IMG/VR virus record: IMGVR_UViG_3300046804_002762
Span: 1 to 64,000 of that record
Strand: one strand, 5' to 3'
DNA: 64,000 bases
From: a virus
Positions 1 to 64,000 of this stretch are shown in pieces. Made by a program: the position numbers and the translations under genes. Position 1 is the stretch's first letter. Every line of letters starts with the position of its first letter. Under the pieces are notes generated by a model. The model ran no database searches. It saw only the letters and a program-made list of their open reading frames with translations, and was not told where the DNA came from.

Positions 1-288
1 CAACAACTCTAGGTTCTGGAGTAGTTAATTCATCTCTAACTTCTGTTGGTACTTTATCGGGTGGTCTCAATATTGCTTCAGGACAGACTTATAAGATTAA
101 TAGCGTTAATGTTCTTGATGCAACAACTCTAGGTTCTGGAGTAGTTAATTCATCTCTAACTTCAGTTGGTACTTTATCGGGTGGTCTCAATATTGCTTCA
201 GGACAGACTTATAAGATTAATAGCGTTAATGTTCTTGATGCAACAACTCTAGGTTCTGGAGTAGTTAATTCATCTCTAACTTCCGTTG
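1..288 (+). repeat. 120-bp tandem repeat within the fibre gene
   Basis: The units start at 1, 121 and 241. The first two are almost base-identical and the third matches for about 48 bases before diverging. Each unit encodes 40 residues (TTLGSGVVNSSLTSVGTLSG and onward), so unit changes keep the frame. More copies may lie upstream of the window. Confidence 0.9.
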
Positions 289-923
289 GAACATTAAATT
301 CATTAAATGTCTCAGGAACCGCAACATTTGCTGGAATTACTACAGTTACTGGTACAACATTATTTGCAAAACAACTAAACGTTTCTGGAGTTTCTACTGC
401 AGGTTCTTTTATAAAATCTGGAGGAACCTCAAGTCAATTCTTGAAAGCAGATGGTTCCGTAGATAGTAATACTTATTTAACTTCCTCTTCAACATCTGTA
501 ACTGATGATATCTCAACAGATGCTACCAGATACCTTACATTTACAAGTTCCACATCTGGATCTATCTCTGGTGTAAATGTTTCTTCAACAAATCTCCAAT
601 ATAATCCACTATCTGGAAATCTAGCAGCAACTCAATTTACATCTCTATCTGATGCTGCACAAAAAACTAATGTAAGGCCGATAGAAAATCCAATTGAAAT
701 TACAAAACAACTTGATGGAGTTAGGTTTGATTGGATAAATAACAATAAACCTTCACTTGGTTTGATTGCTCAAGAAGTTGAAAAAGTTCTTCCAGAACTC
801 GTTGAGACCAATAGTGATGGTATTAAGTCAGTAAGTTACTCTAATATGGTTGGTCTTTTAATTGAAGCAATCAAAGAACAACAAGTTCGTATTGAAGAAC
901 TGGAGAGAAAGTTAAATGCCTAA
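1..923 (+). CDS. Tail fibre protein, C-terminal part with S74 chaperone domain (5' partial)
   Basis: The reading frame is open from base 3 and runs off the left edge. The visible N-terminal part is made of 40-residue repeats rich in Ser, Thr, Gly and Asn, followed by a fibre-like stretch. The last ~90 residues look like a peptidase S74 intramolecular chaperone: SLSDAAQKTNVRPIENP, then GLIAQEVEKVLPELV and a terminal coiled coil ending EELERKL. In known S74 fibres this domain trimerises the fibre and then cleaves itself off just before the conserved serine, here probably the S of TSLSDAAQK. A separate protein starting at 441 is unlikely because the upstream frame is continuous. It overlaps the next gene by 8 bases. 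Confidence 0.85.
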   Translation, partial: TTLGSGVVNSSLTSVGTLSGGLNIASGQTYKINSVNVLDATTLGSGVVNSSLTSVGTLSGGLNIASGQTYKINSVNVLDATTLGSGVVNSSLTSVGTLNSLNVSGTATFAGITTVTGTTLFAKQLNVSGVSTAGSFIKSGGTSSQFLKADGSVDSNTYLTSSSTSVTDDISTDATRYLTFTSSTSGSISGVNVSSTNLQYNPLSGNLAATQFTSLSDAAQKTNVRPIENPIEITKQLDGVRFDWINNNKPSLGLIAQEVEKVLPELVETNSDGIKSVSYSNMVGLLIEAIKEQQVRIEELERKLNA

Positions 924-2106
924 TCAGTTTTTATCACCAGAAGGAGATTTAGAAAACTATTTTGTAAGTGAGTATTGGTTAATTGACCAGTATATTGGCG
1001 ATGCTTTATGGATTTTGGGTTCTGGAGCTAATGGAAGACTTGGTAACGGAGCAACAACAGGTAACATAAGTACTCCAGTCACAACATTTGCTGGGGGAAC
1101 TAATTGGAAACAAGTAAGTTGTGCAAATGGACATACAGCAGCAATCAAAACTGATGGAACTCTATGGACTTGGGGTACTGGATCTAATGGAAGACTCGGA
1201 AACGCACAAGTAACCAATGTATCCACTCCAATCACCACATTTGCTGGAGGAACCAACTGGAAACAAGTAAGTGGTGGAAATATCCATACAGCAGTAATCA
1301 AAACTGATGGAACCTTATGGATTTGGGGTAATGGATATAATGGAAGATTAGGAAATGCATCAACAACCAATGTATCCACTCCAATCACCACATTTGCCGG
1401 AGGAACTAACTGGAAACAAGTAAGTTCTGGAGGTTATCATACAGCAGCAATCAAAACTGATGGAACTTTATGGATTTGGGGAAGTGGATCTGGTGGAAAA
1501 CTTGGAAATAACACAACAGTCGATACATCCACTCCAATCACCACATTTGCAGGAGGAAACAACTGGAAACAAGTCAGTTGTGGAATTTTTCATACATCAG
1601 CAATTAAAACCGATGGAACCTTATGGGCTTGGGGTTCTGGATCAGTCGGACAACTTGGAAACGCGGAAGCATTAGGAAGCACTAAATTTACTCCAGTCAC
1701 CACATTTGCTGGAGGAACTAATTGGAAACAAGTAAGTTCTGGAGATAATCATACGGCAGCAATCAAAACTGATGGAACCTTATGGACTTGGGGAAGTGGA
1801 TCTAGTGGAAAACTTGGAAATAGCACAACAGGCGATAGATCCACTCCAATCACCACATTTGCAGGAGGAAACAACTGGAAACAAGTATGTGCTGGAGATA
1901 CTCATACATCAGCAATTAAAACCGATGGAACCTTATGGACTTGGGGTGGTGGTGCTTTTGGACAACTTGGAAACGCGGCAACGAGTAATAGATTAACTCC
2001 ATCCACCATATTTGTTGGAGAAACTAATTGGAAACAAGTTGATTGTGGATATAGGAATACAGTAGCAGTCCAAGCAGGTATCAACGCCGAGTACCCACTC
2101 TCATAA
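916..2106 (+). CDS. RCC1-like seven-bladed propeller protein 1
   Basis: A 396-residue protein. After a ~33-residue unique N-terminus (MPNQFLSPEGDLENYFVSEY) it consists of seven ~52-residue repeats of the type WTWGxGxxGxLGN ... TPxTTFAGGxNWKQVxxGxxHTAAIKTDGTL. Seven WG-LGN motifs and seven NWKQV motifs are present, which fits one closed RCC1/BLIP-II type beta-propeller. It sits directly after an S74 fibre and before a DUF4376 protein, so a virion adhesin or receptor-binding role is inferred. The residues between NWKQV and the HTAAIK strand vary most between blades. The end overlaps the late promoter at 2102. Confidence 0.8.
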   Translation: MPNQFLSPEGDLENYFVSEYWLIDQYIGDALWILGSGANGRLGNGATTGNISTPVTTFAGGTNWKQVSCANGHTAAIKTDGTLWTWGTGSNGRLGNAQVTNVSTPITTFAGGTNWKQVSGGNIHTAVIKTDGTLWIWGNGYNGRLGNASTTNVSTPITTFAGGTNWKQVSSGGYHTAAIKTDGTLWIWGSGSGGKLGNNTTVDTSTPITTFAGGNNWKQVSCGIFHTSAIKTDGTLWAWGSGSVGQLGNAEALGSTKFTPVTTFAGGTNWKQVSSGDNHTAAIKTDGTLWTWGSGSSGKLGNSTTGDRSTPITTFAGGNNWKQVCAGDTHTSAIKTDGTLWTWGGGAFGQLGNAATSNRLTPSTIFVGETNWKQVDCGYRNTVAVQAGINAEYPLS

Positions 2107-2110
2107 ATAC
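2102..2110 (+). promoter_or_regulatory. Late promoter, CATAAATAC
   Basis: It matches the T4-like cyanophage late consensus (ATAAATAC) and lies 14 bases before the start at 2124. It overlaps the stop region of the preceding gene, as is common in these phages. Confidence 0.7.
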
Positions 2111-2123
2111 TTAAAAAACGATA

Positions 2124-2798
2124 ATGGAAATAGCACTCATTCATAACAACTCATTAGAACTTGGTCCTTTCGGGATGAATGTTCATTATATCAATCAAGA
2201 GTTAGAAGAACTTGAAGTAGAAGAACGCATATCTCCACAAAGTTTTTCCCAACTCCCCATTCATTTTAGTGATGGACTTACTCATCTTCTTCCAACCGAA
2301 AGAGTGATTCCAGAGAATGATCCAAAGTATCAAAATGTAGGAGATTTTAGTTGGGAAATTATTGAAGAAGATGGTGTTCCCGTAAAGGTTGTATTCACTC
2401 ACGAAGTTGCTGATAAGACTTTAGAAGAAGTCAAAGCAACTCGTAAGCAAGAAGTTGCTCCAGCAAGAAAACAAAAAGAAAATACTGTTACCACTCTTAC
2501 AGTCAATAATACTGAAGTAGAAGTATCAACCTCAAGAGAAGAAAGATTGATGCTTGCAAGTAAACTTTCAGCATCTCCTGGGCCTCATAACTTTAAGTTC
2601 CAAAATACTTGGTTAGAGATTACTACAGAAGAACTTCAGTATATTGTAAGTGAAGTTGATAAAGTAGTTCAAGAAGCATTTGATTGGGAGTTAGCAAAAC
2701 TTCAAGAGATTGATGCTTGTGAGACAATTGATGAGGTTTATGATGTTGTGATTGTAGAGCAACCAGAACTAGAAACCCCTCAATTACCAGTAGAGTGA
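2124..2798 (+). CDS. DUF4376-type tail fibre assembly-like protein
   Basis: A 224-residue protein. Residues ~105-210 carry the DUF4376 pattern: an Arg/Lys-rich helix (ATRKQEVAPARKQ), a small beta unit (TVNNTEVEVSTSREERLML), an aromatic strand (FQNTWLEITTEELQYI) and a helical end. Proteins with this domain are found beside phage tail fibres and are thought to help fibre assembly or form fibre tips. It lies between two RCC1 propeller genes and is driven by the late promoter at 2102. Confidence 0.7.
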   Translation: MEIALIHNNSLELGPFGMNVHYINQELEELEVEERISPQSFSQLPIHFSDGLTHLLPTERVIPENDPKYQNVGDFSWEIIEEDGVPVKVVFTHEVADKTLEEVKATRKQEVAPARKQKENTVTTLTVNNTEVEVSTSREERLMLASKLSASPGPHNFKFQNTWLEITTEELQYIVSEVDKVVQEAFDWELAKLQEIDACETIDEVYDVVIVEQPELETPQLPVE

Positions 2799-2799
2799 A

Positions 2800-4026
2800 A
2801 TGAGTAGAGTAGAAACAACCACTAACTTTAGAGATAGTCTTGGTGTTGATTTAGGTAGAAAGTTAGTCACCAAAGACTATCTCATTAGTGTTTATCCAGA
2901 AATTGGAGATAAGATTGGTATTCCTCCAGAACTGTGGATTTGGGGTAGTGGAAGTAACGGAAAACTTGGAAACGCAGTAACAACCGATATATCCACACCA
3001 GTCACCACATTTGCCGGAGGAACCAATTGGAAACAAGTTTCTTCTAATGGAAATTCTCATACAGCAGCAATCAAAACTGATGGAACCTTATGGACTTGGG
3101 GTAGTGGGGATAGTGGACAAATTGGAAACAACTCAACAACCACCGTATCTACTCCAGTCACCACATTTGCCGGAGGAACCAATTGGAAACAAGTTTCTAA
3201 TGGAAATTCTCATACAGCAGCAATCAAAACTGATGGAACCTTATGGACTTGGGGAGATGGATCTAACGGAAGACTTGGAAATGCATCAACATCCGGTGCA
3301 TCCACTCCAGTCACCACATTTGCTGGAGGAAATAATTGGAAACAAGTAAGTTTTGGAACTGCTCATATAGCAGCAATCAAAACTGATGGAACCCTATGGA
3401 CTTGGGGTAGTGGAAGTAATGGACAACTTGGAAACGCAGTAACAACAGGTAACATAAGCACTCCAGTTACCACATTTGCCGGTGGAACCAACTGGAAACA
3501 AGTGAGTGGAGGTGATATCACAGCAGCAATCAAAACTGATGGAACCTTATGGACTTGGGGTAGTGCAAGTAGCGGAAAACTTGGAAATGCAGTAATAACA
3601 GGTAACATAAGTACTCCAATCACAACATTTGCTGGAGGAAACAACTGGAAACAAGTTGCTTGTGGAAGTATACATATGGCAGCAATCAAGACTGATGGAA
3701 CATTATGGGTTTGGGGTCTTGGAAGTTATGGAAAACTTGGAAACGGAGCAACAACAGGTAATATATCCACTCCAGTCACCACATTTGTTGGAGGAACCAA
3801 CTGGAAACAAGTTTCTAATGGAAATTCTAATACAGCAGCAATCAAGACTGATGGAACATTATGGGCTTGGGGCAGTGGAAGTAATGGAAGACTTGGAAAC
3901 GCAGTAACAACAGGTAACATAAGCACTCCAGTCACCACATTTGCTGGAGGAAATAATTGGAAACAAGTAAGTTTTGGAACTGTCCATACAACAGCAATAC
4001 AATCAGTAGATTTCTCACCATTCTAA
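2800..4026 (+). CDS. RCC1-like seven-bladed propeller protein 2
   Basis: A 408-residue paralogue of the protein at 916 with a different ~45-residue N-terminus (MSRVETTTNFRDSLGVDLGR, ending PELWIWG). Seven WxWGxGxxGxLGN units are present, so this is again one full propeller. The repeats are similar to those of the first copy at DNA level, which suggests gene conversion among copies. It starts one base after the stop of the DUF4376 gene, in the same transcription unit. Confidence 0.8.
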   Translation: MSRVETTTNFRDSLGVDLGRKLVTKDYLISVYPEIGDKIGIPPELWIWGSGSNGKLGNAVTTDISTPVTTFAGGTNWKQVSSNGNSHTAAIKTDGTLWTWGSGDSGQIGNNSTTTVSTPVTTFAGGTNWKQVSNGNSHTAAIKTDGTLWTWGDGSNGRLGNASTSGASTPVTTFAGGNNWKQVSFGTAHIAAIKTDGTLWTWGSGSNGQLGNAVTTGNISTPVTTFAGGTNWKQVSGGDITAAIKTDGTLWTWGSASSGKLGNAVITGNISTPITTFAGGNNWKQVACGSIHMAAIKTDGTLWVWGLGSYGKLGNGATTGNISTPVTTFVGGTNWKQVSNGNSNTAAIKTDGTLWAWGSGSNGRLGNAVTTGNISTPVTTFAGGNNWKQVSFGTVHTTAIQSVDFSPF

Positions 4027-4033
4027 TAAATAC
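4024..4033 (+). promoter_or_regulatory. Late promoter, TAATAAATAC
   Basis: A late promoter-like string at the stop of the second propeller gene, 24 bases before the start at 4058. It probably drives the 4058-7618 glycosylation unit. Confidence 0.65.
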
Positions 4034-4057
4034 CTCAAGATACATTTAATATTCTTT

Positions 4058-5398
4058 ATGAACCCTCTTGAGTTGGTCACAAAAACTCTATACTCCTTCA
4101 ACGAAAAAGAACTTACAGCACAAGTTCTTCAGGCATTTGGAAAAAGAGCAGAAACCTTTGAGCAACACAATGATGTTGCTAAAATTTTCTTTGAGATAAA
4201 AGATTTCTCAAATGCTATTACTTATGGCGAGAAAGCACTTAAGTTAGCAAGGTCAAAAGAAGAAAAATATACAACAGCAAAGAACCTGATTAATGCTTAT
4301 AATCAAAATAATTATCCGGAAAAAGCAATAACTCAAATAACAAAAATAAAATCACAAAATCCACAAGATACTGAACTTCTTCTTGAGGAAACTTTTTCAT
4401 ATTCTGCTCTCAATCAAAAAGAGAAATCAGAAAAACTTTTATTTGACCTAATTAAAAAAAGACTACCAGAAGAGATTGAAAGAAAAGCATATCATAATCT
4501 ATCCGGACATTATTTCAGGAAGGATGATATTCATACAGGACTTCAGCACTTTCTCAAAGCAGGAGAAGTAGAAGCATATAAGAATAGAAAACTTCCAGAG
4601 TATGAGAAATGGGATGGTACAGTAACTCCAGGAAGAACTGTAATTATTGATAATCAGTGTGGTGCTGGTGATGAAGTGATTCATATCAGGTTTATGAAGC
4701 ATATTAAAAAACTTGGAATGAAACCAGTCTGGACAACAACACGAAGAGACCTACAAAAAATCTTCCAATACAACGGGTTTGAAGTTGAATGTGTTTGGGA
4801 TAAACCAGAACTACCAAAGGATACTTGCTGGGTTTATGCTCTTGCTCTTCCTTATTATCTCAATCTCAAAGTAGAAGATTTAGGACAAACTCCTTACCTC
4901 AAACCACTACCACAGAAAGAAGAACAATATTCATATCTACAAGAAGATAAGAACTATAAGATTGGTACATTCTGGAACTCTGGTTCTGGATTTGAACAGG
5001 CACATTTCCGTTCAATTGATGCTGATGATTTATTCAAAGTTCTATCAAAAACTAATTCATCATTATATTCACTTCAACTACCAGACCAAACACCACCAGA
5101 AGGTTATGATGTAAAAACTTTTGATATTCCAAATCGTGATTTTACTGATACATTTTCACTTGTATCTCAAATGGACTTGGTGATTACTTCTTGTACTTCT
5201 ATTGCTCATATAGCAGCATCACAAGGTAAAGAAGTCTGCGTATTTGTACCGATTATGGAGTACTATGTTTGGACAAGTTCAACAGGAAAATCTTGGTGGT
5301 ATGGAGATAATGTTCATCTCTTTAAGCAAAAGAAACCAAGAAATTGGGACGAACCTTTGAAGCAATTGAAGGAGTTTCTAAATGATAGAGGAGTATAA
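4058..5398 (+). CDS. TPR and GT9-like glycosyltransferase fusion
   Basis: A 446-residue protein. The N-terminal ~180 residues are helical repeats of TPR type (FFEIKDFSNAITYGEKALKL, LINAYNQNNYPEKAITQI). The C-terminal half resembles a GT-B heptosyltransferase-like fold: VIIDNQCGAGDEVIHIRFM near the start of the domain, and DLVITSCTSIAHIAASQGK before VCVFVP near the end, which is the usual acceptor/donor loop region of GT9 enzymes. It is predicted to transfer a sugar to a protein or glycan. It is the first gene of a tightly overlapped unit and shares 17 bases with the next gene. Confidence 0.7.
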   Translation: MNPLELVTKTLYSFNEKELTAQVLQAFGKRAETFEQHNDVAKIFFEIKDFSNAITYGEKALKLARSKEEKYTTAKNLINAYNQNNYPEKAITQITKIKSQNPQDTELLLEETFSYSALNQKEKSEKLLFDLIKKRLPEEIERKAYHNLSGHYFRKDDIHTGLQHFLKAGEVEAYKNRKLPEYEKWDGTVTPGRTVIIDNQCGAGDEVIHIRFMKHIKKLGMKPVWTTTRRDLQKIFQYNGFEVECVWDKPELPKDTCWVYALALPYYLNLKVEDLGQTPYLKPLPQKEEQYSYLQEDKNYKIGTFWNSGSGFEQAHFRSIDADDLFKVLSKTNSSLYSLQLPDQTPPEGYDVKTFDIPNRDFTDTFSLVSQMDLVITSCTSIAHIAASQGKEVCVFVPIMEYYVWTSSTGKSWWYGDNVHLFKQKKPRNWDEPLKQLKEFLNDRGV

Positions 5399-5840
5399 CC
5401 TTTCTTTTCTCAATCTAAATATCATTAAGAACAAACTTCTTGAAATAGAAACCAGTTCTCACGGACTTGTAACCAAAGGTGTTTCCACTTATAATTATGG
5501 AATGCCTATTTTAATGTATCCAGAACTGACTGGATTGAAGAATGTACTTAAGCAATATATTAGATTATATTGTAATAAGTATGAGATTCCACCTTTAAAG
5601 TTTATCAACAGTTGGTTTAATATTTCACAATCAGGTAATAAACTTAAGGCACATAAGCACGAAGAAAGTATTGTAAGTGGAGCATTTTATATTTCTGGAA
5701 AGACTCCTTTAATATTTCCAGAGACCTCAATCAATCCTTATCCCGGTCTGTTAGTTATTTTCTCAAGTGATTTGATTCACTATACTGAAGAAGAAACTGA
5801 AGAACGAATTATTATTAGTTTTAATACAGATTACCTATGA
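5382..5840 (+). CDS. 2OG-Fe(II) oxygenase family protein
   Basis: A 152-residue protein with the layout of the small putative 2-oxoglutarate/iron oxygenases common in cyanophages. The iron-binding part is HKHEESIVSGAFYISG (His and Glu candidates near residue 88), followed by GLLVIFSSDLIHYTEE (second His) and ERIIISFNTDYL (the Arg usually binds 2-oxoglutarate). Such enzymes hydroxylate proteins or small molecules. Its place inside a glycosyltransferase run suggests it may create hydroxylated residues or modify sugars; this is inference. Confidence 0.7.
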   Translation: MIEEYNLSFLNLNIIKNKLLEIETSSHGLVTKGVSTYNYGMPILMYPELTGLKNVLKQYIRLYCNKYEIPPLKFINSWFNISQSGNKLKAHKHEESIVSGAFYISGKTPLIFPETSINPYPGLLVIFSSDLIHYTEEETEERIIISFNTDYL

Positions 5841-6625
5841 AATTTTTATTTTTGGTTGGTTCGGCACTCAAGCATTTTCAAGAAGAAAAGTTTAGTGCTT
5901 ATGATGAACAACAAAGATTTGAACAAACATTAAAGACGATTGAATGTATAAGAGAAAAAGTACCAAATTCTTATGTCGTTTTATTTGAATGTTCTTCTAA
6001 ACTAATTGATGAGAAGCAAAAAGATACACTTAAAGAAAAAGCAGATTTGTTTTTAGAATTTTATAATGAACCAGTACTCAAACAAATCTATGAAAACCTT
6101 GAAGAAAGACCAGAACTGATTACTTATGGCAAATCATTATTAGAAACCAGAGGATTGTTGAATGCTCTTTATGTAATCAAGAAACACAATCTTTTTAGTG
6201 ATAGTCAAAGAGTATTCAAACTGACTGGAAGATACTTGTTGAATGAGTATTTTGATATTAAAGATTACGAATCAAAGTTTCTTGAGGAAAAATATGTAAT
6301 CAAAAAGTATGATTATCTTTCACAAGAAGCAGAAAATTTTGATGATAAAGAACTTGAAAATGTTTATGCTTATCTTTATGGAGCTCAAGGTATGATGGTA
6401 ACTGGTCTATGGTCTTTTGACCGTATGCTTTTTAATGAAATTGTTGAGTCACTTGAGAAAGCATTTGTTTATATGGAAAAGATGCTCCAATTTACATCAG
6501 GTACTGATGTTGAACACTCACTTTATCGGTTCTTAAACAAAAAGAACATAATCAGTATTCCAAATCTTGGTCTCACTACAATTAAAGGAATGAGTGGTGA
6601 AAATGGTGCAAGTTATCAAATATGA
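5837..6625 (+). CDS. Putative glycosyltransferase-like protein
   Basis: 262 residues. A beta-alpha start (MKFLFLVGSALKHF) and the string RVFKLTGRYLLNEYFD, which resembles the KxTGRY segment seen in some GT-A-like phage and bacterial glycan proteins. No clear DxD motif is visible. It overlaps both neighbours by 4 bases (ATGA), so it is translated with the glycosylation unit. The function is inferred mainly from context. Confidence 0.55.
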   Translation: MKFLFLVGSALKHFQEEKFSAYDEQQRFEQTLKTIECIREKVPNSYVVLFECSSKLIDEKQKDTLKEKADLFLEFYNEPVLKQIYENLEERPELITYGKSLLETRGLLNALYVIKKHNLFSDSQRVFKLTGRYLLNEYFDIKDYESKFLEEKYVIKKYDYLSQEAENFDDKELENVYAYLYGAQGMMVTGLWSFDRMLFNEIVESLEKAFVYMEKMLQFTSGTDVEHSLYRFLNKKNIISIPNLGLTTIKGMSGENGASYQI

Positions 6626-7275
6626 AAATAGCAATCTTTTATCATATAGCACAAATGGGTTTGGGTGCTTTTATATATCAACAGCAAATTCATAGACTTT
6701 ATACTTCAGGATTAATCAAAGAAGCATCTCATATTCATTTTGGAGTGAATGGAAACCAAGAACTTTTTAATGTTCCTGATAAGGCAACTATAAATATCAA
6801 TCAAAACTGGAAAGAAGAAACAGATACTTTGGTTTCTTTAAGAGATTTTTGTAAACAAAATCCAGATTATAAAGTTCTTTATTTTCACACAAAAGGTATA
6901 TCTCAACACTGCCTAAATGGAGAGAGTTGGAGACTGATGATGGAATATTTTGTGATTGATAAATGGAAAGAGTGTGTAGATTATTTAAATGAATATGATA
7001 GTGTTGGAAGTAATCTTAAAATCTTAGGACCAACAACTTGGAGTGATGGTAGACAATCGTGGGAAAAAGCAGGAACTCAACATTTTGTAGGAAACTTTTG
7101 GTGGGCAAATGCTTCTTATGTAAATACTTTAGATGATGAGTTTTTGAAGAGTGATTTTAGATTAGACAGAGAATTTTGGATTGGTACTGGAAATGGTAAA
7201 ATGAAATCTTTATATCAACCAGAAGACCACGAACCTTATACATATTTTTATCAGGAGAAGGATTATGTTTCGTGA
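6622..7275 (+). CDS. Putative glycosyltransferase (HTKG-type)
   Basis: 217 residues. Contains YFHTKGISQH, a WRLMMEYF helix, GPTTW and HFVGNFWWANASYV. This HTKG ... GNFWWA arrangement recalls RgpF/DUF616-like glycosyltransferase relatives found in cyanophage and bacterial polysaccharide clusters. ATGA overlap with the preceding gene and a short overlap with the next. The substrate is unknown. Confidence 0.55.
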   Translation: MKIAIFYHIAQMGLGAFIYQQQIHRLYTSGLIKEASHIHFGVNGNQELFNVPDKATININQNWKEETDTLVSLRDFCKQNPDYKVLYFHTKGISQHCLNGESWRLMMEYFVIDKWKECVDYLNEYDSVGSNLKILGPTTWSDGRQSWEKAGTQHFVGNFWWANASYVNTLDDEFLKSDFRLDREFWIGTGNGKMKSLYQPEDHEPYTYFYQEKDYVS

Positions 7276-7618
7276 ATGTGGAGAATGTACTGCTTGCTGT
7301 TCTTGGTTGATTGGTGATGCTTTTGGATGGAAGTTTGGAGCAGGAAAATCTTGTAAGTTCTTGGAATGTAATGGATGTGGTGTTCATAAAGGACGACCAG
7401 AATCTTGTAGAGATTATCAATGTGCTTGGTCTCAATATTTACTTCCAGAAGAAATGAGACCTGATAAGTGTAATGTATTGGTTTCTGTGGAACAAAATGA
7501 GAATGGTCAATATTTAAAGGCATTAGCAATAAATAGTAAAGAAGTAACAAGTGATGTTAAACAATACCTTCAAAAGTGGAGTGAAAGTATGAACACTCCT
7601 GTGATTTTTATAGAGTAA
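7265..7618 (+). CDS. YkgJ-like cysteine-cluster metal-binding protein
   Basis: 117 residues with a CGECTACC (CxxCxxCC) cluster at residues ~5-12, further Cys at CKFLECNGCGVH, and RPESCRDYQCAW. This is the pattern of the YkgJ family of putative zinc or iron-sulfur binding proteins. In bacteria such proteins can sit beside modification enzymes. Here it ends the 4058-7618 unit of sugar enzymes, so a cofactor or redox role for that unit is possible but unproven. Confidence 0.75.
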   Translation: MFRECGECTACCSWLIGDAFGWKFGAGKSCKFLECNGCGVHKGRPESCRDYQCAWSQYLLPEEMRPDKCNVLVSVEQNENGQYLKALAINSKEVTSDVKQYLQKWSESMNTPVIFIE

Positions 7619-7640
7619 AAGTCGTTTCCAAGAATTTCAA

Positions 7641-9077
7641 ATGCCTACTTTTTATAACTTTAGAGAAAACGGACTTGATTATAGTTTTGATGATGTCTTT
7701 GTACCTGCGGACTTATTTCGTGATGGGAACTTATGGACTTGGGGTTATGGAGGTAGTGGACGACTAGGAAACGCAACAATAACCAGTGCATCCACTCCAG
7801 TCACTACATTTTCCGGAGGAACCAATTGGAAACAAGTATATATTACAACTAATCTTAGCACAGCAATCAAGACCGATGGTACTTTATGGACCTGGGGCGG
7901 TTCGGGTAATGGGAGACTTGGAAATGGACAAACAACAGGTACTTTTAGCACTCCAATCACCACATTTGCTGGAGGAACCAATTGGAAACAAGTAAGTTGT
8001 GGAAGTCAATGTGTAGCAGCAATCAAAACCGATGGAACCTTATGGACTTGGGGAGATGGATCTGGTGGAAGACTTGGAAACGCAACAATAACCAGTGCAT
8101 CCACCCCAATAACAACATTCGCAGGAGGAAGCAATTGGAAACAAGTAAATTGTGGTAGTTCTTATATGACAGCAATTAAAACTGATGGAACCTTATGGAC
8201 TTGGGGAGATGGATCTGGTGGAAGACTTGGAAACGCAACAATAACCAGTGCATCCACCCCAATAACAACATTCGCAGGAGGAAGCAATTGGAAACAAGTA
8301 AATTGTGGTAGTTCTTATGTGGCAGCAATCAAGACTGATGGAACCCTATGGGCTTGGGGTAGTGGATCTGGTGGAAAATTGGGAAACGGAGTAACAACAG
8401 GTAACATATCAACTCCAGTCACCACATTTGCTGGAGGAACCAACTGGAAACAAGTTGCTTGTGGAATCAATCATGTAGTAGCAATCAAGACTGATGGAAC
8501 TTTATGGGCTTGGGGAGATAATGATTCTGGGCAATTAGGAGATATTTTAACCGCCTTAAGATTAGGCGATCGAGGTGGATCTATGGCTGCAAGTTCTTCC
8601 GTAGTAACCGGAATAAGCACAACAGGTTTATCTATAGGAGATACACTCGTAACTACTGATCCATCTAATATATTTATCAGTGGATCAACAATAAGTTCTA
8701 TAGGTGTAGGCAGTGTTAATCTTTCTAGTGCAAACATTTCTGCCTATACTGGAGTATTTTCCTTTGCGAGATATTTCCCTCCTATATCTACGCCAATTAC
8801 AACATTTGCTGGGGGAAACAACTGGAAACAAGTAAGTGGTGGAGATTATTACACAGCAGCAGTCAAGACTAATGGAACTTTATGGACTTGGGGGGCTTCT
8901 CATTATGGTCAACTTGGAAATGGATTAAGACAAGGAGTCGGGAGTGTAAATCTTAAAAGAATAACAGATATTAGATCCACTCCAGTCACCACATTTGCTG
9001 GAGGAACCAATTGGAAACAAGTAAGTTGTGCTGATGATAATGCATCAGCACTCACCTACGACGACCCAGTGATCTAA
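7641..9077 (+). CDS. RCC1-like seven-bladed propeller protein 3, with insertion in blade 6
   Basis: 478 residues, with another unique N-terminus (MPTFYNFRENGLDYSFDD). Seven WG-LGN/LGD units are present. Blades 3 and 4 are nearly identical in DNA. Blade 6 (WAWGDNDSGQLGD) is followed by a ~75-residue Ser/Thr/Gly-rich insertion (about residues 297-375) before the propeller resumes at STPITTFAGG. The insertion could form an extra loop domain on one face. No promoter is obvious just upstream; the late promoter for the next unit overlaps its stop. Confidence 0.8.
   Translation: MPTFYNFRENGLDYSFDDVFVPADLFRDGNLWTWGYGGSGRLGNATITSASTPVTTFSGGTNWKQVYITTNLSTAIKTDGTLWTWGGSGNGRLGNGQTTGTFSTPITTFAGGTNWKQVSCGSQCVAAIKTDGTLWTWGDGSGGRLGNATITSASTPITTFAGGSNWKQVNCGSSYMTAIKTDGTLWTWGDGSGGRLGNATITSASTPITTFAGGSNWKQVNCGSSYVAAIKTDGTLWAWGSGSGGKLGNGVTTGNISTPVTTFAGGTNWKQVACGINHVVAIKTDGTLWAWGDNDSGQLGDILTALRLGDRGGSMAASSSVVTGISTTGLSIGDTLVTTDPSNIFISGSTISSIGVGSVNLSSANISAYTGVFSFARYFPPISTPITTFAGGNNWKQVSGGDYYTAAVKTNGTLWTWGASHYGQLGNGLRQGVGSVNLKRITDIRSTPVTTFAGGTNWKQVSCADDNASALTYDDPVI
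8038..8345 (+). repeat. Nearly identical adjacent propeller blades (156-bp unit)
   Basis: Bases ~8041-8190 and ~8197-8346 encode consecutive blades that differ at only a few positions, for example Y-M-T versus Y-V-A after GSS. The rest of the gene's blades differ far more, which points to a recent duplication or conversion event. Confidence 0.8.
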
Positions 9078-9081
9078 ATAC
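9074..9081 (+). promoter_or_regulatory. Late promoter, CTAAATAC
   Basis: An exact cyanophage late-promoter string. It overlaps the stop codon of the third propeller gene and lies 22 bases before the sulfotransferase start. It probably drives 9103-15212. Confidence 0.75.
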
Positions 9082-9102
9082 TCATAACAACTGAAAAACA
9101 CT

Positions 9103-9885
9103 ATGAAGACTTTGTATTTTCTTGGAGGACTTCCAAGAAGTGGTTCTACATTATTAGGGTCACTTCTCAATCAACATCCAGACATTTATGTTTCTCCTAC
9201 ATCTCCACTAGGTGATGTAGTGACTGATATAGAAAAAATATTCAATAAAGTAGACCAACAGTTTACTTTTGACCGAAAAGCAATATCTTATAATGTTTAT
9301 AAAGCAGTTCTTGCTAACTTTTACAATCATATTCCAAAATCAACAATTCTAGATAAGCATCGGTTTTGGGGGAAGAACCTAGATACAGTTCAAATGTTTC
9401 TTTCCAACAAACCAAAAATTATAGCAACTTATCGTTCTATTCCAGAAGTTCTTACATCTTATATTTCTCTCATAGAACGGTCTAAGCACGAAGATAATTT
9501 TATTGATAATCATTTAAGAACAGATAATCTTCCAATCACAAATAATAATCGTGCTGAATATATTTGGAGATATTATGTTTCTCCATCTTATGAGAGTATG
9601 GTGTACGGTCTTACAAAATATCCAGACTGGGTTCATCTGGTAGAATATAATAGTCTTGTAGAAAATCCAGAAGCAGAGTTAAATAAAATTTATGAGTTTC
9701 TAGAGATTCCTTATCATACAAATACCTTTAATAATATTGATAATGCTTGTGGAGAACAGAAAGATGATGCTTGGGGATTAAAAGGTCTTCACGATATTCG
9801 TCCAAATCTATCTAAAATCTCACAAAATCCTATTGATGTAATAGGAGAAGAAAATGTAAAACTTTATTCCAAGTTTGATTTATGA
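9103..9885 (+). CDS. Sulfotransferase family protein
   Basis: 260 residues. The N-terminus has the PAPS 5'-phosphosulfate loop, GLPRSGSTLLGSLLNQHP, followed by the usual helix. A likely 3'-phosphate motif is YRSIPEVLTSYISLIERS near residue 110-130, and WGKNLDTVQMF precedes it. The length fits a minimal bacterial sulfotransferase domain. It probably moves sulfate from PAPS to a glycan or protein. It opens a late operon of sugar enzymes, so sulfation of a virion or tail glycan is the simplest idea. Confidence 0.8.
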   Translation: MKTLYFLGGLPRSGSTLLGSLLNQHPDIYVSPTSPLGDVVTDIEKIFNKVDQQFTFDRKAISYNVYKAVLANFYNHIPKSTILDKHRFWGKNLDTVQMFLSNKPKIIATYRSIPEVLTSYISLIERSKHEDNFIDNHLRTDNLPITNNNRAEYIWRYYVSPSYESMVYGLTKYPDWVHLVEYNSLVENPEAELNKIYEFLEIPYHTNTFNNIDNACGEQKDDAWGLKGLHDIRPNLSKISQNPIDVIGEENVKLYSKFDL

Positions 9886-10691
9886 AAACTCATTTGTTAG
9901 TGGTTCTTCAGTCTCATTCAAAAGGCAATAGAGAAACCGATGAAAATCATAAAAGATATTGTAATGCTCCAAAGATTGAAGTATCTTCAAGATGTATATT
10001 TTCTGTAATTGATGCTTTGAATTATGCTCAAGAACAATATCCAGATTATGAAATAGAACTCCAAATTTTTGATGACCACTCAGACCAAGAGTTTCTGGAT
10101 ATTCTTCAACGACTTATTGATACTACAAAGTTCAAAGTCAACCTAACTCATATTGAAACTTATGGCATAATGCCTTCTATACTTCGTTGCTATGAGCACG
10201 GCAGAGATTGTGGGAAGGATTGGGTGTATTTTATTCAAGATGATTTTCTTCACCAACAAAATTCTATTGAGTTGATGATACATGCGATTAATCAATTTAG
10301 TTGTAATTTGGGACAGCCCGTTAGTATTTTCCCATTTAACAAACCGGCAGAATATCATGATCCAGTAAATACTGCTGTTCCTTGCAATCTTGTGGTTGGA
10401 AAAGATCGTTATTGGAGAACTAATATACATGTTGCAGTTACTTTAATGACTCATGTTAATGTTATAAAAAACAATTGGGATTTATTTTATAAGATGGGGA
10501 CCAGCGAGGTTAGTGATAGTATGGAAATGGATAGTATTTGTAAAATCTATTATGAAAAAGGATACTACTGTTTTACACCTATTCCATCATTAGCACTGCA
10601 TATGCAGACAGAATGGGATAAGGACTTTTTTATTGATTGGAAATCTTGGTGGAATGAATATGATTTGGAGAAATTAAATGAAAAAAATTGA
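9882..10691 (+). CDS. GT2-like glycosyltransferase
   Basis: 269 residues. It starts with a beta strand (THLLVVLQSHS), has an IFDDHSDQEFLDIL segment like the nucleotide-sugar pocket of GT-A enzymes, and WVYFIQDDFLHQ, which places a DD (DxD-like) metal site near residue 118. It overlaps its neighbours by 4 and 14 bases. The acceptor is unknown. Confidence 0.65.
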   Translation: MKTHLLVVLQSHSKGNRETDENHKRYCNAPKIEVSSRCIFSVIDALNYAQEQYPDYEIELQIFDDHSDQEFLDILQRLIDTTKFKVNLTHIETYGIMPSILRCYEHGRDCGKDWVYFIQDDFLHQQNSIELMIHAINQFSCNLGQPVSIFPFNKPAEYHDPVNTAVPCNLVVGKDRYWRTNIHVAVTLMTHVNVIKNNWDLFYKMGTSEVSDSMEMDSICKIYYEKGYYCFTPIPSLALHMQTEWDKDFFIDWKSWWNEYDLEKLNEKN

Positions 10692-11376
10692 AGTATTTTT
10701 AAGACATTGTTATTATTCAAAAATTCAAGAAGCACCAGGAAAACAGAGACCTGAGTGGTGGGATAAAGAAAAGGTATTTCAGAACTTTAAGAGTACTCTT
10801 AATCCAGAAACTACAAACTACACAATTATCTACGATAAACATTATGGGGAAAGAAAGGATACTTTCCTTAAAGATGAGAAAAATGTCTATGAAATAGATT
10901 GTGGTAAAGAATCTCAAAGTTTTATCCAAACTTTGAATTATATTCTTTCTCAAGATTTAGATGATGATGTGATTGTTTATTTTTTAGAGGATGACTATGT
11001 TCATCGTCCAGGATGGGATAAAGTTTTAATTGATGGATTTAGTCTTCCTGTAGAATACGTAACTCTTTATGATCATGGAGATAAGTATCAAGAGATGTAT
11101 AAAGACTTTATGACTAAAGTTCTTCATACAAAATTATCTCACTGGATGCCCGTTCCATCTACAACTAATACCTTTGCTACCAAATTTAAGACATTAAAGG
11201 AAGATAAAAATATTCATATCAAATATTCTTTAAGTTATGAGCCAACCTATGATCACGGTAAATTTTTGGAACTACATAGTAACAGAAGAACTTTGATTTC
11301 TTGTATTCCTGGTTATTCCACACATTGCGAATCAAATTTATTATCACCTTGTATTGATTGGAAAAATTACTTATGA
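10678..11376 (+). CDS. GT-A-like glycosyltransferase
   Basis: 232 residues with VIVYFLEDDYVHRPGWDKVL around residues 98-117, a typical GT-A metal-binding EDD region followed by an aromatic-Pro-Gly segment, and a C-terminal HCESN stretch. The overlap with the next gene is ATGA. Similar in layout to the previous gene, so they may act in sequence on one glycan. Confidence 0.6.
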   Translation: MKKIEVFLRHCYYSKIQEAPGKQRPEWWDKEKVFQNFKSTLNPETTNYTIIYDKHYGERKDTFLKDEKNVYEIDCGKESQSFIQTLNYILSQDLDDDVIVYFLEDDYVHRPGWDKVLIDGFSLPVEYVTLYDHGDKYQEMYKDFMTKVLHTKLSHWMPVPSTTNTFATKFKTLKEDKNIHIKYSLSYEPTYDHGKFLELHSNRRTLISCIPGYSTHCESNLLSPCIDWKNYL

Positions 11377-13505
11377 ATTGGAAAGATGTTTCTGGATTTT
11401 TTGATTCAGATTTAGTCTATAAATTAGCAACAAAAACATTTCCAGAAGGATCTACCTTTGTAGAGATTGGATCCTGGATGGGAAGGTCTACTTGCTGTCT
11501 AGGTCAATTAATCAAAGATTCTAAAAAAGACATTAAGGTTTATGCAGTAGATACATTTGAGGGTAGTGAAGAGCACGGAGAATTATTAAAGGAAATTAGA
11601 GAACACTCAACTTCATTATTAGAAATTTTTAAAGGTCATACATCTTTATGTGGTGTTGATCATCTTATCACTCCAATCAAAGGAGCAAGTCTTGATGTTG
11701 TAAATCAATTTGAAGATCAGAGTATTGATTTTATTTTTATTGATGCTTCCCATGATTATGCTAATGTATTAGCAGATATTAGTGCTTGGTATCCTAAACT
11801 AAAACCAGGCGGTCTTATTGCTGGTGACGACTATGCTCCATGTTGGGGTGGAGTTATTCAAGCAGTAAATGAATATTTTACTGGTAAAACAGTATTTTTT
11901 CTAAATGGTGCCTTACAATATCCATATTCACAAAAAGTTTGGCATTGGTGTCATTTTAAACAATCAAAGGAGATGAAAAAGATGGATGTAACTCTTTATG
12001 CAATCGCAAAAAATGAGGAAAAAAATGTTGAGCGATTTATTGAAAACTCAAAGAAATTTTCAAAAACAATTGTAGTTGATACGGGAAGTACAGATAATAC
12101 AGTTCAACTTCTTCGTGATGCTGGTATTGAAGTTTACGAACATCCTCAGACCAGGGAAGAATTTGATTTTTCTGCAGCAAGAAATCAAGCACTTTCCTAT
12201 GCGGAAACTGATTGGGCTTTTTCTCTAGACTTTAATGAAGATTTGGAAGACTTTTTTCCAGATGGTCTAGAAGTTGTTGCTGGAGAGTTTACTACATTTA
12301 ATCATGAACGATATGATAAAGTTGATGATAAAGAACCAACATTAGGACAAGCATCTCATACTCGTTTTCATAGAACTAAGAACTATGCTTGGGTGAATGC
12401 AGTTCACGAAACTCCAACGTTCATTCCAACAGAAGATTATCTAAACGAAGTTGCAGTTGATACAACTATTAAAATTACAAAGAATGTTCATAATACTGTA
12501 GACAAAGAACTTTTTTACCTGTCTATCTGTGAAAGAGAATTTAATAAGGATCAAACTAATACTTATTTTCTTTGGTTTATTTTCAAACATTATTTCAATG
12601 TTAAGAATATTCAAAAAGTAATTGAATTTGGTCAGCATTATTTGAATATTTCCAAACCTTATTTTGATCCAATGAGGATTGATGTTTTTATTATGACTAG
12701 CATCTCTTTAATCAGTTCTGGAGATATTCAAAAAGCATCTAATTATGCTTTCCATGCACTCAGTGAAGCAATGAATATTGGTGGAGAAATTATTGGTAAA
12801 GCATTTACTCATTTGCTGAATATTGGAAAATTAACACAAAATCCAAATATTATCGTATTTGCAACGGCATTTAATCCAGATACACTAAGACTTCCAGAAA
12901 GAACAGAATCAATTGATAAGTTGTTCTTAACTAATTTGGACGATACTCCAACTACTGCTTGGATGGGACATCGTAATTTTGCAGAGTGGATTGTAAAACA
13001 ACTGAATCCAGAAGTAATTGTAGATCTTGGAGTTGACTGGGGTTATTCTACATTCTCATTTGCTATTCCAAGAATTGGAAAGGTATATGGTATTGATAAT
13101 TTCTCAGGTGATGATTTTATTGGAACAGTAGATTCTTATCCTTTCGTAACCATGAAGAGAGATAAGTTACACCTTCAAGATAATATTGAATTCATCAAGG
13201 GTGATTTTAATGAAGTGGTAAAAACATGGGATAAGAAGATTGATATTCTTCACATTGATGGAAGTCACCATTATGAAGATGTCAAAAAAGATTTTGAAAA
13301 TTGGAGTAAATTTGTAAATGATGATGGCGTAATTCTACTTCACGATACTGCTATTGAAGATTATGATGGAAAATTCTATGGTGTTAAAAAATTCTTTGAT
13401 GAAATTGATTTACCAAAATGTACCTTTACCCACTCCTTCGGACTTGGTGTAATTTCTAAGAATGAAAAACTAATTGAATTGATTAAGAATACTTTTAATC
13501 TATGA
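11373..13505 (+). CDS. Methyltransferase-glycosyltransferase-methyltransferase fusion
   Basis: 710 residues from the ATG at 11373 (a TTG 15 bases upstream is less likely because ATGA coupling is present). Domain 1 (residues ~20-190) is a class I SAM methyltransferase: FVEIGSWMGRSTCCLGQL, YAVDTFEG, DFIFIDASHDYANV, LKPGGLIAGDDY. Domain 2 (~205-330) is a GT2 domain: LYAIAKNEEKNVERFI, VVDTGSTDNTVQLL, FDFSAARNQALS. Domain 3 (~540-700) is a second SAM methyltransferase: VDLGVDWGYSTFSFA, YGIDNFSG, DILHIDGSHHYEDV. The fusion probably builds and O-methylates a sugar. The middle ~200 residues are helical with no clear family. Confidence 0.8.
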   Translation: MNWKDVSGFFDSDLVYKLATKTFPEGSTFVEIGSWMGRSTCCLGQLIKDSKKDIKVYAVDTFEGSEEHGELLKEIREHSTSLLEIFKGHTSLCGVDHLITPIKGASLDVVNQFEDQSIDFIFIDASHDYANVLADISAWYPKLKPGGLIAGDDYAPCWGGVIQAVNEYFTGKTVFFLNGALQYPYSQKVWHWCHFKQSKEMKKMDVTLYAIAKNEEKNVERFIENSKKFSKTIVVDTGSTDNTVQLLRDAGIEVYEHPQTREEFDFSAARNQALSYAETDWAFSLDFNEDLEDFFPDGLEVVAGEFTTFNHERYDKVDDKEPTLGQASHTRFHRTKNYAWVNAVHETPTFIPTEDYLNEVAVDTTIKITKNVHNTVDKELFYLSICEREFNKDQTNTYFLWFIFKHYFNVKNIQKVIEFGQHYLNISKPYFDPMRIDVFIMTSISLISSGDIQKASNYAFHALSEAMNIGGEIIGKAFTHLLNIGKLTQNPNIIVFATAFNPDTLRLPERTESIDKLFLTNLDDTPTTAWMGHRNFAEWIVKQLNPEVIVDLGVDWGYSTFSFAIPRIGKVYGIDNFSGDDFIGTVDSYPFVTMKRDKLHLQDNIEFIKGDFNEVVKTWDKKIDILHIDGSHHYEDVKKDFENWSKFVNDDGVILLHDTAIEDYDGKFYGVKKFFDEIDLPKCTFTHSFGLGVISKNEKLIELIKNTFNL

Positions 13506-14092
13506 AGGTAGTTCAAATAGGTTCTAATAAAGGAAACGATGATCTATCAGAATACTTACTATCCAATTATGAACAGTTAGACTTTGGATTGTTTGTAGAA
13601 GCAATACCATTACACACAACAGAACTAAAAAAATGCTATTCAAAGTACAATAATATTTTTGTAGAAAATGTTGTTGTTAAGTCTCCACACTATGAAAAGG
13701 ATGAAATAAAATTTTATTTTCTAACAAGTAATAAACCAGATTATGGAATTTCATCCTGCTCAAAAGAGCACATAGAACAACATATTAGAGATATACCTCA
13801 TTTATCGGGTGGTAAAATTTTAGAATTTAATTTACCACGTATAACTATGGAAAATCTTTTAGACAAATACAGCATTGAGTCTTTAGATTTATTGGCACTT
13901 GATGCGGAGGGTATTGAATCTGATATTCTCTTAAATTTTAACTGGGAAAAATATGATATTAAGAGAGTTCAATTTGAATATATTCACTTAAAGGAAAAAA
14001 CTAATACTGTTAAGGATATGTTCCTTAATATGGGATATAGACAAGTTAAACCTATAGATAGATTTAATTTTGATTGGGCATTTGAAAAATGA
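13502..14092 (+). CDS. FkbM-family methyltransferase
   Basis: 196 residues. The N-terminal VVQIGSNKGNDDLSEYL is the SAM-binding loop, followed by FVEAIPLHTTELKKCY and ITMENLLDKYSIESLDLLAL, then DAEGIESDILLNF, all in the order expected for FkbM methyltransferases, which O-methylate sugars and related groups. It overlaps the preceding gene by 4 bases. Confidence 0.8.
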   Translation: MKVVQIGSNKGNDDLSEYLLSNYEQLDFGLFVEAIPLHTTELKKCYSKYNNIFVENVVVKSPHYEKDEIKFYFLTSNKPDYGISSCSKEHIEQHIRDIPHLSGGKILEFNLPRITMENLLDKYSIESLDLLALDAEGIESDILLNFNWEKYDIKRVQFEYIHLKEKTNTVKDMFLNMGYRQVKPIDRFNFDWAFEK

Positions 14093-14859
14093 AGATTGTA
14101 ATTGAAAAAGGATTGTGGGAAACTGACTTCTTACTAAATGAAATTTTACCTAAAGGAGAAGTTTCTCATAATCTAAATGATGCTGCTGATGTTTTTATTT
14201 TTGCATCAAGGGCACACACATATAATGAGATATTATCAATAGTCCAAAAAACAAAACCAAAAATTATAATTTGCCTTTCTGATGAATTGATTGTAGAAAA
14301 TCTACAGCAGTTCAATCAGTTAGGCAATTATTGTGATTTATTTTTAAGGCAATATCATCATCCTCAATACACCTATACGTCAAACACAATTCACATTCCT
14401 CTTGGATATACAAATGGATGTAAAGTGTTTCAAGAACCAAAGGAATTAAATTGGTCTTTTCTTGGAGAAATCAAAACAGACCGACAAGAAATGATTGATA
14501 CATTCAGAAGTATTCCAAAACACTTTGTTGGTAAGTCTTTGTCCAAAGATTTAATGTGCAAGATATACTCTAAATCCATATTTGTTCCTTGCGGACGTGG
14601 TAATTCATCATTAGATTGTTTTAGACTTTACGAAGCATCTATGAATGGATCTATTCCCGTTCTTGTTGGTTCTCAAGATGAAATAGAATGCACTTTTAAG
14701 TATGAAGAAAATCCACCATGGATATTTGCAGAGACTTGGAAAGATGCATTAGATAAATGCGAATCACTACTAGAAAGACCAATAGATAATACACCAGTTT
14801 TGAATTGGTGGAAGAGTAGAATTGATAAGATTAAATCTAAAGTATTAGAGGTACTATGA
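14089..14859 (+). CDS. Exostosin-like (GT47-type) glycosyltransferase
   Basis: 256 residues. The C-terminal half reads FVPCGRGNSSLDCFRLYEAS, then MNGSIPVLVG, which is the donor-binding signature of exostosin-like enzymes (a glycine-rich turn, then R-x-x-E-A ... G-x-x-P-V). An earlier IHIPLGYTNG and WSFLGEIKTDRQEM fit the same fold. It overlaps both neighbours by 4 bases. Confidence 0.7.
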   Translation: MKIVIEKGLWETDFLLNEILPKGEVSHNLNDAADVFIFASRAHTYNEILSIVQKTKPKIIICLSDELIVENLQQFNQLGNYCDLFLRQYHHPQYTYTSNTIHIPLGYTNGCKVFQEPKELNWSFLGEIKTDRQEMIDTFRSIPKHFVGKSLSKDLMCKIYSKSIFVPCGRGNSSLDCFRLYEASMNGSIPVLVGSQDEIECTFKYEENPPWIFAETWKDALDKCESLLERPIDNTPVLNWWKSRIDKIKSKVLEVL

Positions 14860-15212
14860 AAATTACAATTCCCATTTCTGTAGGTGAACTTTTAGATAAG
14901 ATTACTATCTTGGAAATCAAATCTATGTTCACGGATGATAAGTATGTTTTAAAAGAATTAGAAGCATTAAATTTAATCAAAAGCACTCTAACTCAATATA
15001 CTTTAGAGTATGAAGTTCAACTTAAGAAAGTAAATGAAAAACTTTGGAAAATAGAAGATAAGTTAAGAAAGTTGGAGCAAGAGCAAAGATTTGATAATGA
15101 ATTTATTGAACTTGCTAGAAGTGTTTATAAAATTAATGATGAAAGAGCAAGAATAAAAAGAGAAATTAATGAATTGTGCAATTCTGATTATAGAGAAGTA
15201 AAGGTATACTAA
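14856..15212 (+). CDS. DUF6165 family protein
   Basis: 118 residues, beginning ISVGELLDKITILEIKS and containing NEKLWKIEDKLRKLEQEQ and ELARSVYKINDERARIKR, mostly helical coiled coil. This matches a small family usually found beside glycosyltransferase genes in phages and bacteria; its role is unknown. It is the last gene of the 9103-15212 unit. A late promoter overlaps its stop codon. Confidence 0.75.
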   Translation: MKITIPISVGELLDKITILEIKSMFTDDKYVLKELEALNLIKSTLTQYTLEYEVQLKKVNEKLWKIEDKLRKLEQEQRFDNEFIELARSVYKINDERARIKREINELCNSDYREVKVY

Positions 15213-15216
15213 ATAC
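15209..15216 (+). promoter_or_regulatory. Late promoter, CTAAATAC, facing a gene remnant
   Basis: An exact late-promoter string at the stop of the DUF6165 gene. The only open frame downstream is a short fibre remnant, so the promoter may be left over from a lost structural gene. Confidence 0.6.
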
Positions 15217-15231
15217 TTAAAAGTTCTTACC

Positions 15232-15357
15232 ATTGGCGTGCGAGGTGAAAATTATTTTGGGGGAAGAATATCACAAACACAAATATACAACAGAGCACTG
15301 ACAGCATTAGAAATTCAACAAAACTTCAATGCAAATCGTGGAAGGTTTGGCATCTAA
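15232..15357 (+). pseudogene. C-terminal remnant of a LamG/concanavalin-like tail fibre gene
   Basis: The frame from 15232 encodes 41 residues with YNRALTALEIQQNFNANRG and a terminal RFGI before the stop. This ending is typical of LamG (concanavalin A-like lectin) domains of cyanophage fibres. There is no start codon upstream in this frame, so this looks like the tail left by a deletion. The late promoter at 15209 supports a former structural gene. Confidence 0.65.
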
Positions 15358-15370
15358 CCACTTCTTAAAC

Positions 15371-15413
15371 TGGCACAAGACGCCACCAGAATCTCCCTGG
15401 TGGGTTTTATAGT
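15371..15413 (+). promoter_or_regulatory. TGGCACAAG-type promoter with internal terminator hairpin
   Basis: TGGCACAAG at 15371 and TATAGT at 15408 are 37 bases apart. Between them CCACCAG-aatctcc-CTGGTGG (15383-15403) forms a strong hairpin followed by GTTTT, so the same stretch can end upstream transcripts and start new ones. The next start codon is at 15436. Confidence 0.6.
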
Positions 15414-15435
15414 ATCTACAGTTCACCAGAGACCG

Positions 15436-15540
15436 ATGCGGTTCTCCAACCTAGACCGATTGATTTTTATTGGTAGTTTTATGATACTGATGAACTGGGG
15501 AGTTCGTCTTACTAATGTTACTTTGAATGCATTGTTCTGA
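15436..15540 (+). CDS. 34-residue membrane peptide
   Basis: A short frame starting MRFSNLDRLIFIGSFMILMN, with one hydrophobic segment. It begins 22 bases after the -10 box at 15408, and its TGA overlaps the ATG of the SprT-like gene (TGATG), suggesting coupled translation. It may act mainly as a leader for the next gene. Confidence 0.5.
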   Translation: MRFSNLDRLIFIGSFMILMNWGVRLTNVTLNALF

Positions 15541-15977
15541 TGCTTACATTATACACCAGTGGATACAATTATAGCAAGCGTAGATGTAGTCGCATCGTAG
15601 ATTGGTTTGTTTCCAAACACTTTCCTAGGCATAAACTAGAGATTTCTATAAACCATCGTGGTTTAAGTCATGAGAGTGTTTATGGTTGGGTATGGGTTTC
15701 TGATTGTAACTACAGACCTCGTTCATTTGAGATTGAAATACACAATCAGATGACACCAGAACACTACACCAAGACGCTTCTACATGAACTCTATCACGTT
15801 TATCAACATGTTAAGGGTACTCTTAAGGATAAGCACGGTAAGCGTCTCTGGAGGGGCATAGACTACACGGAGACGAACTATTCAGAGCAACCATGGGAAA
15901 TACAAGCACATCAAATGGAAGAAGTACTCTATGAAGAATATCTAGAGTACTTGACAATCTCTCAAAACTCACTATAA
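15540..15977 (+). CDS. SprT-like zinc metalloprotease domain protein
   Basis: 145 residues with HELYHVYQH (HExxH zinc motif) near residue 83, preceded by TPEHYTKTLL and followed by a basic segment and WEIQAHQMEE, where a third metal ligand is expected. The layout fits SprT-like/SPRTN minimal metalloproteases, which cut DNA-bound proteins in cellular relatives. The phage role is unknown; degradation of host DNA-bound proteins is an option. Confidence 0.7.
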   Translation: MLTLYTSGYNYSKRRCSRIVDWFVSKHFPRHKLEISINHRGLSHESVYGWVWVSDCNYRPRSFEIEIHNQMTPEHYTKTLLHELYHVYQHVKGTLKDKHGKRLWRGIDYTETNYSEQPWEIQAHQMEEVLYEEYLEYLTISQNSL

Positions 15978-15978
15978 T
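15951..15978 (+). promoter_or_regulatory. Sigma70-type promoter
   Basis: TTGACA (15951-15956), 16-base spacer, TATAAT (15973-15978). It lies over the end of the SprT-like gene and drives the small genes from 16003. Confidence 0.8.
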
Positions 15979-16002
15979 ACCTTTGTCGAGGTTAAACAAA
16001 CT

Positions 16003-16215
16003 ATGATCTCTATGAAAATTCAGAAACCAGAATTTATCTGTGTATCTCCAAAAACTTCTGATGCAAAAGAAATCTTTGTAACTGATATGCACAAACTTCA
16101 TTCTTGTAAAGTTAAAGAACGTAAGAATGGTCTTGTAAGACTTGAAAGTATCTCTGGAAAAGTCTTTTTCTGGATGAATGAAAGTGATGATCTGAACTGG
16201 AAGATTATCAAATGA
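16003..16215 (+). CDS. Small protein, paralogue of the one at 51303
   Basis: 70 residues. It shares a pattern with the 62-residue protein at 51303: VSPK or VTPK at the start, a Cys-Lys or Cys-Ile segment in the middle, GK-x-x-FW in the second half and NW-x-I near the end. An alternative ATG lies at 16012. No known domain. First gene after the sigma70 promoter at 15951. Confidence 0.65.
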   Translation: MISMKIQKPEFICVSPKTSDAKEIFVTDMHKLHSCKVKERKNGLVRLESISGKVFFWMNESDDLNWKIIK

Positions 16216-16403
16216 ACAAACTGATCGCTCTACTATTTCTGCTTCCTACCTCTATATCAGCACAAGAAGTTTATTCAATTAATATAAATCGTTTGTGTGC
16301 AGAAATTGTAGGAATTCCTTATGCTTCTGATGATTTTTCTGATGAAGATTGGCAACAATTTAAATCTTGTGTAAATTATGTAAAAGATTTTCAAGTTAAA
16401 TAG
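16212..16403 (+). CDS. Small secreted protein
   Basis: 63 residues. The N-terminus MNKLIALLFLLPTSISAQ is a clear signal peptide with an AxA-like cut at ISAQ. The mature part is acidic with two cysteines (RLCAEI, FKSCVNY) that could form a disulfide in the periplasm. ATGA overlap with the previous gene. Confidence 0.65.
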   Translation: MNKLIALLFLLPTSISAQEVYSININRLCAEIVGIPYASDDFSDEDWQQFKSCVNYVKDFQVK

Positions 16404-16423
16404 TAGTAGAATAGGAGAACGTT

Positions 16424-16594
16424 ATGGTTGTTTTATTTTCAGCAGCCATTATTTCTTGTCAACAAGCACTTGGTATTATTCATCGTCTTACAAAAGTCGT
16501 TGGATTAACTGAAACTCAAAAGAGTGAGATAGTTGCAGAGGTTCGCAAAGCTATTCCTTTCTGTCCAGTAATTATTAAGAACGATGCAAAGTGA
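16424..16594 (+). CDS. Small exported protein or lipoprotein
   Basis: 56 residues, MVVLFSAAIISCQQALGIIH at the start. A short hydrophobic stretch ends in IISC, which could be a weak lipobox or simply a signal anchor. GGAG occurs 8 bases before the ATG. It overlaps the next gene by 11 bases. Confidence 0.55.
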   Translation: MVVLFSAAIISCQQALGIIHRLTKVVGLTETQKSEIVAEVRKAIPFCPVIIKNDAK

Positions 16595-16757
16595 AACTTA
16601 TGAAGACAAATGGAACAGGGGACTTACTCTGTTTGAGGAAAGTGTTCTAAAACCTGATGTTGAATTGAGACAGTGTGCTCATAATCAACAGTGTTATAAT
16701 CAACTTATGGAAGTTCGTCAGCAAGTTCTAGAATACTTAAAGGCATTAAGAAGATGA
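16584..16757 (+). CDS. Small soluble protein with two cysteines
   Basis: 57 residues, MQSETYEDKWNRGLTLFEES, with RQCAHNQQCYNQ in the middle and a helical end. No family recognised. It overlaps the previous gene in another frame and the next gene by ATGA. Confidence 0.5.
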   Translation: MQSETYEDKWNRGLTLFEESVLKPDVELRQCAHNQQCYNQLMEVRQQVLEYLKALRR

Positions 16758-16993
16758 GTTCTACTTACATATATTTGATCATCTTTGGATGTGCTGGATA
16801 TCTAATTTCAACAGATCCAAGCATTGCCAAAGCAGTAGTCTTTATTACTAAAATTGTTAAAAATAAGTTTATCATATTCAAGTGGTGGTTCATTCATAAT
16901 CCCAAAACACCTTGGGCTAGATATTCAATGCACCGTCGTTCAATGAAGATGGCAGAAGAACTAATGAAAGAGTTTGAAGAAAAGAATAGATGA
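16754..16993 (+). CDS. Small membrane protein
   Basis: 79 residues with one N-terminal membrane helix (YIYLIIFGCAGYLI), a second moderately hydrophobic stretch (FIIFKWWFIHN) and a basic-acidic helical tail (SMKMAEELMKEFEEKNR). No family recognised. ATGA-coupled to the preceding gene. Confidence 0.6.
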   Translation: MSSTYIYLIIFGCAGYLISTDPSIAKAVVFITKIVKNKFIIFKWWFIHNPKTPWARYSMHRRSMKMAEELMKEFEEKNR

Positions 16994-17127
16994 GTATAAG
17001 TGCGTAGGCATAAATTTTTGTTAAGAAACTCACACAAAATACCTAGATAGTGGTACAATATTGGAGTGAGAAAACAATGAAAGAAAACCAATCTTTATTA
17101 TGATGTTCTTTGTGCATGGAGGTTATT

Positions 17128-17301
17128 ATGCACAATTTAATTTCTTTTAATCAACTAGCTGCTTGGAAACAACTTGAACCAACTATAAATGAATTCATTG
17201 ATCATCATGAACTGATGAATGACTATTTTAATTGTATGATTGAATGTGATGACGATCAGCAAAGTTGCAAGCGAATATGTAGAGAGATGTTGTCTTCTTG
17301 A
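17128..17301 (+). CDS. Small protein with cysteine-rich C-terminus
   Basis: 57 residues from ATG 17128, chosen because GGAGG ends 5 bases before it; an in-frame ATG at 17116 would overlap that site. It starts MHNLISFNQLAAWKQ and ends with CMIECDDDQQSCKRICREML, four cysteines that might bind metal. The terminator at 17326 follows. Confidence 0.55.
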   Translation: MHNLISFNQLAAWKQLEPTINEFIDHHELMNDYFNCMIECDDDQQSCKRICREMLSS

Positions 17302-17325
17302 ACCAGTTAAATATCCGTCCATACG

Positions 17326-17353
17326 CCCTTGACTTTTGCAGTCAGGGGTTTTA
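17326..17353 (+). terminator. Rho-independent terminator
   Basis: CCCTTGACT at 17326-17334 can pair with AGTCAGGGG at 17340-17348 around a TTTGC loop, followed by TTTTA. It closes the 16003-17301 group. Confidence 0.65.
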
Positions 17354-17359
17354 TATTTT

Positions 17360-17484
17360 AAATAAATACTAGTGCCTTATTGGGAAATAAAGGTAAAAAA
17401 TGGTGGAATGATGGAACTAATAGTAAATTTTGCAAAGAGTGTCCTGGCGATGGGTGGACTTTGGGTAGAATAAGACACTGGTAA
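17360..17484 (+). pseudogene. Late promoter plus C-terminal remnant of a homing endonuclease
   Basis: TAAATAAATAC (~17359-17369) is followed by a frame (17371-17484) with no start codon. It encodes GKKWWNDGTNSKFCKECPGD and then GWTLGRIRHW before a stop. The WWNDG ... KECPGxGW-x-x-GR ending is the usual C-terminus of HNH/NUMOD endonucleases in cyanophages, so this is the tail of a lost endonuclease gene with its promoter left in place. Confidence 0.6.
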
Positions 17485-17487
17485 AAC

Positions 17488-17530
17488 TGGCACACTCCAA
17501 ATTGACACACCACACAAATTCCACTATACT
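17488..17530 (+). promoter_or_regulatory. Sigma70 promoter within a TGGCACA module
   Basis: TTGACA (17502-17507), a 17-base spacer and TATACT (17525-17530) form a near-ideal sigma70 promoter. TGGCACA at 17488 lies 37 bases before the -10, the same distance as in the other members of this family, which lack a good -35. Confidence 0.8.
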
Positions 17531-17556
17531 GAACTCATTGATTCAAACCTCTAACA

Positions 17557-17967
17557 ATGTACGAAGCGACTGTCCAGTTCAAGTTTGATGCAACCTGGAC
17601 TCCCAGTTATAGTTCTTCATTTTCTGATGATGACTTTATCCCAGAAGAACACTATTTGATCACTGCTCCCGCTGCTGACTTGAACGCCAAGCAGTATTTC
17701 AAACTGTTTGAAAAGTTCTTGTTGTGTGTTGGTATGTGCCCCGCAAGTATCCGTAGTGGTGCGATGTCGTTGGTCTTTAATGATTTTGTGAGTGAAGAAG
17801 AACAACGTAAAGTCTGTAAAGAATATGAACTGACGATGGATGAGGACCTTGATGAGAAGTTTAAGGAATGGAAAGTCCGTGATGAAGAATGGGCACGACT
17901 AAAAAAAGGTCCTATGGGAACTGTACTGAATGAAGAGGAACTGACGAATCTGGAAGAAGGGCAATGA
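17557..17967 (+). CDS. Hypothetical acidic protein
   Basis: 136 residues, MYEATVQFKFDATWTPSYSS, with a FEKFLLCVGMCPASIRSGAM segment and an acidic helical C-terminus. I do not recognise a domain. It is the first gene after the sigma70 promoter and is likely expressed early. Confidence 0.7.
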   Translation: MYEATVQFKFDATWTPSYSSSFSDDDFIPEEHYLITAPAADLNAKQYFKLFEKFLLCVGMCPASIRSGAMSLVFNDFVSEEEQRKVCKEYELTMDEDLDEKFKEWKVRDEEWARLKKGPMGTVLNEEELTNLEEGQ

Positions 17968-18167
17968 GTGATAGAGCAAAAGAGTTTATGAGTTTCGTTT
18001 GGGACCAACGAAACAATCAAGGTGCTGATACTGAAGAGAAACTGGTTGCTGCTATTCTTTCAATCGCTGCTGAGTATGTAATATCATACAACGCACAAGA
18101 TGGTAGAGTAGTTTTGGATAAAAATGACATTCTACAACTTGCGGAGGAACTAAATAATAGTGCTTGA
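17964..18167 (+). CDS. Small helical hypothetical protein
   Basis: 67 residues, MSDRAKEFMSFVWDQRNNQ. It is entirely helical and its last codons overlap the 5' arm of the regulatory element in front of the GIY-YIG gene. ATGA overlap with the preceding gene. Confidence 0.65.
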   Translation: MSDRAKEFMSFVWDQRNNQGADTEEKLVAAILSIAAEYVISYNAQDGRVVLDKNDILQLAEELNNSA

Positions 18168-18246
18168 TTAAGTCGCATTTCTCAAGTGGAAGGGGGCATT
18201 TTGCCCTTTTCTTATATAAATAATATTGCGACTTAAATCAAAGCAG
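18151..18246 (+). promoter_or_regulatory. Homing-endonuclease leader element 1 (pseudoknot, hairpin, late promoter)
   Basis: CTTGA (18163-18167) pairs with TCAAG (18182-18186). The loop holds TTAAGTCGCA (18168-18177), which pairs with TGCGACTTAA (18227-18236), giving a pseudoknot. Inside lies a hairpin GGGCA/TGCCC (18194-18206) with a T run, then the late promoter TATAAATA (18215-18222). TAAATAATANTGC occurs on both sides (18151 and 18217). Matching elements lie at 31694, 37492 and 47195. Confidence 0.7.
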
Positions 18247-18858
18247 ATGGAATACTACACTTACGCATACCTGCGTGAAGATGGAACACCTTACTATATT
18301 GGTAAAGGTAAAAATCGCAGGGCTTTTGATAGGAAAAAGCACACCGTATTTGTTCCTTCTACAAACAGGATACTTTTATTGAAACAAAATCTAACAGAAG
18401 AAGAAGCATTTAGGCACGAAATCTATATGATTGGTGTGTTTGGTAGAAAAGATTTGGGAACTGGTATTCTTCATAATAAAACTGATGGAGGAGAAGGTTC
18501 AAGTGGATATAGGCATATTAATGAGTATAAAAATACAATTAGGCAAAAACAATTGAAACGATGGTCAAAGGAAGAAGAAAGAAATAAAATAACGGGTGAT
18601 AAAAATCCATTTTTTGGCAAAAAACACACTAAAGAAACAAAAGAAAAAATATCTGCTGATAGTAAATTGAGAACTAAAGGTTCTGATAATGGAAATTCAA
18701 AATCGTGGAAAATAACTTTTGAAAATGGAAAAGATGTAATTACTGATTGTATGAGTTCTTGGTGTAAAATAAATTCCTACAACTATTGGAGTGTCATAAA
18801 TGTGTATAAAAACCTTTCCAAAAATCACAAGGGTATTGTTTCCGTAATTCAATTGTGA
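18247..18858 (+). CDS. GIY-YIG homing endonuclease
   Basis: 203 residues from ATG 18247, 10 bases after the leader element; an upstream TTG at 18226 lies inside the stem and is unlikely. The catalytic start is YYTYAYLREDGTPYYIGKGK, followed by the Arg (KNRRAFDRKKH) and Glu (EEEAFRHEIYMIG) of the GIY-YIG nuclease core. A NUMOD3-like stretch (NPFFGKKHTKETKEKIS) and a helix-turn-helix-like end follow, as in segmental phage endonucleases. It cuts DNA to spread by homing. Confidence 0.85.
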   Translation: MEYYTYAYLREDGTPYYIGKGKNRRAFDRKKHTVFVPSTNRILLLKQNLTEEEAFRHEIYMIGVFGRKDLGTGILHNKTDGGEGSSGYRHINEYKNTIRQKQLKRWSKEEERNKITGDKNPFFGKKHTKETKEKISADSKLRTKGSDNGNSKSWKITFENGKDVITDCMSSWCKINSYNYWSVINVYKNLSKNHKGIVSVIQL

Positions 18859-18864
18859 TATAAT
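18836..18864 (+). promoter_or_regulatory. Sigma70-like promoter
   Basis: TTGTTT (18836-18841), a 17-base spacer and TATAAT (18859-18864) at the end of the endonuclease gene. It would restart transcription for the gene at 18883. Confidence 0.55.
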
Positions 18865-18882
18865 ATAAAAAAAGAATTTATT

Positions 18883-19158
18883 ATGAAACTTATTTCATTC
18901 AACCGACGTGAAGATTTCGGAACAGATTTTTATGTTCAAATCGTCAATATCAAAAGGTTCTCATTACTCCAAATCTCAATCAGTTGGAATGATTTTAAAT
19001 CCTGGCCTTATCTTCAAATTAAATCGGGGACTGGAGATGTTCTTGATGTTCTGTTCTGGGTATATAAGTTTGGAATTGATGTAACAATTCTGGGACGAAC
19101 CTGGACTTGGGATCACCTAAAAGATATTGATTTTGATAAGGACGAAGAAAATGTTTAG
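18883..19158 (+). CDS. Hypothetical protein
   Basis: 91 residues, MKLISFNRREDFGTDFYVQI, beta-rich with many aromatic residues and an acidic tail. No family recognised. AGAAT rather than a good ribosome site precedes it. It overlaps the next gene by 8 bases. Confidence 0.65.
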   Translation: MKLISFNRREDFGTDFYVQIVNIKRFSLLQISISWNDFKSWPYLQIKSGTGDVLDVLFWVYKFGIDVTILGRTWTWDHLKDIDFDKDEENV

Positions 19159-19546
19159 CAAACCACTTCTGGGCACAAATACAAAGAAAACTAAACTATC
19201 TTGGGTTGAATATATCTGGCAATCTTGTATCATTCAGGGATGGTATAACTGTTGGTATGCCTTTAAGAACTGGGGTGACTTGATGGGCGATAATTATCAA
19301 GAATATGCTCTTCTTGTGTCTGATGACCCATTAGAGCAATGTATTCTATACTTTTGGGATAGTTTAGAAGACGAAATTTATCCCAAACATTTCTTGGAAA
19401 GTTTGCTTCAAATAGTGGATGATATTGATACTGGTAAAGAAAAAGTAGTTCCACTTGATGAAGATTTCTTTGATAGAATGAAAGAACTTGTTGGTGATGT
19501 TGTAATTGACCTTGATGAAAAATTAGAAAATGAAGACCTTACCTGA
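19151..19546 (+). CDS. Hypothetical protein, paralogue of the one at 28905
   Basis: 131 residues. It shares layout and many residues with the 133-residue protein at 28905: MFSxPxxGT at the start, a W-x-E-Y-W helix, GDNYQEYALL against GNYKDYALM, and a shared Val-Gly-Asp-Val/Ile plus NLNEKL/DLDEKL ending. Trp-rich in the first third, acidic in the last. Function unknown. Confidence 0.7.
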   Translation: MFSKPLLGTNTKKTKLSWVEYIWQSCIIQGWYNCWYAFKNWGDLMGDNYQEYALLVSDDPLEQCILYFWDSLEDEIYPKHFLESLLQIVDDIDTGKEKVVPLDEDFFDRMKELVGDVVIDLDEKLENEDLT

Positions 19547-19691
19547 TAAAAAAACACTTGATATATTTTGGACGGTCGCAACAAGTTCCAGTATTGAAAC
19601 TGGCACAAGACCCCATTACGGATTCGCAAAGATGTTGTATGATTACCTTGCGGACATTGAACCACCTGTAGGACTTGCTGATTCAAAATGA
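19530..19691 (+). CDS. Small hypothetical protein
   Basis: 53 residues, MKTLPDKKTLDIFWTVATSS. It overlaps the previous gene by 17 bases and the next by ATGA. A TGGCACAAG-type promoter lies within its coding sequence, so its own product may be less important than the promoter. Confidence 0.45.
   Translation: MKTLPDKKTLDIFWTVATSSSIETGTRPHYGFAKMLYDYLADIEPPVGLADSK
19601..19643 (+). promoter_or_regulatory. TGGCACAAG-type promoter
   Basis: TGGCACAAG at 19601 and TATGAT at 19638, 37 bases apart, with no good -35 box. It would serve the membrane protein at 19688 and the long gene run after it. Confidence 0.5.
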
Positions 19692-19954
19692 GTTTTTCTA
19701 AAACTGTCTCTGTTTGTGCTGCTCTTGCAAGTATTTTTGCTGCTGGAGCTGCTGGTTGGAAACTGGCCAATGAAAATCAATCGCAACCCGTAGAGCAAAC
19801 AAAAGATGTTTCTGCTTTTGAAGAAAAAATTAATAACCTTGAAAAACAACTAGAAGAAGTTAAAGAACAACCAAAACCTGTAGTAGTACAACAACCTACT
19901 GTTCTTCCTCCTCTTCCACCTGTCCCTGAACCTAAACCAGGAGAAATTGAATGA
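19688..19954 (+). CDS. Membrane-anchored coiled-coil protein with proline-rich tail
   Basis: 88 residues. An N-terminal membrane or signal-anchor helix (VSVCAALASIFAAGAAGWKL), a short coiled coil (FEEKINNLEKQLEEVKEQ) and a proline-rich end (VLPPLPPVPEPKPG). It probably sits in the inner membrane with its tail outside. No family recognised. Confidence 0.65.
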   Translation: MSFSKTVSVCAALASIFAAGAAGWKLANENQSQPVEQTKDVSAFEEKINNLEKQLEEVKEQPKPVVVQQPTVLPPLPPVPEPKPGEIE

Positions 19955-20193
19955 CCTACGATCAACTCTACGAGCATATTCTTAATTATGTTTCTCTGCC
20001 TTATCCTGTTATCACTGGTGATATTACCAACTGGACAGGAAAACCTCTTGAACACGATAAGAAACGTGCCTGTCTAATTCTTGGTGCTTTTATGGAGTTT
20101 AACCTTGATTGTCTTGATGAAGGTGTAGATCCTCGCACACTTGATATGACTGGTTTTGTGAATGAAAAACTTGATGAGTTGGAGGGCAAATGA
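19951..20193 (+). CDS. Hypothetical protein
   Basis: 80 residues, MTYDQLYEHILNYVSLPYPV. A soluble acidic helical protein, ATGA-coupled on both sides in a chain of short genes that runs to 23227. No known domain. Confidence 0.65.
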   Translation: MTYDQLYEHILNYVSLPYPVITGDITNWTGKPLEHDKKRACLILGAFMEFNLDCLDEGVDPRTLDMTGFVNEKLDELEGK

Positions 20194-20444
20194 GATTTCG
20201 TGATATTGAGTTCCGTTGGAGTAAATGTAACAACAAGTATGAACTCGTCAAGTGGTATCCTCAAACTCACGGTGAAACTTGTTGTGTCGTTGCTTTCTTT
20301 GATAAAGACAAAGAAGGTTATGATATGAGAACCATAGGTGATAGGTTCTTTGAGGATAAAGATGCGTGGGTTGTTGGTAAGTATGCTCTGGAGTTTCTAA
20401 ATGCTATCTTCCAAATTGAACAAGATGAAGAGGAACTGAAATGA
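20190..20444 (+). CDS. Hypothetical protein
   Basis: 84 residues, MRFRDIEFRWSKCNNKYELV; beta-rich first half with KWYPQTHGETCCVVAFFDKD, helical second half ending in acidic residues. ATGA coupling on both sides. Confidence 0.65.
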   Translation: MRFRDIEFRWSKCNNKYELVKWYPQTHGETCCVVAFFDKDKEGYDMRTIGDRFFEDKDAWVVGKYALEFLNAIFQIEQDEEELK

Positions 20445-20692
20445 CTAAAATCCAACTCAAATCTGTCACAGTAACTTACACCAGAACTCTCACAGTTGCT
20501 CCCACAACTGAAATGTTTGAGGACTGGGAGGATTATCCAGACCAAGAAGGATTCGAGAGTTTAGTGATTAATCAATTGTTTGATATAATCCATAATGAGA
20601 TGGGAGGACCAGCAAATCCTATGCCTTACACTGATGTAAAACAGTTTGAAACCGTTGAGATTGATTGGGAAGGTGATGAAGATTATGACTGA
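20441..20692 (+). CDS. Hypothetical protein
   Basis: 83 residues, MTKIQLKSVTVTYTRTLTVA, then EMFEDWEDYPDQEGFESL and an acidic C-terminus. No family recognised. It overlaps the next gene by 8 bases. Confidence 0.65.
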   Translation: MTKIQLKSVTVTYTRTLTVAPTTEMFEDWEDYPDQEGFESLVINQLFDIIHNEMGGPANPMPYTDVKQFETVEIDWEGDEDYD

Positions 20693-20867
20693 ACGAGTAA
20701 AATTCACACACATCACACGAGTGATTGACCCAAAGACACGCATTCATTATCTTGACGCAATAGACACCAACGGAAATCATTGGACTGCTGAAATGTCTCC
20801 TAAGATTGAACCTTGGATGGTTTATACTAAAATGTGGAAAAAAGATACAGGATTGCCTTATGACTAA
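20685..20867 (+). CDS. Small protein, near-identical paralogue of the one at 24729
   Basis: 60 residues, MTERVKFTHITRVIDPKTRI. The first ~75 bases are almost identical to those of 24729 and the proteins share most residues, including YLDA-x-D-x-NG-x-HWTAEMSP. The start is ATG 20685, matching the paralogue. The copies are part of a duplicated block with the DISKVLIEG module. Confidence 0.75.
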   Translation: MTERVKFTHITRVIDPKTRIHYLDAIDTNGNHWTAEMSPKIEPWMVYTKMWKKDTGLPYD

Positions 20868-21087
20868 ACATCCTACAAAAGATTGGGAATGGGAAGAAAC
20901 TGCCGAAGTCGCATTTCAGGAATGGTTCAACGGAGAGTATGGTAATTTTACATTCCGTTGTGAATGGTTCTTTGGAGATTGTGAAGTTGAGGATGTGAAT
21001 ACTCGTAAGGATTTGATGACTAAGTGGGTTCATTCCGCATTTTTGACGGGTTATAATACTGGGAGATGCTCCAAGACAGATGAGTGA
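20860..21087 (+). CDS. Hypothetical Trp-rich protein
   Basis: 75 residues, MTKHPTKDWEWEETAEVAFQ, with a GNFTFRCEWFFGDCEVED stretch and an AFLTGYNTGR end that resembles the GYN/GWN endings of the 21080, 22228 and 24911 family. It starts within the end of the preceding gene. Confidence 0.6.
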   Translation: MTKHPTKDWEWEETAEVAFQEWFNGEYGNFTFRCEWFFGDCEVEDVNTRKDLMTKWVHSAFLTGYNTGRCSKTDE

Positions 21088-21466
21088 TCTAATCTTCTAC
21101 ACAAATAATGAGGAAACTTACCGCATTTCTTTTCCAACTCTTGGAACCAAATGTCCTGAAACTAAACTTGAAATCAAAATGACTGAACCCGACATCTCAA
21201 AAGTTCTCATAGAAGGAGACTACGCAACCATTATGGGTGTGAAGTATAAGAGAGTGGAAGAACCAAAAAGTTTCTATGATAAACTTTGGGAAGAACTTGG
21301 AAAGAAAGTAGGATATGGTATTGATTGTGATGAACTGACTGATAGGGTTATGGATTTGATTAAGGATAATATTCCAGGGTGTGCTGAAGGTCTTGGTTTG
21401 CCCGAATGGTATTTGGGTTATAATGAAGCACTACGCAGAGTAAATAGGAGGTTGTTTGAACGATGA
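21080..21466 (+). CDS. DISKVLIEG-module protein 1
   Basis: 128 residues. From residue 34 it carries the module MTEPDISKVLIEGDYATIMG and then VKYKRVEEPKS, almost base-identical to the start of the gene at 24911. The C-terminal half ends IPG ... GYNEALRRVNRR, like the WLP ... GYNDC ends of its relatives. The true start may be ATG 21179, where the paralogue begins; the first 33 residues would then be extra. Confidence 0.65.
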   Translation: MSDLIFYTNNEETYRISFPTLGTKCPETKLEIKMTEPDISKVLIEGDYATIMGVKYKRVEEPKSFYDKLWEELGKKVGYGIDCDELTDRVMDLIKDNIPGCAEGLGLPEWYLGYNEALRRVNRRLFER

Positions 21467-21891
21467 CTGAATATCAACCAACTCCACAAACACCAGAGCA
21501 AGTAGATGAAGGTCTTCGTGAGGCTTTTAGACAAGCAATCAAAGATGGTGTGATGGATGCTACTCCTTACCTGAACCAAATGAATTTTAACACAGATATT
21601 GAAAAAACAGAAGCAGAAATCAAAGTGCTTCAAAAGAAACTTGAACTCCTTAAAGAGATTGAGACACATAAATCTCAACCAAGAATGTATTTTGAACTTG
21701 GTGGTAAATTTGAGATTGTCTCTTATAATGGTGAGAATTATTATCGTCTGGAATATCCAAGTGCTATTATTTGGTATAAGAAAAAGAAACCTAATGATGG
21801 TATGATGCTGGTTCGTATTACTGATGGTGAAACTTATCGTTTACTTGAAGGTGTGTGGTTCAACGATGTGAAGAAGGGGAAGTATGACTGA
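21463..21891 (+). CDS. Hypothetical coiled-coil protein
   Basis: 142 residues, MTEYQPTPQTPEQVDEGLRE, with a coiled coil at ~45-75 (IEKTEAEIKVLQKKLELLKE) and a beta-rich C-terminus. ATGA overlaps at both ends. No family recognised. Confidence 0.65.
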   Translation: MTEYQPTPQTPEQVDEGLREAFRQAIKDGVMDATPYLNQMNFNTDIEKTEAEIKVLQKKLELLKEIETHKSQPRMYFELGGKFEIVSYNGENYYRLEYPSAIIWYKKKKPNDGMMLVRITDGETYRLLEGVWFNDVKKGKYD

Positions 21892-22087
21892 ATGTACCTG
21901 TTCCTATCTTCAAATAGGAACCAAAACCTCCAACACTAAAAACCTCAATCCCGATTGCCCTCTTCACGGAACTGATAGTGTATGGTATAATAGTCCAGAA
22001 CAAGTCAAAAAAAGAGAAGGAAGGTCTCAACAACTTCGGGAACTTTATGATGCTGCTCGCAAAGCAAGAGAGAAACTAAATGAATAA
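21884..22087 (+). CDS. Small Cys/His-containing protein
   Basis: 67 residues, MTECTCSYLQIGTKTSNTKN, then PDCPLHG. The C-T-C ... C-P-x-H arrangement near the N-terminus could hold one zinc ion; this CxC ... CPLH pattern recurs in small cyanophage and actinophage proteins. A helical C-terminus follows. Confidence 0.6.
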   Translation: MTECTCSYLQIGTKTSNTKNLNPDCPLHGTDSVWYNSPEQVKKREGRSQQLRELYDAARKAREKLNE

Positions 22088-22226
22088 CACTCAAAAAATT
22101 CAATCTGAAATTGATGAATTACATAAAAAGTTTGATGTTCTTCAATCACAATCTGCATCTTTAAGTGAATTGAATAGTGTGCGAAGACAGTTAAATGTTG
22201 CTTATGAAAAGTTGAGGAAGAACTAA
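22080..22226 (+). CDS. Short coiled-coil protein
   Basis: 48 residues, MNNTQKIQSEIDELHKKFDV, predicted to be one long amphipathic helix. Overlaps the preceding gene by 8 bases. Function unknown. Confidence 0.5.
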   Translation: MNNTQKIQSEIDELHKKFDVLQSQSASLSELNSVRRQLNVAYEKLRKN

Positions 22227-22227
22227 A

Positions 22228-22536
22228 ATGACTAACCCAGAAATCATCGTAGAACGAAAAAAATACGGAAGTTCTGCTATGGATTATACTATGAGAGTTT
22301 ATCAAAAACTTGATGAAGAAACCATAATGATTGATGGTGTGAAGTATCAAAAAGTAGAGGAACCAAAACCAAAGATACTTTATGAGATGTTCTGTAAGGA
22401 ACACGGACAATTTATAAACAGAGATGTTATTTGTGAGATTGTTGAAAGATGGTTGCCTGATGAAGATGATGGTGATGATAGATATGCTTGTGGTTGGAAT
22501 GATTGTGTTGAAAAGTTGAAGTTGAGGTTAAAATGA
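22228..22536 (+). CDS. DISKVLIEG-module relative (IDGVKYQKVEEPK)
   Basis: 102 residues. It contains ETIMIDGVKYQKVEEPKPK, a looser version of the module in 21080 and 24911, then a helical region and WLPDEDDGDDRYACGWNDCV, matching the WLP ... GYNDC end of 24911. This makes a three-member family with shuffled halves. Confidence 0.65.
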   Translation: MTNPEIIVERKKYGSSAMDYTMRVYQKLDEETIMIDGVKYQKVEEPKPKILYEMFCKEHGQFINRDVICEIVERWLPDEDDGDDRYACGWNDCVEKLKLRLK

Positions 22537-23090
22537 CTGAACGACTAAATCATAAACTTGATGTAAGTAAAATCAAAACACTCACAGATGTAAAGAATAT
22601 CTTTGAGTGTATGTGTTTGTCTTCTAATGCGAGTGAAGAGCACGAAAAGTATGAACTCCTCAAAGAATACTTCACACTTCCAAATGAGCCACAAGAACTT
22701 ACTGGATTTAAACTACCACGCAAATCATTAGAAGAAATCTCACAAGAGTTTGATGAGAAGATTGATAAACAGATTGAGGATGTAGAATACAAGTTCGCAC
22801 AACTCAAATATTATCAAGAGTATCAGTTTAGTAAAAAGATTACCAAGATTATTGAGGATATTGAGTATGCTCGCAAGAATGGAAGTTTTCCAGCAAAATT
22901 AGATTACTCTAAACTTACTGCGACTGGTGGTAATATTACTTCCAATTTTGTAATTAAAGAAGGTGGTAAAGAAGTCGGTTATTACACATTTGGTTCGGGA
23001 TATTTGAGGTATTATATGAGGAAGAAACCGACTGCTATTAGTCGTTGGTTTATGAAAAATTGTCTTTCTTTTGTATGGGTTGATGTATGA
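22533..23090 (+). CDS. Hypothetical protein
   Basis: 185 residues, MTERLNHKLDVSKIKTLTDV. A long helical middle (EEISQEFDEKIDKQIEDVEY) is followed by a beta-rich end (FGSGYLRYYMRKKPT). No domain recognised. Overlaps neighbours by 4 bases. Confidence 0.65.
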   Translation: MTERLNHKLDVSKIKTLTDVKNIFECMCLSSNASEEHEKYELLKEYFTLPNEPQELTGFKLPRKSLEEISQEFDEKIDKQIEDVEYKFAQLKYYQEYQFSKKITKIIEDIEYARKNGSFPAKLDYSKLTATGGNITSNFVIKEGGKEVGYYTFGSGYLRYYMRKKPTAISRWFMKNCLSFVWVDV

Positions 23091-23227
23091 TGACTAAACC
23101 AACAGATGAAGAACTTGATAATTTCATTCAAGGTTATTTGAGTGATGGTGAAGATTGGTGGTATGATGAAGAAATCGTAAGAGGACTTGCCCGTGCTTTA
23201 CTTGAACATTTTGGTGAGGACACTTGA
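23087..23227 (+). CDS. Small acidic protein
   Basis: 46 residues, MMTKPTDEELDNFIQGYLSD, one of two adjacent ATGs as start. It ends one base before the terminator/promoter module at 23233 and closes the 19688-23227 chain. Confidence 0.55.
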   Translation: MMTKPTDEELDNFIQGYLSDGEDWWYDEEIVRGLARALLEHFGEDT

Positions 23228-23232
23228 AGAAC

Positions 23233-23274
23233 TGGCACAGGAGCATCCCACAGGTGCTCCTTTTGCCTTATAAT
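23233..23274 (+). promoter_or_regulatory. TGGCACA-type promoter with terminator hairpin
   Basis: TGGCACAGG at 23233 and TATAAT at 23269 are 36 bases apart. GGAGCA/TGCTCC (about 23240-23260) followed by TTTT forms a terminator in between. The -10 box overlaps an in-frame ATG at 23273, which therefore cannot be the start for transcripts made here. Confidence 0.6.
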
Positions 23275-23299
23275 GACTTCATACACAAAGGAACTCCAA

Positions 23300-23503
23300 A
23301 TGGCAATTGACACCAGCACCTGTATCAACATCCTTCCTGATGAGGAATGGTATTACACAGTTGAAGATTCAAATATTGTCACCAGTGATGATGGTTGTAC
23401 TATTTCCTATTGGCAAGATGGAAAACGACATACTCACATTACTATGGAAAAAGAAGAAGCACTCGCAATCGCAGACGCAATCTACAAACTTTTTAAGAAC
23501 TGA
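23300..23503 (+). CDS. Hypothetical protein
   Basis: 67 residues from ATG 23300, preceded by AAAGGA. The upstream in-frame ATG at 23273 overlaps the -10 box. MAIDTSTCINILPDEEWYYT, then a beta-rich middle with a His-rich strand (KRHTHITMEKEEALAIADAI). No family recognised. Confidence 0.6.
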   Translation: MAIDTSTCINILPDEEWYYTVEDSNIVTSDDGCTISYWQDGKRHTHITMEKEEALAIADAIYKLFKN

Positions 23504-23504
23504 A

Positions 23505-23678
23505 ATGCACTACGAAACTGACATCATCATTCATCAGTATTCATCTGATGGAGATTTTTATTACAAACTCAAAGTCACAGATGTAATCAATATGGATTAC
23601 TACTATGATGGTAGTGCTTCTACCCTTGATGATGTTATGGAATGTATCCAACTTCACCTCAAACAACACCAGAACTGA
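23505..23678 (+). CDS. Hypothetical protein
   Basis: 57 residues, MHYETDIIIHQYSSDGDFYY, with an acidic Tyr-rich strand region and a C-terminal helix. The start follows the previous stop in the string TGAAATG, typical of this gene run. Confidence 0.55.
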   Translation: MHYETDIIIHQYSSDGDFYYKLKVTDVINMDYYYDGSASTLDDVMECIQLHLKQHQN

Positions 23679-23679
23679 A

Positions 23680-23865
23680 ATGACTGACCAAGAAAAACTT
23701 TACAAACTCTGTATTCTTGAGTTGCTGATTGCGATTGATGAGGATGTAGTGGATTGGAGGAACTATCCTAAACTCTGGACAGCAGTTGGACTTGCCGACA
23801 GAACTCTTGACATTTGGGCAGGAGACAATCTCAAACAAATGAAAGCAGAACTTGAAGAGGTGTAA
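23680..23865 (+). CDS. Hypothetical helical protein
   Basis: 61 residues, MTDQEKLYKLCILELLIAID, fully helical and acidic. Same TGAAATGA spacing to its upstream neighbour. No family recognised. Confidence 0.55.
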   Translation: MTDQEKLYKLCILELLIAIDEDVVDWRNYPKLWTAVGLADRTLDIWAGDNLKQMKAELEEV

Positions 23866-23872
23866 AAACTAA

Positions 23873-24061
23873 ATGAAATACAACATCAAAAAACAACAAA
23901 TCATTCAAAATGAAGAAGATGGTTGGAGTTTTCAATTTTGGGAAGAAGTAGATTTTGTAAAAATTGTTTATTTTGAAGAACCACTTTCAAAAACAACAGA
24001 ATTTCGTATTCCTAAAGATTGTGTAGAATATTTTATTGATGCTTTGGAGAACCTGAAATGA
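23873..24061 (+). CDS. Hypothetical protein
   Basis: 62 residues, MKYNIKKQQIIQNEEDGWSF; a small beta-rich protein with a C-terminal helix. ATGA overlap with the next gene. Confidence 0.55.
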   Translation: MKYNIKKQQIIQNEEDGWSFQFWEEVDFVKIVYFEEPLSKTTEFRIPKDCVEYFIDALENLK

Positions 24062-24249
24062 CTGACTTTTCTCAAGAACGATTTGTTGATTTAGGACAAA
24101 CACTCTTTGTTGAGTGGTTGAGAACCTTGAACAATGCCCAAAATTCAACTGAAGAAGAAAGACGAGAACTATTCAAGTTTGCTGCTGAAATGTCTTTTGA
24201 AGCAGTAGAAGAGTTTGCTAAAGTATTCCGTCATCAAGAGGAGAACTGA
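24058..24249 (+). CDS. Hypothetical helical protein
   Basis: 63 residues, MTDFSQERFVDLGQTLFVEW; helical, acidic. Part of the 23300-26158 run of coupled short genes. Confidence 0.55.
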   Translation: MTDFSQERFVDLGQTLFVEWLRTLNNAQNSTEEERRELFKFAAEMSFEAVEEFAKVFRHQEEN

Positions 24250-24250
24250 A

Positions 24251-24409
24251 ATGACCACCAATTTCACTGAACAACAACGACAAATTTTATCAATTGTTCT
24301 GTTTGAGCAAGTTGGTAAATCTTCGGAAGGAGAACAGATGGACAAAGAAACACTGGAACTTTATAAGGAAATTGTAAATCAAAAGATTTCTACTCTGGGG
24401 GTAAAATGA
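24251..24409 (+). CDS. Short helical protein
   Basis: 52 residues from ATG 24251 in TGAAATGACC, MTTNFTEQQRQILSIVLFEQ. Helical, no family recognised; ATGA overlap with the next gene. Confidence 0.5.
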   Translation: MTTNFTEQQRQILSIVLFEQVGKSSEGEQMDKETLELYKEIVNQKISTLGVK

Positions 24410-24732
24410 CTATCAGAGAAACTGAACTTCTCAAACTCTTTTCCAAAGCAAACCAACTTGATTTAAGTGTTGAAGTTTGTGAGGACAAAGATGGTGATTA
24501 TGTAATTCGTATCTATGAAATGTTCCATCCAGAAGGATTTGATGAAACAGTATTCATCAATCAACAAGGTGAAACTAACTGGGATAAGAGATGTTATAGT
24601 TTTGATTATATGATGGATGTTCTTGATGAAAAGTTGGAAGAAAAACGACAAGAGGAAATCAAAGAACAAAAACGACAAGAACTTCTTGCTCGTTTGACTG
24701 ATTTTGAAAAGGACTTGCTTGGAGTAAAATGA
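24406..24732 (+). CDS. Hypothetical protein
   Basis: 108 residues, MTIRETELLKLFSKANQLDL. The last third is a charged helix (EEKRQEEIKEQKRQELLARL). No family recognised. ATGA overlaps at both ends. Confidence 0.6.
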   Translation: MTIRETELLKLFSKANQLDLSVEVCEDKDGDYVIRIYEMFHPEGFDETVFINQQGETNWDKRCYSFDYMMDVLDEKLEEKRQEEIKEQKRQELLARLTDFEKDLLGVK

Positions 24733-24914
24733 CTGAACGAGTAAAATTCAAAACTATCACACGAGTGATTGACCCAAAGACACGCATTCATTATCTTGAT
24801 GCTGTTGATGAGAATGGATATCACTGGACTGCCGAAATGTCACCACATGAAGAGAGATGGTTGTGTTATACTGATATCTGGAAAAAAGACCCACAACAAC
24901 CTTACGATCTATGA
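24729..24914 (+). CDS. Small protein, near-identical paralogue of the one at 20685
   Basis: 61 residues, MTERVKFKTITRVIDPKTRI. Most of its DNA is shared with 20685. It is directly followed by a DISKVLIEG-module gene, whereas in the first copy one other gene lies between, so the two blocks are rearranged duplicates. Confidence 0.75.
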   Translation: MTERVKFKTITRVIDPKTRIHYLDAVDENGYHWTAEMSPHEERWLCYTDIWKKDPQQPYDL

Positions 24915-25483
24915 CTGAAACCGACATCTCAAAAGTTCTCATAGAAGGAGACTACGCAACCATTATGGGTGTGAAGTATAAGAGAGTGGAAGAACCAAAA
25001 TCAGTAGTAGAAGAAGCATACAAGGACTGGTGTGGTGAGTATCCAACAGGTGGTCCAAGTGAAGATGCGAAATGGGGTGCTTTCCTAGCAGGTTATCAAG
25101 TAACACAACCAAAAGCAGTTCCAGTTGATGAACCTGATTGGTATGATGAAGTAGAATGGGATGAAAAAGATAATCCAAAACCTATGGATGAGGTTGTGAA
25201 TAGATTGGTGGAAAAGTGGAAGACCGACCCACCAGAGTTTCTGAAGTTTGAATTGGGTAAAACTCTGGAAGATTTGATTACTCGGTGGTGGTTGGATACT
25301 CATACAGTCCATAAAGATTGGGATGTTCCAACTTGTGTTGATGATTTGATTGACCAAATTCAGTTGTGGTTGCCTCGTGAGCAATCAGCAGAAGGAAGTC
25401 AAAGTATTTCTGTGATTGATACAGTTGATGGATATAATGACTGCCTCACTAAAATTAAATCTAAGTTGAGGAACAAACGATGA
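24911..25483 (+). CDS. DISKVLIEG-module protein 2
   Basis: 190 residues. It starts with the module MTETDISKVLIEGDYATIMG and VKYKRVEEPKS, base-identical over ~80 bases to part of 21080. The rest holds a W-rich acidic region and ends WLPREQ ... TVDGYNDCLTKIKSKL. The C-terminal WLP/GYNDC unit is shared with 22228. Function unknown. Confidence 0.7.
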   Translation: MTETDISKVLIEGDYATIMGVKYKRVEEPKSVVEEAYKDWCGEYPTGGPSEDAKWGAFLAGYQVTQPKAVPVDEPDWYDEVEWDEKDNPKPMDEVVNRLVEKWKTDPPEFLKFELGKTLEDLITRWWLDTHTVHKDWDVPTCVDDLIDQIQLWLPREQSAEGSQSISVIDTVDGYNDCLTKIKSKLRNKR

Positions 25484-25662
25484 GTAAACGAAACTTTAAG
25501 CAAGAACTCTATTATTCCTACTATGAGGATATAGAGGATGGTAGAACAGCTGAAGCGATTGATTATACTGCTTTGATTGGTATTATCGCAGAGTTGTGTG
25601 ATAGAATTGAAGAACTTGAAAAAGACAACGAACTTCTGAAATCTTATGCTTGGGAACGATGA
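25480..25662 (+). CDS. Short coiled-coil protein
   Basis: 60 residues, MSKRNFKQELYYSYYEDIED, with a C-terminal coiled coil (LCDRIEELEKDNELLKSY). ATGA overlaps on both sides. Confidence 0.55.
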   Translation: MSKRNFKQELYYSYYEDIEDGRTAEAIDYTALIGIIAELCDRIEELEKDNELLKSYAWER

Positions 25663-25973
25663 TTGAAACTTTGATTGCTGGATTGACTTGTGGTATCACT
25701 ACATACTATGGTCTAGGAGATGGATTTCATGGACAAAAAACCGCCAATGGTGAACGGTTTGATGCTTATCGTTGGACTGCAGCTCATCCTTATCTGCCTA
25801 TGGGCACGAGGATTCGAGTAACAAATCAAGATAATGGTAAACAAGTAATTGTACGAGTGAATGATCGTGGACCTTATTCTCATGCTGATTTGGATCTCTC
25901 TTATGCTGCTTTTGCTCACATTCAATCCACTAGTAAAGGTAATGCCACCGTCTGCTGGAGGGTAGTGGGATAA
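25659..25973 (+). CDS. RlpA-like double-psi beta-barrel protein
   Basis: 104 residues from ATG 25659 (a TTG 9 bases upstream is less likely). After a short hydrophobic N-terminus it has TTYYGLGDGFHGQKTANGER, TAAHPYLPMGTRIRVTNQD and VIVRVNDRGPYSHADLDLS, the signature order of RlpA/expansin-type barrels. Bacterial RlpA is a lytic transglycosylase that cuts denuded peptidoglycan. The conserved barrel Asp is present in NDRGPY. It could act in lysis or in remodelling the host wall. It sits alone among small unknown genes. Confidence 0.8.
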   Translation: MIETLIAGLTCGITTYYGLGDGFHGQKTANGERFDAYRWTAAHPYLPMGTRIRVTNQDNGKQVIVRVNDRGPYSHADLDLSYAAFAHIQSTSKGNATVCWRVVG

Positions 25974-25975
25974 AA

Positions 25976-26158
25976 ATGACTGAAGACATTCAACAACCAA
26001 ACGGCGACTTTCTAAAGAACTATCCAGATGTGACTCGTGTTGAAGTGATTACTGGTGATGGACGAGAGTTTGTTCGGTACGAATGCTCTAATGTTCAGGT
26101 AAGTCTTCAGGACGACGGACAAACACTTAAAGTATTTCTTTTTACGACTTATGACTGA
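25976..26158 (+). CDS. Hypothetical protein
   Basis: 60 residues, MTEDIQQPNGDFLKNYPDVT; a small beta-rich protein (VEVITGDGREFVRYECSNVQ). Starts 2 bases after the RlpA-like gene; overlaps the next gene by 8 bases. Confidence 0.6.
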   Translation: MTEDIQQPNGDFLKNYPDVTRVEVITGDGREFVRYECSNVQVSLQDDGQTLKVFLFTTYD

Positions 26159-26765
26159 TTATTCTTGGTTAGAACCAATGGAGAGACGCACAAAAGAAAT
26201 AAGGGAAGAAACCCAGAGAATCAAAGATGAAACTGAAAAAATGAGACAAGAAACTCATAATCTTCCAGTTCCTGATGATGCCCCTTGGTTGAACTTATCA
26301 CAAGAAGAAGTGAATGAATTGAGAAATAAGAAGTTTGAACTTACTCAATACGGCAAACAGAGGTTTAAAGAAATGACGGTAGGACAACTAATGGACACTG
26401 AAAAGTTTCAAGAAGAGTTTGCTAAATCGCAAGTATTTGATGCTGATAAGTTTGCTGAGGAAAATAGTATGGTAAGAAATCATCGCATCCTTGAACGATA
26501 CAATAACTTCTACAATCTTGAGTGTTCTGGTCTTTCTCACGGCACACCGATCACCCCAGAGTTTCAACAAGCTATGGCTTTGGAATGTATGTTGGATGCG
26601 TTGAGATGTGAGAACCTTAATCACGAATTTGATATGGTTCCAACTGCTGATATTAACGCACTGATTGAAGGTTTGTATCAACAAGGTAAAGATTATCTTG
26701 AAAAGGTGAGGGCAGTTCAAGAACAGGCACAAGGAAACTCCAAAACCGATTTGGATGCTCTATAA
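26151..26765 (+). CDS. Hypothetical helical protein
   Basis: 204 residues. An N-terminal charged coiled coil (RRTKEIREETQRIKDETEKM) is followed by a helical region with two cysteines. I do not recognise a family. A TGGCACA-type promoter for the next gene is embedded in its last codons. Confidence 0.65.
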   Translation: MTDYSWLEPMERRTKEIREETQRIKDETEKMRQETHNLPVPDDAPWLNLSQEEVNELRNKKFELTQYGKQRFKEMTVGQLMDTEKFQEEFAKSQVFDADKFAEENSMVRNHRILERYNNFYNLECSGLSHGTPITPEFQQAMALECMLDALRCENLNHEFDMVPTADINALIEGLYQQGKDYLEKVRAVQEQAQGNSKTDLDAL

Positions 26766-26766
26766 T
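26725..26766 (+). promoter_or_regulatory. TGGCACAAG-type promoter (AGGCACAAG variant)
   Basis: AGGCACAAG at 26725 and TATAAT at 26761, 36 bases apart. The TTTGGATGC before the -10 can pair back to GCACAAG, as in the copy at 27884. Confidence 0.5.
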
Positions 26767-26787
26767 ATCCTCATACACAGAAACCTG

Positions 26788-27048
26788 ATGACTTTTCAAC
26801 CTTACAACATTGTTCCTGGAACTGAAATTATTCACAGTACCATTGATTTCTATGAATTCTCTGATGAAGCAAAAGGTATGACTCATACCGTAAAACTTCA
26901 AGCAGATAATGGTGGAGTTTATCTGGAATCCACAGGAAAACAGCACGACAGTGAGCACAGAGGCATCACTGAATATATGTCTATCCCAAACAAAGAACTT
27001 GCGATTGTCGTTGCTCGTCGCATTCTTGAACTTTATCAGGTAAATTAA
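26788..27048 (+). CDS. Hypothetical protein
   Basis: 86 residues from ATG 26788; the frame opens 33 bases earlier but that would precede the likely transcript start. MTFQPYNIVPGTEIIHSTID, beta-rich, then NKELAIVVARRILELYQ. No family recognised. Confidence 0.6.
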   Translation: MTFQPYNIVPGTEIIHSTIDFYEFSDEAKGMTHTVKLQADNGGVYLESTGKQHDSEHRGITEYMSIPNKELAIVVARRILELYQVN

Positions 27049-27049
27049 A

Positions 27050-27313
27050 ATGAAAATCCAATTCAAAGGACATCAAGCAACAGACCGAGAAGTAGAACTC
27101 TCACAACAAGAACTCTTCCAACTCTTTGAGATTATGAGAGAAGAGTTTGAAAATCACATTACATATTCACGATTTAATAATTGTTATCCCAGCGACATTG
27201 AAAAGGACATTGTAGATTTTTGCAATTCTCATAATGTTGATGTGGAATATGGTCGTGATAGAATTTCTTTCTTTAAATCTATTCTTAATAACCTTAAGAA
27301 CCCATACCAATGA
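27050..27313 (+). CDS. Hypothetical protein
   Basis: 87 residues, MKIQFKGHQATDREVELSQQ. Mixed helical and beta, starting 1 base after the previous stop. No family recognised. Confidence 0.6.
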   Translation: MKIQFKGHQATDREVELSQQELFQLFEIMREEFENHITYSRFNNCYPSDIEKDIVDFCNSHNVDVEYGRDRISFFKSILNNLKNPYQ

Positions 27314-27486
27314 ACCTCACATACCGACAACTGATTCTTCTTACAACTGCTATCACAGTGTTTTATGATGAGGTCGCAAAGACTTCTACACCTGAACTAA
27401 AACAAGAACTGATGGAACTTGGTGAGATTATTCAGGAAAATGCTATGATGAGGAAAAGGGCAGATGAACGACGGAAAAATGACTAA
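27310..27486 (+). CDS. Short helical protein
   Basis: 58 residues, MNLTYRQLILLTTAITVFYD, with an N-terminal hydrophobic stretch and a charged coiled-coil end. ATGA overlap with 27050; overlaps the next gene by 8 bases. Confidence 0.5.
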   Translation: MNLTYRQLILLTTAITVFYDEVAKTSTPELKQELMELGEIIQENAMMRKRADERRKND

Positions 27487-27703
27487 AAAATTCTGTAAGG
27501 ATTGTAAATGGTATCGTAAATCCTGGATTGAACATATCTTTTTTAGAACTAATTCGTATGATATGTGTGCCTCTCCAAATACTACTGATGACCTTGTAAC
27601 TGGATATAAACAACGATTTTGTGATATGCTGAGAGCAAATCGTTGGAAAGAACTTGATTATGCTTGTGGTCCTGAAGGAAGATTTTTTGAGGAAAAGAAA
27701 TGA
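27479..27703 (+). CDS. Small zinc-ribbon-like protein
   Basis: 74 residues from ATG 27479 (an in-frame ATG at 27464 is possible). The start MTKKFCKDCKWYRKSW gives a CxxC, and DMCASPNT and FCDMLRAN give further cysteines, a pattern seen in small CxxC-W proteins of cyanophages that may bind zinc. Confidence 0.6.
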   Translation: MTKKFCKDCKWYRKSWIEHIFFRTNSYDMCASPNTTDDLVTGYKQRFCDMLRANRWKELDYACGPEGRFFEEKK

Positions 27704-27882
27704 AATGGATTAAGAATCCAGACGAGATTGTACTGGAGGATGTGAAGATGGTTCATTATGAGACAATGGAAGAAGGTCGTGCTGTGTGGTTGGGAATCTA
27801 TCTTAACAACGGTCAAATATTTCACTTAAACATTGGTGGTGATAATCTTTATGTTAATTATAGTGAGGAGACACCTGACTAA
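27700..27882 (+). CDS. Hypothetical protein
   Basis: 60 residues, MKWIKNPDEIVLEDVKMVHY; beta-rich with an acidic end. ATGA-coupled to the zinc-ribbon-like gene and followed by a promoter module. Confidence 0.55.
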   Translation: MKWIKNPDEIVLEDVKMVHYETMEEGRAVWLGIYLNNGQIFHLNIGGDNLYVNYSEETPD

Positions 27883-27883
27883 C

Positions 27884-27925
27884 TGGCACAAGGATACTCC
27901 AGAAAGGACTTGGATGCCCTATAAT
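27884..27925 (+). promoter_or_regulatory. TGGCACAAG-type promoter
   Basis: TGGCACAAG at 27884 and TATAAT at 27920, 36 bases apart. GGCACAAG can pair with CTTGGATGCC (with a two-base bulge) just before the -10, giving a possible terminator or operator hairpin. Confidence 0.55.
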
Positions 27926-27947
27926 GGTTTTATAAACCCAGAGACCA

Positions 27948-28247
27948 ATGAACCCCCTACAAAGATACAAGAACTGGACTCGTAAACAGTATAACAAATA
28001 CTATTATGAGTATGACTTTCAACCTAACTTTAAGTGGAATCCTTTTGACACAAACAATGACTGGGTTTATGACCTTAAGAAGTGGAGAAACTTTATTTGG
28101 GGATTGCAGAGTATAGGACATGCCTGGGAAGCATACACTTATTGGATGAGAGATATGAAGTATTCTTATAAACTTCCTTATGCGATGTGGAGTGAGTTGA
28201 ATGATGGATGGATGTATATGTATGAGTATTCTTGGGCGAAGAAATGA
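27948..28247 (+). CDS. Aromatic-rich hypothetical protein
   Basis: 99 residues, MNPLQRYKNWTRKQYNKYYY, unusually rich in Tyr and Trp along its whole length. No membrane segment. No family recognised. It and the next gene (also Trp/Tyr rich) may form a pair. Confidence 0.6.
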   Translation: MNPLQRYKNWTRKQYNKYYYEYDFQPNFKWNPFDTNNDWVYDLKKWRNFIWGLQSIGHAWEAYTYWMRDMKYSYKLPYAMWSELNDGWMYMYEYSWAKK

Positions 28248-28585
28248 ACCTTCATAAACTTTTTATATCAAATAGATTTCTCCGATATACTCCATTCTGG
28301 TGGTGGTATCGTTTGATATCTCATCAAGGATTTCGATTTGATGATTACCATATTTGGGGAGAGTTTTGGAGTTCTCTGAATGGTGGATGGTTGGATATGA
28401 ACTACAAGTGGGAGTTTGAGAAGTTCTGGGGTAAAGGAGCAAAACCTGAGCGCATTGTTGTATCAAAAGAAGCATACGATTCTCTTGTTAAGAGACTTAA
28501 TGCCCCACCAGATCCTAAAGTAGTTGAAAGATTAAAAGAGATTATGACAAAATCAGCACCTTGGGACGATGACAGAGAAATCTAA
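28244..28585 (+). CDS. Trp-rich hypothetical protein
   Basis: 113 residues from ATG 28244, MNLHKLFISNRFLRYTPFWW, with YHIWGEFWSSLNGGWLDMNY and a lysine-rich helical C-terminus. Resembles 27948 in aromatic content. Overlaps the next gene by 17 bases. Confidence 0.6.
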   Translation: MNLHKLFISNRFLRYTPFWWWYRLISHQGFRFDDYHIWGEFWSSLNGGWLDMNYKWEFEKFWGKGAKPERIVVSKEAYDSLVKRLNAPPDPKVVERLKEIMTKSAPWDDDREI

Positions 28586-28745
28586 AATCTTCTATAATAT
28601 CTGGTGTTGTGCTTATCAACGACGATGGATGTATAAAGGAACACCACGAGAACACAGAGAACATACTACAATTCGTATGTGTCTAGATATGAAAGACGTT
28701 AAGTTCTACCAGTTTGATACTGATAAACCACATTATCTAAAATGA
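28569..28745 (+). CDS. Small basic protein
   Basis: 58 residues, MTEKSKIFYNIWCCAYQRRW, with a His/Arg-rich middle. Overlaps the previous gene in another frame and the next by ATGA. Confidence 0.5.
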   Translation: MTEKSKIFYNIWCCAYQRRWMYKGTPREHREHTTIRMCLDMKDVKFYQFDTDKPHYLK

Positions 28746-28912
28746 AAGTTACCGAACATAACATTACCGAGTGGAAACTAAACCAAGAAGAAATCAAAAG
28801 TTTAATCCATCTTACAAAACTTGAAATCAAACGGTGTGAGGGTGATAGCGTTACACAAACTTATTATGGTATCATTTTAGGCAAACTATTGATTATGAGA
28901 AACGATGTTTAG
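28742..28912 (+). CDS. Small helical protein
   Basis: 56 residues, MKVTEHNITEWKLNQEEIKS. Helical, no family recognised; overlaps the next gene by 8 bases. Confidence 0.5.
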   Translation: MKVTEHNITEWKLNQEEIKSLIHLTKLEIKRCEGDSVTQTYYGIILGKLLIMRNDV

Positions 28913-29306
28913 TACACCAGTTAGAGGAACAGCATCAAAGAAAAATAGAACTACCTTAAACTGGTGGGAATATTGGATCGGTCATTGCTGGATGATGGGA
29001 TGGCAAAATATTCGCGGATCTTTTCGTATTTGGAAAGATCTAATGACTGGTAATTATAAGGATTATGCACTAATGTGGTATGATGATCCTTATGAGGAAT
29101 GTGTTAGTTGGTTCTGGGGAACTCTTGGTGATGATGATACTTTGCCTAAAGAGTTTCTTGAAGGATTGCTAGTTCAAGTAGCACAAATTGAAAGTGGTGA
29201 AGTGAAACCAATTCCATTCACTCAAAAAATGTTTGATAAACTTGAAGACCTTGTTGGTGATATTGAAGTAAACCTTAATGAGAAATTAGATGATGACGAT
29301 CTTTGA
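28905..29306 (+). CDS. Hypothetical protein, paralogue of the one at 19151
   Basis: 133 residues, MFSTPVRGTASKKNRTTLNW. Its layout follows 19151 residue by residue: Trp-rich helices, GNYKDYALM, DDPYEECVSWFWG, and LVGDIEVNLNEKLDDDDL. The two copies are ~9.7 kb apart and clearly diverged. Confidence 0.7.
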   Translation: MFSTPVRGTASKKNRTTLNWWEYWIGHCWMMGWQNIRGSFRIWKDLMTGNYKDYALMWYDDPYEECVSWFWGTLGDDDTLPKEFLEGLLVQVAQIESGEVKPIPFTQKMFDKLEDLVGDIEVNLNEKLDDDDL

Positions 29307-29484
29307 TTTAGTTCACGATGAACGTAGATATGGTTGGGTAGTTGATACTCGCTATCAGTGGATTAATATGCTTACTAAAATGCAAAGAAATAATCCAAGA
29401 CGTTTCAAAGAGTTTCAATACTCCACTGCAACTTTTTATCATCACCTAGATAGAGTACAACAAGAGCAAAATCTATACGATTAG
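29290..29484 (+). CDS. Hypothetical protein
   Basis: 64 residues, MMTIFDLVHDERRYGWVVDT, one of two adjacent ATGs. Helical, basic, with an RRFKEFQYST segment. It overlaps the preceding gene by 17 bases. Confidence 0.55.
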   Translation: MMTIFDLVHDERRYGWVVDTRYQWINMLTKMQRNNPRRFKEFQYSTATFYHHLDRVQQEQNLYD

Positions 29485-29488
29485 TATT

Positions 29489-29884
29489 ATGGGTATGTTT
29501 GATTATGTCCGTTCTTCATATGACCTAGGAGAACAATTCACAGAAGTAGAGTTGCATACAAAAGATATTGAGGATGGACTTGGTGGTACAATGTCTCAGT
29601 ATTGGTTAGATAAACACGGATATTTGTATACTATTGATTACTCAGGAACTGCAGACTTTATAGAACTTAAAGAAGGTGATGAAGGTTATAATGAAACTCA
29701 TAAGTGGTGTAACTTTACTTGGAAACCAAATGGAAATAAAGGTAAGGTCACTCCTTGTTATTTGACGAAATACATTGAGGTTTATCCTGCATCTTGGGAC
29801 GGTGAATGGACTGACTGGCCCACCTGCAGATTGCACTTCAAGTATGGTAGACTGATGGACTATGAATATATGACTAAACGATGA
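29489..29884 (+). CDS. Hypothetical beta-rich protein
   Basis: 131 residues starting MGMFDYVRSSYDLGEQFTEV. The MGMFD(x)V start followed by short beta strands and a WY-rich end is a pattern I recognise from conserved phage proteins of unknown function. ATGA overlap with the next gene. Confidence 0.65.
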   Translation: MGMFDYVRSSYDLGEQFTEVELHTKDIEDGLGGTMSQYWLDKHGYLYTIDYSGTADFIELKEGDEGYNETHKWCNFTWKPNGNKGKVTPCYLTKYIEVYPASWDGEWTDWPTCRLHFKYGRLMDYEYMTKR

Positions 29885-30201
29885 TCTCTACAGAACTATT
29901 CCCTTACGAAAATCATCCATACAGATTAGAGTTTGGTGAAAAGAAAAACTCTACAGTCTGTTTCTTTTCGTGTGAGGAACACTTGCAAAAATACCTGACA
30001 CGGTATAAACTAGATACAAAGACAGTTAAAATTGATTATCGTGATGGAAAACCCCCTAAGTCTAGTAAAACAGACAAGAACAGTGTGGAACAAAGAACTA
30101 GAAAGACCAGTAGTGGAGGTTCTAGTAGAAGTAGAGGGAGCACCAAAAAGTTGGATTCCACTGGAACTTCTAGTCGCACTCGCAAACCTAAATCAAAATG
30201 A
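29881..30201 (+). CDS. Protein with Ser/Arg/Lys-rich tail
   Basis: 106 residues. The first ~55 residues look folded (MISTELFPYENHPYRLEFGE, with CFFSCEEHLQKYLTRY), while the last ~50 are low-complexity Ser/Lys/Arg/Thr and probably disordered and nucleic-acid binding. Confidence 0.55.
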   Translation: MISTELFPYENHPYRLEFGEKKNSTVCFFSCEEHLQKYLTRYKLDTKTVKIDYRDGKPPKSSKTDKNSVEQRTRKTSSGGSSRSRGSTKKLDSTGTSSRTRKPKSK

Positions 30202-30359
30202 ACGAACAGACCAAACTAATCTTAGCACTTCAACAAATTGATAACCTTACAAGTCTTTTGGAAGGCAATCAGTATCAAGACTTCTTATACAGTAAACTTA
30301 TTTCTGCACGAATTGAATTACAGAGGCAATTAAATCATTATGGAACAAAAACTCATTGA
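30198..30359 (+). CDS. Short helical protein
   Basis: 53 residues, MNEQTKLILALQQIDNLTSL. One amphipathic helix pair. ATGA overlap with 29881 and a 20-base overlap with the next gene. Confidence 0.5.
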   Translation: MNEQTKLILALQQIDNLTSLLEGNQYQDFLYSKLISARIELQRQLNHYGTKTH

Positions 30360-30552
30360 CGAAGCATTCTATGTGGAACAAAAACAATGGGGAACGTGGC
30401 AATCACATTATCCTGATGGAAAAGGTATTATCACATCACTGACTGAAGAAGAATGTGTGAGAGCAACAAGATATTACCTGAAATGGAAACAGGAAGGTGC
30501 TATAAATGAAAATGTAGTAACCTATTCTGGCACTGTGGATGGAAAACTTTAG
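30340..30552 (+). CDS. Hypothetical protein
   Basis: 70 residues, MEQKLIDEAFYVEQKQWGTW, then HYPDGKGIITSLTEEECVRA. No domain recognised; overlaps the next gene by 14 bases. Confidence 0.55.
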   Translation: MEQKLIDEAFYVEQKQWGTWQSHYPDGKGIITSLTEEECVRATRYYLKWKQEGAINENVVTYSGTVDGKL

Positions 30553-30748
30553 AGCAGGAAACAATGTAAAATTTATTGGTTGTTCAAAAGAACAAATACT
30601 ATGGGGAAATAATACAGACCCTACGGGCATTTTAATTGTGGGTAATACATATTATGTTGAACATGTGGAAATACACTCACAGCACACAAAATTGACACTT
30701 CGCGGTGTTTCTGGTAAATTTAACTCAGTTTGTTTTGAAAAAGTATGA
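30539..30748 (+). CDS. Small SH3-like hypothetical protein
   Basis: 69 residues, MENFRAGNNVKFIGCSKEQI, then LIVGNTYYVEHVEIHSQHTK and a strand-rich end (FNSVCFEKV). The pattern of short strands with a G-x-x-V-x-F start suggests a small barrel. Function unknown. Confidence 0.5.
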   Translation: MENFRAGNNVKFIGCSKEQILWGNNTDPTGILIVGNTYYVEHVEIHSQHTKLTLRGVSGKFNSVCFEKV

Positions 30749-30873
30749 CAACACGCACCTTTATTGATAAGAATGGAAATGAGTGGAGTTGGGAAGAAAC
30801 CGAAGAAGTATTGAAAGCACTAAAGGAACTTCATGAAACTAAGACTAACACCGAACCAGCAAATCTGGGCTAA
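30745..30873 (+). CDS. Short acidic protein
   Basis: 42 residues, MTTRTFIDKNGNEWSWEETE; a DKNGNEW turn followed by one acidic helix. It overlaps the next gene by 41 bases in another frame. Confidence 0.5.
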   Translation: MTTRTFIDKNGNEWSWEETEEVLKALKELHETKTNTEPANLG

Positions 30874-31006
30874 TGTGTTTAAATGTGCCGTAGAAAGGTC
30901 TAATCTTTACTTTGCTGATAAAGACTTAGATAGACACGCAAGAGAGCACACTACAGTTGTATTAGCACTTCAAAAAGGAGAACAGTTTTGGAAAGAACTA
31001 CTGTAG
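30833..31006 (+). CDS. Small basic helical protein
   Basis: 57 residues, MKLRLTPNQQIWANVFKCAV, helical. Its end holds the AAGGAG that probably serves the TTG start of the next gene. Confidence 0.5.
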   Translation: MKLRLTPNQQIWANVFKCAVERSNLYFADKDLDRHAREHTTVVLALQKGEQFWKELL

Positions 31007-31158
31007 AATATCCTTACCATGTTCTTGATGAAACAACTCCTTGGTATGAGTGGTTAATGTATTGTGAAATATGCCATCAATTAGACGTTCCAGGGCAACC
31101 TTCTCTGGGACGTTTTATGGCATATCGTAGATACTTAAAATCTATTGGACTTTTGTAA
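30988..31158 (+). CDS. Small protein with likely TTG start
   Basis: 56 residues. The TTG at 30988 is preceded by AAGGAG at a 7-base distance, and no ATG lies nearer than 31020, so TTG is the likely start. MERTTVEYPYHVLDETTPWY, then a CEICHQ turn and a basic end. The TAA overlaps the next ATG. Confidence 0.5.
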   Translation: MERTTVEYPYHVLDETTPWYEWLMYCEICHQLDVPGQPSLGRFMAYRRYLKSIGLL

Positions 31159-31409
31159 TGATTAAAAGATTACTTAATTGGTTTATTAGTCCATCAGAAA
31201 AACCTATTCTATGTGACGATTACAATGTTTATGATAAACTACTAGAACTAGAAGAAAAATATGAAAATCTTCTATGTGATTTTGTAAGGTTGGAAGAAGA
31301 AAATATAGAAACTACAAATACTCTCTACGAACTTATGAATTCTATTGATGCAGTTGATGCACGTATAGATATTTTAACTCTAGAAAAGTGGAAGGATAAA
31401 GATGTATGA
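31158..31409 (+). CDS. Coiled-coil hypothetical protein
   Basis: 83 residues, MIKRLLNWFISPSEKPILCD, with a coiled coil from residue 25 on (KLLELEEKYENLLCDFVRLE). The amphipathic N-terminus could bind membranes. Confidence 0.55.
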   Translation: MIKRLLNWFISPSEKPILCDDYNVYDKLLELEEKYENLLCDFVRLEEENIETTNTLYELMNSIDAVDARIDILTLEKWKDKDV

Positions 31410-31581
31410 ATTTGACAATAATTTTGAAAAAGCACTTGCACACTTTGGAACAAGAGTTGAAATTATCATTGCACTTGAGATGGGTGGAAAGTTAGATGCT
31501 GACACTGCTTACAAAAATATTAAATACGAACTTAAAGAACTCAAAAGAATTAGAAAGAAGCACAACAAGGAAGTGCAGTAA
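31402..31581 (+). CDS. Small helical protein
   Basis: 59 residues, MYEFDNNFEKALAHFGTRVE, helical with a basic C-terminal half. It overlaps the preceding gene by 8 bases and the next frame by 86. Confidence 0.5.
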   Translation: MYEFDNNFEKALAHFGTRVEIIIALEMGGKLDADTAYKNIKYELKELKRIRKKHNKEVQ

Positions 31582-31696
31582 ATGTGATGTTGAGTATCCA
31601 CTTGACATTGAATACTTCCAACGTGTAAAATACTTTAAGGATGGATATAGTTTTTATTGCAATGAATGCGACAAACCTCCTAAAAAAGAAGAATAA
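31496..31696 (+). CDS. HNH-type zinc finger fragment protein
   Basis: 66 residues with CSKCDVEYPLDIEYF and FYCNECDK, two CxxC knuckles 30 residues apart. This C-x2-C ... C-x2-C layout usually opens small HNH or recombination-endonuclease-like proteins, but no catalytic part follows. The stop overlaps the direct repeat of the next leader element, so it could be a truncated gene. Confidence 0.5.
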   Translation: MLTLLTKILNTNLKNSKELERSTTRKCSKCDVEYPLDIEYFQRVKYFKDGYSFYCNECDKPPKKEE

Positions 31697-31797
31697 ATAA
31701 TTACACCTATTGAGACTGCAATTTCATAGGTAAGATTAGGTGCTCTTATGAGCACCTTTTCTATTATAAATATTAGTGCAGTCTCAATAGAATAGAA
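31694..31797 (+). promoter_or_regulatory. Homing-endonuclease leader element 2 (pseudoknot, hairpin, late promoter)
   Basis: CCTAT (31706-31710) pairs with ATAGG (31726-31730). The loop TGAGACTGCA (31711-31720) pairs with TGCAGTCTCA (31777-31786). The inner hairpin AGGTGCTC/GAGCACCT (31738-31757) ends in TTTT, and TATAAATA follows at 31765. The stems differ in sequence from elements 1, 3 and 4 but keep pairing. The gene starts 11 bases after the last arm. Confidence 0.75.
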
Positions 31798-32433
31798 ATG
31801 AATTATCTAAAGGTTTATTGTAATCTAATCAGGAAAGCAGAGAACAGAATTCCTCCTGAAGATTATACGGAAAAGCACCATATATTTCCAGTAAGCATTT
31901 ACGGAAAAAATGATAAAATTGCAATTCTTACTGGAAGAGAGCACTATATCGCACACGAATTGCTGGAAAGAATTTTTATAAAACGATATGGATTAAAGGA
32001 CAAAAGAACTATTAAAATGATAAACGCTGTTATTGCTATGAAAGGTAATGGTAATTATATTAATTCATATCTTTATGAGAAAAGTAGAAAAAGATTTTCA
32101 AATTCTTTAAAAAGTATTCCAAAATCGGAAGAGCATAGGAAGAAAATGTCAGAGGCTTCAAAAAGAAGATATGAGAATATGGAGGAAAGAAAAAAGACAT
32201 CAGAGCAGATGAAAAAATATCATAAAAATATTGATACAACTGGAAAAAATAATTCGAATTATAATAATGGATGTTATTATGAATTAACAAGTCCACTTGG
32301 AGAAATAGGTTATACGAATAAATTGGATGTTTTTTGTAAAAGAAATGATTTATCCAGGTCTGGTTTTTGGAAAGTCATAACATATAAACAAAAGAAAGAC
32401 CACAAAGGATGGTCGGTTAGAAAACTGGACTAA
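31798..32433 (+). CDS. HNH homing endonuclease
   Basis: 211 residues. The catalytic core is YTEKHHIFPVSIYGKNDKIA, then LTGREHYIAHELL, giving HH ... N/D ... H of the HNH motif near residues 27-60. A NUMOD3-like repeat (SEEHRKKMSEASKRRYEN) and a C-terminal helix-turn-helix-like end (RNDLSRSGFWKVI ... HKGW) follow. This is the form of free-standing phage homing endonucleases. The ATG is at 31798. Confidence 0.85.
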   Translation: MNYLKVYCNLIRKAENRIPPEDYTEKHHIFPVSIYGKNDKIAILTGREHYIAHELLERIFIKRYGLKDKRTIKMINAVIAMKGNGNYINSYLYEKSRKRFSNSLKSIPKSEEHRKKMSEASKRRYENMEERKKTSEQMKKYHKNIDTTGKNNSNYNNGCYYELTSPLGEIGYTNKLDVFCKRNDLSRSGFWKVITYKQKKDHKGWSVRKLD

Positions 32434-32436
32434 TAA

Positions 32437-32465
32437 TAGACAATCTGTAAAACCTGTGCTATGAT
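32437..32465 (+). promoter_or_regulatory. Sigma70-type promoter
   Basis: TAGACA (32437-32442), a 17-base spacer and TATGAT (32460-32465), just before the gene at 32489. Confidence 0.6.
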
Positions 32466-32488
32466 ATAGATACAAATTAATTAAACGG

Positions 32489-33136
32489 ATGGATTACAAA
32501 AAGTATTCTCTTGAAAATCTTGAGAAGTGGATTGAAGACGCAATCAATAGTAGTGAAGCATCGCCACAAGAAATTTATGATGTTATCAAAAATGTAGTGA
32601 GTGATAACTATTATTGCTACAAAAATCACACTGAAAGGTGTTATGAACTTCTTGCTCTTCTGAATGGTAATGGGAGGGGACATATTCCAGCATACGATGA
32701 ATATGTTGAGAAAAAAGAAAATCTTGTATGTGATAAAGATGATAAGTCTCCCAAGTGTCAAAAAGCATGGAGTGATTTTTGGGAAGAGAATTATTATCCT
32801 GAAGAGCATAATCAATACACTGAAGAAGAACTGAACGCAATGTGCGACAAGGCAGCATCAGACCAAGAAAAACAAAAGTGTCGTGAATATAACCTGCGTG
32901 AGGCAGAGTATTATGACAAGAGAGCAGAACTTGATGCTAAAAAAGATAAAGTAGTCAAATGGAAACTTCCTGTTGAGATTGATGGTATGAGCGGTGAGTA
33001 TTATGTTAACTTCCCTGATGACTTGATGGAAGCAGCAAATATTGGAGAGAATGATATGGTAGAATGGATAGATCAAGGCAATGGGTCATATTTTTTGCGT
33101 AAAGTAACTAAACCTATTGGAATTGATGAGTGCTGA
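32489..33136 (+). CDS. Hypothetical protein
   Basis: 215 residues, MDYKKYSLENLEKWIEDAIN. An N-terminal helical region (LENLEKWIEDAINSSEASPQ) that resembles a conserved phage N-domain, a Cys-containing acidic middle (CQKAW ... CDKAASD) and a C-terminal beta unit (YVNFPDDLMEAANIGENDMV) like an AbrB/MazE-type swapped-hairpin segment. The last part suggests DNA binding, but this is tentative. Confidence 0.6.
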   Translation: MDYKKYSLENLEKWIEDAINSSEASPQEIYDVIKNVVSDNYYCYKNHTERCYELLALLNGNGRGHIPAYDEYVEKKENLVCDKDDKSPKCQKAWSDFWEENYYPEEHNQYTEEELNAMCDKAASDQEKQKCREYNLREAEYYDKRAELDAKKDKVVKWKLPVEIDGMSGEYYVNFPDDLMEAANIGENDMVEWIDQGNGSYFLRKVTKPIGIDEC

Positions 33137-33363
33137 TGGTTAAATTCATCAATGCTTGTTTAAATGGATTGATATACAGCACGGGAAATATCTGTGTTGT
33201 TGACTATCCAAATCCATCTGTGGTAAAATATTATGAATCTGGTAAGTCCTGTTATGTCAACGGGATTTTTTATACTAAATGTGAGGATAGATTAAATGGC
33301 TCTTTCGCAACAAACCCTGGAACATCTTCTGGAAGCAGAATCACACCTTCGTACTGCAATTAA
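33136..33363 (+). CDS. Hypothetical protein
   Basis: 75 residues from ATG 33136, whose A is shared with the upstream TGA. MVKFINACLNGLIYSTGNIC, with scattered Cys and Tyr. It overlaps the next gene by 68 bases in another frame. Confidence 0.45.
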   Translation: MVKFINACLNGLIYSTGNICVVDYPNPSVVKYYESGKSCYVNGIFYTKCEDRLNGSFATNPGTSSGSRITPSYCN

Positions 33364-33520
33364 ATCCGCGGCTTCTAATGAAAAACCTTTGGTAGTTAAA
33401 CAACTCTCACAACTTCTTTTTGATATAGAGCAATGTAAGAAGTTTGAGGAATTGATGGATATGATTGATAATAGAAACCCTGGAAGTAGGGGATCTTTTG
33501 GTTCTTTATTTGATGACTAA
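33296..33520 (+). CDS. Conserved cyanophage helical protein
   Basis: 74 residues, MALSQQTLEHLLEAESHLRT, then KQLSQLLFDIEQCKKFEELM and a GSRGSFGSLFDD end. I recognise this sequence type as a recurrent small cyanomyovirus protein of unknown function. It reads as real despite the overlap with the frame at 33136. Confidence 0.7.
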   Translation: MALSQQTLEHLLEAESHLRTAIKSAASNEKPLVVKQLSQLLFDIEQCKKFEELMDMIDNRNPGSRGSFGSLFDD

Positions 33521-33608
33521 GAAGTGTTAAGTAATTCCAAAGACATTCTTAAGAATTCTTTATTTTGATAGATAAGATGTTATGATAGCAACACAATATT
33601 CGCGAATT

Positions 33609-33773
33609 ATGACCCTTCCATCAAAAAACAATAATAAACTCACCGATTCAGAATTTAATGAAATGGTTGCTCTTAAGAATGCAATCAACTATGATATTGC
33701 TCAAGTTGTTCCTGAAAAAATGGAAACATTTACGGAATATTTTGTAAGGAGTTTAAAAGAACGTGGCGGTTGA
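33609..33773 (+). CDS. Small hypothetical protein
   Basis: 54 residues from ATG 33609, MTLPSKNNNKLTDSEFNEMV. The in-frame ATG at 33582 lies in a TATGAT string that may be a -10 box, so the inner start is preferred. Followed by a terminator/promoter module. Confidence 0.55.
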   Translation: MTLPSKNNNKLTDSEFNEMVALKNAINYDIAQVVPEKMETFTEYFVRSLKERGG

Positions 33774-33778
33774 ATAAG

Positions 33779-33822
33779 TGTCACAAGGGGGGATTTACAA
33801 GTCCCTTTTTTTACTCTATAGT
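33779..33822 (+). promoter_or_regulatory. TGTCACAAG-type promoter with terminator
   Basis: TGTCACAAG at 33779 and TATAGT at 33817, 38 bases apart. The spacer holds AAGGGGGGA ... TCCC with a long T run (33785-33812), a likely terminator for 33609. A start of 33844 then fits the next gene. Confidence 0.55.
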
Positions 33823-33843
33823 CTTTTTAAGATAAACTCAAAA

Positions 33844-34251
33844 ATGAATTTCAAAACAGTTTTGCTTGCGTCAGTGTTTGTTGCACCAGTTCCTGTATTT
33901 GCACAACAAACAAACATTTATCAAGTCTGTACTAACTATCAAGAGAATTATTCACCTGGATATTATGATAGTTATGGAAATTATGTTCAGGGAAGAGTAA
34001 ATACTGAAAGTTATAATGTTCAATGTGGAACTGGTACATATTATCGTCCCAACGGAGGTAATGTTTATCAATCACCAGTAGTTGCTCCTGTGGCACAACC
34101 TAGAGGATATTGTTCTCCTGCAAGAACTACTCTTGGTGGACTTTTAGGAGGAGGAATTGCTGCTGCAGTTTCTAAAAAAAATGCTTGGAGTTGGGCAATT
34201 CCTCTGGGTGTAGTACTGGGAACTGGTGCAGCAAACGTAAATTGTTACTGA
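33844..34251 (+). CDS. Secreted glycine-zipper protein
   Basis: 135 residues from ATG 33844; the frame opens at 33778 but that lies upstream of the terminator and -10. Signal peptide MNFKTVLLASVFVAPVPVFA with cut before QQ. The middle is Tyr/Asn/Gly-rich, and the C-terminus has GGLLGGGIAAAVS and PLGVVLGTGAA, a glycine-zipper hairpin like those in outer-membrane 17-kDa-antigen type proteins. Four cysteines are present. It may insert in the host envelope. Confidence 0.65.
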   Translation: MNFKTVLLASVFVAPVPVFAQQTNIYQVCTNYQENYSPGYYDSYGNYVQGRVNTESYNVQCGTGTYYRPNGGNVYQSPVVAPVAQPRGYCSPARTTLGGLLGGGIAAAVSKKNAWSWAIPLGVVLGTGAANVNCY

Positions 34252-34291
34252 ATATGGAAGCGGTACAGAGACCTTGTGACAATTGAAGAAG

Positions 34292-34333
34292 TGGCACACA
34301 AATCTCCACAAGAGGCACAAAAGACCCTATAGT
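34292..34333 (+). promoter_or_regulatory. TGGCACA-type promoter
   Basis: TGGCACACA at 34292 and TATAGT at 34328, 36 bases apart. It precedes the gene at 34360. Confidence 0.5.
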
Positions 34334-34359
34334 ACATTTGTTGATTTGAGGAACCTACC

Positions 34360-34770
34360 ATCGCCACTCGCTCTCGCATCGGTCTTGAACTTAAGAACGG
34401 CAGTATTCTGTCTGTCTATCATCACTGGGATGGTTATCCTGAGTGGTTGGGTCGTATTCTTACTACTCACTACAATACTCGTGCTAAAGCAGCAGAACTG
34501 ATTGATGGTGGTGATATGAGTTCTGCTTGGACTAATGCTGGTTGGAATAACGAAACCCGCGCACAAGGTCCGCTGTATTATACCGAGCGTGGTGATGAGT
34601 TTATTGCCCCTCGCCTTGATGCTGATCTGTGTGAGTATCTGAATAACACTAGTGAAGTGTATGCTTATGTCTTCCGTAATGGTCAGTGGGTATGCTATAA
34701 TATGAATCTGTTTGATGATACTAAACTCCCTGAAATCGTTGAAATTCCCTCTGGTGCTCTTGCTGTCTGA
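34360..34770 (+). CDS. Conserved phage protein with apparent ATC start
   Basis: 136 residues if read from 34360. The frame encodes (I)ATRSRIGLELKNGSILSVYH, then HWDGYPEWLG, LIDGGDMSSAW and a C-terminal FRNGQWVCYNM. Relatives I recall from cyanophages begin MATRSRIGI. Here the expected ATG reads ATC. It is preceded by GAGGAA with a 6-base gap, and an in-frame TGA lies 18 bases upstream, so there is no other near start; the first alternatives are TTG 34447 or later. It may use a rare start codon or be damaged. Confidence 0.6.
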   Translation: MATRSRIGLELKNGSILSVYHHWDGYPEWLGRILTTHYNTRAKAAELIDGGDMSSAWTNAGWNNETRAQGPLYYTERGDEFIAPRLDADLCEYLNNTSEVYAYVFRNGQWVCYNMNLFDDTKLPEIVEIPSGALAV

Positions 34771-34773
34771 CCT

Positions 34774-34965
34774 ATGAAAACTTCTACTGCTATTGGTGTT
34801 ATTGCTGGTGCTATTGTTATTGTAACTGTTAGCATCTTATTTGAAGCGTGGTTGCTTGGACTGATTCTATCTTGGTTTAATGTATTCTTGACCTTCGGGC
34901 AGAACCTTGCTATTGTGGTTCTTGCTAATATGATTTTCAAAAACTCTGGGAGTTCTTCTAAATGA
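34774..34965 (+). CDS. Small membrane protein with two helices
   Basis: 63 residues: AIGVIAGAIVIVTVSILFEA and a second stretch FLTFGQNLAIVVLANMIF. First of four tiny membrane proteins in a row. Holin-like topology, but no family can be named. Confidence 0.6.
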   Translation: MKTSTAIGVIAGAIVIVTVSILFEAWLLGLILSWFNVFLTFGQNLAIVVLANMIFKNSGSSSK

Positions 34966-35120
34966 ATCGTAAGTACATCACCGTATTTGCATTAGGTTTC
35001 CTTGCTATGATTGGTTGGAATGTCTTTCTAGTACAACGCGATGAGCGAATGTATGATGCTTATTATCGCACAAAAGCGATAGAGAACCTCAAAACTCCTC
35101 CAAGTAATCAAATTAGGTGA
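34962..35120 (+). CDS. Small membrane-anchored protein
   Basis: 52 residues, MNRKYITVFALGFLAMIGWN, one N-terminal membrane helix, then a charged tail. ATGA overlap with the previous gene. Confidence 0.55.
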   Translation: MNRKYITVFALGFLAMIGWNVFLVQRDERMYDAYYRTKAIENLKTPPSNQIR

Positions 35121-35215
35121 TTTACTTTCTTCTCATTTCTGCGGCATTTGGATGGTTCTTTTTTGTACTATTCTCTAAACATTTTGATTACCTAGACGAA
35201 CACAAACGCAAATGA
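35117..35215 (+). CDS. Tiny membrane protein with GTG start
   Basis: 32 residues from GTG 35117 (GTGA overlap with the preceding stop), MIYFLLISAAFGWFFFVLFS and a short charged tail. One membrane helix. Confidence 0.45.
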   Translation: MIYFLLISAAFGWFFFVLFSKHFDYLDEHKRK

Positions 35216-35349
35216 TTCCACAACGTATTCGAGAACTGATTATGAACGCAGAACGTGAAAAGATTGCCCGTGAGTTTTGGGAGGAAATTGAACAGGAAGC
35301 AGCAAAACTTGAAGTAACTGTGGACTATTATCTTGCTGAGTTTTACTGA
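35212..35349 (+). CDS. Small helical protein
   Basis: 45 residues, MIPQRIRELIMNAEREKIAR, soluble and helical. ATGA overlap upstream; its TGA overlaps the next ATG. Confidence 0.5.
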   Translation: MIPQRIRELIMNAEREKIAREFWEEIEQEAAKLEVTVDYYLAEFY

Positions 35350-35447
35350 TGACTTTTATTCTTGGTATGCTTACTGGTATTCTTTTGACAGTCGGAACAT
35401 CCCTTATTGTTGCTTCCAACATTGACAAAGAAGACAATCAATTCTAA
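35349..35447 (+). CDS. Tiny membrane protein
   Basis: 32 residues, MTFILGMLTGILLTVGTSLI, one membrane helix with a short acidic tail. TGATG coupling with the previous gene. Confidence 0.5.
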   Translation: MTFILGMLTGILLTVGTSLIVASNIDKEDNQF

Positions 35448-35473
35448 ACTTAAGAGGTAAATTACACAAAAAA

Positions 35474-35713
35474 ATGGCACAAAAGTTTCTCTATATCTTG
35501 GACTATTTCGTTCCACAGTTTCAATCGGAATATGGTGGATTGCTTAACGTAATCGCAGAAAATGATGAAGAATGTTTTGATGTTGTTGTTGAATGGGATA
35601 ATGAAACCTGGACAGAATACTACAGCAAACTACGAGAAAACATTGTAAAAGCACAACGCTTTCCTCTTCTTGAAAACGAAGAATCTTGTGTAGTTGAATC
35701 CTTTACGACCTGA
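35474..35713 (+). CDS. Hypothetical protein
   Basis: 79 residues, MAQKFLYILDYFVPQFQSEY. A beta-alpha-beta pattern (YGGLLNVIAENDEECFDVVV) that I recall from conserved cyanophage proteins of unknown function. The stop overlaps the next ATG. Confidence 0.6.
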   Translation: MAQKFLYILDYFVPQFQSEYGGLLNVIAENDEECFDVVVEWDNETWTEYYSKLRENIVKAQRFPLLENEESCVVESFTT

Positions 35714-35874
35714 TGATTGACACATCTTTGAATCGTCTTGAGTTTAATCTGAAGCAACAGTATCAAGAACGCATTACATTTTTACAACAAAAGATCACAG
35801 AACAACAGCACGAAATACTGAGACTTCAGGAGCAAATCAAATATATGTCAAAAGATAAGTTCTATGACTGTTGA
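35713..35874 (+). CDS. Short coiled-coil protein
   Basis: 53 residues, MIDTSLNRLEFNLKQQYQER; one continuous coiled coil. It overlaps the next gene by 11 bases. Confidence 0.55.
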   Translation: MIDTSLNRLEFNLKQQYQERITFLQQKITEQQHEILRLQEQIKYMSKDKFYDC

Positions 35875-36157
35875 ACTTCCATCTTCTTTCTTTCATTCTC
35901 CCCCAAAAGGATATTATTATGAAGCAACTGAGTTCAAACGAAATGTTATCAGTATTTGGTTATGTAATACTCGCAAGTTTGACTATAATAATGGTGCTGA
36001 AACCAGAACTATACACTCCTTCTACAACACCAAAACCAGAGAATATTTTGCCCCGATCAATAGTAGAACCATCGGTGCTTGTGTAAATATCAAGAACACG
36101 CGGAACTATACCGCGATGCCGATAAACCAATCAATTCTGGAGTCTTGTTTCGTATGA
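35864..36157 (+). CDS. Conserved cyanophage protein of unknown function
   Basis: 97 residues, MTVELPSSFFHSPPKGYYYE, then FKRNVISIWLCNTRKFDYNN and FYNTKTREYFAPINSRTIG. The FYNTKT-x-x-YFAPIN pattern is familiar from cyanophage proteins without assigned function. A second frame (35919-36086) with its own ribosome site lies wholly within it. Confidence 0.65.
   Translation: MTVELPSSFFHSPPKGYYYEATEFKRNVISIWLCNTRKFDYNNGAETRTIHSFYNTKTREYFAPINSRTIGACVNIKNTRNYTAMPINQSILESCFV
35919..36086 (+). CDS. Possible overlapping small membrane protein
   Basis: 55 residues in another frame inside 35864-36157. AAAAGGA lies 9 bases before the ATG. MKQLSSNEMLSVFGYVILAS, with a clear membrane helix (VILASLTIIMVL) and a Pro/Thr-rich tail. 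Either a true overprinted gene or a coincidence. Confidence 0.4.
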   Translation: MKQLSSNEMLSVFGYVILASLTIIMVLKPELYTPSTTPKPENILPRSIVEPSVLV

Positions 36158-36330
36158 TCATCGAAGAGGGAACCGAAGTCATTTACAAAAGCATTTCTGG
36201 AGTGATTGCATTTGCCTCTGATCAATATGTCTCAATTCTTTTCAGAAAAGGAAAACACAAATCTCAAGATGTGAAGATCGTAGTTTATCAAGAAGATTTT
36301 AAGAATGTTGTGCTAGCAGATGGAAAATGA
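36154..36330 (+). CDS. Small beta-barrel-like protein
   Basis: 58 residues from ATG 36154 (ATGA overlap with 35864), MIIEEGTEVIYKSISGVIAF, then QYVSILFRKGKHKSQDVKIV. The strand pattern resembles an SH3/KOW-like fold. The frame is open further upstream but that part is probably not translated. Confidence 0.55.
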   Translation: MIIEEGTEVIYKSISGVIAFASDQYVSILFRKGKHKSQDVKIVVYQEDFKNVVLADGK

Positions 36331-36608
36331 AGAAGAGTAATAACTGGTGGCGATGGTGGGCAAAATCCATCGGAGAGAAAGCATCCAAATGTGATAAAGA
36401 AAGCGACACGGTTGCGGTTATTCGCACCGTGATTTTTGCTACTTATTTGATTACAAACTGCTTTATAGTGGCAGGCGTAATTAGGCACTGGAATGATAAA
36501 CCTCAAATTGAAATCTTTATTGAAAATCCTTATGAAGTACCTGGTACAGTATCTCCAACCCAAAAAGAAGGGTTACTCCAAGCAAACCGCAACTTTGCTT
36601 ACGATTGA
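36327..36608 (+). CDS. Conserved cyanophage membrane protein
   Basis: 93 residues. The start MKKSNNWWRWWAKSIGEKAS and CDKESDTVAVIRT precede one membrane helix (ATYLITNCFIVAGVI). I recall this NNWWRW ... KASKCDKE sequence as conserved in cyanomyoviruses, function unknown. After the stop, another frame encodes DDAEFWCKVIEKKGAKDIKI, which may be a separate short peptide or an old frameshifted tail. Confidence 0.65.
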   Translation: MKKSNNWWRWWAKSIGEKASKCDKESDTVAVIRTVIFATYLITNCFIVAGVIRHWNDKPQIEIFIENPYEVPGTVSPTQKEGLLQANRNFAYD

Positions 36609-36673
36609 TGATGCAGAATTCTGGTGTAAAGTGATAGAAAAGAAAGGTGCAAAGGATATAAAGATATTGGTTC

Positions 36674-36682
36674 AATAAATAA
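36674..36682 (+). promoter_or_regulatory. Late promoter-like string, AATAAATAA
   Basis: Lies 16 bases before the start at 36698. A weaker match than CTAAATAC, but placed as other late promoters in the window. Confidence 0.45.
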
Positions 36683-36697
36683 CTAAAAAGTATTAAA

Positions 36698-36865
36698 ATG
36701 AAACCAACACCCAGACAACTTCAAGAAACTTATAAAATTCACGATCAACTCGTAGAGCATCTTATCTCTGAAGGATATGCTGATGATGAAAAATCTGCAG
36801 ATAACATTATCAACGGAATGAGCGAAACTTGGTTTAATTTGATTATTAACGATAATAATTCTTGA
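36698..36865 (+). CDS. Small helical protein
   Basis: 55 residues, MKPTPRQLQETYKIHDQLVE, with an EGYADDEKSADNIINGMSE segment. This helix-turn-helix-like acidic pattern (AxxIIxGMSExW) is one I recall from short cyanophage proteins near capsid genes. It probably shares the late promoter at 36674. Confidence 0.6.
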   Translation: MKPTPRQLQETYKIHDQLVEHLISEGYADDEKSADNIINGMSETWFNLIINDNNS

Positions 36866-36896
36866 TTATTTCAAATATATCAAAACAAGAAGAAAG

Positions 36897-37487
36897 ATGC
36901 TAACATTCAAAGAGTTTTATAGTATTTGTGAAGGGAAAAAAACAAAAGATCTTCCATATGTAGTTCCTGGTACTTATCAAGAAAAAGATGGTGTAAAGAT
37001 ATACACTCTCAAGAGAGATGATGGACAAAAGAGAGAACCAATCAAGTCTGCAAAGAAAATATCCAAAATGCTTGATAAGCAAGGTGGAATTGGTGGTAAA
37101 GCAATAAAAAAAGCAATAAAAAAAGCAGGAAAGAAAGTTAAATCAGTCTCTGAAGATCTGGAAGCAAGAAGACAGCAACTTGCAAAAAGACAAAGAGATA
37201 ATGTTTCTGCATTTAGGGAAAGATCCATTGCATCAGTAAATGCACAGAGAGAAAGAGTTGCAAATCAAAAAGAACGCGAAGAGTTAAAGAGGGAAATTAA
37301 GAAAGAACTGCAGACAGAGCAGCATCCCACAATGCAACCCAATGAATATAACAAACAGGTAGCAAGACAATCTGCACGTTGGAAAGGTATGCAAATCCGT
37401 CAGGCACATGGTGAAATGGAGCACGAAGCAGGAGCACAACTAGCAGCAAAGAAAGCAAGAATGAAAGCAATTATGTCAAGAAAATAG
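36897..37487 (+). CDS. Basic protein with capsid-targeting-like N-terminus 1
   Basis: 196 residues. The start MLTFKEFYSICEG resembles T4 internal-protein leaders (MKTYQEFIAEA). The rest is strongly basic: a Lys-rich glycine loop (GGKAIKKAIKKAGKKVKS) and a long Arg/Lys/Glu coiled coil ending in KARMKAIMSRK. DNA-binding and packaging inside the head is inferred from these features only. It ends just before leader element 3. Confidence 0.55.
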   Translation: MLTFKEFYSICEGKKTKDLPYVVPGTYQEKDGVKIYTLKRDDGQKREPIKSAKKISKMLDKQGGIGGKAIKKAIKKAGKKVKSVSEDLEARRQQLAKRQRDNVSAFRERSIASVNAQRERVANQKEREELKREIKKELQTEQHPTMQPNEYNKQVARQSARWKGMQIRQAHGEMEHEAGAQLAAKKARMKAIMSRK

Positions 37488-37491
37488 TACA

Positions 37492-37593
37492 TAAATAATG
37501 ATGCCTTAATTGACTCGCATCTTTAAGGTTGGAGAGGAGAAATCCTCTCCTTTTAATATAAATAATACTGCGAGTCAATTTAAGAGCAGAACT
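37492..37593 (+). promoter_or_regulatory. Homing-endonuclease leader element 3 (pseudoknot, hairpin, late promoter)
   Basis: CCTTAA (37504-37509) pairs with TTAAGG (37523-37528). The loop TTGACTCGCA (37510-37519) pairs with TGCGAGTCAA (37569-37578). The inner hairpin GGAGAGGA-GAAA-TCCTCTCC (37531-37550) has a GNRA loop and a T run; TATAAATAA follows at 37557. About 95% identical over ~95 bases to the element at 47195. It precedes only a gene stub. Confidence 0.75.
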
Positions 37594-37687
37594 ATGGAAA
37601 TCCAAAAGAGTATTACTATACCTATTATTCTTATGAAGAATGGGGTAGAGGATATATTGGCAGTATGGGAAAGAATTGATAAAAACT
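37579..37687 (+). pseudogene. GIY-YIG homing endonuclease stub
   Basis: The frame from about 37611 reads YYYTYYSYEEWGRGYIGSMG and KN before a stop, the start of a GIY-YIG domain (compare [20 protein letters not shown] at 18247). The ATG at 37594 is out of this frame, and the rest of the gene is absent: the sequence runs straight into a TTTGGGGCCTTGAAAGTGTT box. It is best explained as a deletion remnant. Confidence 0.7.
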
Positions 37688-37716
37688 TTGGGGCCTTGAA
37701 AGTGTTCTAATAATGT
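37686..37716 (+). promoter_or_regulatory. 32-nt box, degenerate copy (box 1)
   Basis: CTTTGGGGCCTTGAAAGTGTTC, then TAATAATGT in place of TATAGTATG. First of 16 copies. It abuts the GIY-YIG stub and precedes the gene at 37733. Confidence 0.65.
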
Positions 37717-37732
37717 AAGCACTCAAACTCAA

Positions 37733-37870
37733 ATGGAAGACTTTGATGACCTTTTAGTAGAAGAGTTTTCTTCTTTTGACTTTCTTGAAGAGATGAATGA
37801 AGGTCTCTTTGAAGAGCAAGATAATTTGAAATCCTTCAACAACTATTTGAACTCCAATTACGATTGCTGA
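37733..37870 (+). CDS. Short acidic protein
   Basis: 45 residues, MEDFDDLLVEEFSSFDFLEE, nearly all acidic and aromatic, like a DNA-mimic or anti-restriction peptide in composition only. It begins 17 bases after the degenerate box. Confidence 0.5.
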   Translation: MEDFDDLLVEEFSSFDFLEEMNEGLFEEQDNLKSFNNYLNSNYDC

Positions 37871-37872
37871 TT

Positions 37873-38052
37873 ATGACTCCTGACACTTACACTTTTTCTG
37901 GCGATGCTGTTACCTTCCTTGGTTTGGTTGGTGTTGCTTCAACGCTTCTTATTGTTGTTACTTCTTTCCGCAGGTTTTTCAACAGTCCTTACAATGTTCG
38001 TGTGACACCTAAAGTTACTCAAGAGACCACCACTGAAATTACTGAATCCTGA
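37873..38052 (+). CDS. Small membrane protein
   Basis: 59 residues from ATG 37873, MTPDTYTFSGDAVTFLGLVG, one membrane helix (LGLVGVASTLLIVVTSF), then a basic and Thr-rich cytoplasmic tail. No family recognised. Confidence 0.6.
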   Translation: MTPDTYTFSGDAVTFLGLVGVASTLLIVVTSFRRFFNSPYNVRVTPKVTQETTTEITES

Positions 38053-38056
38053 ACTA

Positions 38057-38263
38057 ATGACTCAAACTGTAAACGTCCTGCCTCATCTTGAAGAACTGAA
38101 AAATGCTTGGCGTAAGCAAGATTTTAAGTTCAGTTCAACACAAAATGAAGAGTATCAAATGCTTCTTCAAGCACGACGAGAAAGGGTTAGGTGGTTCTAC
38201 GAAACTGGTCAAGTATGTAAAGTCAGTAAATCTGCACAAGATAAACTGAAGGAAGACAACTAA
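38057..38263 (+). CDS. Small helical protein
   Basis: 68 residues, MTQTVNVLPHLEELKNAWRK; soluble, charged and helical. No family recognised. Confidence 0.55.
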   Translation: MTQTVNVLPHLEELKNAWRKQDFKFSSTQNEEYQMLLQARRERVRWFYETGQVCKVSKSAQDKLKEDN

Positions 38264-38304
38264 ACAATGGTGCTGCAGTTGAGAAACTGAACACTGACTC
38301 TTGA

Positions 38305-38312
38305 CTAAATAC
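38305..38312 (+). promoter_or_regulatory. Late promoter, CTAAATAC
   Basis: An exact late consensus 24 bases before the basic protein at 38336, which supports that protein being a virion component. Confidence 0.75.
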
Positions 38313-38335
38313 CTAAAAAGACTTATTCTGTAGAG

Positions 38336-38938
38336 ATGAAAACATTTTCTCAATTTTGTGCAGAAGCATATGATGCTTCCTTTATGTCTGGAGCACAAAT
38401 TCGCAGAACAGGCGAAGGTGGGCGTATTGGATCTTTGAGAAAAAAGACTGCCCCCGAAAAGCGTAGAATGGCACAGGCAAAACCAGGAGAAGAAAGAAAA
38501 CCAACAGAATATAAACCAAGAAAGGATATTGGTACTCAAAGACAAGCATCTACAAGAGTTCAACAACCAACACAAGAACGTGGATCTGCTGATGTAAAAG
38601 CAAAAGCAGCAGCGGCAGCAAAAGAAGAAAGAAAGAAAGCAGCACTTGCTAGAATTGCTGCAAAGAAAGGTGGAGCAGCACCAGCAGCAGAAAAACCAAA
38701 AGCAAAAGAAGCAGAAAAGACAGCAACTAAACTACTTGCAAAGAAGAAAACTGAAGTAGATTTAAGACCTGCTGATCAACCAAAACGTCCTGTTGTTGGT
38801 ATGTCAAGAGAGAAAAGAAAGGACATTACAAGAAGAGGTCATAGAAAACTTGAAACTCTTGTAAGACAATCTGAGGCAGAAAAGCAAGGTAAGAAACCAG
38901 AGCAAGTTCAACTTAAGCACGACTATAGACCTAAGTAA
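38336..38938 (+). CDS. Basic protein with capsid-targeting-like N-terminus 2
   Basis: 200 residues. MKTFSQFCAEAYDASFMSGA closely follows T4 internal-protein leaders such as MKTYQEFIAEA, which the head protease gp21 removes after Glu. The body is low-complexity Lys/Arg/Ala (KAAAAAKEERKKAALARIAA) and likely binds DNA. With a late promoter at 38305 it is a good candidate for an internal head protein that may be injected with the DNA. Confidence 0.65.
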   Translation: MKTFSQFCAEAYDASFMSGAQIRRTGEGGRIGSLRKKTAPEKRRMAQAKPGEERKPTEYKPRKDIGTQRQASTRVQQPTQERGSADVKAKAAAAAKEERKKAALARIAAKKGGAAPAAEKPKAKEAEKTATKLLAKKKTEVDLRPADQPKRPVVGMSREKRKDITRRGHRKLETLVRQSEAEKQGKKPEQVQLKHDYRPK

Positions 38939-38940
38939 TC

Positions 38941-38972
38941 TAACTCTGGGGCCTTGAAAGTGTCCCTGTAGT
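38941..38972 (+). promoter_or_regulatory. 32-nt box (box 2)
   Basis: TAACTCTGGGGCCTTGAAAG then TGTCCCTGTAGT. Here no ATG follows directly (TATAAGCAC), and the gene begins 19 bases later at 38991. This favours a promoter-type reading of the box. Confidence 0.7.
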
Positions 38973-38990
38973 ATAAGCACTTCCTTCATA

Positions 38991-39194
38991 ATGGACCGAA
39001 TCGAAATCCAACGCGCACTCTATGATGCTCGCAATGAGTATGCGAAGGCAAAGAAATCTGTAGAGTTTTGGACTCGTGAGATTTCTTTCTTGAAAGAGTG
39101 TGAAGACAACCTCAATAAAGGTCGCACTGGTGATTGGTTGTTTAATGAAATGTTTGGCGATACTCCACTCGCTGAAGAAGTTTATGGGGGTTGA
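38991..39194 (+). CDS. Small helical protein
   Basis: 67 residues, MDRIEIQRALYDARNEYAKA, mostly charged helix, then NEMFGDTPLAEEVYGG. Followed by a strong terminator. Confidence 0.6.
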   Translation: MDRIEIQRALYDARNEYAKAKKSVEFWTREISFLKECEDNLNKGRTGDWLFNEMFGDTPLAEEVYGG

Positions 39195-39206
39195 TTAAAC
39201 CTCATC

Positions 39207-39245
39207 AGCACGCTCAGATTAACCTCTAAGCGTGCTATTTTTGTC
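39207..39245 (+). terminator. Rho-independent terminator
   Basis: AGCACGCT (39207-39214) pairs with AGCGTGCT (39229-39236), followed by ATTTTTG. Confidence 0.75.
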
Positions 39246-39270
39246 TTTAGATACCAAACCACTGAGAACA

Positions 39271-39468
39271 ATGAATTACATTCAGATCCCTGATTATGTC
39301 TATGAGCGTATGCTCAAGACTCTTCAAAATGGCGTCGATGTGTGCTATAATGTAGATCATTCCTCGGATATTACTGAACAGTCTCCGAGTTATGCAAATG
39401 GTTACAGTCGCGCTACAATGCAGAGTGTGATCTCTGATTTGAAATACTGCAAAGAGCAACAGAACTAA
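39271..39468 (+). CDS. Small hypothetical protein
   Basis: 65 residues from ATG 39271; upstream codons of the frame lie in the terminator. MNYIQIPDYVYERMLKTLQN, then a Ser/Tyr-rich segment and a basic helix. The stop overlaps box 3. Confidence 0.55.
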   Translation: MNYIQIPDYVYERMLKTLQNGVDVCYNVDHSSDITEQSPSYANGYSRATMQSVISDLKYCKEQQN

Positions 39469-39498
39469 ACTCTGGGGCCTTCAAAGTGTCCTTATATT
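39467..39498 (+). promoter_or_regulatory. 32-nt box (box 3)
   Basis: AACTCTGGGGCCTTCAAAGT then GTCCTTATATT. The CTTCAAAG variant changes one base of the CTTGAAAG core. It ends 5 bases before the helicase ATG at 39504. Confidence 0.65.
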
Positions 39499-39503
39499 AG
39501 ATA

Positions 39504-40745
39504 ATGATTCCAATGCAAATCCAACTTCGCCCTCATCAAGAACGCGGTGTTGCTGCTATGCAAAAGCACCCTAAAGGTCAACTGATCGTTCCAACGGGAG
39601 GAGGAAAAACTCTCAAGATGATCTATGATGCTCTGCGCGAGTTGCAGTCTGAAACTCCCCAGACCATTGTTGTTGTTGCTCCTCGCATTTTGCTTGCTGA
39701 GCAACTTTCTGCTGAGTTCCTTGAGTTTATCACCAACGCCAAGGTTTTTCACGTTCACAGTGGCGAAACTCATCACGAGTCTTCCACTCGCCCTCGTGAG
39801 ATTCGTAACTGGGTTGATGCTAATGCTGGCAATCATCGCCTGATTGTAACCACCTACAATTCTCTGTCGCGTCTCCAAGTAGCAGAGATTGATGTGGATA
39901 CGATCTACTTTGATGAGGCACATAACAGCGTTCAGCGTCATTTTTTCCCTGCAACTGAGCACTTTGCTGCTAATGCACGTCGCTGCTACTTTCTGACGGC
40001 AACCCCAAAACATTCTCTTGCTGTCGGCAAACCAGGGATGAATGATGCTGCTGTTTATGGTCAGGTGATCTGCAAAGTTCCTGCTCCTGAGTTGGTTGAA
40101 GGTGGATACATTGTTCCCCCTAAAGTGATCGTCAAGCAACTGCCTATGGTAACTGGTAAGCAGACCAACTTCGACCGTGATTCGGAGAATCTGCTAGAAA
40201 CCATTGATGACAATCAAGTCGGCAAGATTTTGATCTGCGCTAAGGCAACCAAGCAGATTGTTTCTCTGGTTTCTGAGACTGACTTCTGTTCTGAGTTGGA
40301 GTCTCGCGGTTATTCTTGGATGTATATCACGGCAAAGACGGGTGCTGTCATCGACGGTAAGAAAGTGAACCGTGAGGTATTCTTCGACACGCTATCTGCC
40401 TGGGGTAAGGATAACGATAAGAAGTTCGTTGTTCTCCACCACTCCATCCTGGCAGAAGGTATCAACGTGTCGGGTTTGGAAGCAGTTCTCTTCCTGCGTA
40501 ATATGGACTTTATTGGTATCTCCCAAACTATCGGACGCTGTATCAGGTTGCATCACGATGATGCCAAAGGTCTGCGCGATGGACGTATCGAACCTGGCAA
40601 CCTTGCTCAGTATAGCAAATCGTTCGGTCTTGTTTGTATTCCCATTTACTCAAAAGTAGGAATCGCTACTGCCCGCGCAGTTCAGTCTGTCGTTGATACG
40701 ATCTTTGAGAAGGGCGAACCTGCCATCAGCACTGTGAGGCGGTGA
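39504..40745 (+). CDS. SF2 DEAH-type helicase
   Basis: 413 residues with the helicase motifs in order: VPTGGGKT (I, residue ~32), VVVAPRILLAEQL (Ia), TTYNSL (Ib-like), YFDEAHNS (II), FLTATPKH (III), LAEGINVSG (V) and ISQTIGRCIRLHHD (VI). This is the size and layout of small phage SF2 helicases related to UvsW/type III restriction helicases, which unwind branched DNA. The G+C content looks clearly higher than in the flanking virion genes, so it may have been acquired. Confidence 0.85.
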   Translation: MIPMQIQLRPHQERGVAAMQKHPKGQLIVPTGGGKTLKMIYDALRELQSETPQTIVVVAPRILLAEQLSAEFLEFITNAKVFHVHSGETHHESSTRPREIRNWVDANAGNHRLIVTTYNSLSRLQVAEIDVDTIYFDEAHNSVQRHFFPATEHFAANARRCYFLTATPKHSLAVGKPGMNDAAVYGQVICKVPAPELVEGGYIVPPKVIVKQLPMVTGKQTNFDRDSENLLETIDDNQVGKILICAKATKQIVSLVSETDFCSELESRGYSWMYITAKTGAVIDGKKVNREVFFDTLSAWGKDNDKKFVVLHHSILAEGINVSGLEAVLFLRNMDFIGISQTIGRCIRLHHDDAKGLRDGRIEPGNLAQYSKSFGLVCIPIYSKVGIATARAVQSVVDTIFEKGEPAISTVRR

Positions 40746-40874
40746 GTCTCACAGTAGACTCAAGGCCCTGACTGGACTGAAAACCTGATTTTTCTGCAAT
40801 TCTACCTGAAGGGTGTCATAGGTCATCCTCCGCAACCAAATCAACGATTTTTTGGAAAGTGTAGAATAGGGCTT

Positions 40875-40903
40875 GAAATCCCTACCCAAAGTTGTTAAAC
40901 TAT
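40875..40903 (+). promoter_or_regulatory. Sigma70-type promoter
   Basis: TTGAAA (40875-40880), a 17-base spacer and TAAACT (40898-40903), 30 bases before the next start codon. The 124 bases between the helicase gene and this promoter show no coding frame. Confidence 0.6.
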
Positions 40904-40932
40904 CTCCTGTAGTTGCTTTTAGCACAAACACA

Positions 40933-41919
40933 ATGACTATTATTTCTATTCCCCTGAAAGGCGTTTCGCCTCAACTTCGCGCTGAAATTGAATCTAAACT
41001 TCCCGAACCTCTTAAAGTTCCTGGTTGGAAGTTTAATGGTTATCAATGGCGTTTGCTGTCACAGATTAACACCAAAGATTCTGAAGGAAACACTGACAAT
41101 AGTGTTAGAATCTCTGGAACTGGTGACAATGAGACCTTGCAGATTTCTCTCCGTAAGGGTATTGATGTAAATAAACTTACCCCATCAATTTATCCCAACG
41201 ATAACTTGATGAATGGATTCAATAGGATTAAAAATCTTCTTGAAATTGGATACAAAGAGTGGATCTTTGCAGAATATGTTGAAGATGAATCTACTCGCAG
41301 TGAGTTTCAAGAATCTTTTGAAGAATGTTTGGATGACTTTCGCGCCGCTGCAAATGCGGGAGATGGTCAGAAAGTAATCAGCGACAAAGAAGTAGAAGAA
41401 CTTGCCAGAAAGAGATTTGGGCATCGTAAGGATCAGAGTAAGCAATCTATTGCTAAATGGATTCGCACTCTTGATCTTAATTGGAGTGGTCAAAAGATTG
41501 ATGGTGTAGCTAACAAAGTCTCTAAAGATTTTACGCGCAAAGGTGTAATTGAATCATACAATCGTGATGAAGCACAACAGTTTCTAAACGATAATGGTAT
41601 TGGTGCTGATCTTCTTAACACTAAAGATTCTACTCGTGTTGCACGTCTTTATCCTCAAATTATGAGGAACTTTGTTAAAAATGGTGTAACTATGGATCTT
41701 GCATTGTTTGATAGTGACGCTTGCTCTCACGAAGAACTTGATAATCGCCAAAAAGAAACCCTTGATGAACTTAAAGAGTATGATGAGTTGGTTATGCAAT
41801 ATGCCGCAAAGCGTATGCTTATGATTGGTATTCATCCTTGGAACATTATTGGTTCAATCTCTCAAAAGATTGGTGTTGAAGAACAGAAACTGGAAAATGG
41901 TTTGGTTCCTGTAGAATGA
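40933..41919 (+). CDS. Hypothetical protein, 328 residues
   Basis: Starts MTIISIPLKGVSPQLRAEIE at ATG 40933; the open frame extends upstream through the promoter and is not used. A short beta-rich N-terminal region is followed by a long helical part with ELARKRFGHRKDQSKQSIAK and RVARLYPQIMRNFVKNG. I do not recognise a family. It is one of the longest unknown genes in the region and has its own promoter. Confidence 0.65.
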   Translation: MTIISIPLKGVSPQLRAEIESKLPEPLKVPGWKFNGYQWRLLSQINTKDSEGNTDNSVRISGTGDNETLQISLRKGIDVNKLTPSIYPNDNLMNGFNRIKNLLEIGYKEWIFAEYVEDESTRSEFQESFEECLDDFRAAANAGDGQKVISDKEVEELARKRFGHRKDQSKQSIAKWIRTLDLNWSGQKIDGVANKVSKDFTRKGVIESYNRDEAQQFLNDNGIGADLLNTKDSTRVARLYPQIMRNFVKNGVTMDLALFDSDACSHEELDNRQKETLDELKEYDELVMQYAAKRMLMIGIHPWNIIGSISQKIGVEEQKLENGLVPVE

Positions 41920-42092
41920 AAGAAGGATTTACAATGTTCAAAGACACCTATGCTGCTGTTCCTTACGGGAATCAGTATCTTATCATTCACAATGGTCAGC
42001 AACTTGAGAAACTGTGTAGGACTGAAAGTTCTGCACGGAAATATATCACTGACCATAGGAAAAGTGTGTCATTAGGCAAACTTCCAATGTGA
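41916..42092 (+). CDS. Small hypothetical protein
   Basis: 58 residues, MKEGFTMFKDTYAAVPYGNQ; ATGA overlap with 40933. A second ATG (41934) could be the true start. Mixed strands and a basic helix. Followed by box 4. Confidence 0.5.
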   Translation: MKEGFTMFKDTYAAVPYGNQYLIIHNGQQLEKLCRTESSARKYITDHRKSVSLGKLPM

Positions 42093-42095
42093 TTC

Positions 42096-42127
42096 TAACT
42101 TTGGGGCCTTGAAAGTGTTCCTATAGT
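42096..42127 (+). promoter_or_regulatory. 32-nt box (box 4)
   Basis: TAACTTTGGGGCCTTGAAAG then TGTTCCTATAGT. The ATG follows 19 bases later (42146), not directly. Confidence 0.7.
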
Positions 42128-42145
42128 GTAGTCACCTATTCCCAA

Positions 42146-42415
42146 ATGACTTTTTACTGGACGTTCGTTGACACTCTTGTTAAGAACGTCGCTACCATCA
42201 GTGCCATTGTTGTTGGAGTCAGTCAGTTTCTGATTCGTTCATTTAATGAGAACAATGGTCGTGAAAAAGTTCGTGCTGCAACGCTTCAATTCCTGAAGTT
42301 TGTTGATACGCTGATTGAATTTGGTAAAGCACAACTTTCTCCTGCTGAAGTAGTAGAGCAACCTCAAGTTGTACCTGCTACTGTTACCAAAACCCGCAAG
42401 CGTCGTTCCGCTTGA
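42146..42415 (+). CDS. Membrane-associated small protein
   Basis: 89 residues, MTFYWTFVDTLVKNVATISA, one membrane helix near the start (ATISAIVVGVSQFLI), a charged helix and a Pro/Val/Lys-rich tail ending RKRRSA. No family recognised. Confidence 0.6.
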   Translation: MTFYWTFVDTLVKNVATISAIVVGVSQFLIRSFNENNGREKVRAATLQFLKFVDTLIEFGKAQLSPAEVVEQPQVVPATVTKTRKRRSA

Positions 42416-42420
42416 TAAAC

Positions 42421-42463
42421 TGTCACAAGAGCACTTGCAATTCAGCAGGTGCTCCTTTATTGT
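42421..42463 (+). promoter_or_regulatory. TGTCACAAG-type promoter with terminator hairpin
   Basis: TGTCACAAG at 42421 and TATTGT at 42458, 37 bases apart. GAGCACTTGC pairs with GCAGGTGCTC between them (42429-42455), followed by TTTA. Confidence 0.55.
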
Positions 42464-42484
42464 ACATTTGTTCTTGAAACTCCA

Positions 42485-42688
42485 ATGATTTTCCTTACTG
42501 TTCCCGACCACGGTTGTGTTTATACTCTCTCGCAAGAAGATGGGGATGAGTTGTATTATGCTCCCATCTATGCAAATGGTAATGTAAATCTTGAGGAGTT
42601 TGCTCCTGTAGATTTAGATTCTGCAGATATGGATGAGATGGAACTCTTTGATATTCGCAATCGTCTTGCCAAACTGATGGAGGTTTAA
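42485..42688 (+). CDS. Small acidic protein
   Basis: 67 residues from ATG 42485, MIFLTVPDHGCVYTLSQEDG; a beta-rich start and an acidic helical end. The upstream part of the open frame overlaps the promoter. Ends directly before box 5. Confidence 0.55.
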   Translation: MIFLTVPDHGCVYTLSQEDGDELYYAPIYANGNVNLEEFAPVDLDSADMDEMELFDIRNRLAKLMEV

Positions 42689-42690
42689 TG

Positions 42691-42722
42691 TAACTCTGGG
42701 GCCTTGAAACTGTACCTATAGC
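42691..42722 (+). promoter_or_regulatory. 32-nt box (box 5)
   Basis: TAACTCTGGGGCCTTGAAAC then TGTACCTATAGC. The gene starts 17 bases downstream at 42739; no ATG is attached to the box. Confidence 0.7.
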
Positions 42723-42738
42723 ATAACCATTAGACAAA

Positions 42739-43236
42739 ATGACTCCCGAACAGAGATTCCAACAACTATTTGAGGAAATGTATCAACTTTGTGAAGAGCA
42801 AGGTTGGGGAGATCCTTTCAGTTATGCTCGCTCCCGTGAGATTCATCTTGCTGGTATTCTTGGGCATAAAGTAGCAGAAACCTATTCTGGTGCTGATGCT
42901 GTGGATGAAGATGGTGAATGTGAGTATAAATCTACCATTGCCAATTCTATCAATGGGACGTATAATGGTATCAGTGTTCAAGATACCTGGGAAGAGCAAG
43001 AGCGTTATTTAATTGAGGAGAAACTTGGTAAGTATTCCAATCACTATATTGCTCGCTATGAGGGTGGCAAAGTTGTAGAAGTTTGGAAACTGACTGGTGA
43101 TAATGTGCTGATGGTTCTGCTTCCTAAACTAAAGAAAGATTGGGAGCGTAAGATTCACGGTAAGCACAAAGATCCCCGTCTCTCTGGTAATCTAACTAAG
43201 AAAGAAATCCAACAGTTTGGGACTCGCATTGTATGA
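42739..43236 (+). CDS. Putative PD-(D/E)xK restriction endonuclease-like protein
   Basis: 165 residues. The segment SGADAVDEDGECEYKSTIAN (residues ~55-75) has the D-x8-E-x-K spacing of PD-(D/E)xK nucleases and the GADA ... EYKS look of some type II restriction enzymes. HLAGILGHKVAET before it fits the preceding helix, and HYIARYEGGKVVEVWKL a later beta pair. It overlaps an adenine methyltransferase gene by 4 bases, the classical arrangement of a restriction-modification pair. The assignment rests on this motif and context only. Confidence 0.5.
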   Translation: MTPEQRFQQLFEEMYQLCEEQGWGDPFSYARSREIHLAGILGHKVAETYSGADAVDEDGECEYKSTIANSINGTYNGISVQDTWEEQERYLIEEKLGKYSNHYIARYEGGKVVEVWKLTGDNVLMVLLPKLKKDWERKIHGKHKDPRLSGNLTKKEIQQFGTRIV

Positions 43237-43784
43237 CGATTGATAGTGGAAAACTAATGTATTCGGAGGGTAACAATGACGAATGTTACACTCCGTTTTA
43301 TGCTGTAACTCCCATTCTGAAGTATATTCCCAAAGATGCAAAAGTCTGGTGTCCTTTTGACACTGCTGAGAGCGAGTTTGTTAAGCAAATCTCCCAAACT
43401 CATAGTGTAGAATACTCTCACATAAGTGAAGGAAAAGATTTCTTTACCTATGAACCTTTTCACTGGGATGTGATTGTATCCAATCCACCATTCACAAACA
43501 AACGTAAGTTCTTTGAGCGAGCATTATCATTTGACAAACCATTTGCTCTGATTATGACTAACACTTGGTTGAATGATAGTGCTCCGAAGCAGTTGTTTAA
43601 GGACAAGGATTTGCAACTGTTGATGTTTGACAAGCGTATGAAGTTTAACAGTCCTGATGGTCGTCCAAACGACAAGATTACGTTCAGTTCTAGTTACTAC
43701 TGCTGGAACTTTCTTCCCAAGCAAATCATTATGGAAGAACTTAACATACCAAAGAGCACATCAGAAGCAAAACTTCCTCTATAA
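43233..43784 (+). CDS. Adenine-specific DNA methyltransferase-like protein
   Basis: 183 residues. Motif IV is VIVSNPPFTNKRKFFERAL (NPPF catalytic loop, residue ~84), with NDECYTPFYAVTPILKYIP near the N-terminus and VWCPFDTAESEFVKQI as motif I region, an order that matches EcoRI-type adenine methyltransferases common in phages. Expected to methylate N6 of adenine. ATGA overlap with the nuclease-like gene. Box 6 follows. Confidence 0.75.
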   Translation: MTIDSGKLMYSEGNNDECYTPFYAVTPILKYIPKDAKVWCPFDTAESEFVKQISQTHSVEYSHISEGKDFFTYEPFHWDVIVSNPPFTNKRKFFERALSFDKPFALIMTNTWLNDSAPKQLFKDKDLQLLMFDKRMKFNSPDGRPNDKITFSSSYYCWNFLPKQIIMEELNIPKSTSEAKLPL

Positions 43785-43787
43785 CAC

Positions 43788-43819
43788 TAACTCTGGGGCC
43801 TTGAAACTGTACCTATAGT
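43788..43819 (+). promoter_or_regulatory. 32-nt box (box 6)
   Basis: TAACTCTGGGGCCTTGAAAC then TGTACCTATAGT, directly followed by the ATG at 43820. Confidence 0.7.
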
Positions 43820-44716
43820 ATGAAGAACACTCACCTAGAACATCCTGAAGATAGCATCCTTACGGGTGATCTATCTGTGCTTGATTGGTTCTCTGAACCT
43901 GATAGTTCGATCAGTGTCAAGATAGATGGTGCTCCTGCCATAGTTTTTGGTACTGATCCTGAAACTGGTAAGTTTTTTGTGGGCACCAAGTCGGTATTCA
44001 ACAAGAAAAAGATTAAGGTTAATTATAGTATTGAAGACATTCTGCGGAATCACGGTAACACTGTTCGCGTTGCAGAGATTCTTATTGCCTGCTTCGACAA
44101 TCTGCCCCGAATTGATGGTATCATTCAAGGTGATTTCATTGGATACGGTGGAGACGACACTTATCGTCCCAACACTATCACTTACAAGTTTCCGAATTGT
44201 GTAGAGGAAGCAATTATCTTTGCTCCTCACACTACCTATTCTGGTCCTAATTTGCGTGAGTGTGTTGCATCTTTCGGTGCAGATGTCCCTGACTGTGAGA
44301 ATGTGAAATGGGTGCAACCTGAGGCATCTATTTGCCCTCATCGTGAGGATATTGAAGATGTGTGCAAGTTTGCTAAACAAATGAGCACTCTATGTGAGTT
44401 CGTAAGTAACAAACAAGTAGCAGAACTCAAAAAAGTCATCAATTCCTACATTCGTGAGGGTAAGGAGGTGGATGAGCATGAAATTGCAGAAAATTTCGAT
44501 GTTGATGTGAACCTGCTGCGACTGTGGAAGTTGGTGTATTCAATCAAGGTCGATTTGTTCTTCTTCATTGATGCTGACGACAGTATTTCGTGTGAGATTG
44601 GTGGAAGGGAGTCTGTTCACGAAGGTTTCGTAATGACCAACAAGTTTGGTACTTACAAAGTAGTTGACCGCGCAGAGTTTAGCAGACTCAATTTTACACT
44701 TGAAAAGAGTTGGTAA
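43820..44716 (+). CDS. Ligase-like nucleotidyltransferase
   Basis: 298 residues. SVKIDGAPAIVFGTDPETGK (residues ~32-51) carries the KxDG motif where polynucleotide ligases and capping enzymes take AMP or GMP. Near the C-terminus, VHEGFVMTNKFGTYKVVD has the EGxV (motif IV) and K-x-V-D (motif V) pattern. The middle is helical and differs from known ligases. This fits a family of phage proteins of unknown role with a ligase-like core. Lys34 or so is the predicted nucleotide-linked residue. Confidence 0.65.
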   Translation: MKNTHLEHPEDSILTGDLSVLDWFSEPDSSISVKIDGAPAIVFGTDPETGKFFVGTKSVFNKKKIKVNYSIEDILRNHGNTVRVAEILIACFDNLPRIDGIIQGDFIGYGGDDTYRPNTITYKFPNCVEEAIIFAPHTTYSGPNLRECVASFGADVPDCENVKWVQPEASICPHREDIEDVCKFAKQMSTLCEFVSNKQVAELKKVINSYIREGKEVDEHEIAENFDVDVNLLRLWKLVYSIKVDLFFFIDADDSISCEIGGRESVHEGFVMTNKFGTYKVVDRAEFSRLNFTLEKSW

Positions 44717-44745
44717 CTCTGGGGCCTTGAAAGTGTCCTTATAGT
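44714..44745 (+). promoter_or_regulatory. 32-nt box (box 7)
   Basis: TAACTCTGGGGCCTTGAAAG then TGTCCTTATAGT, followed by ATG 44746. The TAA of the box is also the stop of the preceding gene. Confidence 0.7.
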
Positions 44746-44943
44746 ATGAGCACTGCACAAAGTCAAATGATTAACCAAATCGCTGAAATGATTGTGGATG
44801 CTGCTAATGATCCACGCACCGCCGATAACATCCGCGAAATGCACAAACACCCACAAGGTGCAGAAACTTTGCGTCTGATTGTGCGTGATAATGTAGCAGG
44901 TGCTGCTGATGTAGTTGCTAATGCTCTCTGGAACAATCTCTGA
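44746..44943 (+). CDS. Small helical protein
   Basis: 65 residues, MSTAQSQMINQIAEMIVDAA. An inner ATG at residue 8 (44767) would be the start if TATAGT is a -10 box. Helical, no family recognised. Confidence 0.6.
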   Translation: MSTAQSQMINQIAEMIVDAANDPRTADNIREMHKHPQGAETLRLIVRDNVAGAADVVANALWNNL

Positions 44944-44950
44944 AACTAAA

Positions 44951-45304
44951 ATGACTACCACGTTCGCAGAATACGCTGCACAGAAAGATGCACAAAACAC
45001 AATCTATCTTAACATTGTTAAGTATGGTCTGATGCTATGTGATGCTCTGACCGCTGATGCGCCTGATAATTACTTCTATGAACTGGATAGTTCTGGTCGT
45101 AAGTATCATCGAATCTGGATGTACATTGGCGATCGTCGTGATAGCATCCACGCCTTTATTGATAAGAAAACAGGTTCAGTATTGAAACCTGCAAGTGTAA
45201 AGGCACCTGCAAAGGGTGAGCGTTACAATCTCCTCTCTATTCCTTCCCGCGAGAAGTGTCTTGAGAGTGCAGATTGGTCGGGTGGTTATCTTTACGCAAA
45301 ATGA
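44951..45304 (+). CDS. Conserved hypothetical protein
   Basis: 117 residues from ATG 44951, MTTTFAEYAAQKDAQNTIYL, with YFYELDSSGRKYHRIWMYIG and VHAFIDKKTG-like strand pairs (DSIHAFIDKKTGSVLKPAS). The KYHRI ... AFID-x-x-TG-x-x-KPAS pattern is familiar from phage proteins of unknown function. Confidence 0.65.
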   Translation: MTTTFAEYAAQKDAQNTIYLNIVKYGLMLCDALTADAPDNYFYELDSSGRKYHRIWMYIGDRRDSIHAFIDKKTGSVLKPASVKAPAKGERYNLLSIPSREKCLESADWSGGYLYAK

Positions 45305-45513
45305 ACTACAAAGATCAACTGCTTCTTGAAATCAATCAAATCTGGCAGCAACTTACTGATGCTGGATGTAAAAATGCTGCTGATGGTGTAGATGCTGCGA
45401 TTGCTTCTGCAGGTAATGACCTGACTAAGATTATGGCAGCGCACGATTATGCTTGCTGGCATTTACAAGAACTGGAAAAAATGAGTTTGATTGATTCAAC
45501 AATTATTGAGTGA
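45301..45513 (+). CDS. Small helical protein
   Basis: 70 residues from ATG 45301 (ATGA overlap), MNYKDQLLLEINQIWQQLTD, an all-helical acidic protein. Ends one base before the interrupted gene at 45515. Confidence 0.6.
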   Translation: MNYKDQLLLEINQIWQQLTDAGCKNAADGVDAAIASAGNDLTKIMAAHDYACWHLQELEKMSLIDSTIIE

Positions 45514-45514
45514 A

Positions 45515-45529
45515 ATGAATTACTCTAAC
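45515..45529 (+). pseudogene. 5' fragment of a small gene split by the HNH gene
   Basis: ATG then MNYSN before the frame is lost; it lies 1 base after the 45513 stop, as expected for the next gene of the run. The other half is at 46022. The HNH stop codon overlaps this fragment on the minus strand. Confidence 0.5.
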
Positions 45530-46017
45530 ATCATAACCTTTACATAACCTTTATGTGACTTTCTATTACCTTTTGCTACATTACATAGATGTGACTTTGA
45601 GAGATTATTCTCACGACAATACTTCGCAAGATTAGTAACTTCAATAACTTCTCCAGTTTCTTTAGTTAAAATCCAACTTTTTTCTGCTATTGTTCTACCT
45701 TCATTCTCAAACTTTTCTCTTTGAGATTTATTACCTTTCACTCCATTCTCTTTAACCTTATCTGGATTTTGTTCTCTCCACTTTTTACCACCTTCTAAAA
45801 TAACATCCATAAATGCTTTATTTCTTGCTCTTCTAAACTCTGGATTTTTTACATCACCTAAAATCATTTTGTAAGCACAAAAATCTTTATAATCTCCCAA
45901 CAACTTCCACTCACAAAAGTGAAACATAGCGTGTTGAGTTGGTGTTACTTCCACAAGATTTGTTGGGTCGTCGGTCCCACCTCTGTGTTTAGGAATGATG
46001 TGATGTTTGTGCTTCAT
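45520..46017 (-). CDS. HNH homing endonuclease (minus strand)
   Basis: 165 residues. MKHKHHIIPKHRGGTDDPTN, then LVEVTPTQHAMFHFCEW gives the HH ... N ... H of the HNH motif. The C-terminal part (CRENNLSKSHLCNVAKGNRK, then HKGY) is a DNA-binding helix-turn-helix end as in other phage homing endonucleases. It is the only strand switch between 1 and 53 kb. CTAAATAAT upstream on the minus strand (46034-46042) may be its late promoter. Confidence 0.85.
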   Translation of the reverse strand: MKHKHHIIPKHRGGTDDPTNLVEVTPTQHAMFHFCEWKLLGDYKDFCAYKMILGDVKNPEFRRARNKAFMDVILEGGKKWREQNPDKVKENGVKGNKSQREKFENEGRTIAEKSWILTKETGEVIEVTNLAKYCRENNLSKSHLCNVAKGNRKSHKGYVKVMMLE

Positions 46018-46021
46018 TTTT

Positions 46022-46144
46022 AACCAAAGTTGCCATTATTATTTAGCACAATATTATGCTTTTGATAACACTACCGATCCTAAACTTCAACGCTTCATTT
46101 ATACGGAGATCAAAAAGATTCTCATTCAGCAAGGTAAATGGTGA
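46022..46144 (+). pseudogene. 3' fragment of the gene split by the HNH gene
   Basis: Open frame without start, encoding NQSCHYYLAQYYAFDNTTDP and a helical end (RFIYTEIKKILIQQGKW). Joining 45529 to 46025 across the shared TAAC gives MNYSNQSCHYYLAQ, a plausible intact gene of ~45 residues. Box 8 follows. Confidence 0.55.
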
Positions 46145-46151
46145 GCAACAG

Positions 46152-46183
46152 TAACTCTGGGGCCTTGAAAGTGTCCCTATAGT
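46152..46183 (+). promoter_or_regulatory. 32-nt box (box 8)
   Basis: TAACTCTGGGGCCTTGAAAG then TGTCCCTATAGT, followed by ATG 46184. Confidence 0.7.
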
Positions 46184-46432
46184 ATGAGAACAACCACTGA
46201 AACCAAGATGAACACCAACATCGTCTCCGAAATCTACTCCTATCACACGAATTGGAAGGAGGGTAAAGTCAACCAGATGTGGATTCAGCAAGTGAATGAC
46301 AAGTTCATCGCTATTGCATACAATCCCGAAAAGAATGTTTCGATGCCTATGTCGAAACCCCGCACTTCCTACCAAGAGACTCTCAAATGGGTTCGCGGTT
46401 GGTGTGGTACTTTCTGCACACTTCCTGCCTGA
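46184..46432 (+). CDS. Hypothetical protein
   Basis: 82 residues, MRTTTETKMNTNIVSEIYSY; an inner ATG at 46208 is a possible start. NQMWIQQVNDKFIAIAYNPE looks like a beta pair. No family recognised. Confidence 0.6.
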   Translation: MRTTTETKMNTNIVSEIYSYHTNWKEGKVNQMWIQQVNDKFIAIAYNPEKNVSMPMSKPRTSYQETLKWVRGWCGTFCTLPA

Positions 46433-46438
46433 TTGATT

Positions 46439-46525
46439 ATGCTAACCTCTGGAATCTTAGTCCTGGTTGCTTACTCTTTAGGAGCAGCACAAGTCCTTCT
46501 CGTCCAACACTTTCTTCGCAAATGA
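46439..46525 (+). CDS. 28-residue membrane peptide
   Basis: MLTSGILVLVAYSLGAAQVL then LVQHFLRK: one hydrophobic helix with a basic end. It is ATGA-coupled to the next gene at 46522. Confidence 0.4.
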   Translation: MLTSGILVLVAYSLGAAQVLLVQHFLRK

Positions 46526-46707
46526 ATAAACTCACTAAAGCACAAAAAGAGATTCTTCTCACTCTTGAGAATGGAGATGAAGTTCTCAACTGGTCTCAAC
46601 GGATGCGAGCACTTCAACCGCTGATTGATGCTGGTATTGTTTATATCAAAGAAACCAAAGATCCAAATGGTCATACAAACAGTGTAAGAGTCGCACTGGT
46701 TGATTGA
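46522..46707 (+). CDS. Small winged-helix-like protein
   Basis: 61 residues from ATG 46522, MNKLTKAQKEILLTLENGDE, then LQPLIDAGIVYIKETKDPNG. The helix-turn-helix plus beta hairpin pattern suggests a small DNA-binding fold. It overlaps 1 base with the next gene. Confidence 0.55.
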   Translation: MNKLTKAQKEILLTLENGDEVLNWSQRMRALQPLIDAGIVYIKETKDPNGHTNSVRVALVD

Positions 46708-46871
46708 TGATGAAAAACTATCGCGTTCGTGTTGAAACTAACGATGGATGTGTGACGATTTGGTATGAGAAATCCAATGCAAAGACTGCGGACAAACTGA
46801 TACTCAATCGGGTATACAATCAACTCTGTGGTCTAAACATTAAAGAAATCTCTGTTAATCCCTCTGTCTGA
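46707..46871 (+). CDS. Small hypothetical protein
   Basis: 54 residues, MMKNYRVRVETNDGCVTIWY, with a beta start and a helical middle (KTADKLILNRVYNQL). Similar in layout to 47051. Two adjacent ATGs. Confidence 0.55.
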   Translation: MMKNYRVRVETNDGCVTIWYEKSNAKTADKLILNRVYNQLCGLNIKEISVNPSV

Positions 46872-46873
46872 TC

Positions 46874-47047
46874 ATGACTGACCTTCGTTATTCTACTGGT
46901 GAGGAACTTGAGCAGTTCTTGTATGAGAAATGTCGTGAAGATGCTGACCTTCTGGCAACTATCATCAGCGAATATGTGTCCTCTCTGAGTGATAGCAAAC
47001 TCTTTGAACTTGAGGACTTTCTTTCTAACAACTTTGGAGACGATTGA
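46874..47047 (+). CDS. Small acidic helical protein
   Basis: 57 residues, MTDLRYSTGEELEQFLYEKC, fully helical, acidic. No family recognised. Confidence 0.55.
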   Translation: MTDLRYSTGEELEQFLYEKCREDADLLATIISEYVSSLSDSKLFELEDFLSNNFGDD

Positions 47048-47050
47048 ATT

Positions 47051-47194
47051 GTGAAATACGAAGTTAAAATGTATCAAGGTGGAAGAACTTTCGTTGAAGA
47101 AGTTTATGCTCCTGACCCCAAATCTGCAAGAGAGACTGCACAAGTTCGCAATCCTTCGTGTAAAGTTATTGGAGTAAATGTTTCTTTCAAGTAA
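47051..47194 (+). CDS. Small protein with GTG start
   Basis: 47 residues from GTG 47051, reading MKYEVKMYQGGRTFVEEVYA and ending VIGVNVSFK. A beta-alpha-beta pattern (ARETAQVRNPSCKVIGVNV) I recall from short cyanophage proteins. Its TAA overlaps the direct repeat of leader element 4. Confidence 0.6.
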   Translation: MKYEVKMYQGGRTFVEEVYAPDPKSARETAQVRNPSCKVIGVNVSFK

Positions 47195-47294
47195 TAAATA
47201 ATGATGCCTTAACTGACTCGCATCTTTAAGGTTGGAGAGGAGAAATCCTCTCCTTTTAGTATAAATAATACTGCGAGTCATTTCAAGAGCAGTT
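47195..47294 (+). promoter_or_regulatory. Homing-endonuclease leader element 4 (pseudoknot, hairpin, late promoter)
   Basis: CCTTAA (47207-47212) with TTAAGG (47226-47231); loop TGACTCGCA (47214-47222) with TGCGAGTCA (47272-47280); hairpin GGAGAGGA-GAAA-TCCTCTCC (47234-47253); TATAAATAA at 47260. Near-identical to element 3, ten kilobases away. The gene starts 14 bases after the last arm. Confidence 0.75.
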
Positions 47295-47828
47295 ATGCAA
47301 AAAGTAAGCGTTCAAGCATTGAACGAATGTTTCAATGTATCTGGCCCCGATTATGTTGAAATGCCTGAAGATTGGAAAGATGTTGGTAATGAGTATCTAT
47401 CAATTTTAGCAAGTAAAGCAGGTAAAATAAGTGCAGAAGTACAGAGAGAAAATCAAATAGGTATTTTTTCATTAACAAAAGAAGATAGGGTGAAAAATGG
47501 AAGAAAGGGAGGTTTAATTTCTGGAAATAATAATAAGAAAAACAAAACGGGTTTCTGTGGAAGAAGTAAAGAAAAGATGAGTATAGATGGTAGAAAAGCG
47601 GGAAAAATAGGAGGAAAAGTTAATGGCAAATTAACTTACGAAAATAAAACTGGTATTCACGGATTATCTAAAGAAGAAACAAAAAGAAATGCAAGTATGG
47701 GAGGAAAAGTAATAAGTTCTCAAAGATGGAAATGTTTAGTTACGGGATTTATTTCAACCGCTGGTGCATTAGGAAATTATCAAAAAGCAAGAGGAATTGA
47801 TACTTCGCAGAGAGTAAGAGTTGAATAA
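47295..47828 (+). CDS. NUMOD-repeat homing endonuclease-like protein without nuclease core
   Basis: 177 residues. It contains repeated IGIFSLTKEDRVKNGRKGG and TGIHGLSKEETKRNASMGGK units and ends RWKCLVTGFISTAGALGNYQ then KARGIDTSQRVR. These are DNA-binding repeats and the C-terminal signature of cyanophage HNH/NUMOD endonucleases, but no HNH or GIY-YIG core is visible in the short N-terminus. It may be a fragment that lost its nuclease, or use a core I cannot recognise. Confidence 0.65.
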   Translation: MQKVSVQALNECFNVSGPDYVEMPEDWKDVGNEYLSILASKAGKISAEVQRENQIGIFSLTKEDRVKNGRKGGLISGNNNKKNKTGFCGRSKEKMSIDGRKAGKIGGKVNGKLTYENKTGIHGLSKEETKRNASMGGKVISSQRWKCLVTGFISTAGALGNYQKARGIDTSQRVRVE

Positions 47829-47854
47829 TACTCAATGCAACTTTCAAATAACAG

Positions 47855-47886
47855 TAACTCTGGGGCCTTCAAAGTGTCCCTATAGT
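47855..47886 (+). promoter_or_regulatory. 32-nt box (box 9)
   Basis: TAACTCTGGGGCCTTCAAAG then TGTCCCTATAGT, followed by ATG 47887. Confidence 0.7.
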
Positions 47887-48057
47887 ATGAGCACAACCTT
47901 TTCCGTCCGATTCGATTCCAATGCACTCAATTCGCCTGAGTATATTGGACCTTTCTACACTGAAGATGAGGCACAAGATTATGCTGATGATCGCAACAGT
48001 TCGTTAGCATTATCAGGTGTTCCTTCAAGTGTAGCATTTTACTCTGTTGTTTCCTGA
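47887..48057 (+). CDS. Small hypothetical protein
   Basis: 56 residues from ATG 47887 (the frame opens upstream in the box), MSTTFSVRFDSNALNSPEYI, then a GPFYTEDEAQDYADDRNSS segment: strand, then helix. Looks like a compact ferredoxin-like fold; function unknown. Confidence 0.6.
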   Translation: MSTTFSVRFDSNALNSPEYIGPFYTEDEAQDYADDRNSSLALSGVPSSVAFYSVVS

Positions 48058-48059
48058 TT

Positions 48060-48245
48060 ATGAAGTTCATTGGTAACTGCATTAACTCTTTTGATGAGAA
48101 TGGTGATTGTATCATTCCTTCACTTCCATTCGCAAATGTTACAGAGTTCGCTCAACTTGTGGAAGAAAGTGATAATGTAGAGATTGGTGATTTCATTATT
48201 CAATACAACGAAGAAACCGACGTTCATTCATTCTACTTTAACTGA
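48060..48245 (+). CDS. Small hypothetical protein
   Basis: 61 residues, MKFIGNCINSFDENGDCIIP, acidic, with alternating strands and one helix. Two bases after the previous stop (TGATTATG spacing, used by its neighbours too). Confidence 0.6.
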   Translation: MKFIGNCINSFDENGDCIIPSLPFANVTEFAQLVEESDNVEIGDFIIQYNEETDVHSFYFN

Positions 48246-48247
48246 TT

Positions 48248-48445
48248 ATGTTGTTCCAAGTTACTGCAATCGAGTTTGATTACGATGAAGATGATGACTT
48301 TCCCGAGCATCAATTCTCAAACATTACCGATGAAACAATCGGTATGATTTGGGAAGCAGATGATGAAGATGATCTAGTTGAAGAGATTACTGCTGCAACA
48401 GGTTGGTGTATCAAATCTCTTGATTATCGCCACATTCTGAAATGA
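48248..48445 (+). CDS. Small acidic hypothetical protein
   Basis: 65 residues, MLFQVTAIEFDYDEDDDFPE, then GMIWEADDEDDLVEEITAAT and GWCIKSLDYRHI. This strand-acidic loop-helix-strand pattern recurs in small cyanophage proteins. ATGA overlap with the next gene. Confidence 0.65.
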   Translation: MLFQVTAIEFDYDEDDDFPEHQFSNITDETIGMIWEADDEDDLVEEITAATGWCIKSLDYRHILK

Positions 48446-48681
48446 TTTCCCTTCCTAATTTCACAAACAAAATGACATTCACTGATTCACTGATTTCACA
48501 AGGTTATGTCTTCGATGATGAGAATTATGATGGTTGTTATGTAAAGCAAGATGCTGATGGTTTCATTCACCTTTATCAGGAAAATGTGGATGATGAAACT
48601 GACACTCTCTGGAATTATGTAAAGATGACTGAGGATTATGATGTCATCGAAGAAAAGACTTTTGCTCCTAACTGCAACTAA
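48442..48681 (+). CDS. Small acidic hypothetical protein
   Basis: 79 residues, MISLPNFTNKMTFTDSLISQ; an inner ATG at 48472 is also possible. YVFDDENYDGCYVKQDADGF and ETDTLWNYVKMTEDYDVIEE suggest a small beta-rich fold. Confidence 0.6.
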   Translation: MISLPNFTNKMTFTDSLISQGYVFDDENYDGCYVKQDADGFIHLYQENVDDETDTLWNYVKMTEDYDVIEEKTFAPNCN

Positions 48682-48694
48682 TTTCACAAACAAA

Positions 48695-48842
48695 ATGGAC
48701 CTTACTCAAGAACAATACGATTCGTCGAACTGTAGCAGTTGCAGGTCTTAAAAAGACTTTCCCACTTAACATTCACGGTCGTATTTACAACACTCAAAAG
48801 GAATATGATGATGCACTTGCTGACTTTATCAATGGTCTCTAA
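48695..48842 (+). pseudogene. Frameshifted paralogue of the gene at 49095
   Basis: Frame 1 starts MDLTQEQYD and stops early; the +1 frame continues as RRTVAVAGLKKTFPLNIHGR, then IYNTQKEYDDALADFINGL and a stop. The end matches the protein at 49095 (NIHGRIF ... ADYKEALADFINGL). Removing one base near 48722 (GATTCG) restores a single 48-residue frame. Mutation or sequencing error cannot be told apart here. Confidence 0.6.
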
Positions 48843-48845
48843 TTC

Positions 48846-48877
48846 TAACTCTGGGGCCTTGAAAGTGTCCCTATAGT
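48846..48877 (+). promoter_or_regulatory. 32-nt box (box 10)
   Basis: TAACTCTGGGGCCTTGAAAG then TGTCCCTATAGT, followed by ATG 48878. Confidence 0.7.
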
Positions 48878-49060
48878 ATGAACAACACTCCAATCGACTT
48901 CCAAACCGACATCACTCCTACACTTCTGGAGTTTATGTGCAACAATCACACTGATCTGAATGACTGTGTAGACTTTGTTTGCTGTCAATTTGATCTCGAT
49001 GCAACTGATGAGTTGATTGATCAGATTGCAGATGAGTTTGATGCTTTCTTCGGTAACTGA
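48878..49060 (+). CDS. Small acidic helical protein
   Basis: 60 residues, MNNTPIDFQTDITPTLLEFM. No inner ATG occurs within the first 18 codons, so in this case the box-attached ATG is the likely start. Acidic, helical, two cysteines. Confidence 0.6.
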   Translation: MNNTPIDFQTDITPTLLEFMCNNHTDLNDCVDFVCCQFDLDATDELIDQIADEFDAFFGN

Positions 49061-49094
49061 TTCACACAAACACTTTTCCCACTAATTGAAACAA

Positions 49095-49277
49095 ATGACA
49101 AACTACAATCCTTACGTTCAAAACCTGATTGAGATGGGTTACGATGAGCAAGACTGCCGTATGGTTTCTGATGCTGGTCGCCAGAATGTAACCTACCCTC
49201 GTAACATTCACGGTCGCATCTTTGAGACTGAAGCAGACTATAAAGAAGCACTTGCTGACTTCATCAATGGTCTGTAG
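49095..49277 (+). CDS. Small protein with NIHGRIF ... FINGL C-terminus
   Basis: 60 residues from ATG 49095, MTNYNPYVQNLIEMGYDEQD, ending ADYKEALADFINGL. The C-terminal half matches the broken gene at 48695. Preceded by ACTTTTCCCACT, a string also found before 54697. Function unknown. Confidence 0.65.
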   Translation: MTNYNPYVQNLIEMGYDEQDCRMVSDAGRQNVTYPRNIHGRIFETEADYKEALADFINGL

Positions 49278-49285
49278 AGTTAAAG

Positions 49286-49313
49286 TTACTCACCTCCAAA
49301 GTGTCCTAGTAGT
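49286..49313 (+). promoter_or_regulatory. 32-nt box, short variant (box 11)
   Basis: TTACTCACCTCCAAAGTGTC then CTAGTAGT, 4 bases shorter in the GGGGCC part. Shares this form with box 13. Followed by ATG 49314. Confidence 0.6.
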
Positions 49314-49520
49314 ATGAGCACTGACATCACCCCGATTATAAATCTATTTCAGGAGTTTGCATCTAATCTGCCTGATGGATTCTGGAAGTTTATTGTACTT
49401 CTCTTCCTTGTTTATGGATTAGGTGCTTTGATTGCATTTAATTCTTCTTCCAAAGACAACACAAGTCCTCTCTTCTGGGTTGACTTCTCTGATGATTCTG
49501 ACATCAACGGCGATTCCTGA
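49314..49520 (+). CDS. Small membrane protein
   Basis: 68 residues, MSTDITPIINLFQEFASNLP, one membrane helix (FIVLLFLVYGLGALIAF) and a Ser/Asp-rich tail. No family recognised. Confidence 0.6.
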   Translation: MSTDITPIINLFQEFASNLPDGFWKFIVLLFLVYGLGALIAFNSSSKDNTSPLFWVDFSDDSDINGDS

Positions 49521-49529
49521 TTTCAAACT

Positions 49530-49757
49530 ATGATCTACACTTCTCCTCTCACCTCTAAAGTCTATCAAATCGTTGAGACTTCACACACACGCAATGCCTG
49601 GGATGAGCAAGGCAATCTAACACCTTATCAGCAATCTGTCTTTGAGATCTATTATGAAGGACAGAAAGTGCAGTTTGCATTAACTGCTGAAGGTGTTGCT
49701 GCGAGTGTAGCACATCTTGAGAATCCTGGTCCTGATGTATCTTCCCGCTATGATTGA
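49530..49757 (+). CDS. Small beta-rich protein
   Basis: 75 residues, MIYTSPLTSKVYQIVETSHT, beta-rich with a C-terminal helix. The last base is shared with the next ATG. Confidence 0.6.
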   Translation: MIYTSPLTSKVYQIVETSHTRNAWDEQGNLTPYQQSVFEIYYEGQKVQFALTAEGVAASVAHLENPGPDVSSRYD

Positions 49758-49906
49758 TGGCAAGGAGACTAACACTTAAGAGTCCATCCCAAGTGAAAAC
49801 TATTGCCCTCATTTTTGCTGTTGCGTTTATACTCTCACCTGGAGTTCGCAACATCACCTCTAGCACATTACACACTGTAGCAAACATTATCTCACAACAA
49901 CAATGA
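49757..49906 (+). CDS. Small membrane protein
   Basis: 49 residues, MARRLTLKSPSQVKTIALIF, basic N-terminus then one membrane helix (TIALIFAVAFILSPG). TGATG coupling upstream and ATGA downstream. Confidence 0.5.
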   Translation: MARRLTLKSPSQVKTIALIFAVAFILSPGVRNITSSTLHTVANIISQQQ

Positions 49907-50043
49907 GTTTCTCAACTGCTGAAATTACTGCTCTTAAATCATTGATAGAGTTTCATGATGATTGGGATGAAGTAAGTGAACTTATGGGCACTGATATAGA
50001 AGCATTGTACGAAAAAGTTTGTGAACTTGACACCAATGATTGA
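49903..50043 (+). CDS. Short acidic helical protein
   Basis: 46 residues, MSFSTAEITALKSLIEFHDD; acidic, helical. Overlaps the next gene by 8 bases. Confidence 0.5.
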   Translation: MSFSTAEITALKSLIEFHDDWDEVSELMGTDIEALYEKVCELDTND

Positions 50044-50176
50044 GACTGATTTTTACATTTTAAGTGGCGAACAATATCAAGAGTTTTATACCGAAGCACA
50101 GAAGATTGGTGTGACTATTGATTACTTTCTTGATGAGTTTTGTTATGTTGAAGGACCATACATTGTGAGTGATTAA
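50036..50176 (+). CDS. Short hypothetical protein
   Basis: 46 residues, MIETDFYILSGEQYQEFYTE, then a helix with YFLDEFCYVEGPYIV. No family recognised. Confidence 0.5.
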   Translation: MIETDFYILSGEQYQEFYTEAQKIGVTIDYFLDEFCYVEGPYIVSD

Positions 50177-50394
50177 GCAGCACATCTTTCTCACTAATTA
50201 ACACTTTCACTTTTTTCGACAATTTCACTGCGGGGGATGACCTAGACTGCCTGACAAGTGAAATCGCAAGTTTTTTCGGTTTTTGCTTGAGTGCTGGACT
50301 GGGATCTCAGCGAGACGCACCTGAGACTGAGACCTGATACCAGCAGCAGCGAGCAAATCCTACAAAGTAACACAAACTCTTCAGTGAATAACAG
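50177..50394. other. Non-coding stretch, no clear feature
   Basis: 218 bases before box 12 with no plausible plus-strand gene. It holds T-rich runs (CACTTTTTTCG, AGTTTTTTCGG) and short self-complementary pieces (CTCAG ... CTGAG at about 50308-50327), but no convincing terminator or promoter. Confidence 0.4.
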
Positions 50395-50426
50395 TAACTC
50401 TGGGGCCTTGAAAGTGTCCCTATAGT
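50395..50426 (+). promoter_or_regulatory. 32-nt box (box 12)
   Basis: TAACTCTGGGGCCTTGAAAG then TGTCCCTATAGT, followed by ATG 50427. Because its upstream flank is non-coding, its conservation cannot come from protein constraint. Confidence 0.75.
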
Positions 50427-50768
50427 ATGAGCACTTCCCAAATGATCCAAGATAACATCGATCGCATTCAAGATAGCATCAATCTGGCATCCAAACTTGC
50501 CCGAGACAATTATGATGCTCGCAATGGCATTATTGACCGCATGAGAATTGATTGGTCTGAACATGCACATCGTTTGACTTATATTGCAGGTGAGTGTTCG
50601 TATTACTTTCCTCTGCACAATCAGAACGGCGATAAGATTAACGAGGTGAAACTCTATTGTCGTTGCTCTCCTACTGTAAAAGGAGGAGTTCGCTTCTCTT
50701 ACACTCTGAACGGTAAGACTATTGCTCGCACCAAGATTGTGAATCGTTTGATTGAACTGGGAGTTTGA
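50427..50768 (+). CDS. Hypothetical protein, paralogue of the one at 51526
   Basis: 113 residues, MSTSQMIQDNIDRIQDSINL. Shares with 51526 the layout DSI-x-L-A/S-x-x-L-A-x-(D/E)NY, RNGI/VID/VD, a variable middle, then CR/KxSxTVKGxxRF/YxxxxxGKxIA. The second half is a small beta-barrel-like unit. Function unknown. Confidence 0.65.
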   Translation: MSTSQMIQDNIDRIQDSINLASKLARDNYDARNGIIDRMRIDWSEHAHRLTYIAGECSYYFPLHNQNGDKINEVKLYCRCSPTVKGGVRFSYTLNGKTIARTKIVNRLIELGV

Positions 50769-50771
50769 ATT

Positions 50772-50984
50772 ATGAATCTCTATATCATCAACGAAGTCCT
50801 GTCTGATTATACCTCTGGAATGGCAGTAATTGCTGCTGAGTCTAAGGAACACTGCCGCGAGTTGTTTATCGAAGAGTTTGGCGAATACTATGCTGATTGT
50901 TTCGATAAGGATGCAAAGTTCACTGTTATCGAAGGTGTAAATCATGTTGCTGGTGTGGTAGATTATGTGTACGGTGGAGGTTGA
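50772..50984 (+). CDS. Hypothetical protein
   Basis: 70 residues, MNLYIINEVLSDYTSGMAVI, a beta-alpha-beta pattern with EHCRELFIEEFGEYYAD, recalling small cyanophage proteins that start with MNLYIINE-like strands. No function known. Confidence 0.6.
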   Translation: MNLYIINEVLSDYTSGMAVIAAESKEHCRELFIEEFGEYYADCFDKDAKFTVIEGVNHVAGVVDYVYGGG

Positions 50985-51008
50985 TTCCTACCTCACTGCC
51001 AATTAAAG

Positions 51009-51036
51009 TTACTCACCTCCAAAGTGTCCTAGTAGT
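51009..51036 (+). promoter_or_regulatory. 32-nt box, short variant (box 13)
   Basis: TTACTCACCTCCAAAGTGTC then CTAGTAGT, the same variant as box 11, followed by ATG 51037. Confidence 0.6.
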
Positions 51037-51300
51037 ATGACAACCACTGAAATGACCAAAATGACTCAAACTCCCTCCGAACTTCTCTACAACGAAGCAC
51101 TCAACTTTCTGGTTAATTACTTCAATCATTTTGATAAAGAGGAACTTCAATTTTATGGCAAACTGTATGTGAGCGATATTGTCAACATTCTTGGATATGC
51201 GACCTTTGAAGATAATCTTAACACTGAGGTTGGTTATATTTCCAATGTGACGACTCTGAATCGTCTCCGCAATGAAATTGTCGATCGTTTCTATAACTAA
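51037..51300 (+). CDS. Hypothetical protein
   Basis: 87 residues, MTTTEMTKMTQTPSELLYNE, with inner ATGs at 51052 and 51061 that fit a downstream transcript start. Helical, acidic. No family recognised. Confidence 0.6.
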   Translation: MTTTEMTKMTQTPSELLYNEALNFLVNYFNHFDKEELQFYGKLYVSDIVNILGYATFEDNLNTEVGYISNVTTLNRLRNEIVDRFYN

Positions 51301-51302
51301 CT

Positions 51303-51491
51303 ATGACTGCATTTGTAACTCCCAAAAGCAAAAAAGCACAGAATCGTTTCTGTAACTTAATGAATCAAAATAATGAATGTATTGTTGAGCAACATCGAGG
51401 TGATAAGGTGTTTCTCACTTCTGCTAACGGTAAGTATCACTTTTGGGCGAATCTTAACCACGACAAAGACTGGAACATTGAGTTGAATTAA
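51303..51491 (+). CDS. Small protein, paralogue of the one at 16003
   Basis: 62 residues, MTAFVTPKSKKAQNRFCNLM, then GKYHFWANLNHDKDWNIEL. It shares the VTPK start, central C-x-V/I and the GKxxFW ... NWxI end with 16003. Two bases after the previous stop. Confidence 0.65.
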   Translation: MTAFVTPKSKKAQNRFCNLMNQNNECIVEQHRGDKVFLTSANGKYHFWANLNHDKDWNIELN

Positions 51492-51493
51492 AG

Positions 51494-51525
51494 TAACTCT
51501 GGGGCCTTCAAAGTGTCCTAGTAGT
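51494..51525 (+). promoter_or_regulatory. 32-nt box (box 14)
   Basis: TAACTCTGGGGCCTTCAAAG then TGTCCTAGTAGT: the long 5' part combined with the CTAGTAGT end seen in the short variants, as if recombinant. Followed by ATG 51526. Confidence 0.7.
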
Positions 51526-51813
51526 ATGAACATCACTGACCTCTTCGATTCCATCAAACTCTCTGAGCAACTTGCGCTCGAAAACTATCAGCAACGCAAC
51601 GGTGTTGTTGATTATCGTCTCGATGGAGTTTGTCATCACTACTTCGCAAAGTATGATCTGAATGGCACTCGCACTGGTGAGATTTGCCTCACCTGTAAAG
51701 TTTCCAAAACTGTAAAAGGTTCACTTCGTTATACTTTCCAGATCGACGGTAAGCGTATCGCAGAGAAGCAAATCCCTGCAGAGTTTAACCTTCTGGGTGC
51801 CTTCCGTAATTGA
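51526..51813 (+). CDS. Hypothetical protein, paralogue of the one at 50427
   Basis: 95 residues, MNITDLFDSIKLSEQLALEN. Shorter in the middle than 50427 but alike at both ends, including SKTVKGSLRYTFQIDGKRIA. No inner ATG is near, so the box-attached ATG is the likely start. Confidence 0.65.
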   Translation: MNITDLFDSIKLSEQLALENYQQRNGVVDYRLDGVCHHYFAKYDLNGTRTGEICLTCKVSKTVKGSLRYTFQIDGKRIAEKQIPAEFNLLGAFRN

Positions 51814-51844
51814 AACTCTGGGGACTTGAAAGTGTCCCTATAGT
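51814..51844 (+). promoter_or_regulatory. 32-nt box (box 15)
   Basis: AACTCTGGGGACTTGAAAGT then GTCCCTATAGT. GGGGAC ... GTCCC here pair more fully than in other copies. No ATG follows; the gene starts at 51866, 21 bases later. Confidence 0.7.
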
Positions 51845-51865
51845 ATAACCACAACGCTTCTCACA

Positions 51866-52177
51866 ATGCGAGTCATCGAACGTCAAATGAATCAAGCAAT
51901 CTCCCAAGAGATTGATTGGAAAAAGGATAACACTGAAGTTATCAACATTGAAGGTGTAAGTTTCGTCTATCTGTATAGCAATCTGATTGCAATGGTAGGT
52001 GATACTTGGTTGGAATTGTTTGATGGTGGGCATAAGTCAGCAACCACCAAGTCTCGTCTTAATGCTATTCTGAAAGAGCATGGAAATAGCGAATACATCT
52101 ACCAGAAAAACTTCAACTGGTTTGTGTCTACCAAGTACGGTGATGTTCCTTTCAATGATGGCATCAAACTGAACTGA
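51866..52177 (+). CDS. Hypothetical protein
   Basis: 103 residues, MRVIERQMNQAISQEIDWKK, then strands and a C-terminal unit with NFNWFVSTKYGDVPF. No family recognised. Confidence 0.6.
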   Translation: MRVIERQMNQAISQEIDWKKDNTEVINIEGVSFVYLYSNLIAMVGDTWLELFDGGHKSATTKSRLNAILKEHGNSEYIYQKNFNWFVSTKYGDVPFNDGIKLN

Positions 52178-52180
52178 ACT

Positions 52181-52354
52181 ATGATGACTGATACCGACAA
52201 AGTGTTCGCACTAACTGAACTTCTCAATGACGTAATTCACACTCTTGAAATGAAACAGTATGACATCGAAGATGCTACTCTGTCTTATGAATGTGTGACT
52301 GATGCTGATAAGTTTCGCCAAAAGATGATCGACATTCTTTATCCCAACAAATGA
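52181..52354 (+). CDS. Small acidic helical protein
   Basis: 57 residues, MMTDTDKVFALTELLNDVIH; ATGA overlap with the next gene. No family recognised. Confidence 0.55.
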   Translation: MMTDTDKVFALTELLNDVIHTLEMKQYDIEDATLSYECVTDADKFRQKMIDILYPNK

Positions 52355-52500
52355 CAAAATCCTTCAAAAAGTTCATCTGGAAAGACTCTAACTCCGACCA
52401 AACAAAGGTTATTCTTGCCAGGTCAGAATACCAAGCAAGGAAACAAAACTTCGGCAATCTTGCTGGTTATCTTTACTCTCACTCTGTTCCTCTTAACTGA
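52351..52500 (+). CDS. Small basic protein
   Basis: 49 residues, MTKSFKKFIWKDSNSDQTKV, basic, with an SEYQARKQNFGNL segment. The last base is shared with the next ATG (TGATG). Confidence 0.55.
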   Translation: MTKSFKKFIWKDSNSDQTKVILARSEYQARKQNFGNLAGYLYSHSVPLN

Positions 52501-52634
52501 TGTTCACGATTCGTTATTTCACTCCTTATCAACAAGTCTGGAGAACGCAAAGTTTCTCTACATTAGAGGAAGCAAATCGTATGGTTGACTTCTATCGCTC
52601 TTGTGGATCTCCTGCTGAATTACTAACCAAATGA
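52500..52634 (+). CDS. Small hypothetical protein
   Basis: 44 residues, MFTIRYFTPYQQVWRTQSFS: a strand, a turn and a helix (TLEEANRMVDFYRS). The fold pattern resembles 47887. ATGA overlap with the next gene. Confidence 0.55.
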   Translation: MFTIRYFTPYQQVWRTQSFSTLEEANRMVDFYRSCGSPAELLTK

Positions 52635-52822
52635 CTGAACTTCAAAAAGATTCAATTCTTGCAAACATCGTTGAACAAGTACAATCTCGAATCACATATC
52701 TTGTCGAGCAAAATCTAATTGAAGAGTCTTATGCTCTGTATAAGGAATGGGAAGAACATCTAGACGATAATATCAGAGAACTTGAAATTATCACTGTTAT
52801 TGACCTCACTACAATTAACTGA
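52631..52822 (+). CDS. Small helical protein
   Basis: 63 residues, MTELQKDSILANIVEQVQSR; helical, acidic. No family recognised. Confidence 0.55.
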   Translation: MTELQKDSILANIVEQVQSRITYLVEQNLIEESYALYKEWEEHLDDNIRELEIITVIDLTTIN

Positions 52823-52824
52823 TT

Positions 52825-53052
52825 ATGATTACTCTCACCACTGTTAATCTGCCTTTCATCATTAACAAGGAAAAGACCAAAGATGAGAAGCAAGAAGGTA
52901 TGTTTGCTCTCTACTTTTACAGTCGAAAGATTATACACAAGAACAGAGTAAGGTATAAGTTTGAACCTCTAAGATTCGATGGTAAGCAAGCACGTTTCAA
53001 GTCAAGAAAGGATGCCAAACGTTATGCTCAGTACCGATTAGGGATTGATTGA
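52825..53052 (+). CDS. Small basic protein
   Basis: 75 residues, MITLTTVNLPFIINKEKTKD; strand-rich and basic, ending SRKDAKRYAQYRLGI. Last gene before a strong terminator and the minus-strand GIY-YIG gene. Confidence 0.6.
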   Translation: MITLTTVNLPFIINKEKTKDEKQEGMFALYFYSRKIIHKNRVRYKFEPLRFDGKQARFKSRKDAKRYAQYRLGID

Positions 53053-53064
53053 TTATACTGTAGA

Positions 53065-53089
53065 GAGGGTACTTATACCCTCTTTTTTT
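53065..53089. terminator. Rho-independent terminator
   Basis: GAGGGTA (53065-53071), CTTA loop, TACCCTC (53076-53082) and seven T. The T run is on the plus strand, so it ends the plus-strand operon; the stem could also slow the convergent endonuclease transcript. Confidence 0.85.
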
Positions 53090-53094
53090 ATTGC

Positions 53095-53871
53095 TTACTG
53101 ATAGAACCAATAACAACCTTTCCAGGTATATTTGTGCGGATGTTTGAGTGATTTAGTACAACCACTATCTCCACCAGTGCCCAGTTCTCTCCCTGCTGCT
53201 CTTACACTTGGGAAGGCATATTTGATTTTATTTGTTACTTTATCTACGCCATAAATCGCATAACTTTTCTTTTTATCTTCCAACTTGATTATTCTGTGCC
53301 CCTTAACTTTCCATCCGTGTTTAATGTAACGATGAAGATTTGAAACTGCTATATCTAAACTCTCAGCACATTCTGTTATACTATCATAGTAAGTTTCTTC
53401 CAAGGTATCAACATTTATTGTTTTTACCTTAACTCTACTATGTTTACCATCACCTCTAATAGTAAAATTAGCACCACTTCTTTTCATTCCTTTTCTTATA
53501 TTTTCTATGTGCTCTGGTGTTTTCTCAACTCCAGTCATTGTGTCGCTTATTCTATCTTTTAGTTCGTCGCTTATTCTATACTGTCCTCCAGCACCTGATG
53601 TCTGATTGTAACCATTATTGTAGGAATTGTATTCACTAATCCAGTAAGTTTCTCTTTCATCAAGTATATCTGATGAACACTCTTCTATCACTCTTATGTT
53701 AAACTTATCTGCCCCATATTTGCGAAGAGATTTGTATAGTGGAGAGGGATTCATTCTCCTCGCTTCATATAGATGTTCTTTCCATCTTTTGTTCAGTTCA
53801 TTTATAGTTTGACCCACATAATACTTACCAGTTTCTTTATTGTAGATTGCGTAGATTATTCCTTGGTTCAT
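53095..53871 (-). CDS. GIY-YIG homing endonuclease (minus strand)
   Basis: 258 residues. GIIYAIYNKETGKYYVGQTI (GIY/YIG equivalents IYAIY and YYVG), then LNKRWKEHLYEARR, LYKSLRKYGADKF and ECSSDILDERETYWISEYNS with the catalytic Glu. The C-terminal half has NUMOD1-like repeats (STFD-type: NVDTLEETYYDSITECAESL and NKIKYAFPSVRAAGRELG), which bind DNA. Copies of TTACTGATA flank it on both sides. Confidence 0.85.
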   Translation of the reverse strand: MNQGIIYAIYNKETGKYYVGQTINELNKRWKEHLYEARRMNPSPLYKSLRKYGADKFNIRVIEECSSDILDERETYWISEYNSYNNGYNQTSGAGGQYRISDELKDRISDTMTGVEKTPEHIENIRKGMKRSGANFTIRGDGKHSRVKVKTINVDTLEETYYDSITECAESLDIAVSNLHRYIKHGWKVKGHRIIKLEDKKKSYAIYGVDKVTNKIKYAFPSVRAAGRELGTGGDSGCTKSLKHPHKYTWKGCYWFYQ

Positions 53872-54192
53872 TACTGATAAGACGCTCTAATAATATGTAT
53901 AAATAGCAGGTTTTTTACTGATAGATTGCTATACTAAACTGTGGAAAACTAAATGTAAAATAAAAGGTATAGTAGTTTGTTATACCGTTTGTATTATATT
54001 TGATAAATGTGAGTTCTTGTAGTGATCTTACCCGACGTTAGCACAGGACCGCACTTTTGTCAACCCCAGCGTCACAAAATCCCCACAATCCCCCCGCATA
54101 AAATCACCATCCCCTCATAAATACCCTCAAGACCTTGACACAAACTCCCAGGCATCTTACAATACACTCATAACACACCAGGAGCGTACTTA
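53872..54192. other. Intergenic region with late and sigma70 promoters
   Basis: 321 bases without a plausible gene. It contains TTACTGATA repeats (53871, 53915), a C-rich stretch around 54055-54100, a late-type CATAAATAC (54116-54124) and the sigma70 promoter at 54135. Start-strand change between the minus-strand endonuclease and the plus-strand genes occurs here. Confidence 0.5.
54135..54163 (+). promoter_or_regulatory. Sigma70-type promoter
   Basis: TTGACA (54135-54140), a 17-base spacer and TACAAT (54158-54163). A CAGGAGCG ribosome site and the ATG at 54193 follow. Confidence 0.85.
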
Positions 54193-54366
54193 TGTCAGTT
54201 GCTTATAGTCAGGCACAGAAGCAGCGTTATAGAATCACTCTGGATTTATCAGTGTTCGGTGACTTCGACCCCCACCAGATTGATTGGGAGAAGTTATTCA
54301 AGTTGGAACCTGCAGAGAAGTGTGAGGCGTATGTAGAGGACTTAAGTACACCTGACCGTTGGTGAG
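54193..54366 (+). CDS. Small conserved-looking protein
   Basis: 57 residues, MSVAYSQAQKQRYRITLDLS, then VFGDFDPHQIDWEKLFKLEP and an acidic end. Good ribosome site (AGGAG) and strong promoter, so it is probably highly expressed early. I recall short cyanophage proteins of this LDLxVxxDFxPxxIDWxxLF type; function unknown. Confidence 0.65.
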
Positions 54367-54372
54367 TGTTAG

Positions 54373-54404
54373 TAACTCTGGGGCCTTGAAAGTGTCCCTA
54401 TAGT
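54373..54404 (+). promoter_or_regulatory. 32-nt box (box 16)
   Basis: TAACTCTGGGGCCTTGAAAG then TGTCCCTATAGT, followed by ATAGAC, not ATG. The gene starts 32 bases later at 54437. Last copy in the window. Confidence 0.75.
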
Positions 54405-54436
54405 ATAGACACCAATCAACCGCAAATCTCCGACAA

Positions 54437-54664
54437 ATGACTATTCTCAAAGACATGTACACTGGTAAAGTTCGTCTCTCTCTTGTGGAATATGATGCCT
54501 TCCTGAGTGCAATCGAAGGTCTGCAATCGTTCGTTTTGAGCACCAACGCAGATTGTGAAATGGCATACGATTGGGTATGCGATCAGTGCAACATTCATTC
54601 CTTTGTTGCTGATCACTACGCTTGGGATTTGTTCTTCAAAACCTACGAATCTGCAATCGACTGA
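54437..54664 (+). CDS. Hypothetical protein
   Basis: 75 residues, MTILKDMYTGKVRLSLVEYD, mostly helical with several Cys, Trp and His at the end (CDQCNIHSFVADHYAWDLFF). A CxxC followed by H could bind metal. Confidence 0.6.
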   Translation: MTILKDMYTGKVRLSLVEYDAFLSAIEGLQSFVLSTNADCEMAYDWVCDQCNIHSFVADHYAWDLFFKTYESAID

Positions 54665-54696
54665 GTTACACTTTTCCCACTTCAATTCTTCACCAA

Positions 54697-54861
54697 ATGA
54701 CTAACACTTTCCGAGTTGTAATTCCTACCGCTGATGGTATACAAGTCGCTGGAGAGTTTCCTACTCGCTTGTTCGCAAGTATGTTCCAGCAAGTTATCCT
54801 TACTGATCGCGGTCTTAAGTGTATGATTGAAGAGTTCATTAACGGTCAATGGTTGGACTGA
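54697..54861 (+). CDS. Small hypothetical protein
   Basis: 54 residues from ATG 54697, MTNTFRVVIPTADGIQVAGE: strand, turn, helix (TRLFASMFQQVI), strand, helix. Preceded by ACTTTTCCCACTTC as before 49095. Confidence 0.6.
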   Translation: MTNTFRVVIPTADGIQVAGEFPTRLFASMFQQVILTDRGLKCMIEEFINGQWLD

Positions 54862-54907
54862 ATCCTTCCATTCTCACTTACACTTTTTCCCCTAAACTTT
54901 TCCTGAA

Positions 54908-55156
54908 ATGACTGTTACTTACCAACGCAATGCTCTCGACATTTCCTATAACGGTTGGGAGAATTATGAGACCTGGAATGTTGCTCTCTGGATCAACAAT
55001 GATGAGGGTTTGTATGACATCGCTCGTCGTTGTGATGATTATCAAGACTTCGTAGATGCGGTCGAAGGACTTATCTCTAAGACGCCTGACGGAGTATCAT
55101 TCACTGACCCGAAAGTGAACGTGATTCAGATTAACTCAGACTTGTTCGATTTCTAG
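54908..55156 (+). CDS. Conserved phage protein with NYETWN motif
   Basis: 82 residues. GWENYETWNVALWINNDEGL is the widespread phage/plasmid pattern 'N-Y-E-T-W-x-V-x-L-W-L/I-x-N-x-E' found near the N-terminus of small proteins related to ArdA-like/DUF7249 groups. A helical part (RRCDDYQDFVDAVEGL) and a beta end follow. Function unknown. Confidence 0.65.
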   Translation: MTVTYQRNALDISYNGWENYETWNVALWINNDEGLYDIARRCDDYQDFVDAVEGLISKTPDGVSFTDPKVNVIQINSDLFDF

Positions 55157-55198
55157 TCTTAAGTATCACTCACCGATCACACAGTTACTAACACTCAA

Positions 55199-55360
55199 AT
55201 GACTCAATCACGCACCGTCACCTTCACTAACGTTCAGGACAATGTGGAGCGTACTGTAGAGTTTCCTGATTATAGCAGTGCCTACCGATTCGTCACCACT
55301 TTGCATATCGCTGGTGTCCAAGCAGTGGTTAATCTTCTCCCTGAAGATATCGCTGCCTGA
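55199..55360 (+). CDS. Small hypothetical protein
   Basis: 53 residues, MTQSRTVTFTNVQDNVERTV; same strand-helix-strand layout as 54697 (YSSAYRFVTTLHIAGVQAVV). No family recognised. Confidence 0.55.
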   Translation: MTQSRTVTFTNVQDNVERTVEFPDYSSAYRFVTTLHIAGVQAVVNLLPEDIAA

Positions 55361-55394
55361 TAACACTTAAGACTCACACAGTTACTCATACACA

Positions 55395-55556
55395 ATGCGT
55401 TACATTTCCTCCAGTCGTTATACGCTTGATGAGATCGCTGAGCAATGTCGTCTGGCAGTATTAGCAGCAAGTCCTAACACTCAAGAGCGTACAGATCTTT
55501 ATACTGAGGTCCGTAAGTTCTATCACTACAGCAACCCTCTCCTGGTTGCACAGTAA
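55395..55556 (+). CDS. Small helical protein
   Basis: 53 residues, MRYISSSRYTLDEIAEQCRL; helical, with a Tyr/His-rich end. No family recognised. Confidence 0.55.
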   Translation: MRYISSSRYTLDEIAEQCRLAVLAASPNTQERTDLYTEVRKFYHYSNPLLVAQ

Positions 55557-55633
55557 GGTATCACAAGAGGAATGAGATGCGCCTCTATAAAGACACTCAC
55601 CAAACACACAGTTTCTAACAACAAACAACACAA

Positions 55634-55774
55634 ATGTCTAAGCAAGTTCTCATCTCTCTGCTGGCACAAGGTAATACTGGTGCTGAGATTCTTCAGATCC
55701 TGGATACTCTGGGCAGTGAGCAATCTTCGGAGGGTGCTTATAATGAACCCACTGCAGATGTGATCGAGTTCTGA
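55634..55774 (+). CDS. Small acidic protein
   Basis: 46 residues, MSKQVLISLLAQGNTGAEIL, then QILDTLGSEQSSEG and an acidic end. A pattern I recall from cyanophages (MSK.ELLSLLA.G.TG.EIL..LD). Last of the short-gene run. Confidence 0.6.
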   Translation: MSKQVLISLLAQGNTGAEILQILDTLGSEQSSEGAYNEPTADVIEF

Positions 55775-55819
55775 TACTAACTGTGTGCCCCTTGGTTGTT
55801 ATACAGAGCGTGAGTGATG

Positions 55820-55848
55820 TTGACACTGAGGGGCACTTATGTTATGAT
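55820..55848 (+). promoter_or_regulatory. Sigma70-type promoter
   Basis: TTGACA (55820-55825), a 17-base spacer and TATGAT (55843-55848). Confidence 0.75.
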
Positions 55849-55877
55849 TGGTGATGATAGTGATTTGGCAGTGTTTT

Positions 55878-55900
55878 GCGCCGATTGTTTATATCGGCGC
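55878..55900. repeat. GC-rich perfect hairpin
   Basis: GCGCCGAT (55878-55885), TGTTTAT loop, ATCGGCGC (55893-55900), lying ~30 bases after the promoter at 55820. No T run follows, so it is not a normal terminator; a leader hairpin or operator is possible. The rest of 55849-56028 shows no gene. Confidence 0.55.
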
Positions 55901-56028
55901 GGCGGCGTTGTGTTATAAACCCGCCCTGATGCCCCCCCTTATTAAAAAAAGCCAACTACCCTAACCTACAGAGGTGACAAATCGACCTCTAAATATAAAT
56001 CTCATAAAAATTTTCCGGAGTATAAAAA

Positions 56029-56139
56029 ATGTTTACGAGGTGGATTCATAAGAAAGGAAAGTCTTGCCCGGATAAACGTTGTAGGAGTTATAAGACACAA
56101 GCAAAGGCAAATGGTGCGCGTAAGAGAAAAAAGAAGTAA
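56029..56139 (+). CDS. Short very basic protein
   Basis: 36 residues, MFTRWIHKKGKSCPDKRCRS, then a Lys/Arg tail. CCGGAG lies 9 bases before the ATG. Probably nucleic-acid binding by charge. Overlaps the next gene by 29 bases in another frame. Confidence 0.55.
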   Translation: MFTRWIHKKGKSCPDKRCRSYKTQAKANGARKRKKK

Positions 56140-56257
56140 ACCTTACTGGGGATTTTGGAAGGTTGTGTTAGCGGGCTGGATGATTCGTTATCCACGTCCT
56201 TTTTTTGTGACACTTGGATTTTGCATGTTTGTGATATATAATGCAGTAACAAAATGA
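56111..56257 (+). CDS. Small membrane protein
   Basis: 48 residues, MVRVREKRSKPYWGFWKVVL, then GWMIRYPRPFFVTLGFCMFV: a basic start and one or two short membrane helices. Overprinted with the end of 56029. A promoter is embedded in its last codons. Confidence 0.55.
   Translation: MVRVREKRSKPYWGFWKVVLAGWMIRYPRPFFVTLGFCMFVIYNAVTK
56214..56242 (+). promoter_or_regulatory. Sigma70-type promoter
   Basis: TTGGAT (56214-56219), a 17-base spacer and TATAAT (56237-56242), 48 bases before the ATG at 56290. Confidence 0.65.
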
Positions 56258-56289
56258 AATAGAAAAAAAAAATTCCGGAGAAATTTTTT

Positions 56290-56484
56290 ATGACTAGCAA
56301 GATATATCACATATATGCAAAGGATAGGTGCATATTTCATTCAATCAAAGAAGAAGAATTCAAGACAACTTGGAATACTCTGAAAAATATGGTTGGATTA
56401 ATGAAAACTGACTATACTGTAGATGATTTGTCCTATGAGGAGTTGATTGTAAATAAAGAGACAATTCTAAATTCTTCTCATTGA
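56290..56484 (+). CDS. Conserved small cyanophage protein
   Basis: 64 residues, MTSKIYHIYAKDRCIFHSIK, then EEFKTTWNTLKNMVGLMKTD and YTVDDLSYEELI. CCGGAG lies 11 bases upstream. I recall this IYHIYAKD ... DLSYEEL sequence as recurrent in T4-like cyanophages; function unknown. Confidence 0.7.
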   Translation: MTSKIYHIYAKDRCIFHSIKEEEFKTTWNTLKNMVGLMKTDYTVDDLSYEELIVNKETILNSSH

Positions 56485-56509
56485 CAAGACATATATAGAC
56501 TGTTAAAAT
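56481..56509 (+). promoter_or_regulatory. Sigma70-type promoter
   Basis: TTGACA (56481-56486), a 17-base spacer and TAAAAT (56504-56509), 26 bases before the glycosyltransferase gene. Confidence 0.75.
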
Positions 56510-56534
56510 TGATATTGAAGGTTATTTTTAACTT

Positions 56535-57302
56535 ATGGCAAAAGGATTTACTATTAAAGCTACTGCACCAAAGCCCAAAGAACAAGAATGGGACATTGAT
56601 GCAATTAAAGAAAGAATGCGAGGAAAATCTATTGTATTTTGTCTTCCTGGAAGGGGATGTTCATTTATTTTTCTAAAAGCATTTGTACAACTTTGTTTTG
56701 ACATGGTTCAAAACGGAATGAGTATTCAAATTTCACAAGATTACTCATCGATGGTTAATTTTGCTCGCTGCAAATGTTTAGGAGCAAATGTTCTTCGTGG
56801 TCCGAAACAAATTCCTTGGGACGGTAAACTCGAATATGATTACCAACTTTGGATTGATTCGGATATTGTCTTTGATTCTACCAAATTCTGGCAACTTTGT
56901 GATCTATCTTTTCCTGCTGATGGAGAAGAAAAGGAAATTGTAGCAGGATGGTATGCGACTGAAGATGGACACACAACTTCAGTCGCACATTGGTTAGAAG
57001 AAGATGATTTCCGCAAAAATGGCGGAGTTATGAATCACGAAACTGTAGAAAGTATCTCAAAGCGTCGTAATCCATTTACAGTTGATTACACTGGATTTGG
57101 TTGGGTTCTGATTAAGAAAGGTGTCTTTGAGAATCTTGAATATCCATGGTTTGCTCCAAAAATGCAACAATTTGAATCTGGAAATGTACAGGATATGTGT
57201 GGAGAAGATGTTTCATTCTGCCTTGATGCAAAAGAAGCAGGATTTGAGATTTGGTGTGATCCTCGTATCCGTGTTGGGCATGAGAAAACTCGTATTATTT
57301 GA
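56535..57302 (+). CDS. GT-A glycosyltransferase (conserved cyanophage type)
   Basis: 255 residues. SIVFCLPGRGCSFIFLKAFV opens the fold, YDYQLWIDSDIVFDSTKFWQ carries the DSD metal motif near residue 113, and FTVDYTGFGWVLIKKGVFEN plus MCGEDVSFCLDAKEAGFEIW (GEDVxFC with the acceptor-side Glu/Asp) complete the GT2-like pattern. This gene type is found near baseplate genes in many cyanomyoviruses. Target unknown. Confidence 0.75.
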   Translation: MAKGFTIKATAPKPKEQEWDIDAIKERMRGKSIVFCLPGRGCSFIFLKAFVQLCFDMVQNGMSIQISQDYSSMVNFARCKCLGANVLRGPKQIPWDGKLEYDYQLWIDSDIVFDSTKFWQLCDLSFPADGEEKEIVAGWYATEDGHTTSVAHWLEEDDFRKNGGVMNHETVESISKRRNPFTVDYTGFGWVLIKKGVFENLEYPWFAPKMQQFESGNVQDMCGEDVSFCLDAKEAGFEIWCDPRIRVGHEKTRII

Positions 57303-57463
57303 TGACTAAACACTACGACATTTTATACAAAGGTTGTAAAATATATCAGAACCTCACCATCGAAGAGTGTAGTGAGGTTCTACAAGACCTCTCAGAGCGT
57401 TTTTTCTCGGAAGAGGATATTGATCCAAATTTAATTGAACTGGAGGAAATTAAACATGGCTAA
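57302..57463 (+). CDS. Conserved small acidic protein
   Basis: 53 residues, MTKHYDILYKGCKIYQNLTI, then EECSEVLQDLSERFFS and an acidic end. A recurrent small cyanophage protein next to the following basic one. Overlaps it by 8 bases. Confidence 0.65.
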   Translation: MTKHYDILYKGCKIYQNLTIEECSEVLQDLSERFFSEEDIDPNLIELEEIKHG

Positions 57464-57596
57464 AGGTGGAAACAATAAGACAGTATTTGAACCCGGAGCA
57501 CCGAAAAAGACTCGTCAAGGACGCTCAGCAAGAACTCTTTTGAGTGCAACCTCTCGTAATGGACGAAAGAAAAAATACCGTGGGCAAGGAAAATAA
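57456..57596 (+). CDS. Conserved small basic protein
   Basis: 46 residues, MAKGGNNKTVFEPGAPKKTR, then QGRSARTLLSATSRNGRKKK. Strongly basic and probably disordered. I recall this sequence as nearly universal in T4-like cyanophages. GGAGG precedes the ATG. Function unknown. Confidence 0.75.
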   Translation: MAKGGNNKTVFEPGAPKKTRQGRSARTLLSATSRNGRKKKYRGQGK

Positions 57597-57597
57597 A

Positions 57598-57825
57598 ATG
57601 CTCCAATTAAATCCACAAATCCCAGTCATTACTCCTAAAGGTAATGGTTGGGCTTTTTTTTGTATTGATCGTTCTCAAGAGCACGATTTAGAATGGGTTG
57701 TCTTCCTAGATAATAATGGAGAGTGTTGGACATTTAAAAATTCTGACCTTCGTATTCAAAAAAATTACACTCTTCATAGAAATAATCCATCCGGATTTAA
57801 CTCATGTACTACACTGATCCAATAG
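57598..57825 (+). CDS. Conserved small cyanophage protein
   Basis: 75 residues from ATG 57598, MLQLNPQIPVITPKGNGWAF, then DLEWVVFLDNNGECWTFKNS, a compact beta fold. Recurrent in cyanomyoviruses at this place. Overlaps the next gene by 22 bases. Confidence 0.7.
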   Translation: MLQLNPQIPVITPKGNGWAFFCIDRSQEHDLEWVVFLDNNGECWTFKNSDLRIQKNYTLHRNNPSGFNSCTTLIQ

Positions 57826-58421
57826 ATGAATGGAATTCTATTCATAAAGATGATCTATGGGTATATAATAAACTCTTTTTAGCACACTCTCTAGGGTATC
57901 TGTGCGGTCCTGTAGGAACTCCCGTTCTATCTCCAGACTACTATATCGTCAGACCAAGTATTAATTTACTAGGGATGGGGAGATTTTCTCGTGTAGAATG
58001 GATTCATAAACATACGGATCATTTTCATCCATCAGAATTTTGGTGTCAAAGATTCTATGGGCAACATATTAGTGTTGATTTTAATAACAAAAATTCAAAA
58101 CTTGTGGTTTTAGGAGATAGATATGACAATGAATCTTTGTATAAATGGAAAAAGTGGACCAAAATTGATGTAAAAATTGAATTTCCGTCAATTTTAAATA
58201 GTTTAAGGGGCAATTATGAGTGGATCAATTGCGAATTTATAGGGAGTAATCTTATTGAAGTACACTTTCGCCAAAATCCAGACTTCCGTTATGGAAATAC
58301 TGTTGCAATTCCGGTTTGGAAAGGTGAGGAAGTTCAAAAAAGAAAAAATTTGAAATTTGTTAAAGATGAAGACTATCTAAGAGAAGGATTTTACATCGAT
58401 ACTCGGGATAGAACCCCGTAA
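57804..58421 (+). CDS. Conserved hypothetical protein
   Basis: 205 residues, MYYTDPIDEWNSIHKDDLWV, with GPVGTPVLSPDYYIVRPSIN and LGMGRFSRVEWI. This GP-x-G-x-x-V-P/L ... YIVRP ... GMG pattern is a conserved cyanophage protein group; some resemble an ATP-grasp-like N-domain (YIVRP), but the role is unknown. It precedes the baseplate genes. Confidence 0.65.
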   Translation: MYYTDPIDEWNSIHKDDLWVYNKLFLAHSLGYLCGPVGTPVLSPDYYIVRPSINLLGMGRFSRVEWIHKHTDHFHPSEFWCQRFYGQHISVDFNNKNSKLVVLGDRYDNESLYKWKKWTKIDVKIEFPSILNSLRGNYEWINCEFIGSNLIEVHFRQNPDFRYGNTVAIPVWKGEEVQKRKNLKFVKDEDYLREGFYIDTRDRTP

Positions 58422-58427
58422 AAAGTT

Positions 58428-58445
58428 CTGATTTTAACAAATCAG
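58428..58445 (+). terminator. Hairpin in front of the gene at 58454
   Basis: CTGATTT (58428-58434) pairs with AAATCAG (58439-58445). The 3' arm overlaps AGGAG of the ribosome site, so the hairpin may limit translation rather than end transcription; no T run follows. Confidence 0.45.
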
Positions 58446-58453
58446 GAGCAAAA

Positions 58454-58711
58454 ATGACCAAAAAAGTCGATAAAGACCAAAATTTTATGAAAAATGAGTG
58501 GGGAACTCAATATTTGTCAAGTGAATACGGGTGGGAGTCTAAAATTGAACAACAGAAGATGCTTCGCGAGATTGCAAACGATGAATTGACTCCTAAAAAA
58601 CATGATTTTTTTCATCAAAATGAAATTCATGCCAAAATACGCAATGATAATGATTATGATGATTGGGAATATGGCACAGAACCTCTTTATGAATTAAAAA
58701 ATTGTGAATAA
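58454..58711 (+). CDS. Conserved small cyanophage protein
   Basis: 85 residues, MTKKVDKDQNFMKNEWGTQY, then EYGWESKIEQQKMLREIAND and an acidic end. Recurrent just upstream of gp25 in cyanomyoviruses. Function unknown. Confidence 0.65.
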   Translation: MTKKVDKDQNFMKNEWGTQYLSSEYGWESKIEQQKMLREIANDELTPKKHDFFHQNEIHAKIRNDNDYDDWEYGTEPLYELKNCE

Positions 58712-58716
58712 ATAAA
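58707..58716 (+). promoter_or_regulatory. Late promoter-like string, AATAAATAAA
   Basis: Overlaps the preceding stop and lies 20 bases before gp25, where a late promoter is expected. Confidence 0.55.
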
Positions 58717-58735
58717 TTTAGTTCTAACATAATTC

Positions 58736-59137
58736 ATGCCTTTAGAGCGGGTAAGTCAGGGTTTTAAAGATATTAGTATGACTTTTCAGTCTAATCCCCT
58801 GAACAGTGATCTTATTGCACTAAAAAATGAGACTGCTATTGCTCGCTCTATTAAAAACATCGTATTTACTCTTCCCGGAGAAAAGTTTTTTAACGAAAAC
58901 TTTGGATCCAGTATTTCAAGGGTTCTTTTTGAAAATGTTGATGAAATTTCTGCATCTATTATTTCCGATGAAATTAGACAATCAATAATAAACTATGAAC
59001 CGAGGGTTAGACTAATTGATGTTCAAATTTATCCGGATTATGATAATGGTTCTTTTGACGTAATAATCATATATGAAATCATAGGAGTGGACGTTGTTCC
59101 ACAACAATTACAATTTGTATTGCAACCTACTAGGTAA
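58736..59137 (+). CDS. 25: Baseplate wedge subunit gp25
   Basis: 133 residues with the GPW/gp25 fold: FTLPGEKFFNENFGSSISRV is the family signature (G-E-x-x-x-x-x-x-F-G), followed by the helix and a C-terminal beta pair (FDVIIIYEIIG). In T4, gp25 joins gp6 and gp53 in the wedge core and is related to type VI secretion TssE. It abuts gp6 directly. Confidence 0.9.
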   Translation: MPLERVSQGFKDISMTFQSNPLNSDLIALKNETAIARSIKNIVFTLPGEKFFNENFGSSISRVLFENVDEISASIISDEIRQSIINYEPRVRLIDVQIYPDYDNGSFDVIIIYEIIGVDVVPQQLQFVLQPTR

Positions 59138-61063
59138 ATGCCATTAGTAAATTTTTCAAATCTGGATTTCGACCAGATTAAAACAACACTCAAAGATTAT
59201 TTAAAAGCGAATTCCAATTTTACTGATTATGATTTTGAAGGGTCAAACCTTTCATCAATTCTTGATGTTTTGGCATATAATACTTACATAACCTCATATA
59301 ATGCAAATATGGTTGCAAATGAGGTTTTTATAGATAGTGCAACCCTTAGAGAAAATGTAGTTGCTCTTGCTAGAAATATTGGTTATATGCCAAGATCTAA
59401 AAAATCTGCAACAGCAACAATAAGTTTTTTTGTTGACACATCAAACATTTTCCCAAAATTGACATCCCTTACTTTAAAGAAAGGTATTGTAGCAACATCA
59501 TCAGGATCTTCTGGTAATCAATCTTTTGTTTTTTCAATATTGGATGATATTACAGTTCCAGTTTTTGATGGAATTGCAACATTTGATAATATAAAAGTTT
59601 ATGAGGGGATTCTTTTAACGAATAACTTTACATATTCTTCTAGAAATCCAAATCAAAGATATATTTTGCCAAATTCAGGCATAGACACAGATTTAATATC
59701 AATAAGTGTTAAAAATAATGCACAATCATCAATAGTTCAGAAATATACCTTTCAAGATAGTCTTTTTGATCTTGATAAAGAGTCTAGAGTATATTTTTTA
59801 CAAGAAATAGAAGATGAGAGATATGAAATTATTTTTGGCGATGGGATATTTGGGAAAAAACTTGATGAGGGAAACTATGTAATCATTAATTACATTACTT
59901 CTAATGGTAGTAGTGCAAATGGAGTTTCTCAGTTTACTTTTTCCGGAAAATTAACATATACTAGAAATTCTATAGAATATACTGTATCGACAGGAATTTC
60001 CTTAATAACCACTATTTTATCGGCATCTGGTGGAGAAAACATAGAATCAGTAGAATCCATAAAAAAGTATGCACCCAGAGTATATGCCTCTCAAAATAGA
60101 GCTGTCACTGCAAATGATTTTGAAACTCTAATTCCATCTAAAATTTATAAAGAAACTGAATCTATATCAGTTTTTGGTGGTGAAGATTTAGTGCCACCAC
60201 AATATGGAAAAGTTTTTATAAGTATTAAACCTAGATTTGGTGATGTTATTCCAAATCTAATAAAAGATAATATTAAGTTAAAATTAAAAAAATACATAGT
60301 AGCAGGTATAGTTCCAGAAATACTAGATCTTAAGTACCTTTATCTTGAGATAAACTCTAAAGTTTATTATAATACGAACTTATCACCATCTTCAGAATAT
60401 GTGTCGAGTATTGTTCAACAAAATGCATTAAAATATTCTGAGTCTACAGAGTTAAATCAATATGGAGCAAGATTTAAATATAGTAAATTTTTAAAGATAA
60501 TAGATGATAGCCACGAATCGGTTACTTCAAACATAACAACACTCCAAATGAGAAGAGATTTGAGAGTATCTTTAAATACTTATGCAGAGTATCAAATTGG
60601 ATTTGGAAATGAATTCTATATAAAAAATATAAATGGTTATAATATCAAAACAACCGGATTTAAAATCGATGGATTGTCTCAAACTGTTTATGTTGGAGAT
60701 ATTCCTAATGCAGACAAACTTACAGGTTCTTTATTTTTATTCACTATAGATTCCATAAATTCATCTTCTCCTACAATTTTGAGAAGAAGTGTTGGAAAAA
60801 TTGATTATGTGAACGGTATATTGACACTCAATCCCATTAATATTTTATCAGGAAAGATAAAAGATGGTCAAACCATCATTGAAATATCTGCTATTCCAAA
60901 ATCAAATGATGTTATTGGAAAACAAGACCTTTATTTGCAACTAGATATTAATAACAGTACTTTTGATATGGTTGTTGATGACATTTCATCAGGTCTAGAT
61001 CCTTCAGCATCAAACTACATTGTATCATCAAGTTATAACAACGGAAATTTAGTAAGATCATAA
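59138..61063 (+). CDS. 6: Baseplate wedge subunit gp6
   Basis: 641 residues, baseplate J-like. The N-terminus LDFDQIKTTLKDYLKANSNF and DYDFEGSNLSSILDVLAYNT is the characteristic gp6 start; NANMVANEVFIDSATLRENV and ARNIGYMPRSKKSA follow. The middle has YFLQEIEDERYEIIFGDGIF, the J-domain strand. In T4 two gp6 copies per wedge form the iris-like ring of the baseplate. It starts immediately after gp25. Confidence 0.92.
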   Translation: MPLVNFSNLDFDQIKTTLKDYLKANSNFTDYDFEGSNLSSILDVLAYNTYITSYNANMVANEVFIDSATLRENVVALARNIGYMPRSKKSATATISFFVDTSNIFPKLTSLTLKKGIVATSSGSSGNQSFVFSILDDITVPVFDGIATFDNIKVYEGILLTNNFTYSSRNPNQRYILPNSGIDTDLISISVKNNAQSSIVQKYTFQDSLFDLDKESRVYFLQEIEDERYEIIFGDGIFGKKLDEGNYVIINYITSNGSSANGVSQFTFSGKLTYTRNSIEYTVSTGISLITTILSASGGENIESVESIKKYAPRVYASQNRAVTANDFETLIPSKIYKETESISVFGGEDLVPPQYGKVFISIKPRFGDVIPNLIKDNIKLKLKKYIVAGIVPEILDLKYLYLEINSKVYYNTNLSPSSEYVSSIVQQNALKYSESTELNQYGARFKYSKFLKIIDDSHESVTSNITTLQMRRDLRVSLNTYAEYQIGFGNEFYIKNINGYNIKTTGFKIDGLSQTVYVGDIPNADKLTGSLFLFTIDSINSSSPTILRRSVGKIDYVNGILTLNPINILSGKIKDGQTIIEISAIPKSNDVIGKQDLYLQLDINNSTFDMVVDDISSGLDPSASNYIVSSSYNNGNLVRS

Positions 61064-61067
61064 CAAA

Positions 61068-64000
61068 ATGACAGAAAAAAGAATTCAAATTAAGGACATT
61101 GTAAATAATCAACTTCCACAATATGTGAAAGAAGATTATCCTCTTGTTGCAGAATTTCTTAAACAGTATTATTTGTCTCAGGAATTTCCGGGTGGACCTG
61201 TAGATTTAATACAGAACATTGATAGGTATATAAAGGTAGATAATACCACAGAACTAGTAGATTATGTTCTTCTACAATCCGATATTTCTATCATAGAAGA
61301 AAATATATCAGTAGACTTTTTAAATTTTGAGCAAAATCAAATCGATTTTCCAGATAATTATGGATTAATATCAATAGATGATGAATTAATTTTATATGAA
61401 ACTAAAACTTTAACTGGGTTTGAAAAATGCTATAGGGGATTTAGTGGCATAATATCCCATAAGAATGTAAATGTTGGAATAGCCTCTACTTATAGTCTTC
61501 GCCCTTCCGATGAATTAATTTTCAAAAAATCGGAGGCATCTTCTCACAAATCCGGCACAAAAATTTATAATTTAAGTTCTTTATTTTTAAAAGAATTTTT
61601 ACTCAAATTAAAATACCAATTAACACCTGGGTTTGAGAATAGAAGTTTTGTCGAAAAGGCTAATGAAGCGACTATTATTAAACAAATAAAAGATTTTTAT
61701 AGAAGTAAAGGTACGGATCAATCGTTTAAAATTTTGTTTAGATCTCTATATGGTGAAGATGTAGAAGTAATACGTACAAAAGATTTTCTATTCAGACCAT
61801 CGGATGCTCAGTATAAAATAACAAATGATTTTATTGTAGAAAAAATATCTGGTCCTATAGAAAAGATCACTAATTTAACATTATTTCAAGATGAATATTT
61901 AAATATTCCAAAATCTTATGGTACTATAACTGAGCCTCTTGAGGAGATAGTTTCTGAAGATGGAAAAATATTTTATAAATTAAAGATTGATGGTGGGTAT
62001 AATAGAGACCTCATATATGATGGGTCTACCTATGGAAATTTTTCAGTGCATCCCAAAACTAGGGTTATTGGGAATTACAATATACAATCTACTTCAATAG
62101 ATGTAGATTCTACTGTAGGTTTTCCAAATAATGGAGAATTTTTAGTAACTTATGAGGATGGCACGCAGGGTGTAATTTTATACAATTCCAAAAGTTTAAC
62201 CCAGTTTATTGATTGTACTAATATTACAAAAAATATTTTAGATAATTCTATAATCTCGGTTAACACATATGCATATGCCAATACCGACGATGGCGAAGAA
62301 ATTAGAGTAAGAATTGTTTCCACTTTGAATAATCTAGATATTCCAGATGATAATACTTTGTTTAGTGAAGGAGACACTATAAAAATAAAAACACTCGGGT
62401 TTGAAGATGGAGATTCGAGATTAAATTCATGGTTATTTAATTTGCCTATTACTTATGATGTAGAGTCTTATAGTATATTTGATAATTTTGATAACACTTA
62501 TTCATTAACTTTAAAGGATAATCACACTTTAAAGGTTGGAGATACATTACAAATCATTGATAACTTAGGTAATACCAAACAATCCACTATAATTGATGTA
62601 ACTTCGGATAAAACTATTCTTATTGTGGGGCAAGGATTTTTGCCAGAAAGTTTGTATAAAATAAAGAGGAATATTTTAAAAGGAAAATCATCAAAATATT
62701 CATATATTGGAGAAATATCAACCAATATTCAAAACATTTACACAAATAAAAACAATGATATATTAATTGCTTCTCCTTCTATTCCATATTATCCAAACTG
62801 TGATTTGAATTTAAACAATAGATCTGTTTCTTTTTCCGGATCTTACAAATCTGGATCTACGATCTTTAAATTAACTTCTTCCACTGATCATGGATTTTAT
62901 ACGGGAGACAGTGTTTATTACACTCCAGAAAAGGAAACAATACAAACTAATGATATTGATGGAAATACAAATTCTTTTGAGATAATAGCATCCTCTTTGT
63001 TTGATGAAGGAATTTATTTTGTTAAAAGAATAGATAAAAATAATATTAAACTGGCAAAAAGTAAGTCTGATATCTTATATGAGAAATATGTATCACCTGA
63101 GGATGATGTCGTAATCAATGATAATAAAATAGAGTTTATAGAATTTAGTGGGAAAGAGATTAGATCTCAAAAATTATTAAGAGAAATTTCTAACCCAATT
63201 ATATCAGAAAAAAAAGAAACAACCATTCCCGGATTTACAGGAATTTTAATTAATGGTACAGAAATTTTAAATTATAAATCAAAAGATAAAATTATTTTTG
63301 GACCTATAGAAAAAATTGATGTAGTTTCTGGAGGATCTGATTATGATGTAATAAATCCACCAAAATTAATAATCTCAGACTCTGTAGGAAGCGGAGCTAC
63401 TGGACATTGCTCAGTTTCGGGATCTTTAAAAGAAATTCGCATATTGGATCCAGGTTTTGATTATTTGGAAGACCCTATTGTGCAAATTACAGGAGGAAAT
63501 GGAATTGGTGCGGTAGCCAAATGTAATACTAAATTAATTACACATAAATCAACATTTAATGCAGAAAAAGGATCTGGTTTGGTTGGAATTGGTAGTTCTA
63601 TTTCTACTGTAGGATTTTCTACTTACCATAAATTTAGAAATGGGGAAGAAGTAATATACAAAACTAACTCCCATAAGGCAGTTGGAGGATTATCAACAGA
63701 TTCTAAGTATTATATTTCCACAGTTTCGACAACAAAAATAAAATTACATAGGACATTAGGAGATGCTATTTCTGGAATAAACACGATAACACTGAGTGAT
63801 TATGGTATAGGAAATCATGATTTTGAATGTGTAAATAAAAAAAGAATTTTATCTTCTATAAGTGTAGAAAATTCTGGAAGTGGATATCAAAATAAAAAAA
63901 GAACTACTTCATATTCGGGCATTGACATTTCTTCAGATACAATAACAATAGAAAATCACGGGTTTCTTTCTGGAGAAATAATAAAATATACTACCACAGG
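61068..64000 (+). CDS. Large baseplate-associated virion protein (3' partial)
   Basis: Open from ATG 61068 to the end of the window, more than 977 residues. The start MTEKRIQIKDIVNNQLPQYV, KEDYPLVAEFLKQYYLSQEF and PGGPVDLIQN matches the giant protein that follows gp6 in cyanomyoviruses, in the place T4 has gp7. FEKCYRGFSGI and repeated GGSGYD/GSGYQ-like turns (GGSDYDVINPP, NSGSGYQNKKR) suggest chained beta domains. It probably forms the wedge periphery. Confidence 0.75.
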   Translation, partial: MTEKRIQIKDIVNNQLPQYVKEDYPLVAEFLKQYYLSQEFPGGPVDLIQNIDRYIKVDNTTELVDYVLLQSDISIIEENISVDFLNFEQNQIDFPDNYGLISIDDELILYETKTLTGFEKCYRGFSGIISHKNVNVGIASTYSLRPSDELIFKKSEASSHKSGTKIYNLSSLFLKEFLLKLKYQLTPGFENRSFVEKANEATIIKQIKDFYRSKGTDQSFKILFRSLYGEDVEVIRTKDFLFRPSDAQYKITNDFIVEKISGPIEKITNLTLFQDEYLNIPKSYGTITEPLEEIVSEDGKIFYKLKIDGGYNRDLIYDGSTYGNFSVHPKTRVIGNYNIQSTSIDVDSTVGFPNNGEFLVTYEDGTQGVILYNSKSLTQFIDCTNITKNILDNSIISVNTYAYANTDDGEEIRVRIVSTLNNLDIPDDNTLFSEGDTIKIKTLGFEDGDSRLNSWLFNLPITYDVESYSIFDNFDNTYSLTLKDNHTLKVGDTLQIIDNLGNTKQSTIIDVTSDKTILIVGQGFLPESLYKIKRNILKGKSSKYSYIGEISTNIQNIYTNKNNDILIASPSIPYYPNCDLNLNNRSVSFSGSYKSGSTIFKLTSSTDHGFYTGDSVYYTPEKETIQTNDIDGNTNSFEIIASSLFDEGIYFVKRIDKNNIKLAKSKSDILYEKYVSPEDDVVINDNKIEFIEFSGKEIRSQKLLREISNPIISEKKETTIPGFTGILINGTEILNYKSKDKIIFGPIEKIDVVSGGSDYDVINPPKLIISDSVGSGATGHCSVSGSLKEIRILDPGFDYLEDPIVQITGGNGIGAVAKCNTKLITHKSTFNAEKGSGLVGIGSSISTVGFSTYHKFRNGEEVIYKTNSHKAVGGLSTDSKYYISTVSTTKIKLHRTLGDAISGINTITLSDYGIGNHDFECVNKKRILSSISVENSGSGYQNKKRTTSYSGIDISSDTITIENHGFLSGEIIKYTTT

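Follow-up and report, generated by a model that had tools for sequence, protein, structure and literature searches.

A covarying leader with two late-type promoter boxes precedes mobile nuclease genes in T4-like cyanophages and may encode a same-strand antisense RNA

Free-standing homing endonucleases are common in phages, and one study names their transcriptional and translational regulation as still largely unknown (PMC2988022). In that study an RNA structure is reported to hide the start of the T4 I-TevI gene, with a late promoter inside the structure, and a similar arrangement is given for I-TevII, I-TevIII, segB and mobE of Aeh1 (PMC2988022). Judged against that text, the leader described here resembles the I-TevI group in its association with homing endonuclease genes, in the late-type promoter within the structure and in a predicted late RNA without the 5' arm, but differs from those hairpins at single genes in having a second upstream box, an inner terminator-like hairpin and a third covarying arm, and in that one leader is common to unrelated nuclease families (PMC2988022). 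For the RNA-OUT of IS10, copy-dependent control is reported (PMC5006887). Like the RNA-OUT/RNA-IN pair as portrayed there, our leader is predicted to yield a short RNA that complements the region around the translation start in the mRNA for a mobile element's enzyme; RNA-OUT, however, is encoded on the opposite strand and matches over its first 35 nt, whereas here the RNA would come from the same strand, upstream, and match over about 10-15 nt by way of an inverted repeat (PMC5006887). Complementarity of the predicted RNA to the start region is indeed present, in S2 plus the third arm, and opposite-strand coding of the IS10 type was not found; because the putative RNA gene lies on the same strand, upstream of its target, the leader would work like RNA-OUT without being a member of its kind. 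The c4 RNA of phages P1 and P7 is processed from its operon's transcript, unlike the leader RNA, for which a promoter and a terminator of its own are predicted. The likeness to c4 is that of a phage antisense RNA whose gene lies in the operon of its target (PMC2864571, PMC8198154). A T4-like cyanophage, S-PM2, also has a regulatory RNA, CfrI, next to the gene of a homing endonuclease, but it is about 225 nt long, lies on the antisense strand and is linked to psbA, and it does not share the architecture of our leader (PMC2984593, PMC5931967, PMC12197685). Neither c4 (RF01695) nor any other Rfam family matched the DNA studied here at gathering score; the first of the leaders yielded three hits, each scoring far under its cut-off (E about 1 or above), and one copy of the class II leader described below gave none. 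HDV-like and riboswitch readings were dropped on topology alone, Rfam being without a match. The parts of the leader thus have known parallels (T4 I-TevI, IS10 RNA-OUT, P1 c4), and their combination was not found described in titles and abstracts of the open literature, a search largely outside subscription papers and so only weak evidence of absence.

The window analysed comprises bases 1-64000 of a 95,680-base IMG/VR virus record, and the closest annotated relative to emerge was Synechococcus phage S-SRM01 (Kyanoviridae, 240,842 bp), in which 11% of the first 25 kb of the window is matched at 76% identity. A preliminary description of this DNA had proposed that one leader architecture recurs at four sites, and all four copies are present where it had placed them, with S1 starting at 18163, 31706, 37504 and 47207. 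The parts follow in the order box [AC]TAAATA, 5' arm of stem S1 (S1-5'), 5' arm of stem S2 (S2-5'), 3-5 nt, S1-3', hairpin with T run, box TATAAATA and S2-3', and in the window leaders the start codon lies 10-15 nt beyond S2-3'. We call the outer and inner boxes P1 and P2, and for their predicted starts we assume the box-to-start distance of T4. All features given below are on the plus strand, and the hairpins are predicted folds. At site 1 the late-promoter-like outer box, CTAAATA, occupies 18150-18156 (predicted start 18162) and is followed by S1-5' CTTGA (18163-18167), S2-5' TTAAGTCGCA (18168-18177), S1-3' TCAAG (18182-18186), the terminator-like hairpin with its T run (18188-18212), the inner box TATAAATA (18215-18222, predicted start 18228) and S2-3' TGCGACTTAA (18227-18236), which with the third arm ATCAAA fills 18227-18242; a NUMOD3/GIY-YIG-type homing endonuclease gene, recognised by Pfam and PHROG, follows at 18247-18858. 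Site 2 has its outer box ATAAATA at 31693-31699 (predicted start 31705), S1-5' CCTAT and S2-5' TGAGACTGCA at 31706-31720, S1-3' ATAGG at 31726-31730, the hairpin at 31738-31757 with the remaining T run (31738-31761 in all), TATAAATA at 31765-31772 (predicted start 31778), S2-3' TGCAGTCTCA and third arm ATAGA at 31777-31791, and an HNH-like homing endonuclease gene (PHROG and HNH matches) at 31798-32433. At site 3 the outer box ATAAATA (37491-37497, predicted start 37503) precedes S1-5' CCTTAA, S2-5' TTGACTCGCA (37510-37519) and S1-3' TTAAGG (37523-37528), together 37504-37528; then come the hairpin (37531-37550, with T run 37531-37554), TATAAATA (37557-37564, predicted start 37570), S2-3' TGCGAGTCAA with third arm TTTAAG (37569-37584) and a short ORF (37594-37710) whose DNA reads as a frameshifted, truncated GIY-YIG relic. 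Site 4 repeats this layout with outer box ATAAATA at 47194-47200 (predicted start 47206), S1-5' CCTTAA, S2-5' TGACTCGCA (47214-47222) and S1-3' TTAAGG (47226-47231) within 47207-47231, the hairpin at 47234-47253 (with T run 47234-47257), TATAAATA at 47260-47267 (predicted start 47273), S2-3' TGCGAGTCA and third arm TTTCAAG at 47272-47287, and a gene for a putative mobile nuclease of 177 aa, linked by phmmer to other nucleases, at 47295-47828. Read from the sequence, S2 pairs over 10, 10, 10 and 9 bp at sites 1 to 4, and S1 over 5, 5, 6 and 6 bp. An exact scan (S1 of 5 nt, S2 of 8 nt, ATAAATA box) finds 4 such elements in the window, compared with a mean of 0.08 in 50 windows simulated by a first-order Markov model (one strand), and the remainder of the 95,680-base record holds no further leader copy. 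Sites 3 and 4 are near-duplicates, so that the window alone provides three independent stem sequences.

The four copies had been said to precede GIY-YIG, HNH or NUMOD genes or a stub of one, and this agrees with what the searches and the reading of the sequence give, namely a NUMOD3 protein, an HNH-like protein, a GIY-YIG relic and a protein joined to nucleases by phmmer. The site 1 protein matches NUMOD3 (Pfam, E 1e-7) and a homing endonuclease PHROG (E 1e-11), and the site 2 protein matches homing endonuclease PHROG 655 (E 3e-31) and, weakly, HNH (E 1e-4). The site 3 short ORF has no Pfam match; the site 4 protein has no PHROG match and in Pfam merely one sub-threshold, irrelevant match, but phmmer joins it to the other leader nucleases, and a relative of it behind another leader copy (L064) matches an HNH PHROG (E 1e-4). 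From 102 leader copies chosen regardless of gene, with three positional candidates without S2 removed beforehand, we scanned 56 downstream ORFs, hand-picked, distinct and mostly complete, and single-linkage clustering by phmmer (E < 1e-5) puts 46 of them together in a group of GIY-YIG, HNH and NUMOD proteins. The ten outside it include three of one family, in which L120 matches a PHROG of homing endonucleases (E 1e-6), one protein like endonuclease VII, four of HNH or homing types (L041, L053, L063, L128), one with merely a weak PD-(D/E)XK match (L026:11591-12019) and one TnpB. This last protein (L095) matches guided_TnpB at E 2e-98, above cut-off, and IS200_TnpB at E 3e-121, below the cut-off of that model. 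A search with it returned 17 loci, 16 of them with upstream sequence, a locus with 4 nt upstream (L218) being left out, and by eye 13 of these 16 phage TnpB genes carry the leader, some of the 13 being near-identical. In six of the 13 TnpB leaders, by eye, P2 reads CTAAATA, which supports the C variant of the box. The 243-kb contig IMGVR_UViG_3300042560_001323 holds five TnpB matches (L213, L216, L220, L222, L225), four of them behind a leader; on this cyanophage contig they are, from their sequences, a predicted multicopy RNA-guided nuclease in a phage.

The recurrence noticed in the window is correct and larger than first stated, as the same leader precedes mobile nuclease genes in many cyanophage contigs. 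A pattern made only of the hairpin end, P2 and TGC finds at least 118 stretches in viral contigs; it biases those columns of the set so chosen and leaves the P1 columns unbiased. A second set was chosen by similarity to the site 1 nuclease alone, the best 80 of 274 relatives giving 61 distinct upstream regions, and both TAAATA boxes occur in 58 of these, 62-84 nt apart; of the remaining three, two (L143, L160) have a class II leader and one (L155) neither kind. The site 2 HNH protein, used as query, found one relative among viral contigs. S-SRM01 carries at least six further leader copies of the window class, and also nuclease genes without the leader. In 16 records with loci of interest the two-box pattern occurs 37 times, spread over 12 of the records, and the same pattern reversed occurs twice. 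By eye, a class I leader, that of the window, stands before the examined gene in the isolates S-SRM01, B23, S-B68 and MC09, and in S-CREM2 with a degenerate P1; Sf-CH5 has a class II leader there, and S-N03, RN05-S and two ACG-2014f records show no leader before the examined gene. A scan of newly fetched loci that was blind to structure, gene and terminator, asking only for two ATAAATA....TG boxes, gave 99 box pairs among the matches listed, with S2 core pairing of 8-9/9 in 30, 7/9 in 5 and at most 6/9 in 64, so that two boxes alone do not suffice for the element. Among the listed pairs with 8-9/9, 27 of the 30 ORFs start, by eye, like leader nucleases, and in the exceptions (L315, L348 with 2 codons, L372) the ORF start is unlike nucleases or not tellable.

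A late-type promoter inside the leader had been proposed and is borne out by the box TATAAATA, which lies between the S2 arms at 4/4 window sites; a cyanophage late motif, NATAAATA, is reported in earlier work (PMC2984593). What had been described as a TAAATAAT repeat at the upstream end has the look of another late promoter, P1, with its predicted start at S1; S1 in fact begins at, or adjoins, that position. In the protein-chosen set P1 reads TAAATA preceded by A (43) or C (15), with T as fifth following base in 55/58 and a purine as sixth in 56/58, and P2 reads ATAAATA preceded by T in 53, with the corresponding counts 56/58 and 58/58. P1 is also present in 84 of 88 pattern-chosen candidates among the matches listed, with a purine at the sixth base in 82/84, and the four candidates without it are visibly not elements. 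The proposed terminator-like hairpin also withstood comparison, since a fold of -8 kcal/mol or below lies between the boxes in 58/58 natural sequences against 4/58 mononucleotide shuffles. A run of at least three T within 15 nt before P2 occurs in 49/58; of the nine leaders without one, six have a hairpin that directly adjoins P2. Asking more strictly for at least 4 T among the 8 nt that follow the last predicted pair leaves 16/58, a low figure because the folds pair the T run with upstream A.

The claim that the stems covary at the RNA level holds, and does so on copies outside the window. Arms were taken by position relative to both boxes, and the arms of each element were compared with those of other elements, as a guard against circularity. 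A covariance model built from an alignment was dropped, MAFFT having put S2 out of register (site 2 one base off the other three), and an own-versus-other permutation and an anchored pair table were used in its place; the permutation does not model descent, and adjacent regions served as controls instead. In 21 non-redundant protein-chosen members, own against permuted pairing gave z = 11.6 for S2, 5.1 for S1-5' with S1-3' and 6.2 for S1-5' with the region between S2-3' and the start codon, each with 0/2000 permutations reaching the observed value, and the controls gave 0.6 just upstream of the element and 1.4 just inside the gene. With 33 positional elements from all loci the corresponding values were 20.4, 5.8 and 5.7, and 1.6 and 0.8 for the controls. 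In 42 diverse elements (similarity below 0.80) S2 covaries at ten of ten pairs, each position having changed on both sides in 11-25 sequences with standard pairs kept in 38-42 of the 42; the S2-5' register in this table was picked as the best among 21 offsets, a choice somewhat in favour of pairing, and the cross-assigned control had the same freedom (20 offsets). At least 7 of 9 S2 pairs form between own arms in 199/199 positional elements against about 14% for cross-assigned arms, a figure valid solely for loci fetched for nucleases or the element. Non-Watson-Crick S2 positions in these 199 comprise 49 G-U, 8 A-C and 14 other, and the excess of G-U over A-C indicates that the transcribed strand folds as RNA. 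This wobble bias bears on the suggestion that the leader acts as DNA, as an operator or recognition site of the encoded nucleases, its repeats being protein-binding sites or insertion ends: I-TevI does bind an operator over its own late promoter (PMC2988022), and the leader lies inside the inserted unit, but the bias points to RNA from one strand, and one leader serves GIY-YIG, HNH and TnpB nucleases while the S2 sequence varies freely, which makes this suggestion very improbable.

A third covarying arm beside the start codon is present that the preliminary description had missed, and its claim of a fixed pseudoknot found no support. S1 and S2 both covary, as a classical H-type pseudoknot would have it, yet S1-5' covaries with the third arm as strongly as with S1-3', and it therefore has two selected partners. 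The two partners argue, from sequence and predicted folds, for strand exchange rather than for a fixed pseudoknot. When the read-through RNAs of the four window sites are folded without pseudoknots, the nested minimum-energy structures contain the long helix with the third arm; the structure they place over the ribosome-binding region is a prediction of folding, and its third arm covaries. The predicted duplexes between short RNA and mRNA have energies of -19.3, -23.3, -22.6 and -18.7 kcal/mol at sites 1 to 4, and that of site 2 comprises 13 unbroken bp.

Our best reading, to which we give a probability of about 0.55, is that a same-strand antisense RNA acts together with T4-type silencing of read-through mRNA, in a portable leader of mobile nuclease cassettes of T4-like cyanophages. 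The leader would hold two tandem late-type promoters, whose activity we infer from the boxes. From P1, transcription would start at the foot of S1 and give a short RNA (53-60 nt long for the four window leaders) that would end at the hairpin and T run and display S2-5' in the loop of its own 5' hairpin. The mRNA of the nuclease would arise at P2; it would open with ~10 nt (S2-3') complementary to the loop of the short RNA, followed by a partial repeat of S1-3'. Once the loop has paired, S1-5' could swap S1-3' for the third arm, giving a helix of up to about 15 bp beside the start codon that would block translation of the nuclease in trans. In RNA that polymerase extends from upstream through the leader, these arms may fold in cis and silence the gene, as for T4 I-TevI. 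In favour of this reading, P1 bears the promoter signature of P2 in a set picked by protein alone; the hairpin between the boxes, S2 pairing along the first bases of the predicted mRNA, the two covarying partners of S1-5', the predicted duplexes and the wobble bias also speak for it.

Control in cis only, as in T4, would have early or middle read-through RNA fold into the long hairpin that hides the start, while late RNA from P2, without the arms, is translated; P1 would then be silent or add silenced read-through RNA, and S1 would be a folding intermediate or part of a pseudoknot. This was in essence the model first put forward, and parts of it stand, as a late-type promoter lies inside the leader, the folds of read-through RNA hide the start region at the window sites and the mechanism is reported for T4 I-TevI (PMC2988022), with no new RNA required. 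By mRNA position, S2 pairing in the 42 elements is 95-100% from +1 to +9, 83% at -1 and 14-57% from -2 to -5; at -1 the promoter T faces A in 31/42, and the pairing there in 35/42 covers a base present solely in read-through RNA, which also suits control in cis. Constraints of the promoter on positions -5 to -1 might alone account for the end of S2 pairing in that stretch. Control in cis alone leaves the second box unexplained, conserved like P2 with T at -1 and a purine at +1, and the terminator-like hairpin would stop the very RNA that is meant to be silenced; we regard it as a serious but less probable account.

Several observations weigh against a trans-acting RNA. P1 is degenerate in S-CREM2, 16 of 30 class II leaders lack P1 (by eye), and 6/58 hairpins have no T run. 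No convincing orphan small-RNA unit was found by eye among 19 candidates without an exact 7-nt S2 partner, and among the 18 listed, ten have a second box and wobble or mismatch variants of S2. The arms of elements that share a contig showed no separation from one another (67 elements from 28 loci or genomes that have several), and off-target pairing amounts to -9.0 kcal/mol within and -9.5 between contigs; pairing within a contig, taken as no weaker than between contigs, gives no sign of selection against cross-talk. The predicted duplex of the site 3 RNA with the site 4 mRNA (-19.4 kcal/mol) compares with -18.7 for site 4's own RNA. It is conceivable, if somewhat short of an even chance, that unrelated cyanophage nucleases (GIY-YIG, HNH, TnpB) share a portable unit with a same-strand trans RNA, so that expression would fall as copies accumulate and cassettes, broken ones included, would silence one another.

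The finding of one covarying leader before unrelated nuclease families, moving with them, makes the shared trait look to be the control unit rather than the enzyme. A short RNA, should it exist, would be a same-strand antisense system, possibly one that senses copies; should it not, the leader would still be a widespread timing control in cyanophages. Silencing the message of a cutting enzyme may let selfish genes spread without harm to the virus. The leader can be tested in the cultured isolates S-SRM01, B23 and S-B68, and its arms, which vary freely while pairing holds, provide a natural set of matched RNA pairs.

That the leader travels with the endonuclease, as had been suggested, is upheld by empty sites, which show it within the inserted unit. 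With an upstream flank at least 80% identical over at least 120 nt as the criterion, an empty site in another locus was found for 36 of 165 cassettes with enough flank, so the insertion is polymorphic. Upstream homology stops at most 39 nt from the P1 box, or at most 9 nt into it, in 27/36, the downstream edge being less sharp. The window itself, at 27690-27706, is the empty site for the leader-nuclease cassette of L046, with flanks 91% identical. Strong sigma-70-like promoters lie within 115 nt after the nuclease stop in 28% of 144 cases, whereas the share is 5% in 2880 random windows and 9% at the ends of 269 ordinary ORFs, and a cassette may, to judge from these predicted promoters, restart early transcription of the operon that it interrupts. 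The stretch at 32433-32548 of the window is one example surveyed. This enrichment, together with the terminator-like hairpins, would fit a leader that is a transcription insulator only, in which transcripts from upstream would end at the terminator, the nuclease would be expressed from P2, the operon would resume from a promoter further downstream and the arms would matter little; the ten S2 pairs, each changed on both sides in many of the 42 elements, cannot be neutral, however, so that we hold insulation as the sole function to be the least probable of all these readings, and it may be one function among several.

A second form of the leader, class II, was seen before GIY-YIG genes (L007:27781-27863, L040:2040-2120, L119, L143, L160, L230). 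It has a G+C-rich S1 (TGGGCAGCAAC / GTTGCGTAAGTCCCA) with S2-5' in the loop, a T run directly after and then P2, S2-3' sitting at the start codon, and by eye it is present in 30 of 38 sequences with the 13-mer. Its hairpin motif (GGGCRGC ... TGCGTAAGTCCCA) also stands before other genes without S2 or P2 (L274, L275, L285, L289, L298, L307), where it is perhaps a separate RNA motif. In S-SRM01 the starts of two endonuclease VII genes are each directly preceded by a simple hairpin whose loop holds a late-type box, with no S1 (L008:26521-26572, L008:42650-42706), which we take to be similar in kind to that of T4 gene 49. The gene at MW015081.1:62515-63273 (S-SRM01), annotated 'translation initiation factor 2', encodes a GIY-YIG-type homing endonuclease with six NUMOD3 stretches (Pfam), and the same annotation is carried by GIY-YIG-type homing endonuclease genes of B23 (MN695335.1:41542-42165) and Sf-CH5 (PV340852.1:156271-156693).
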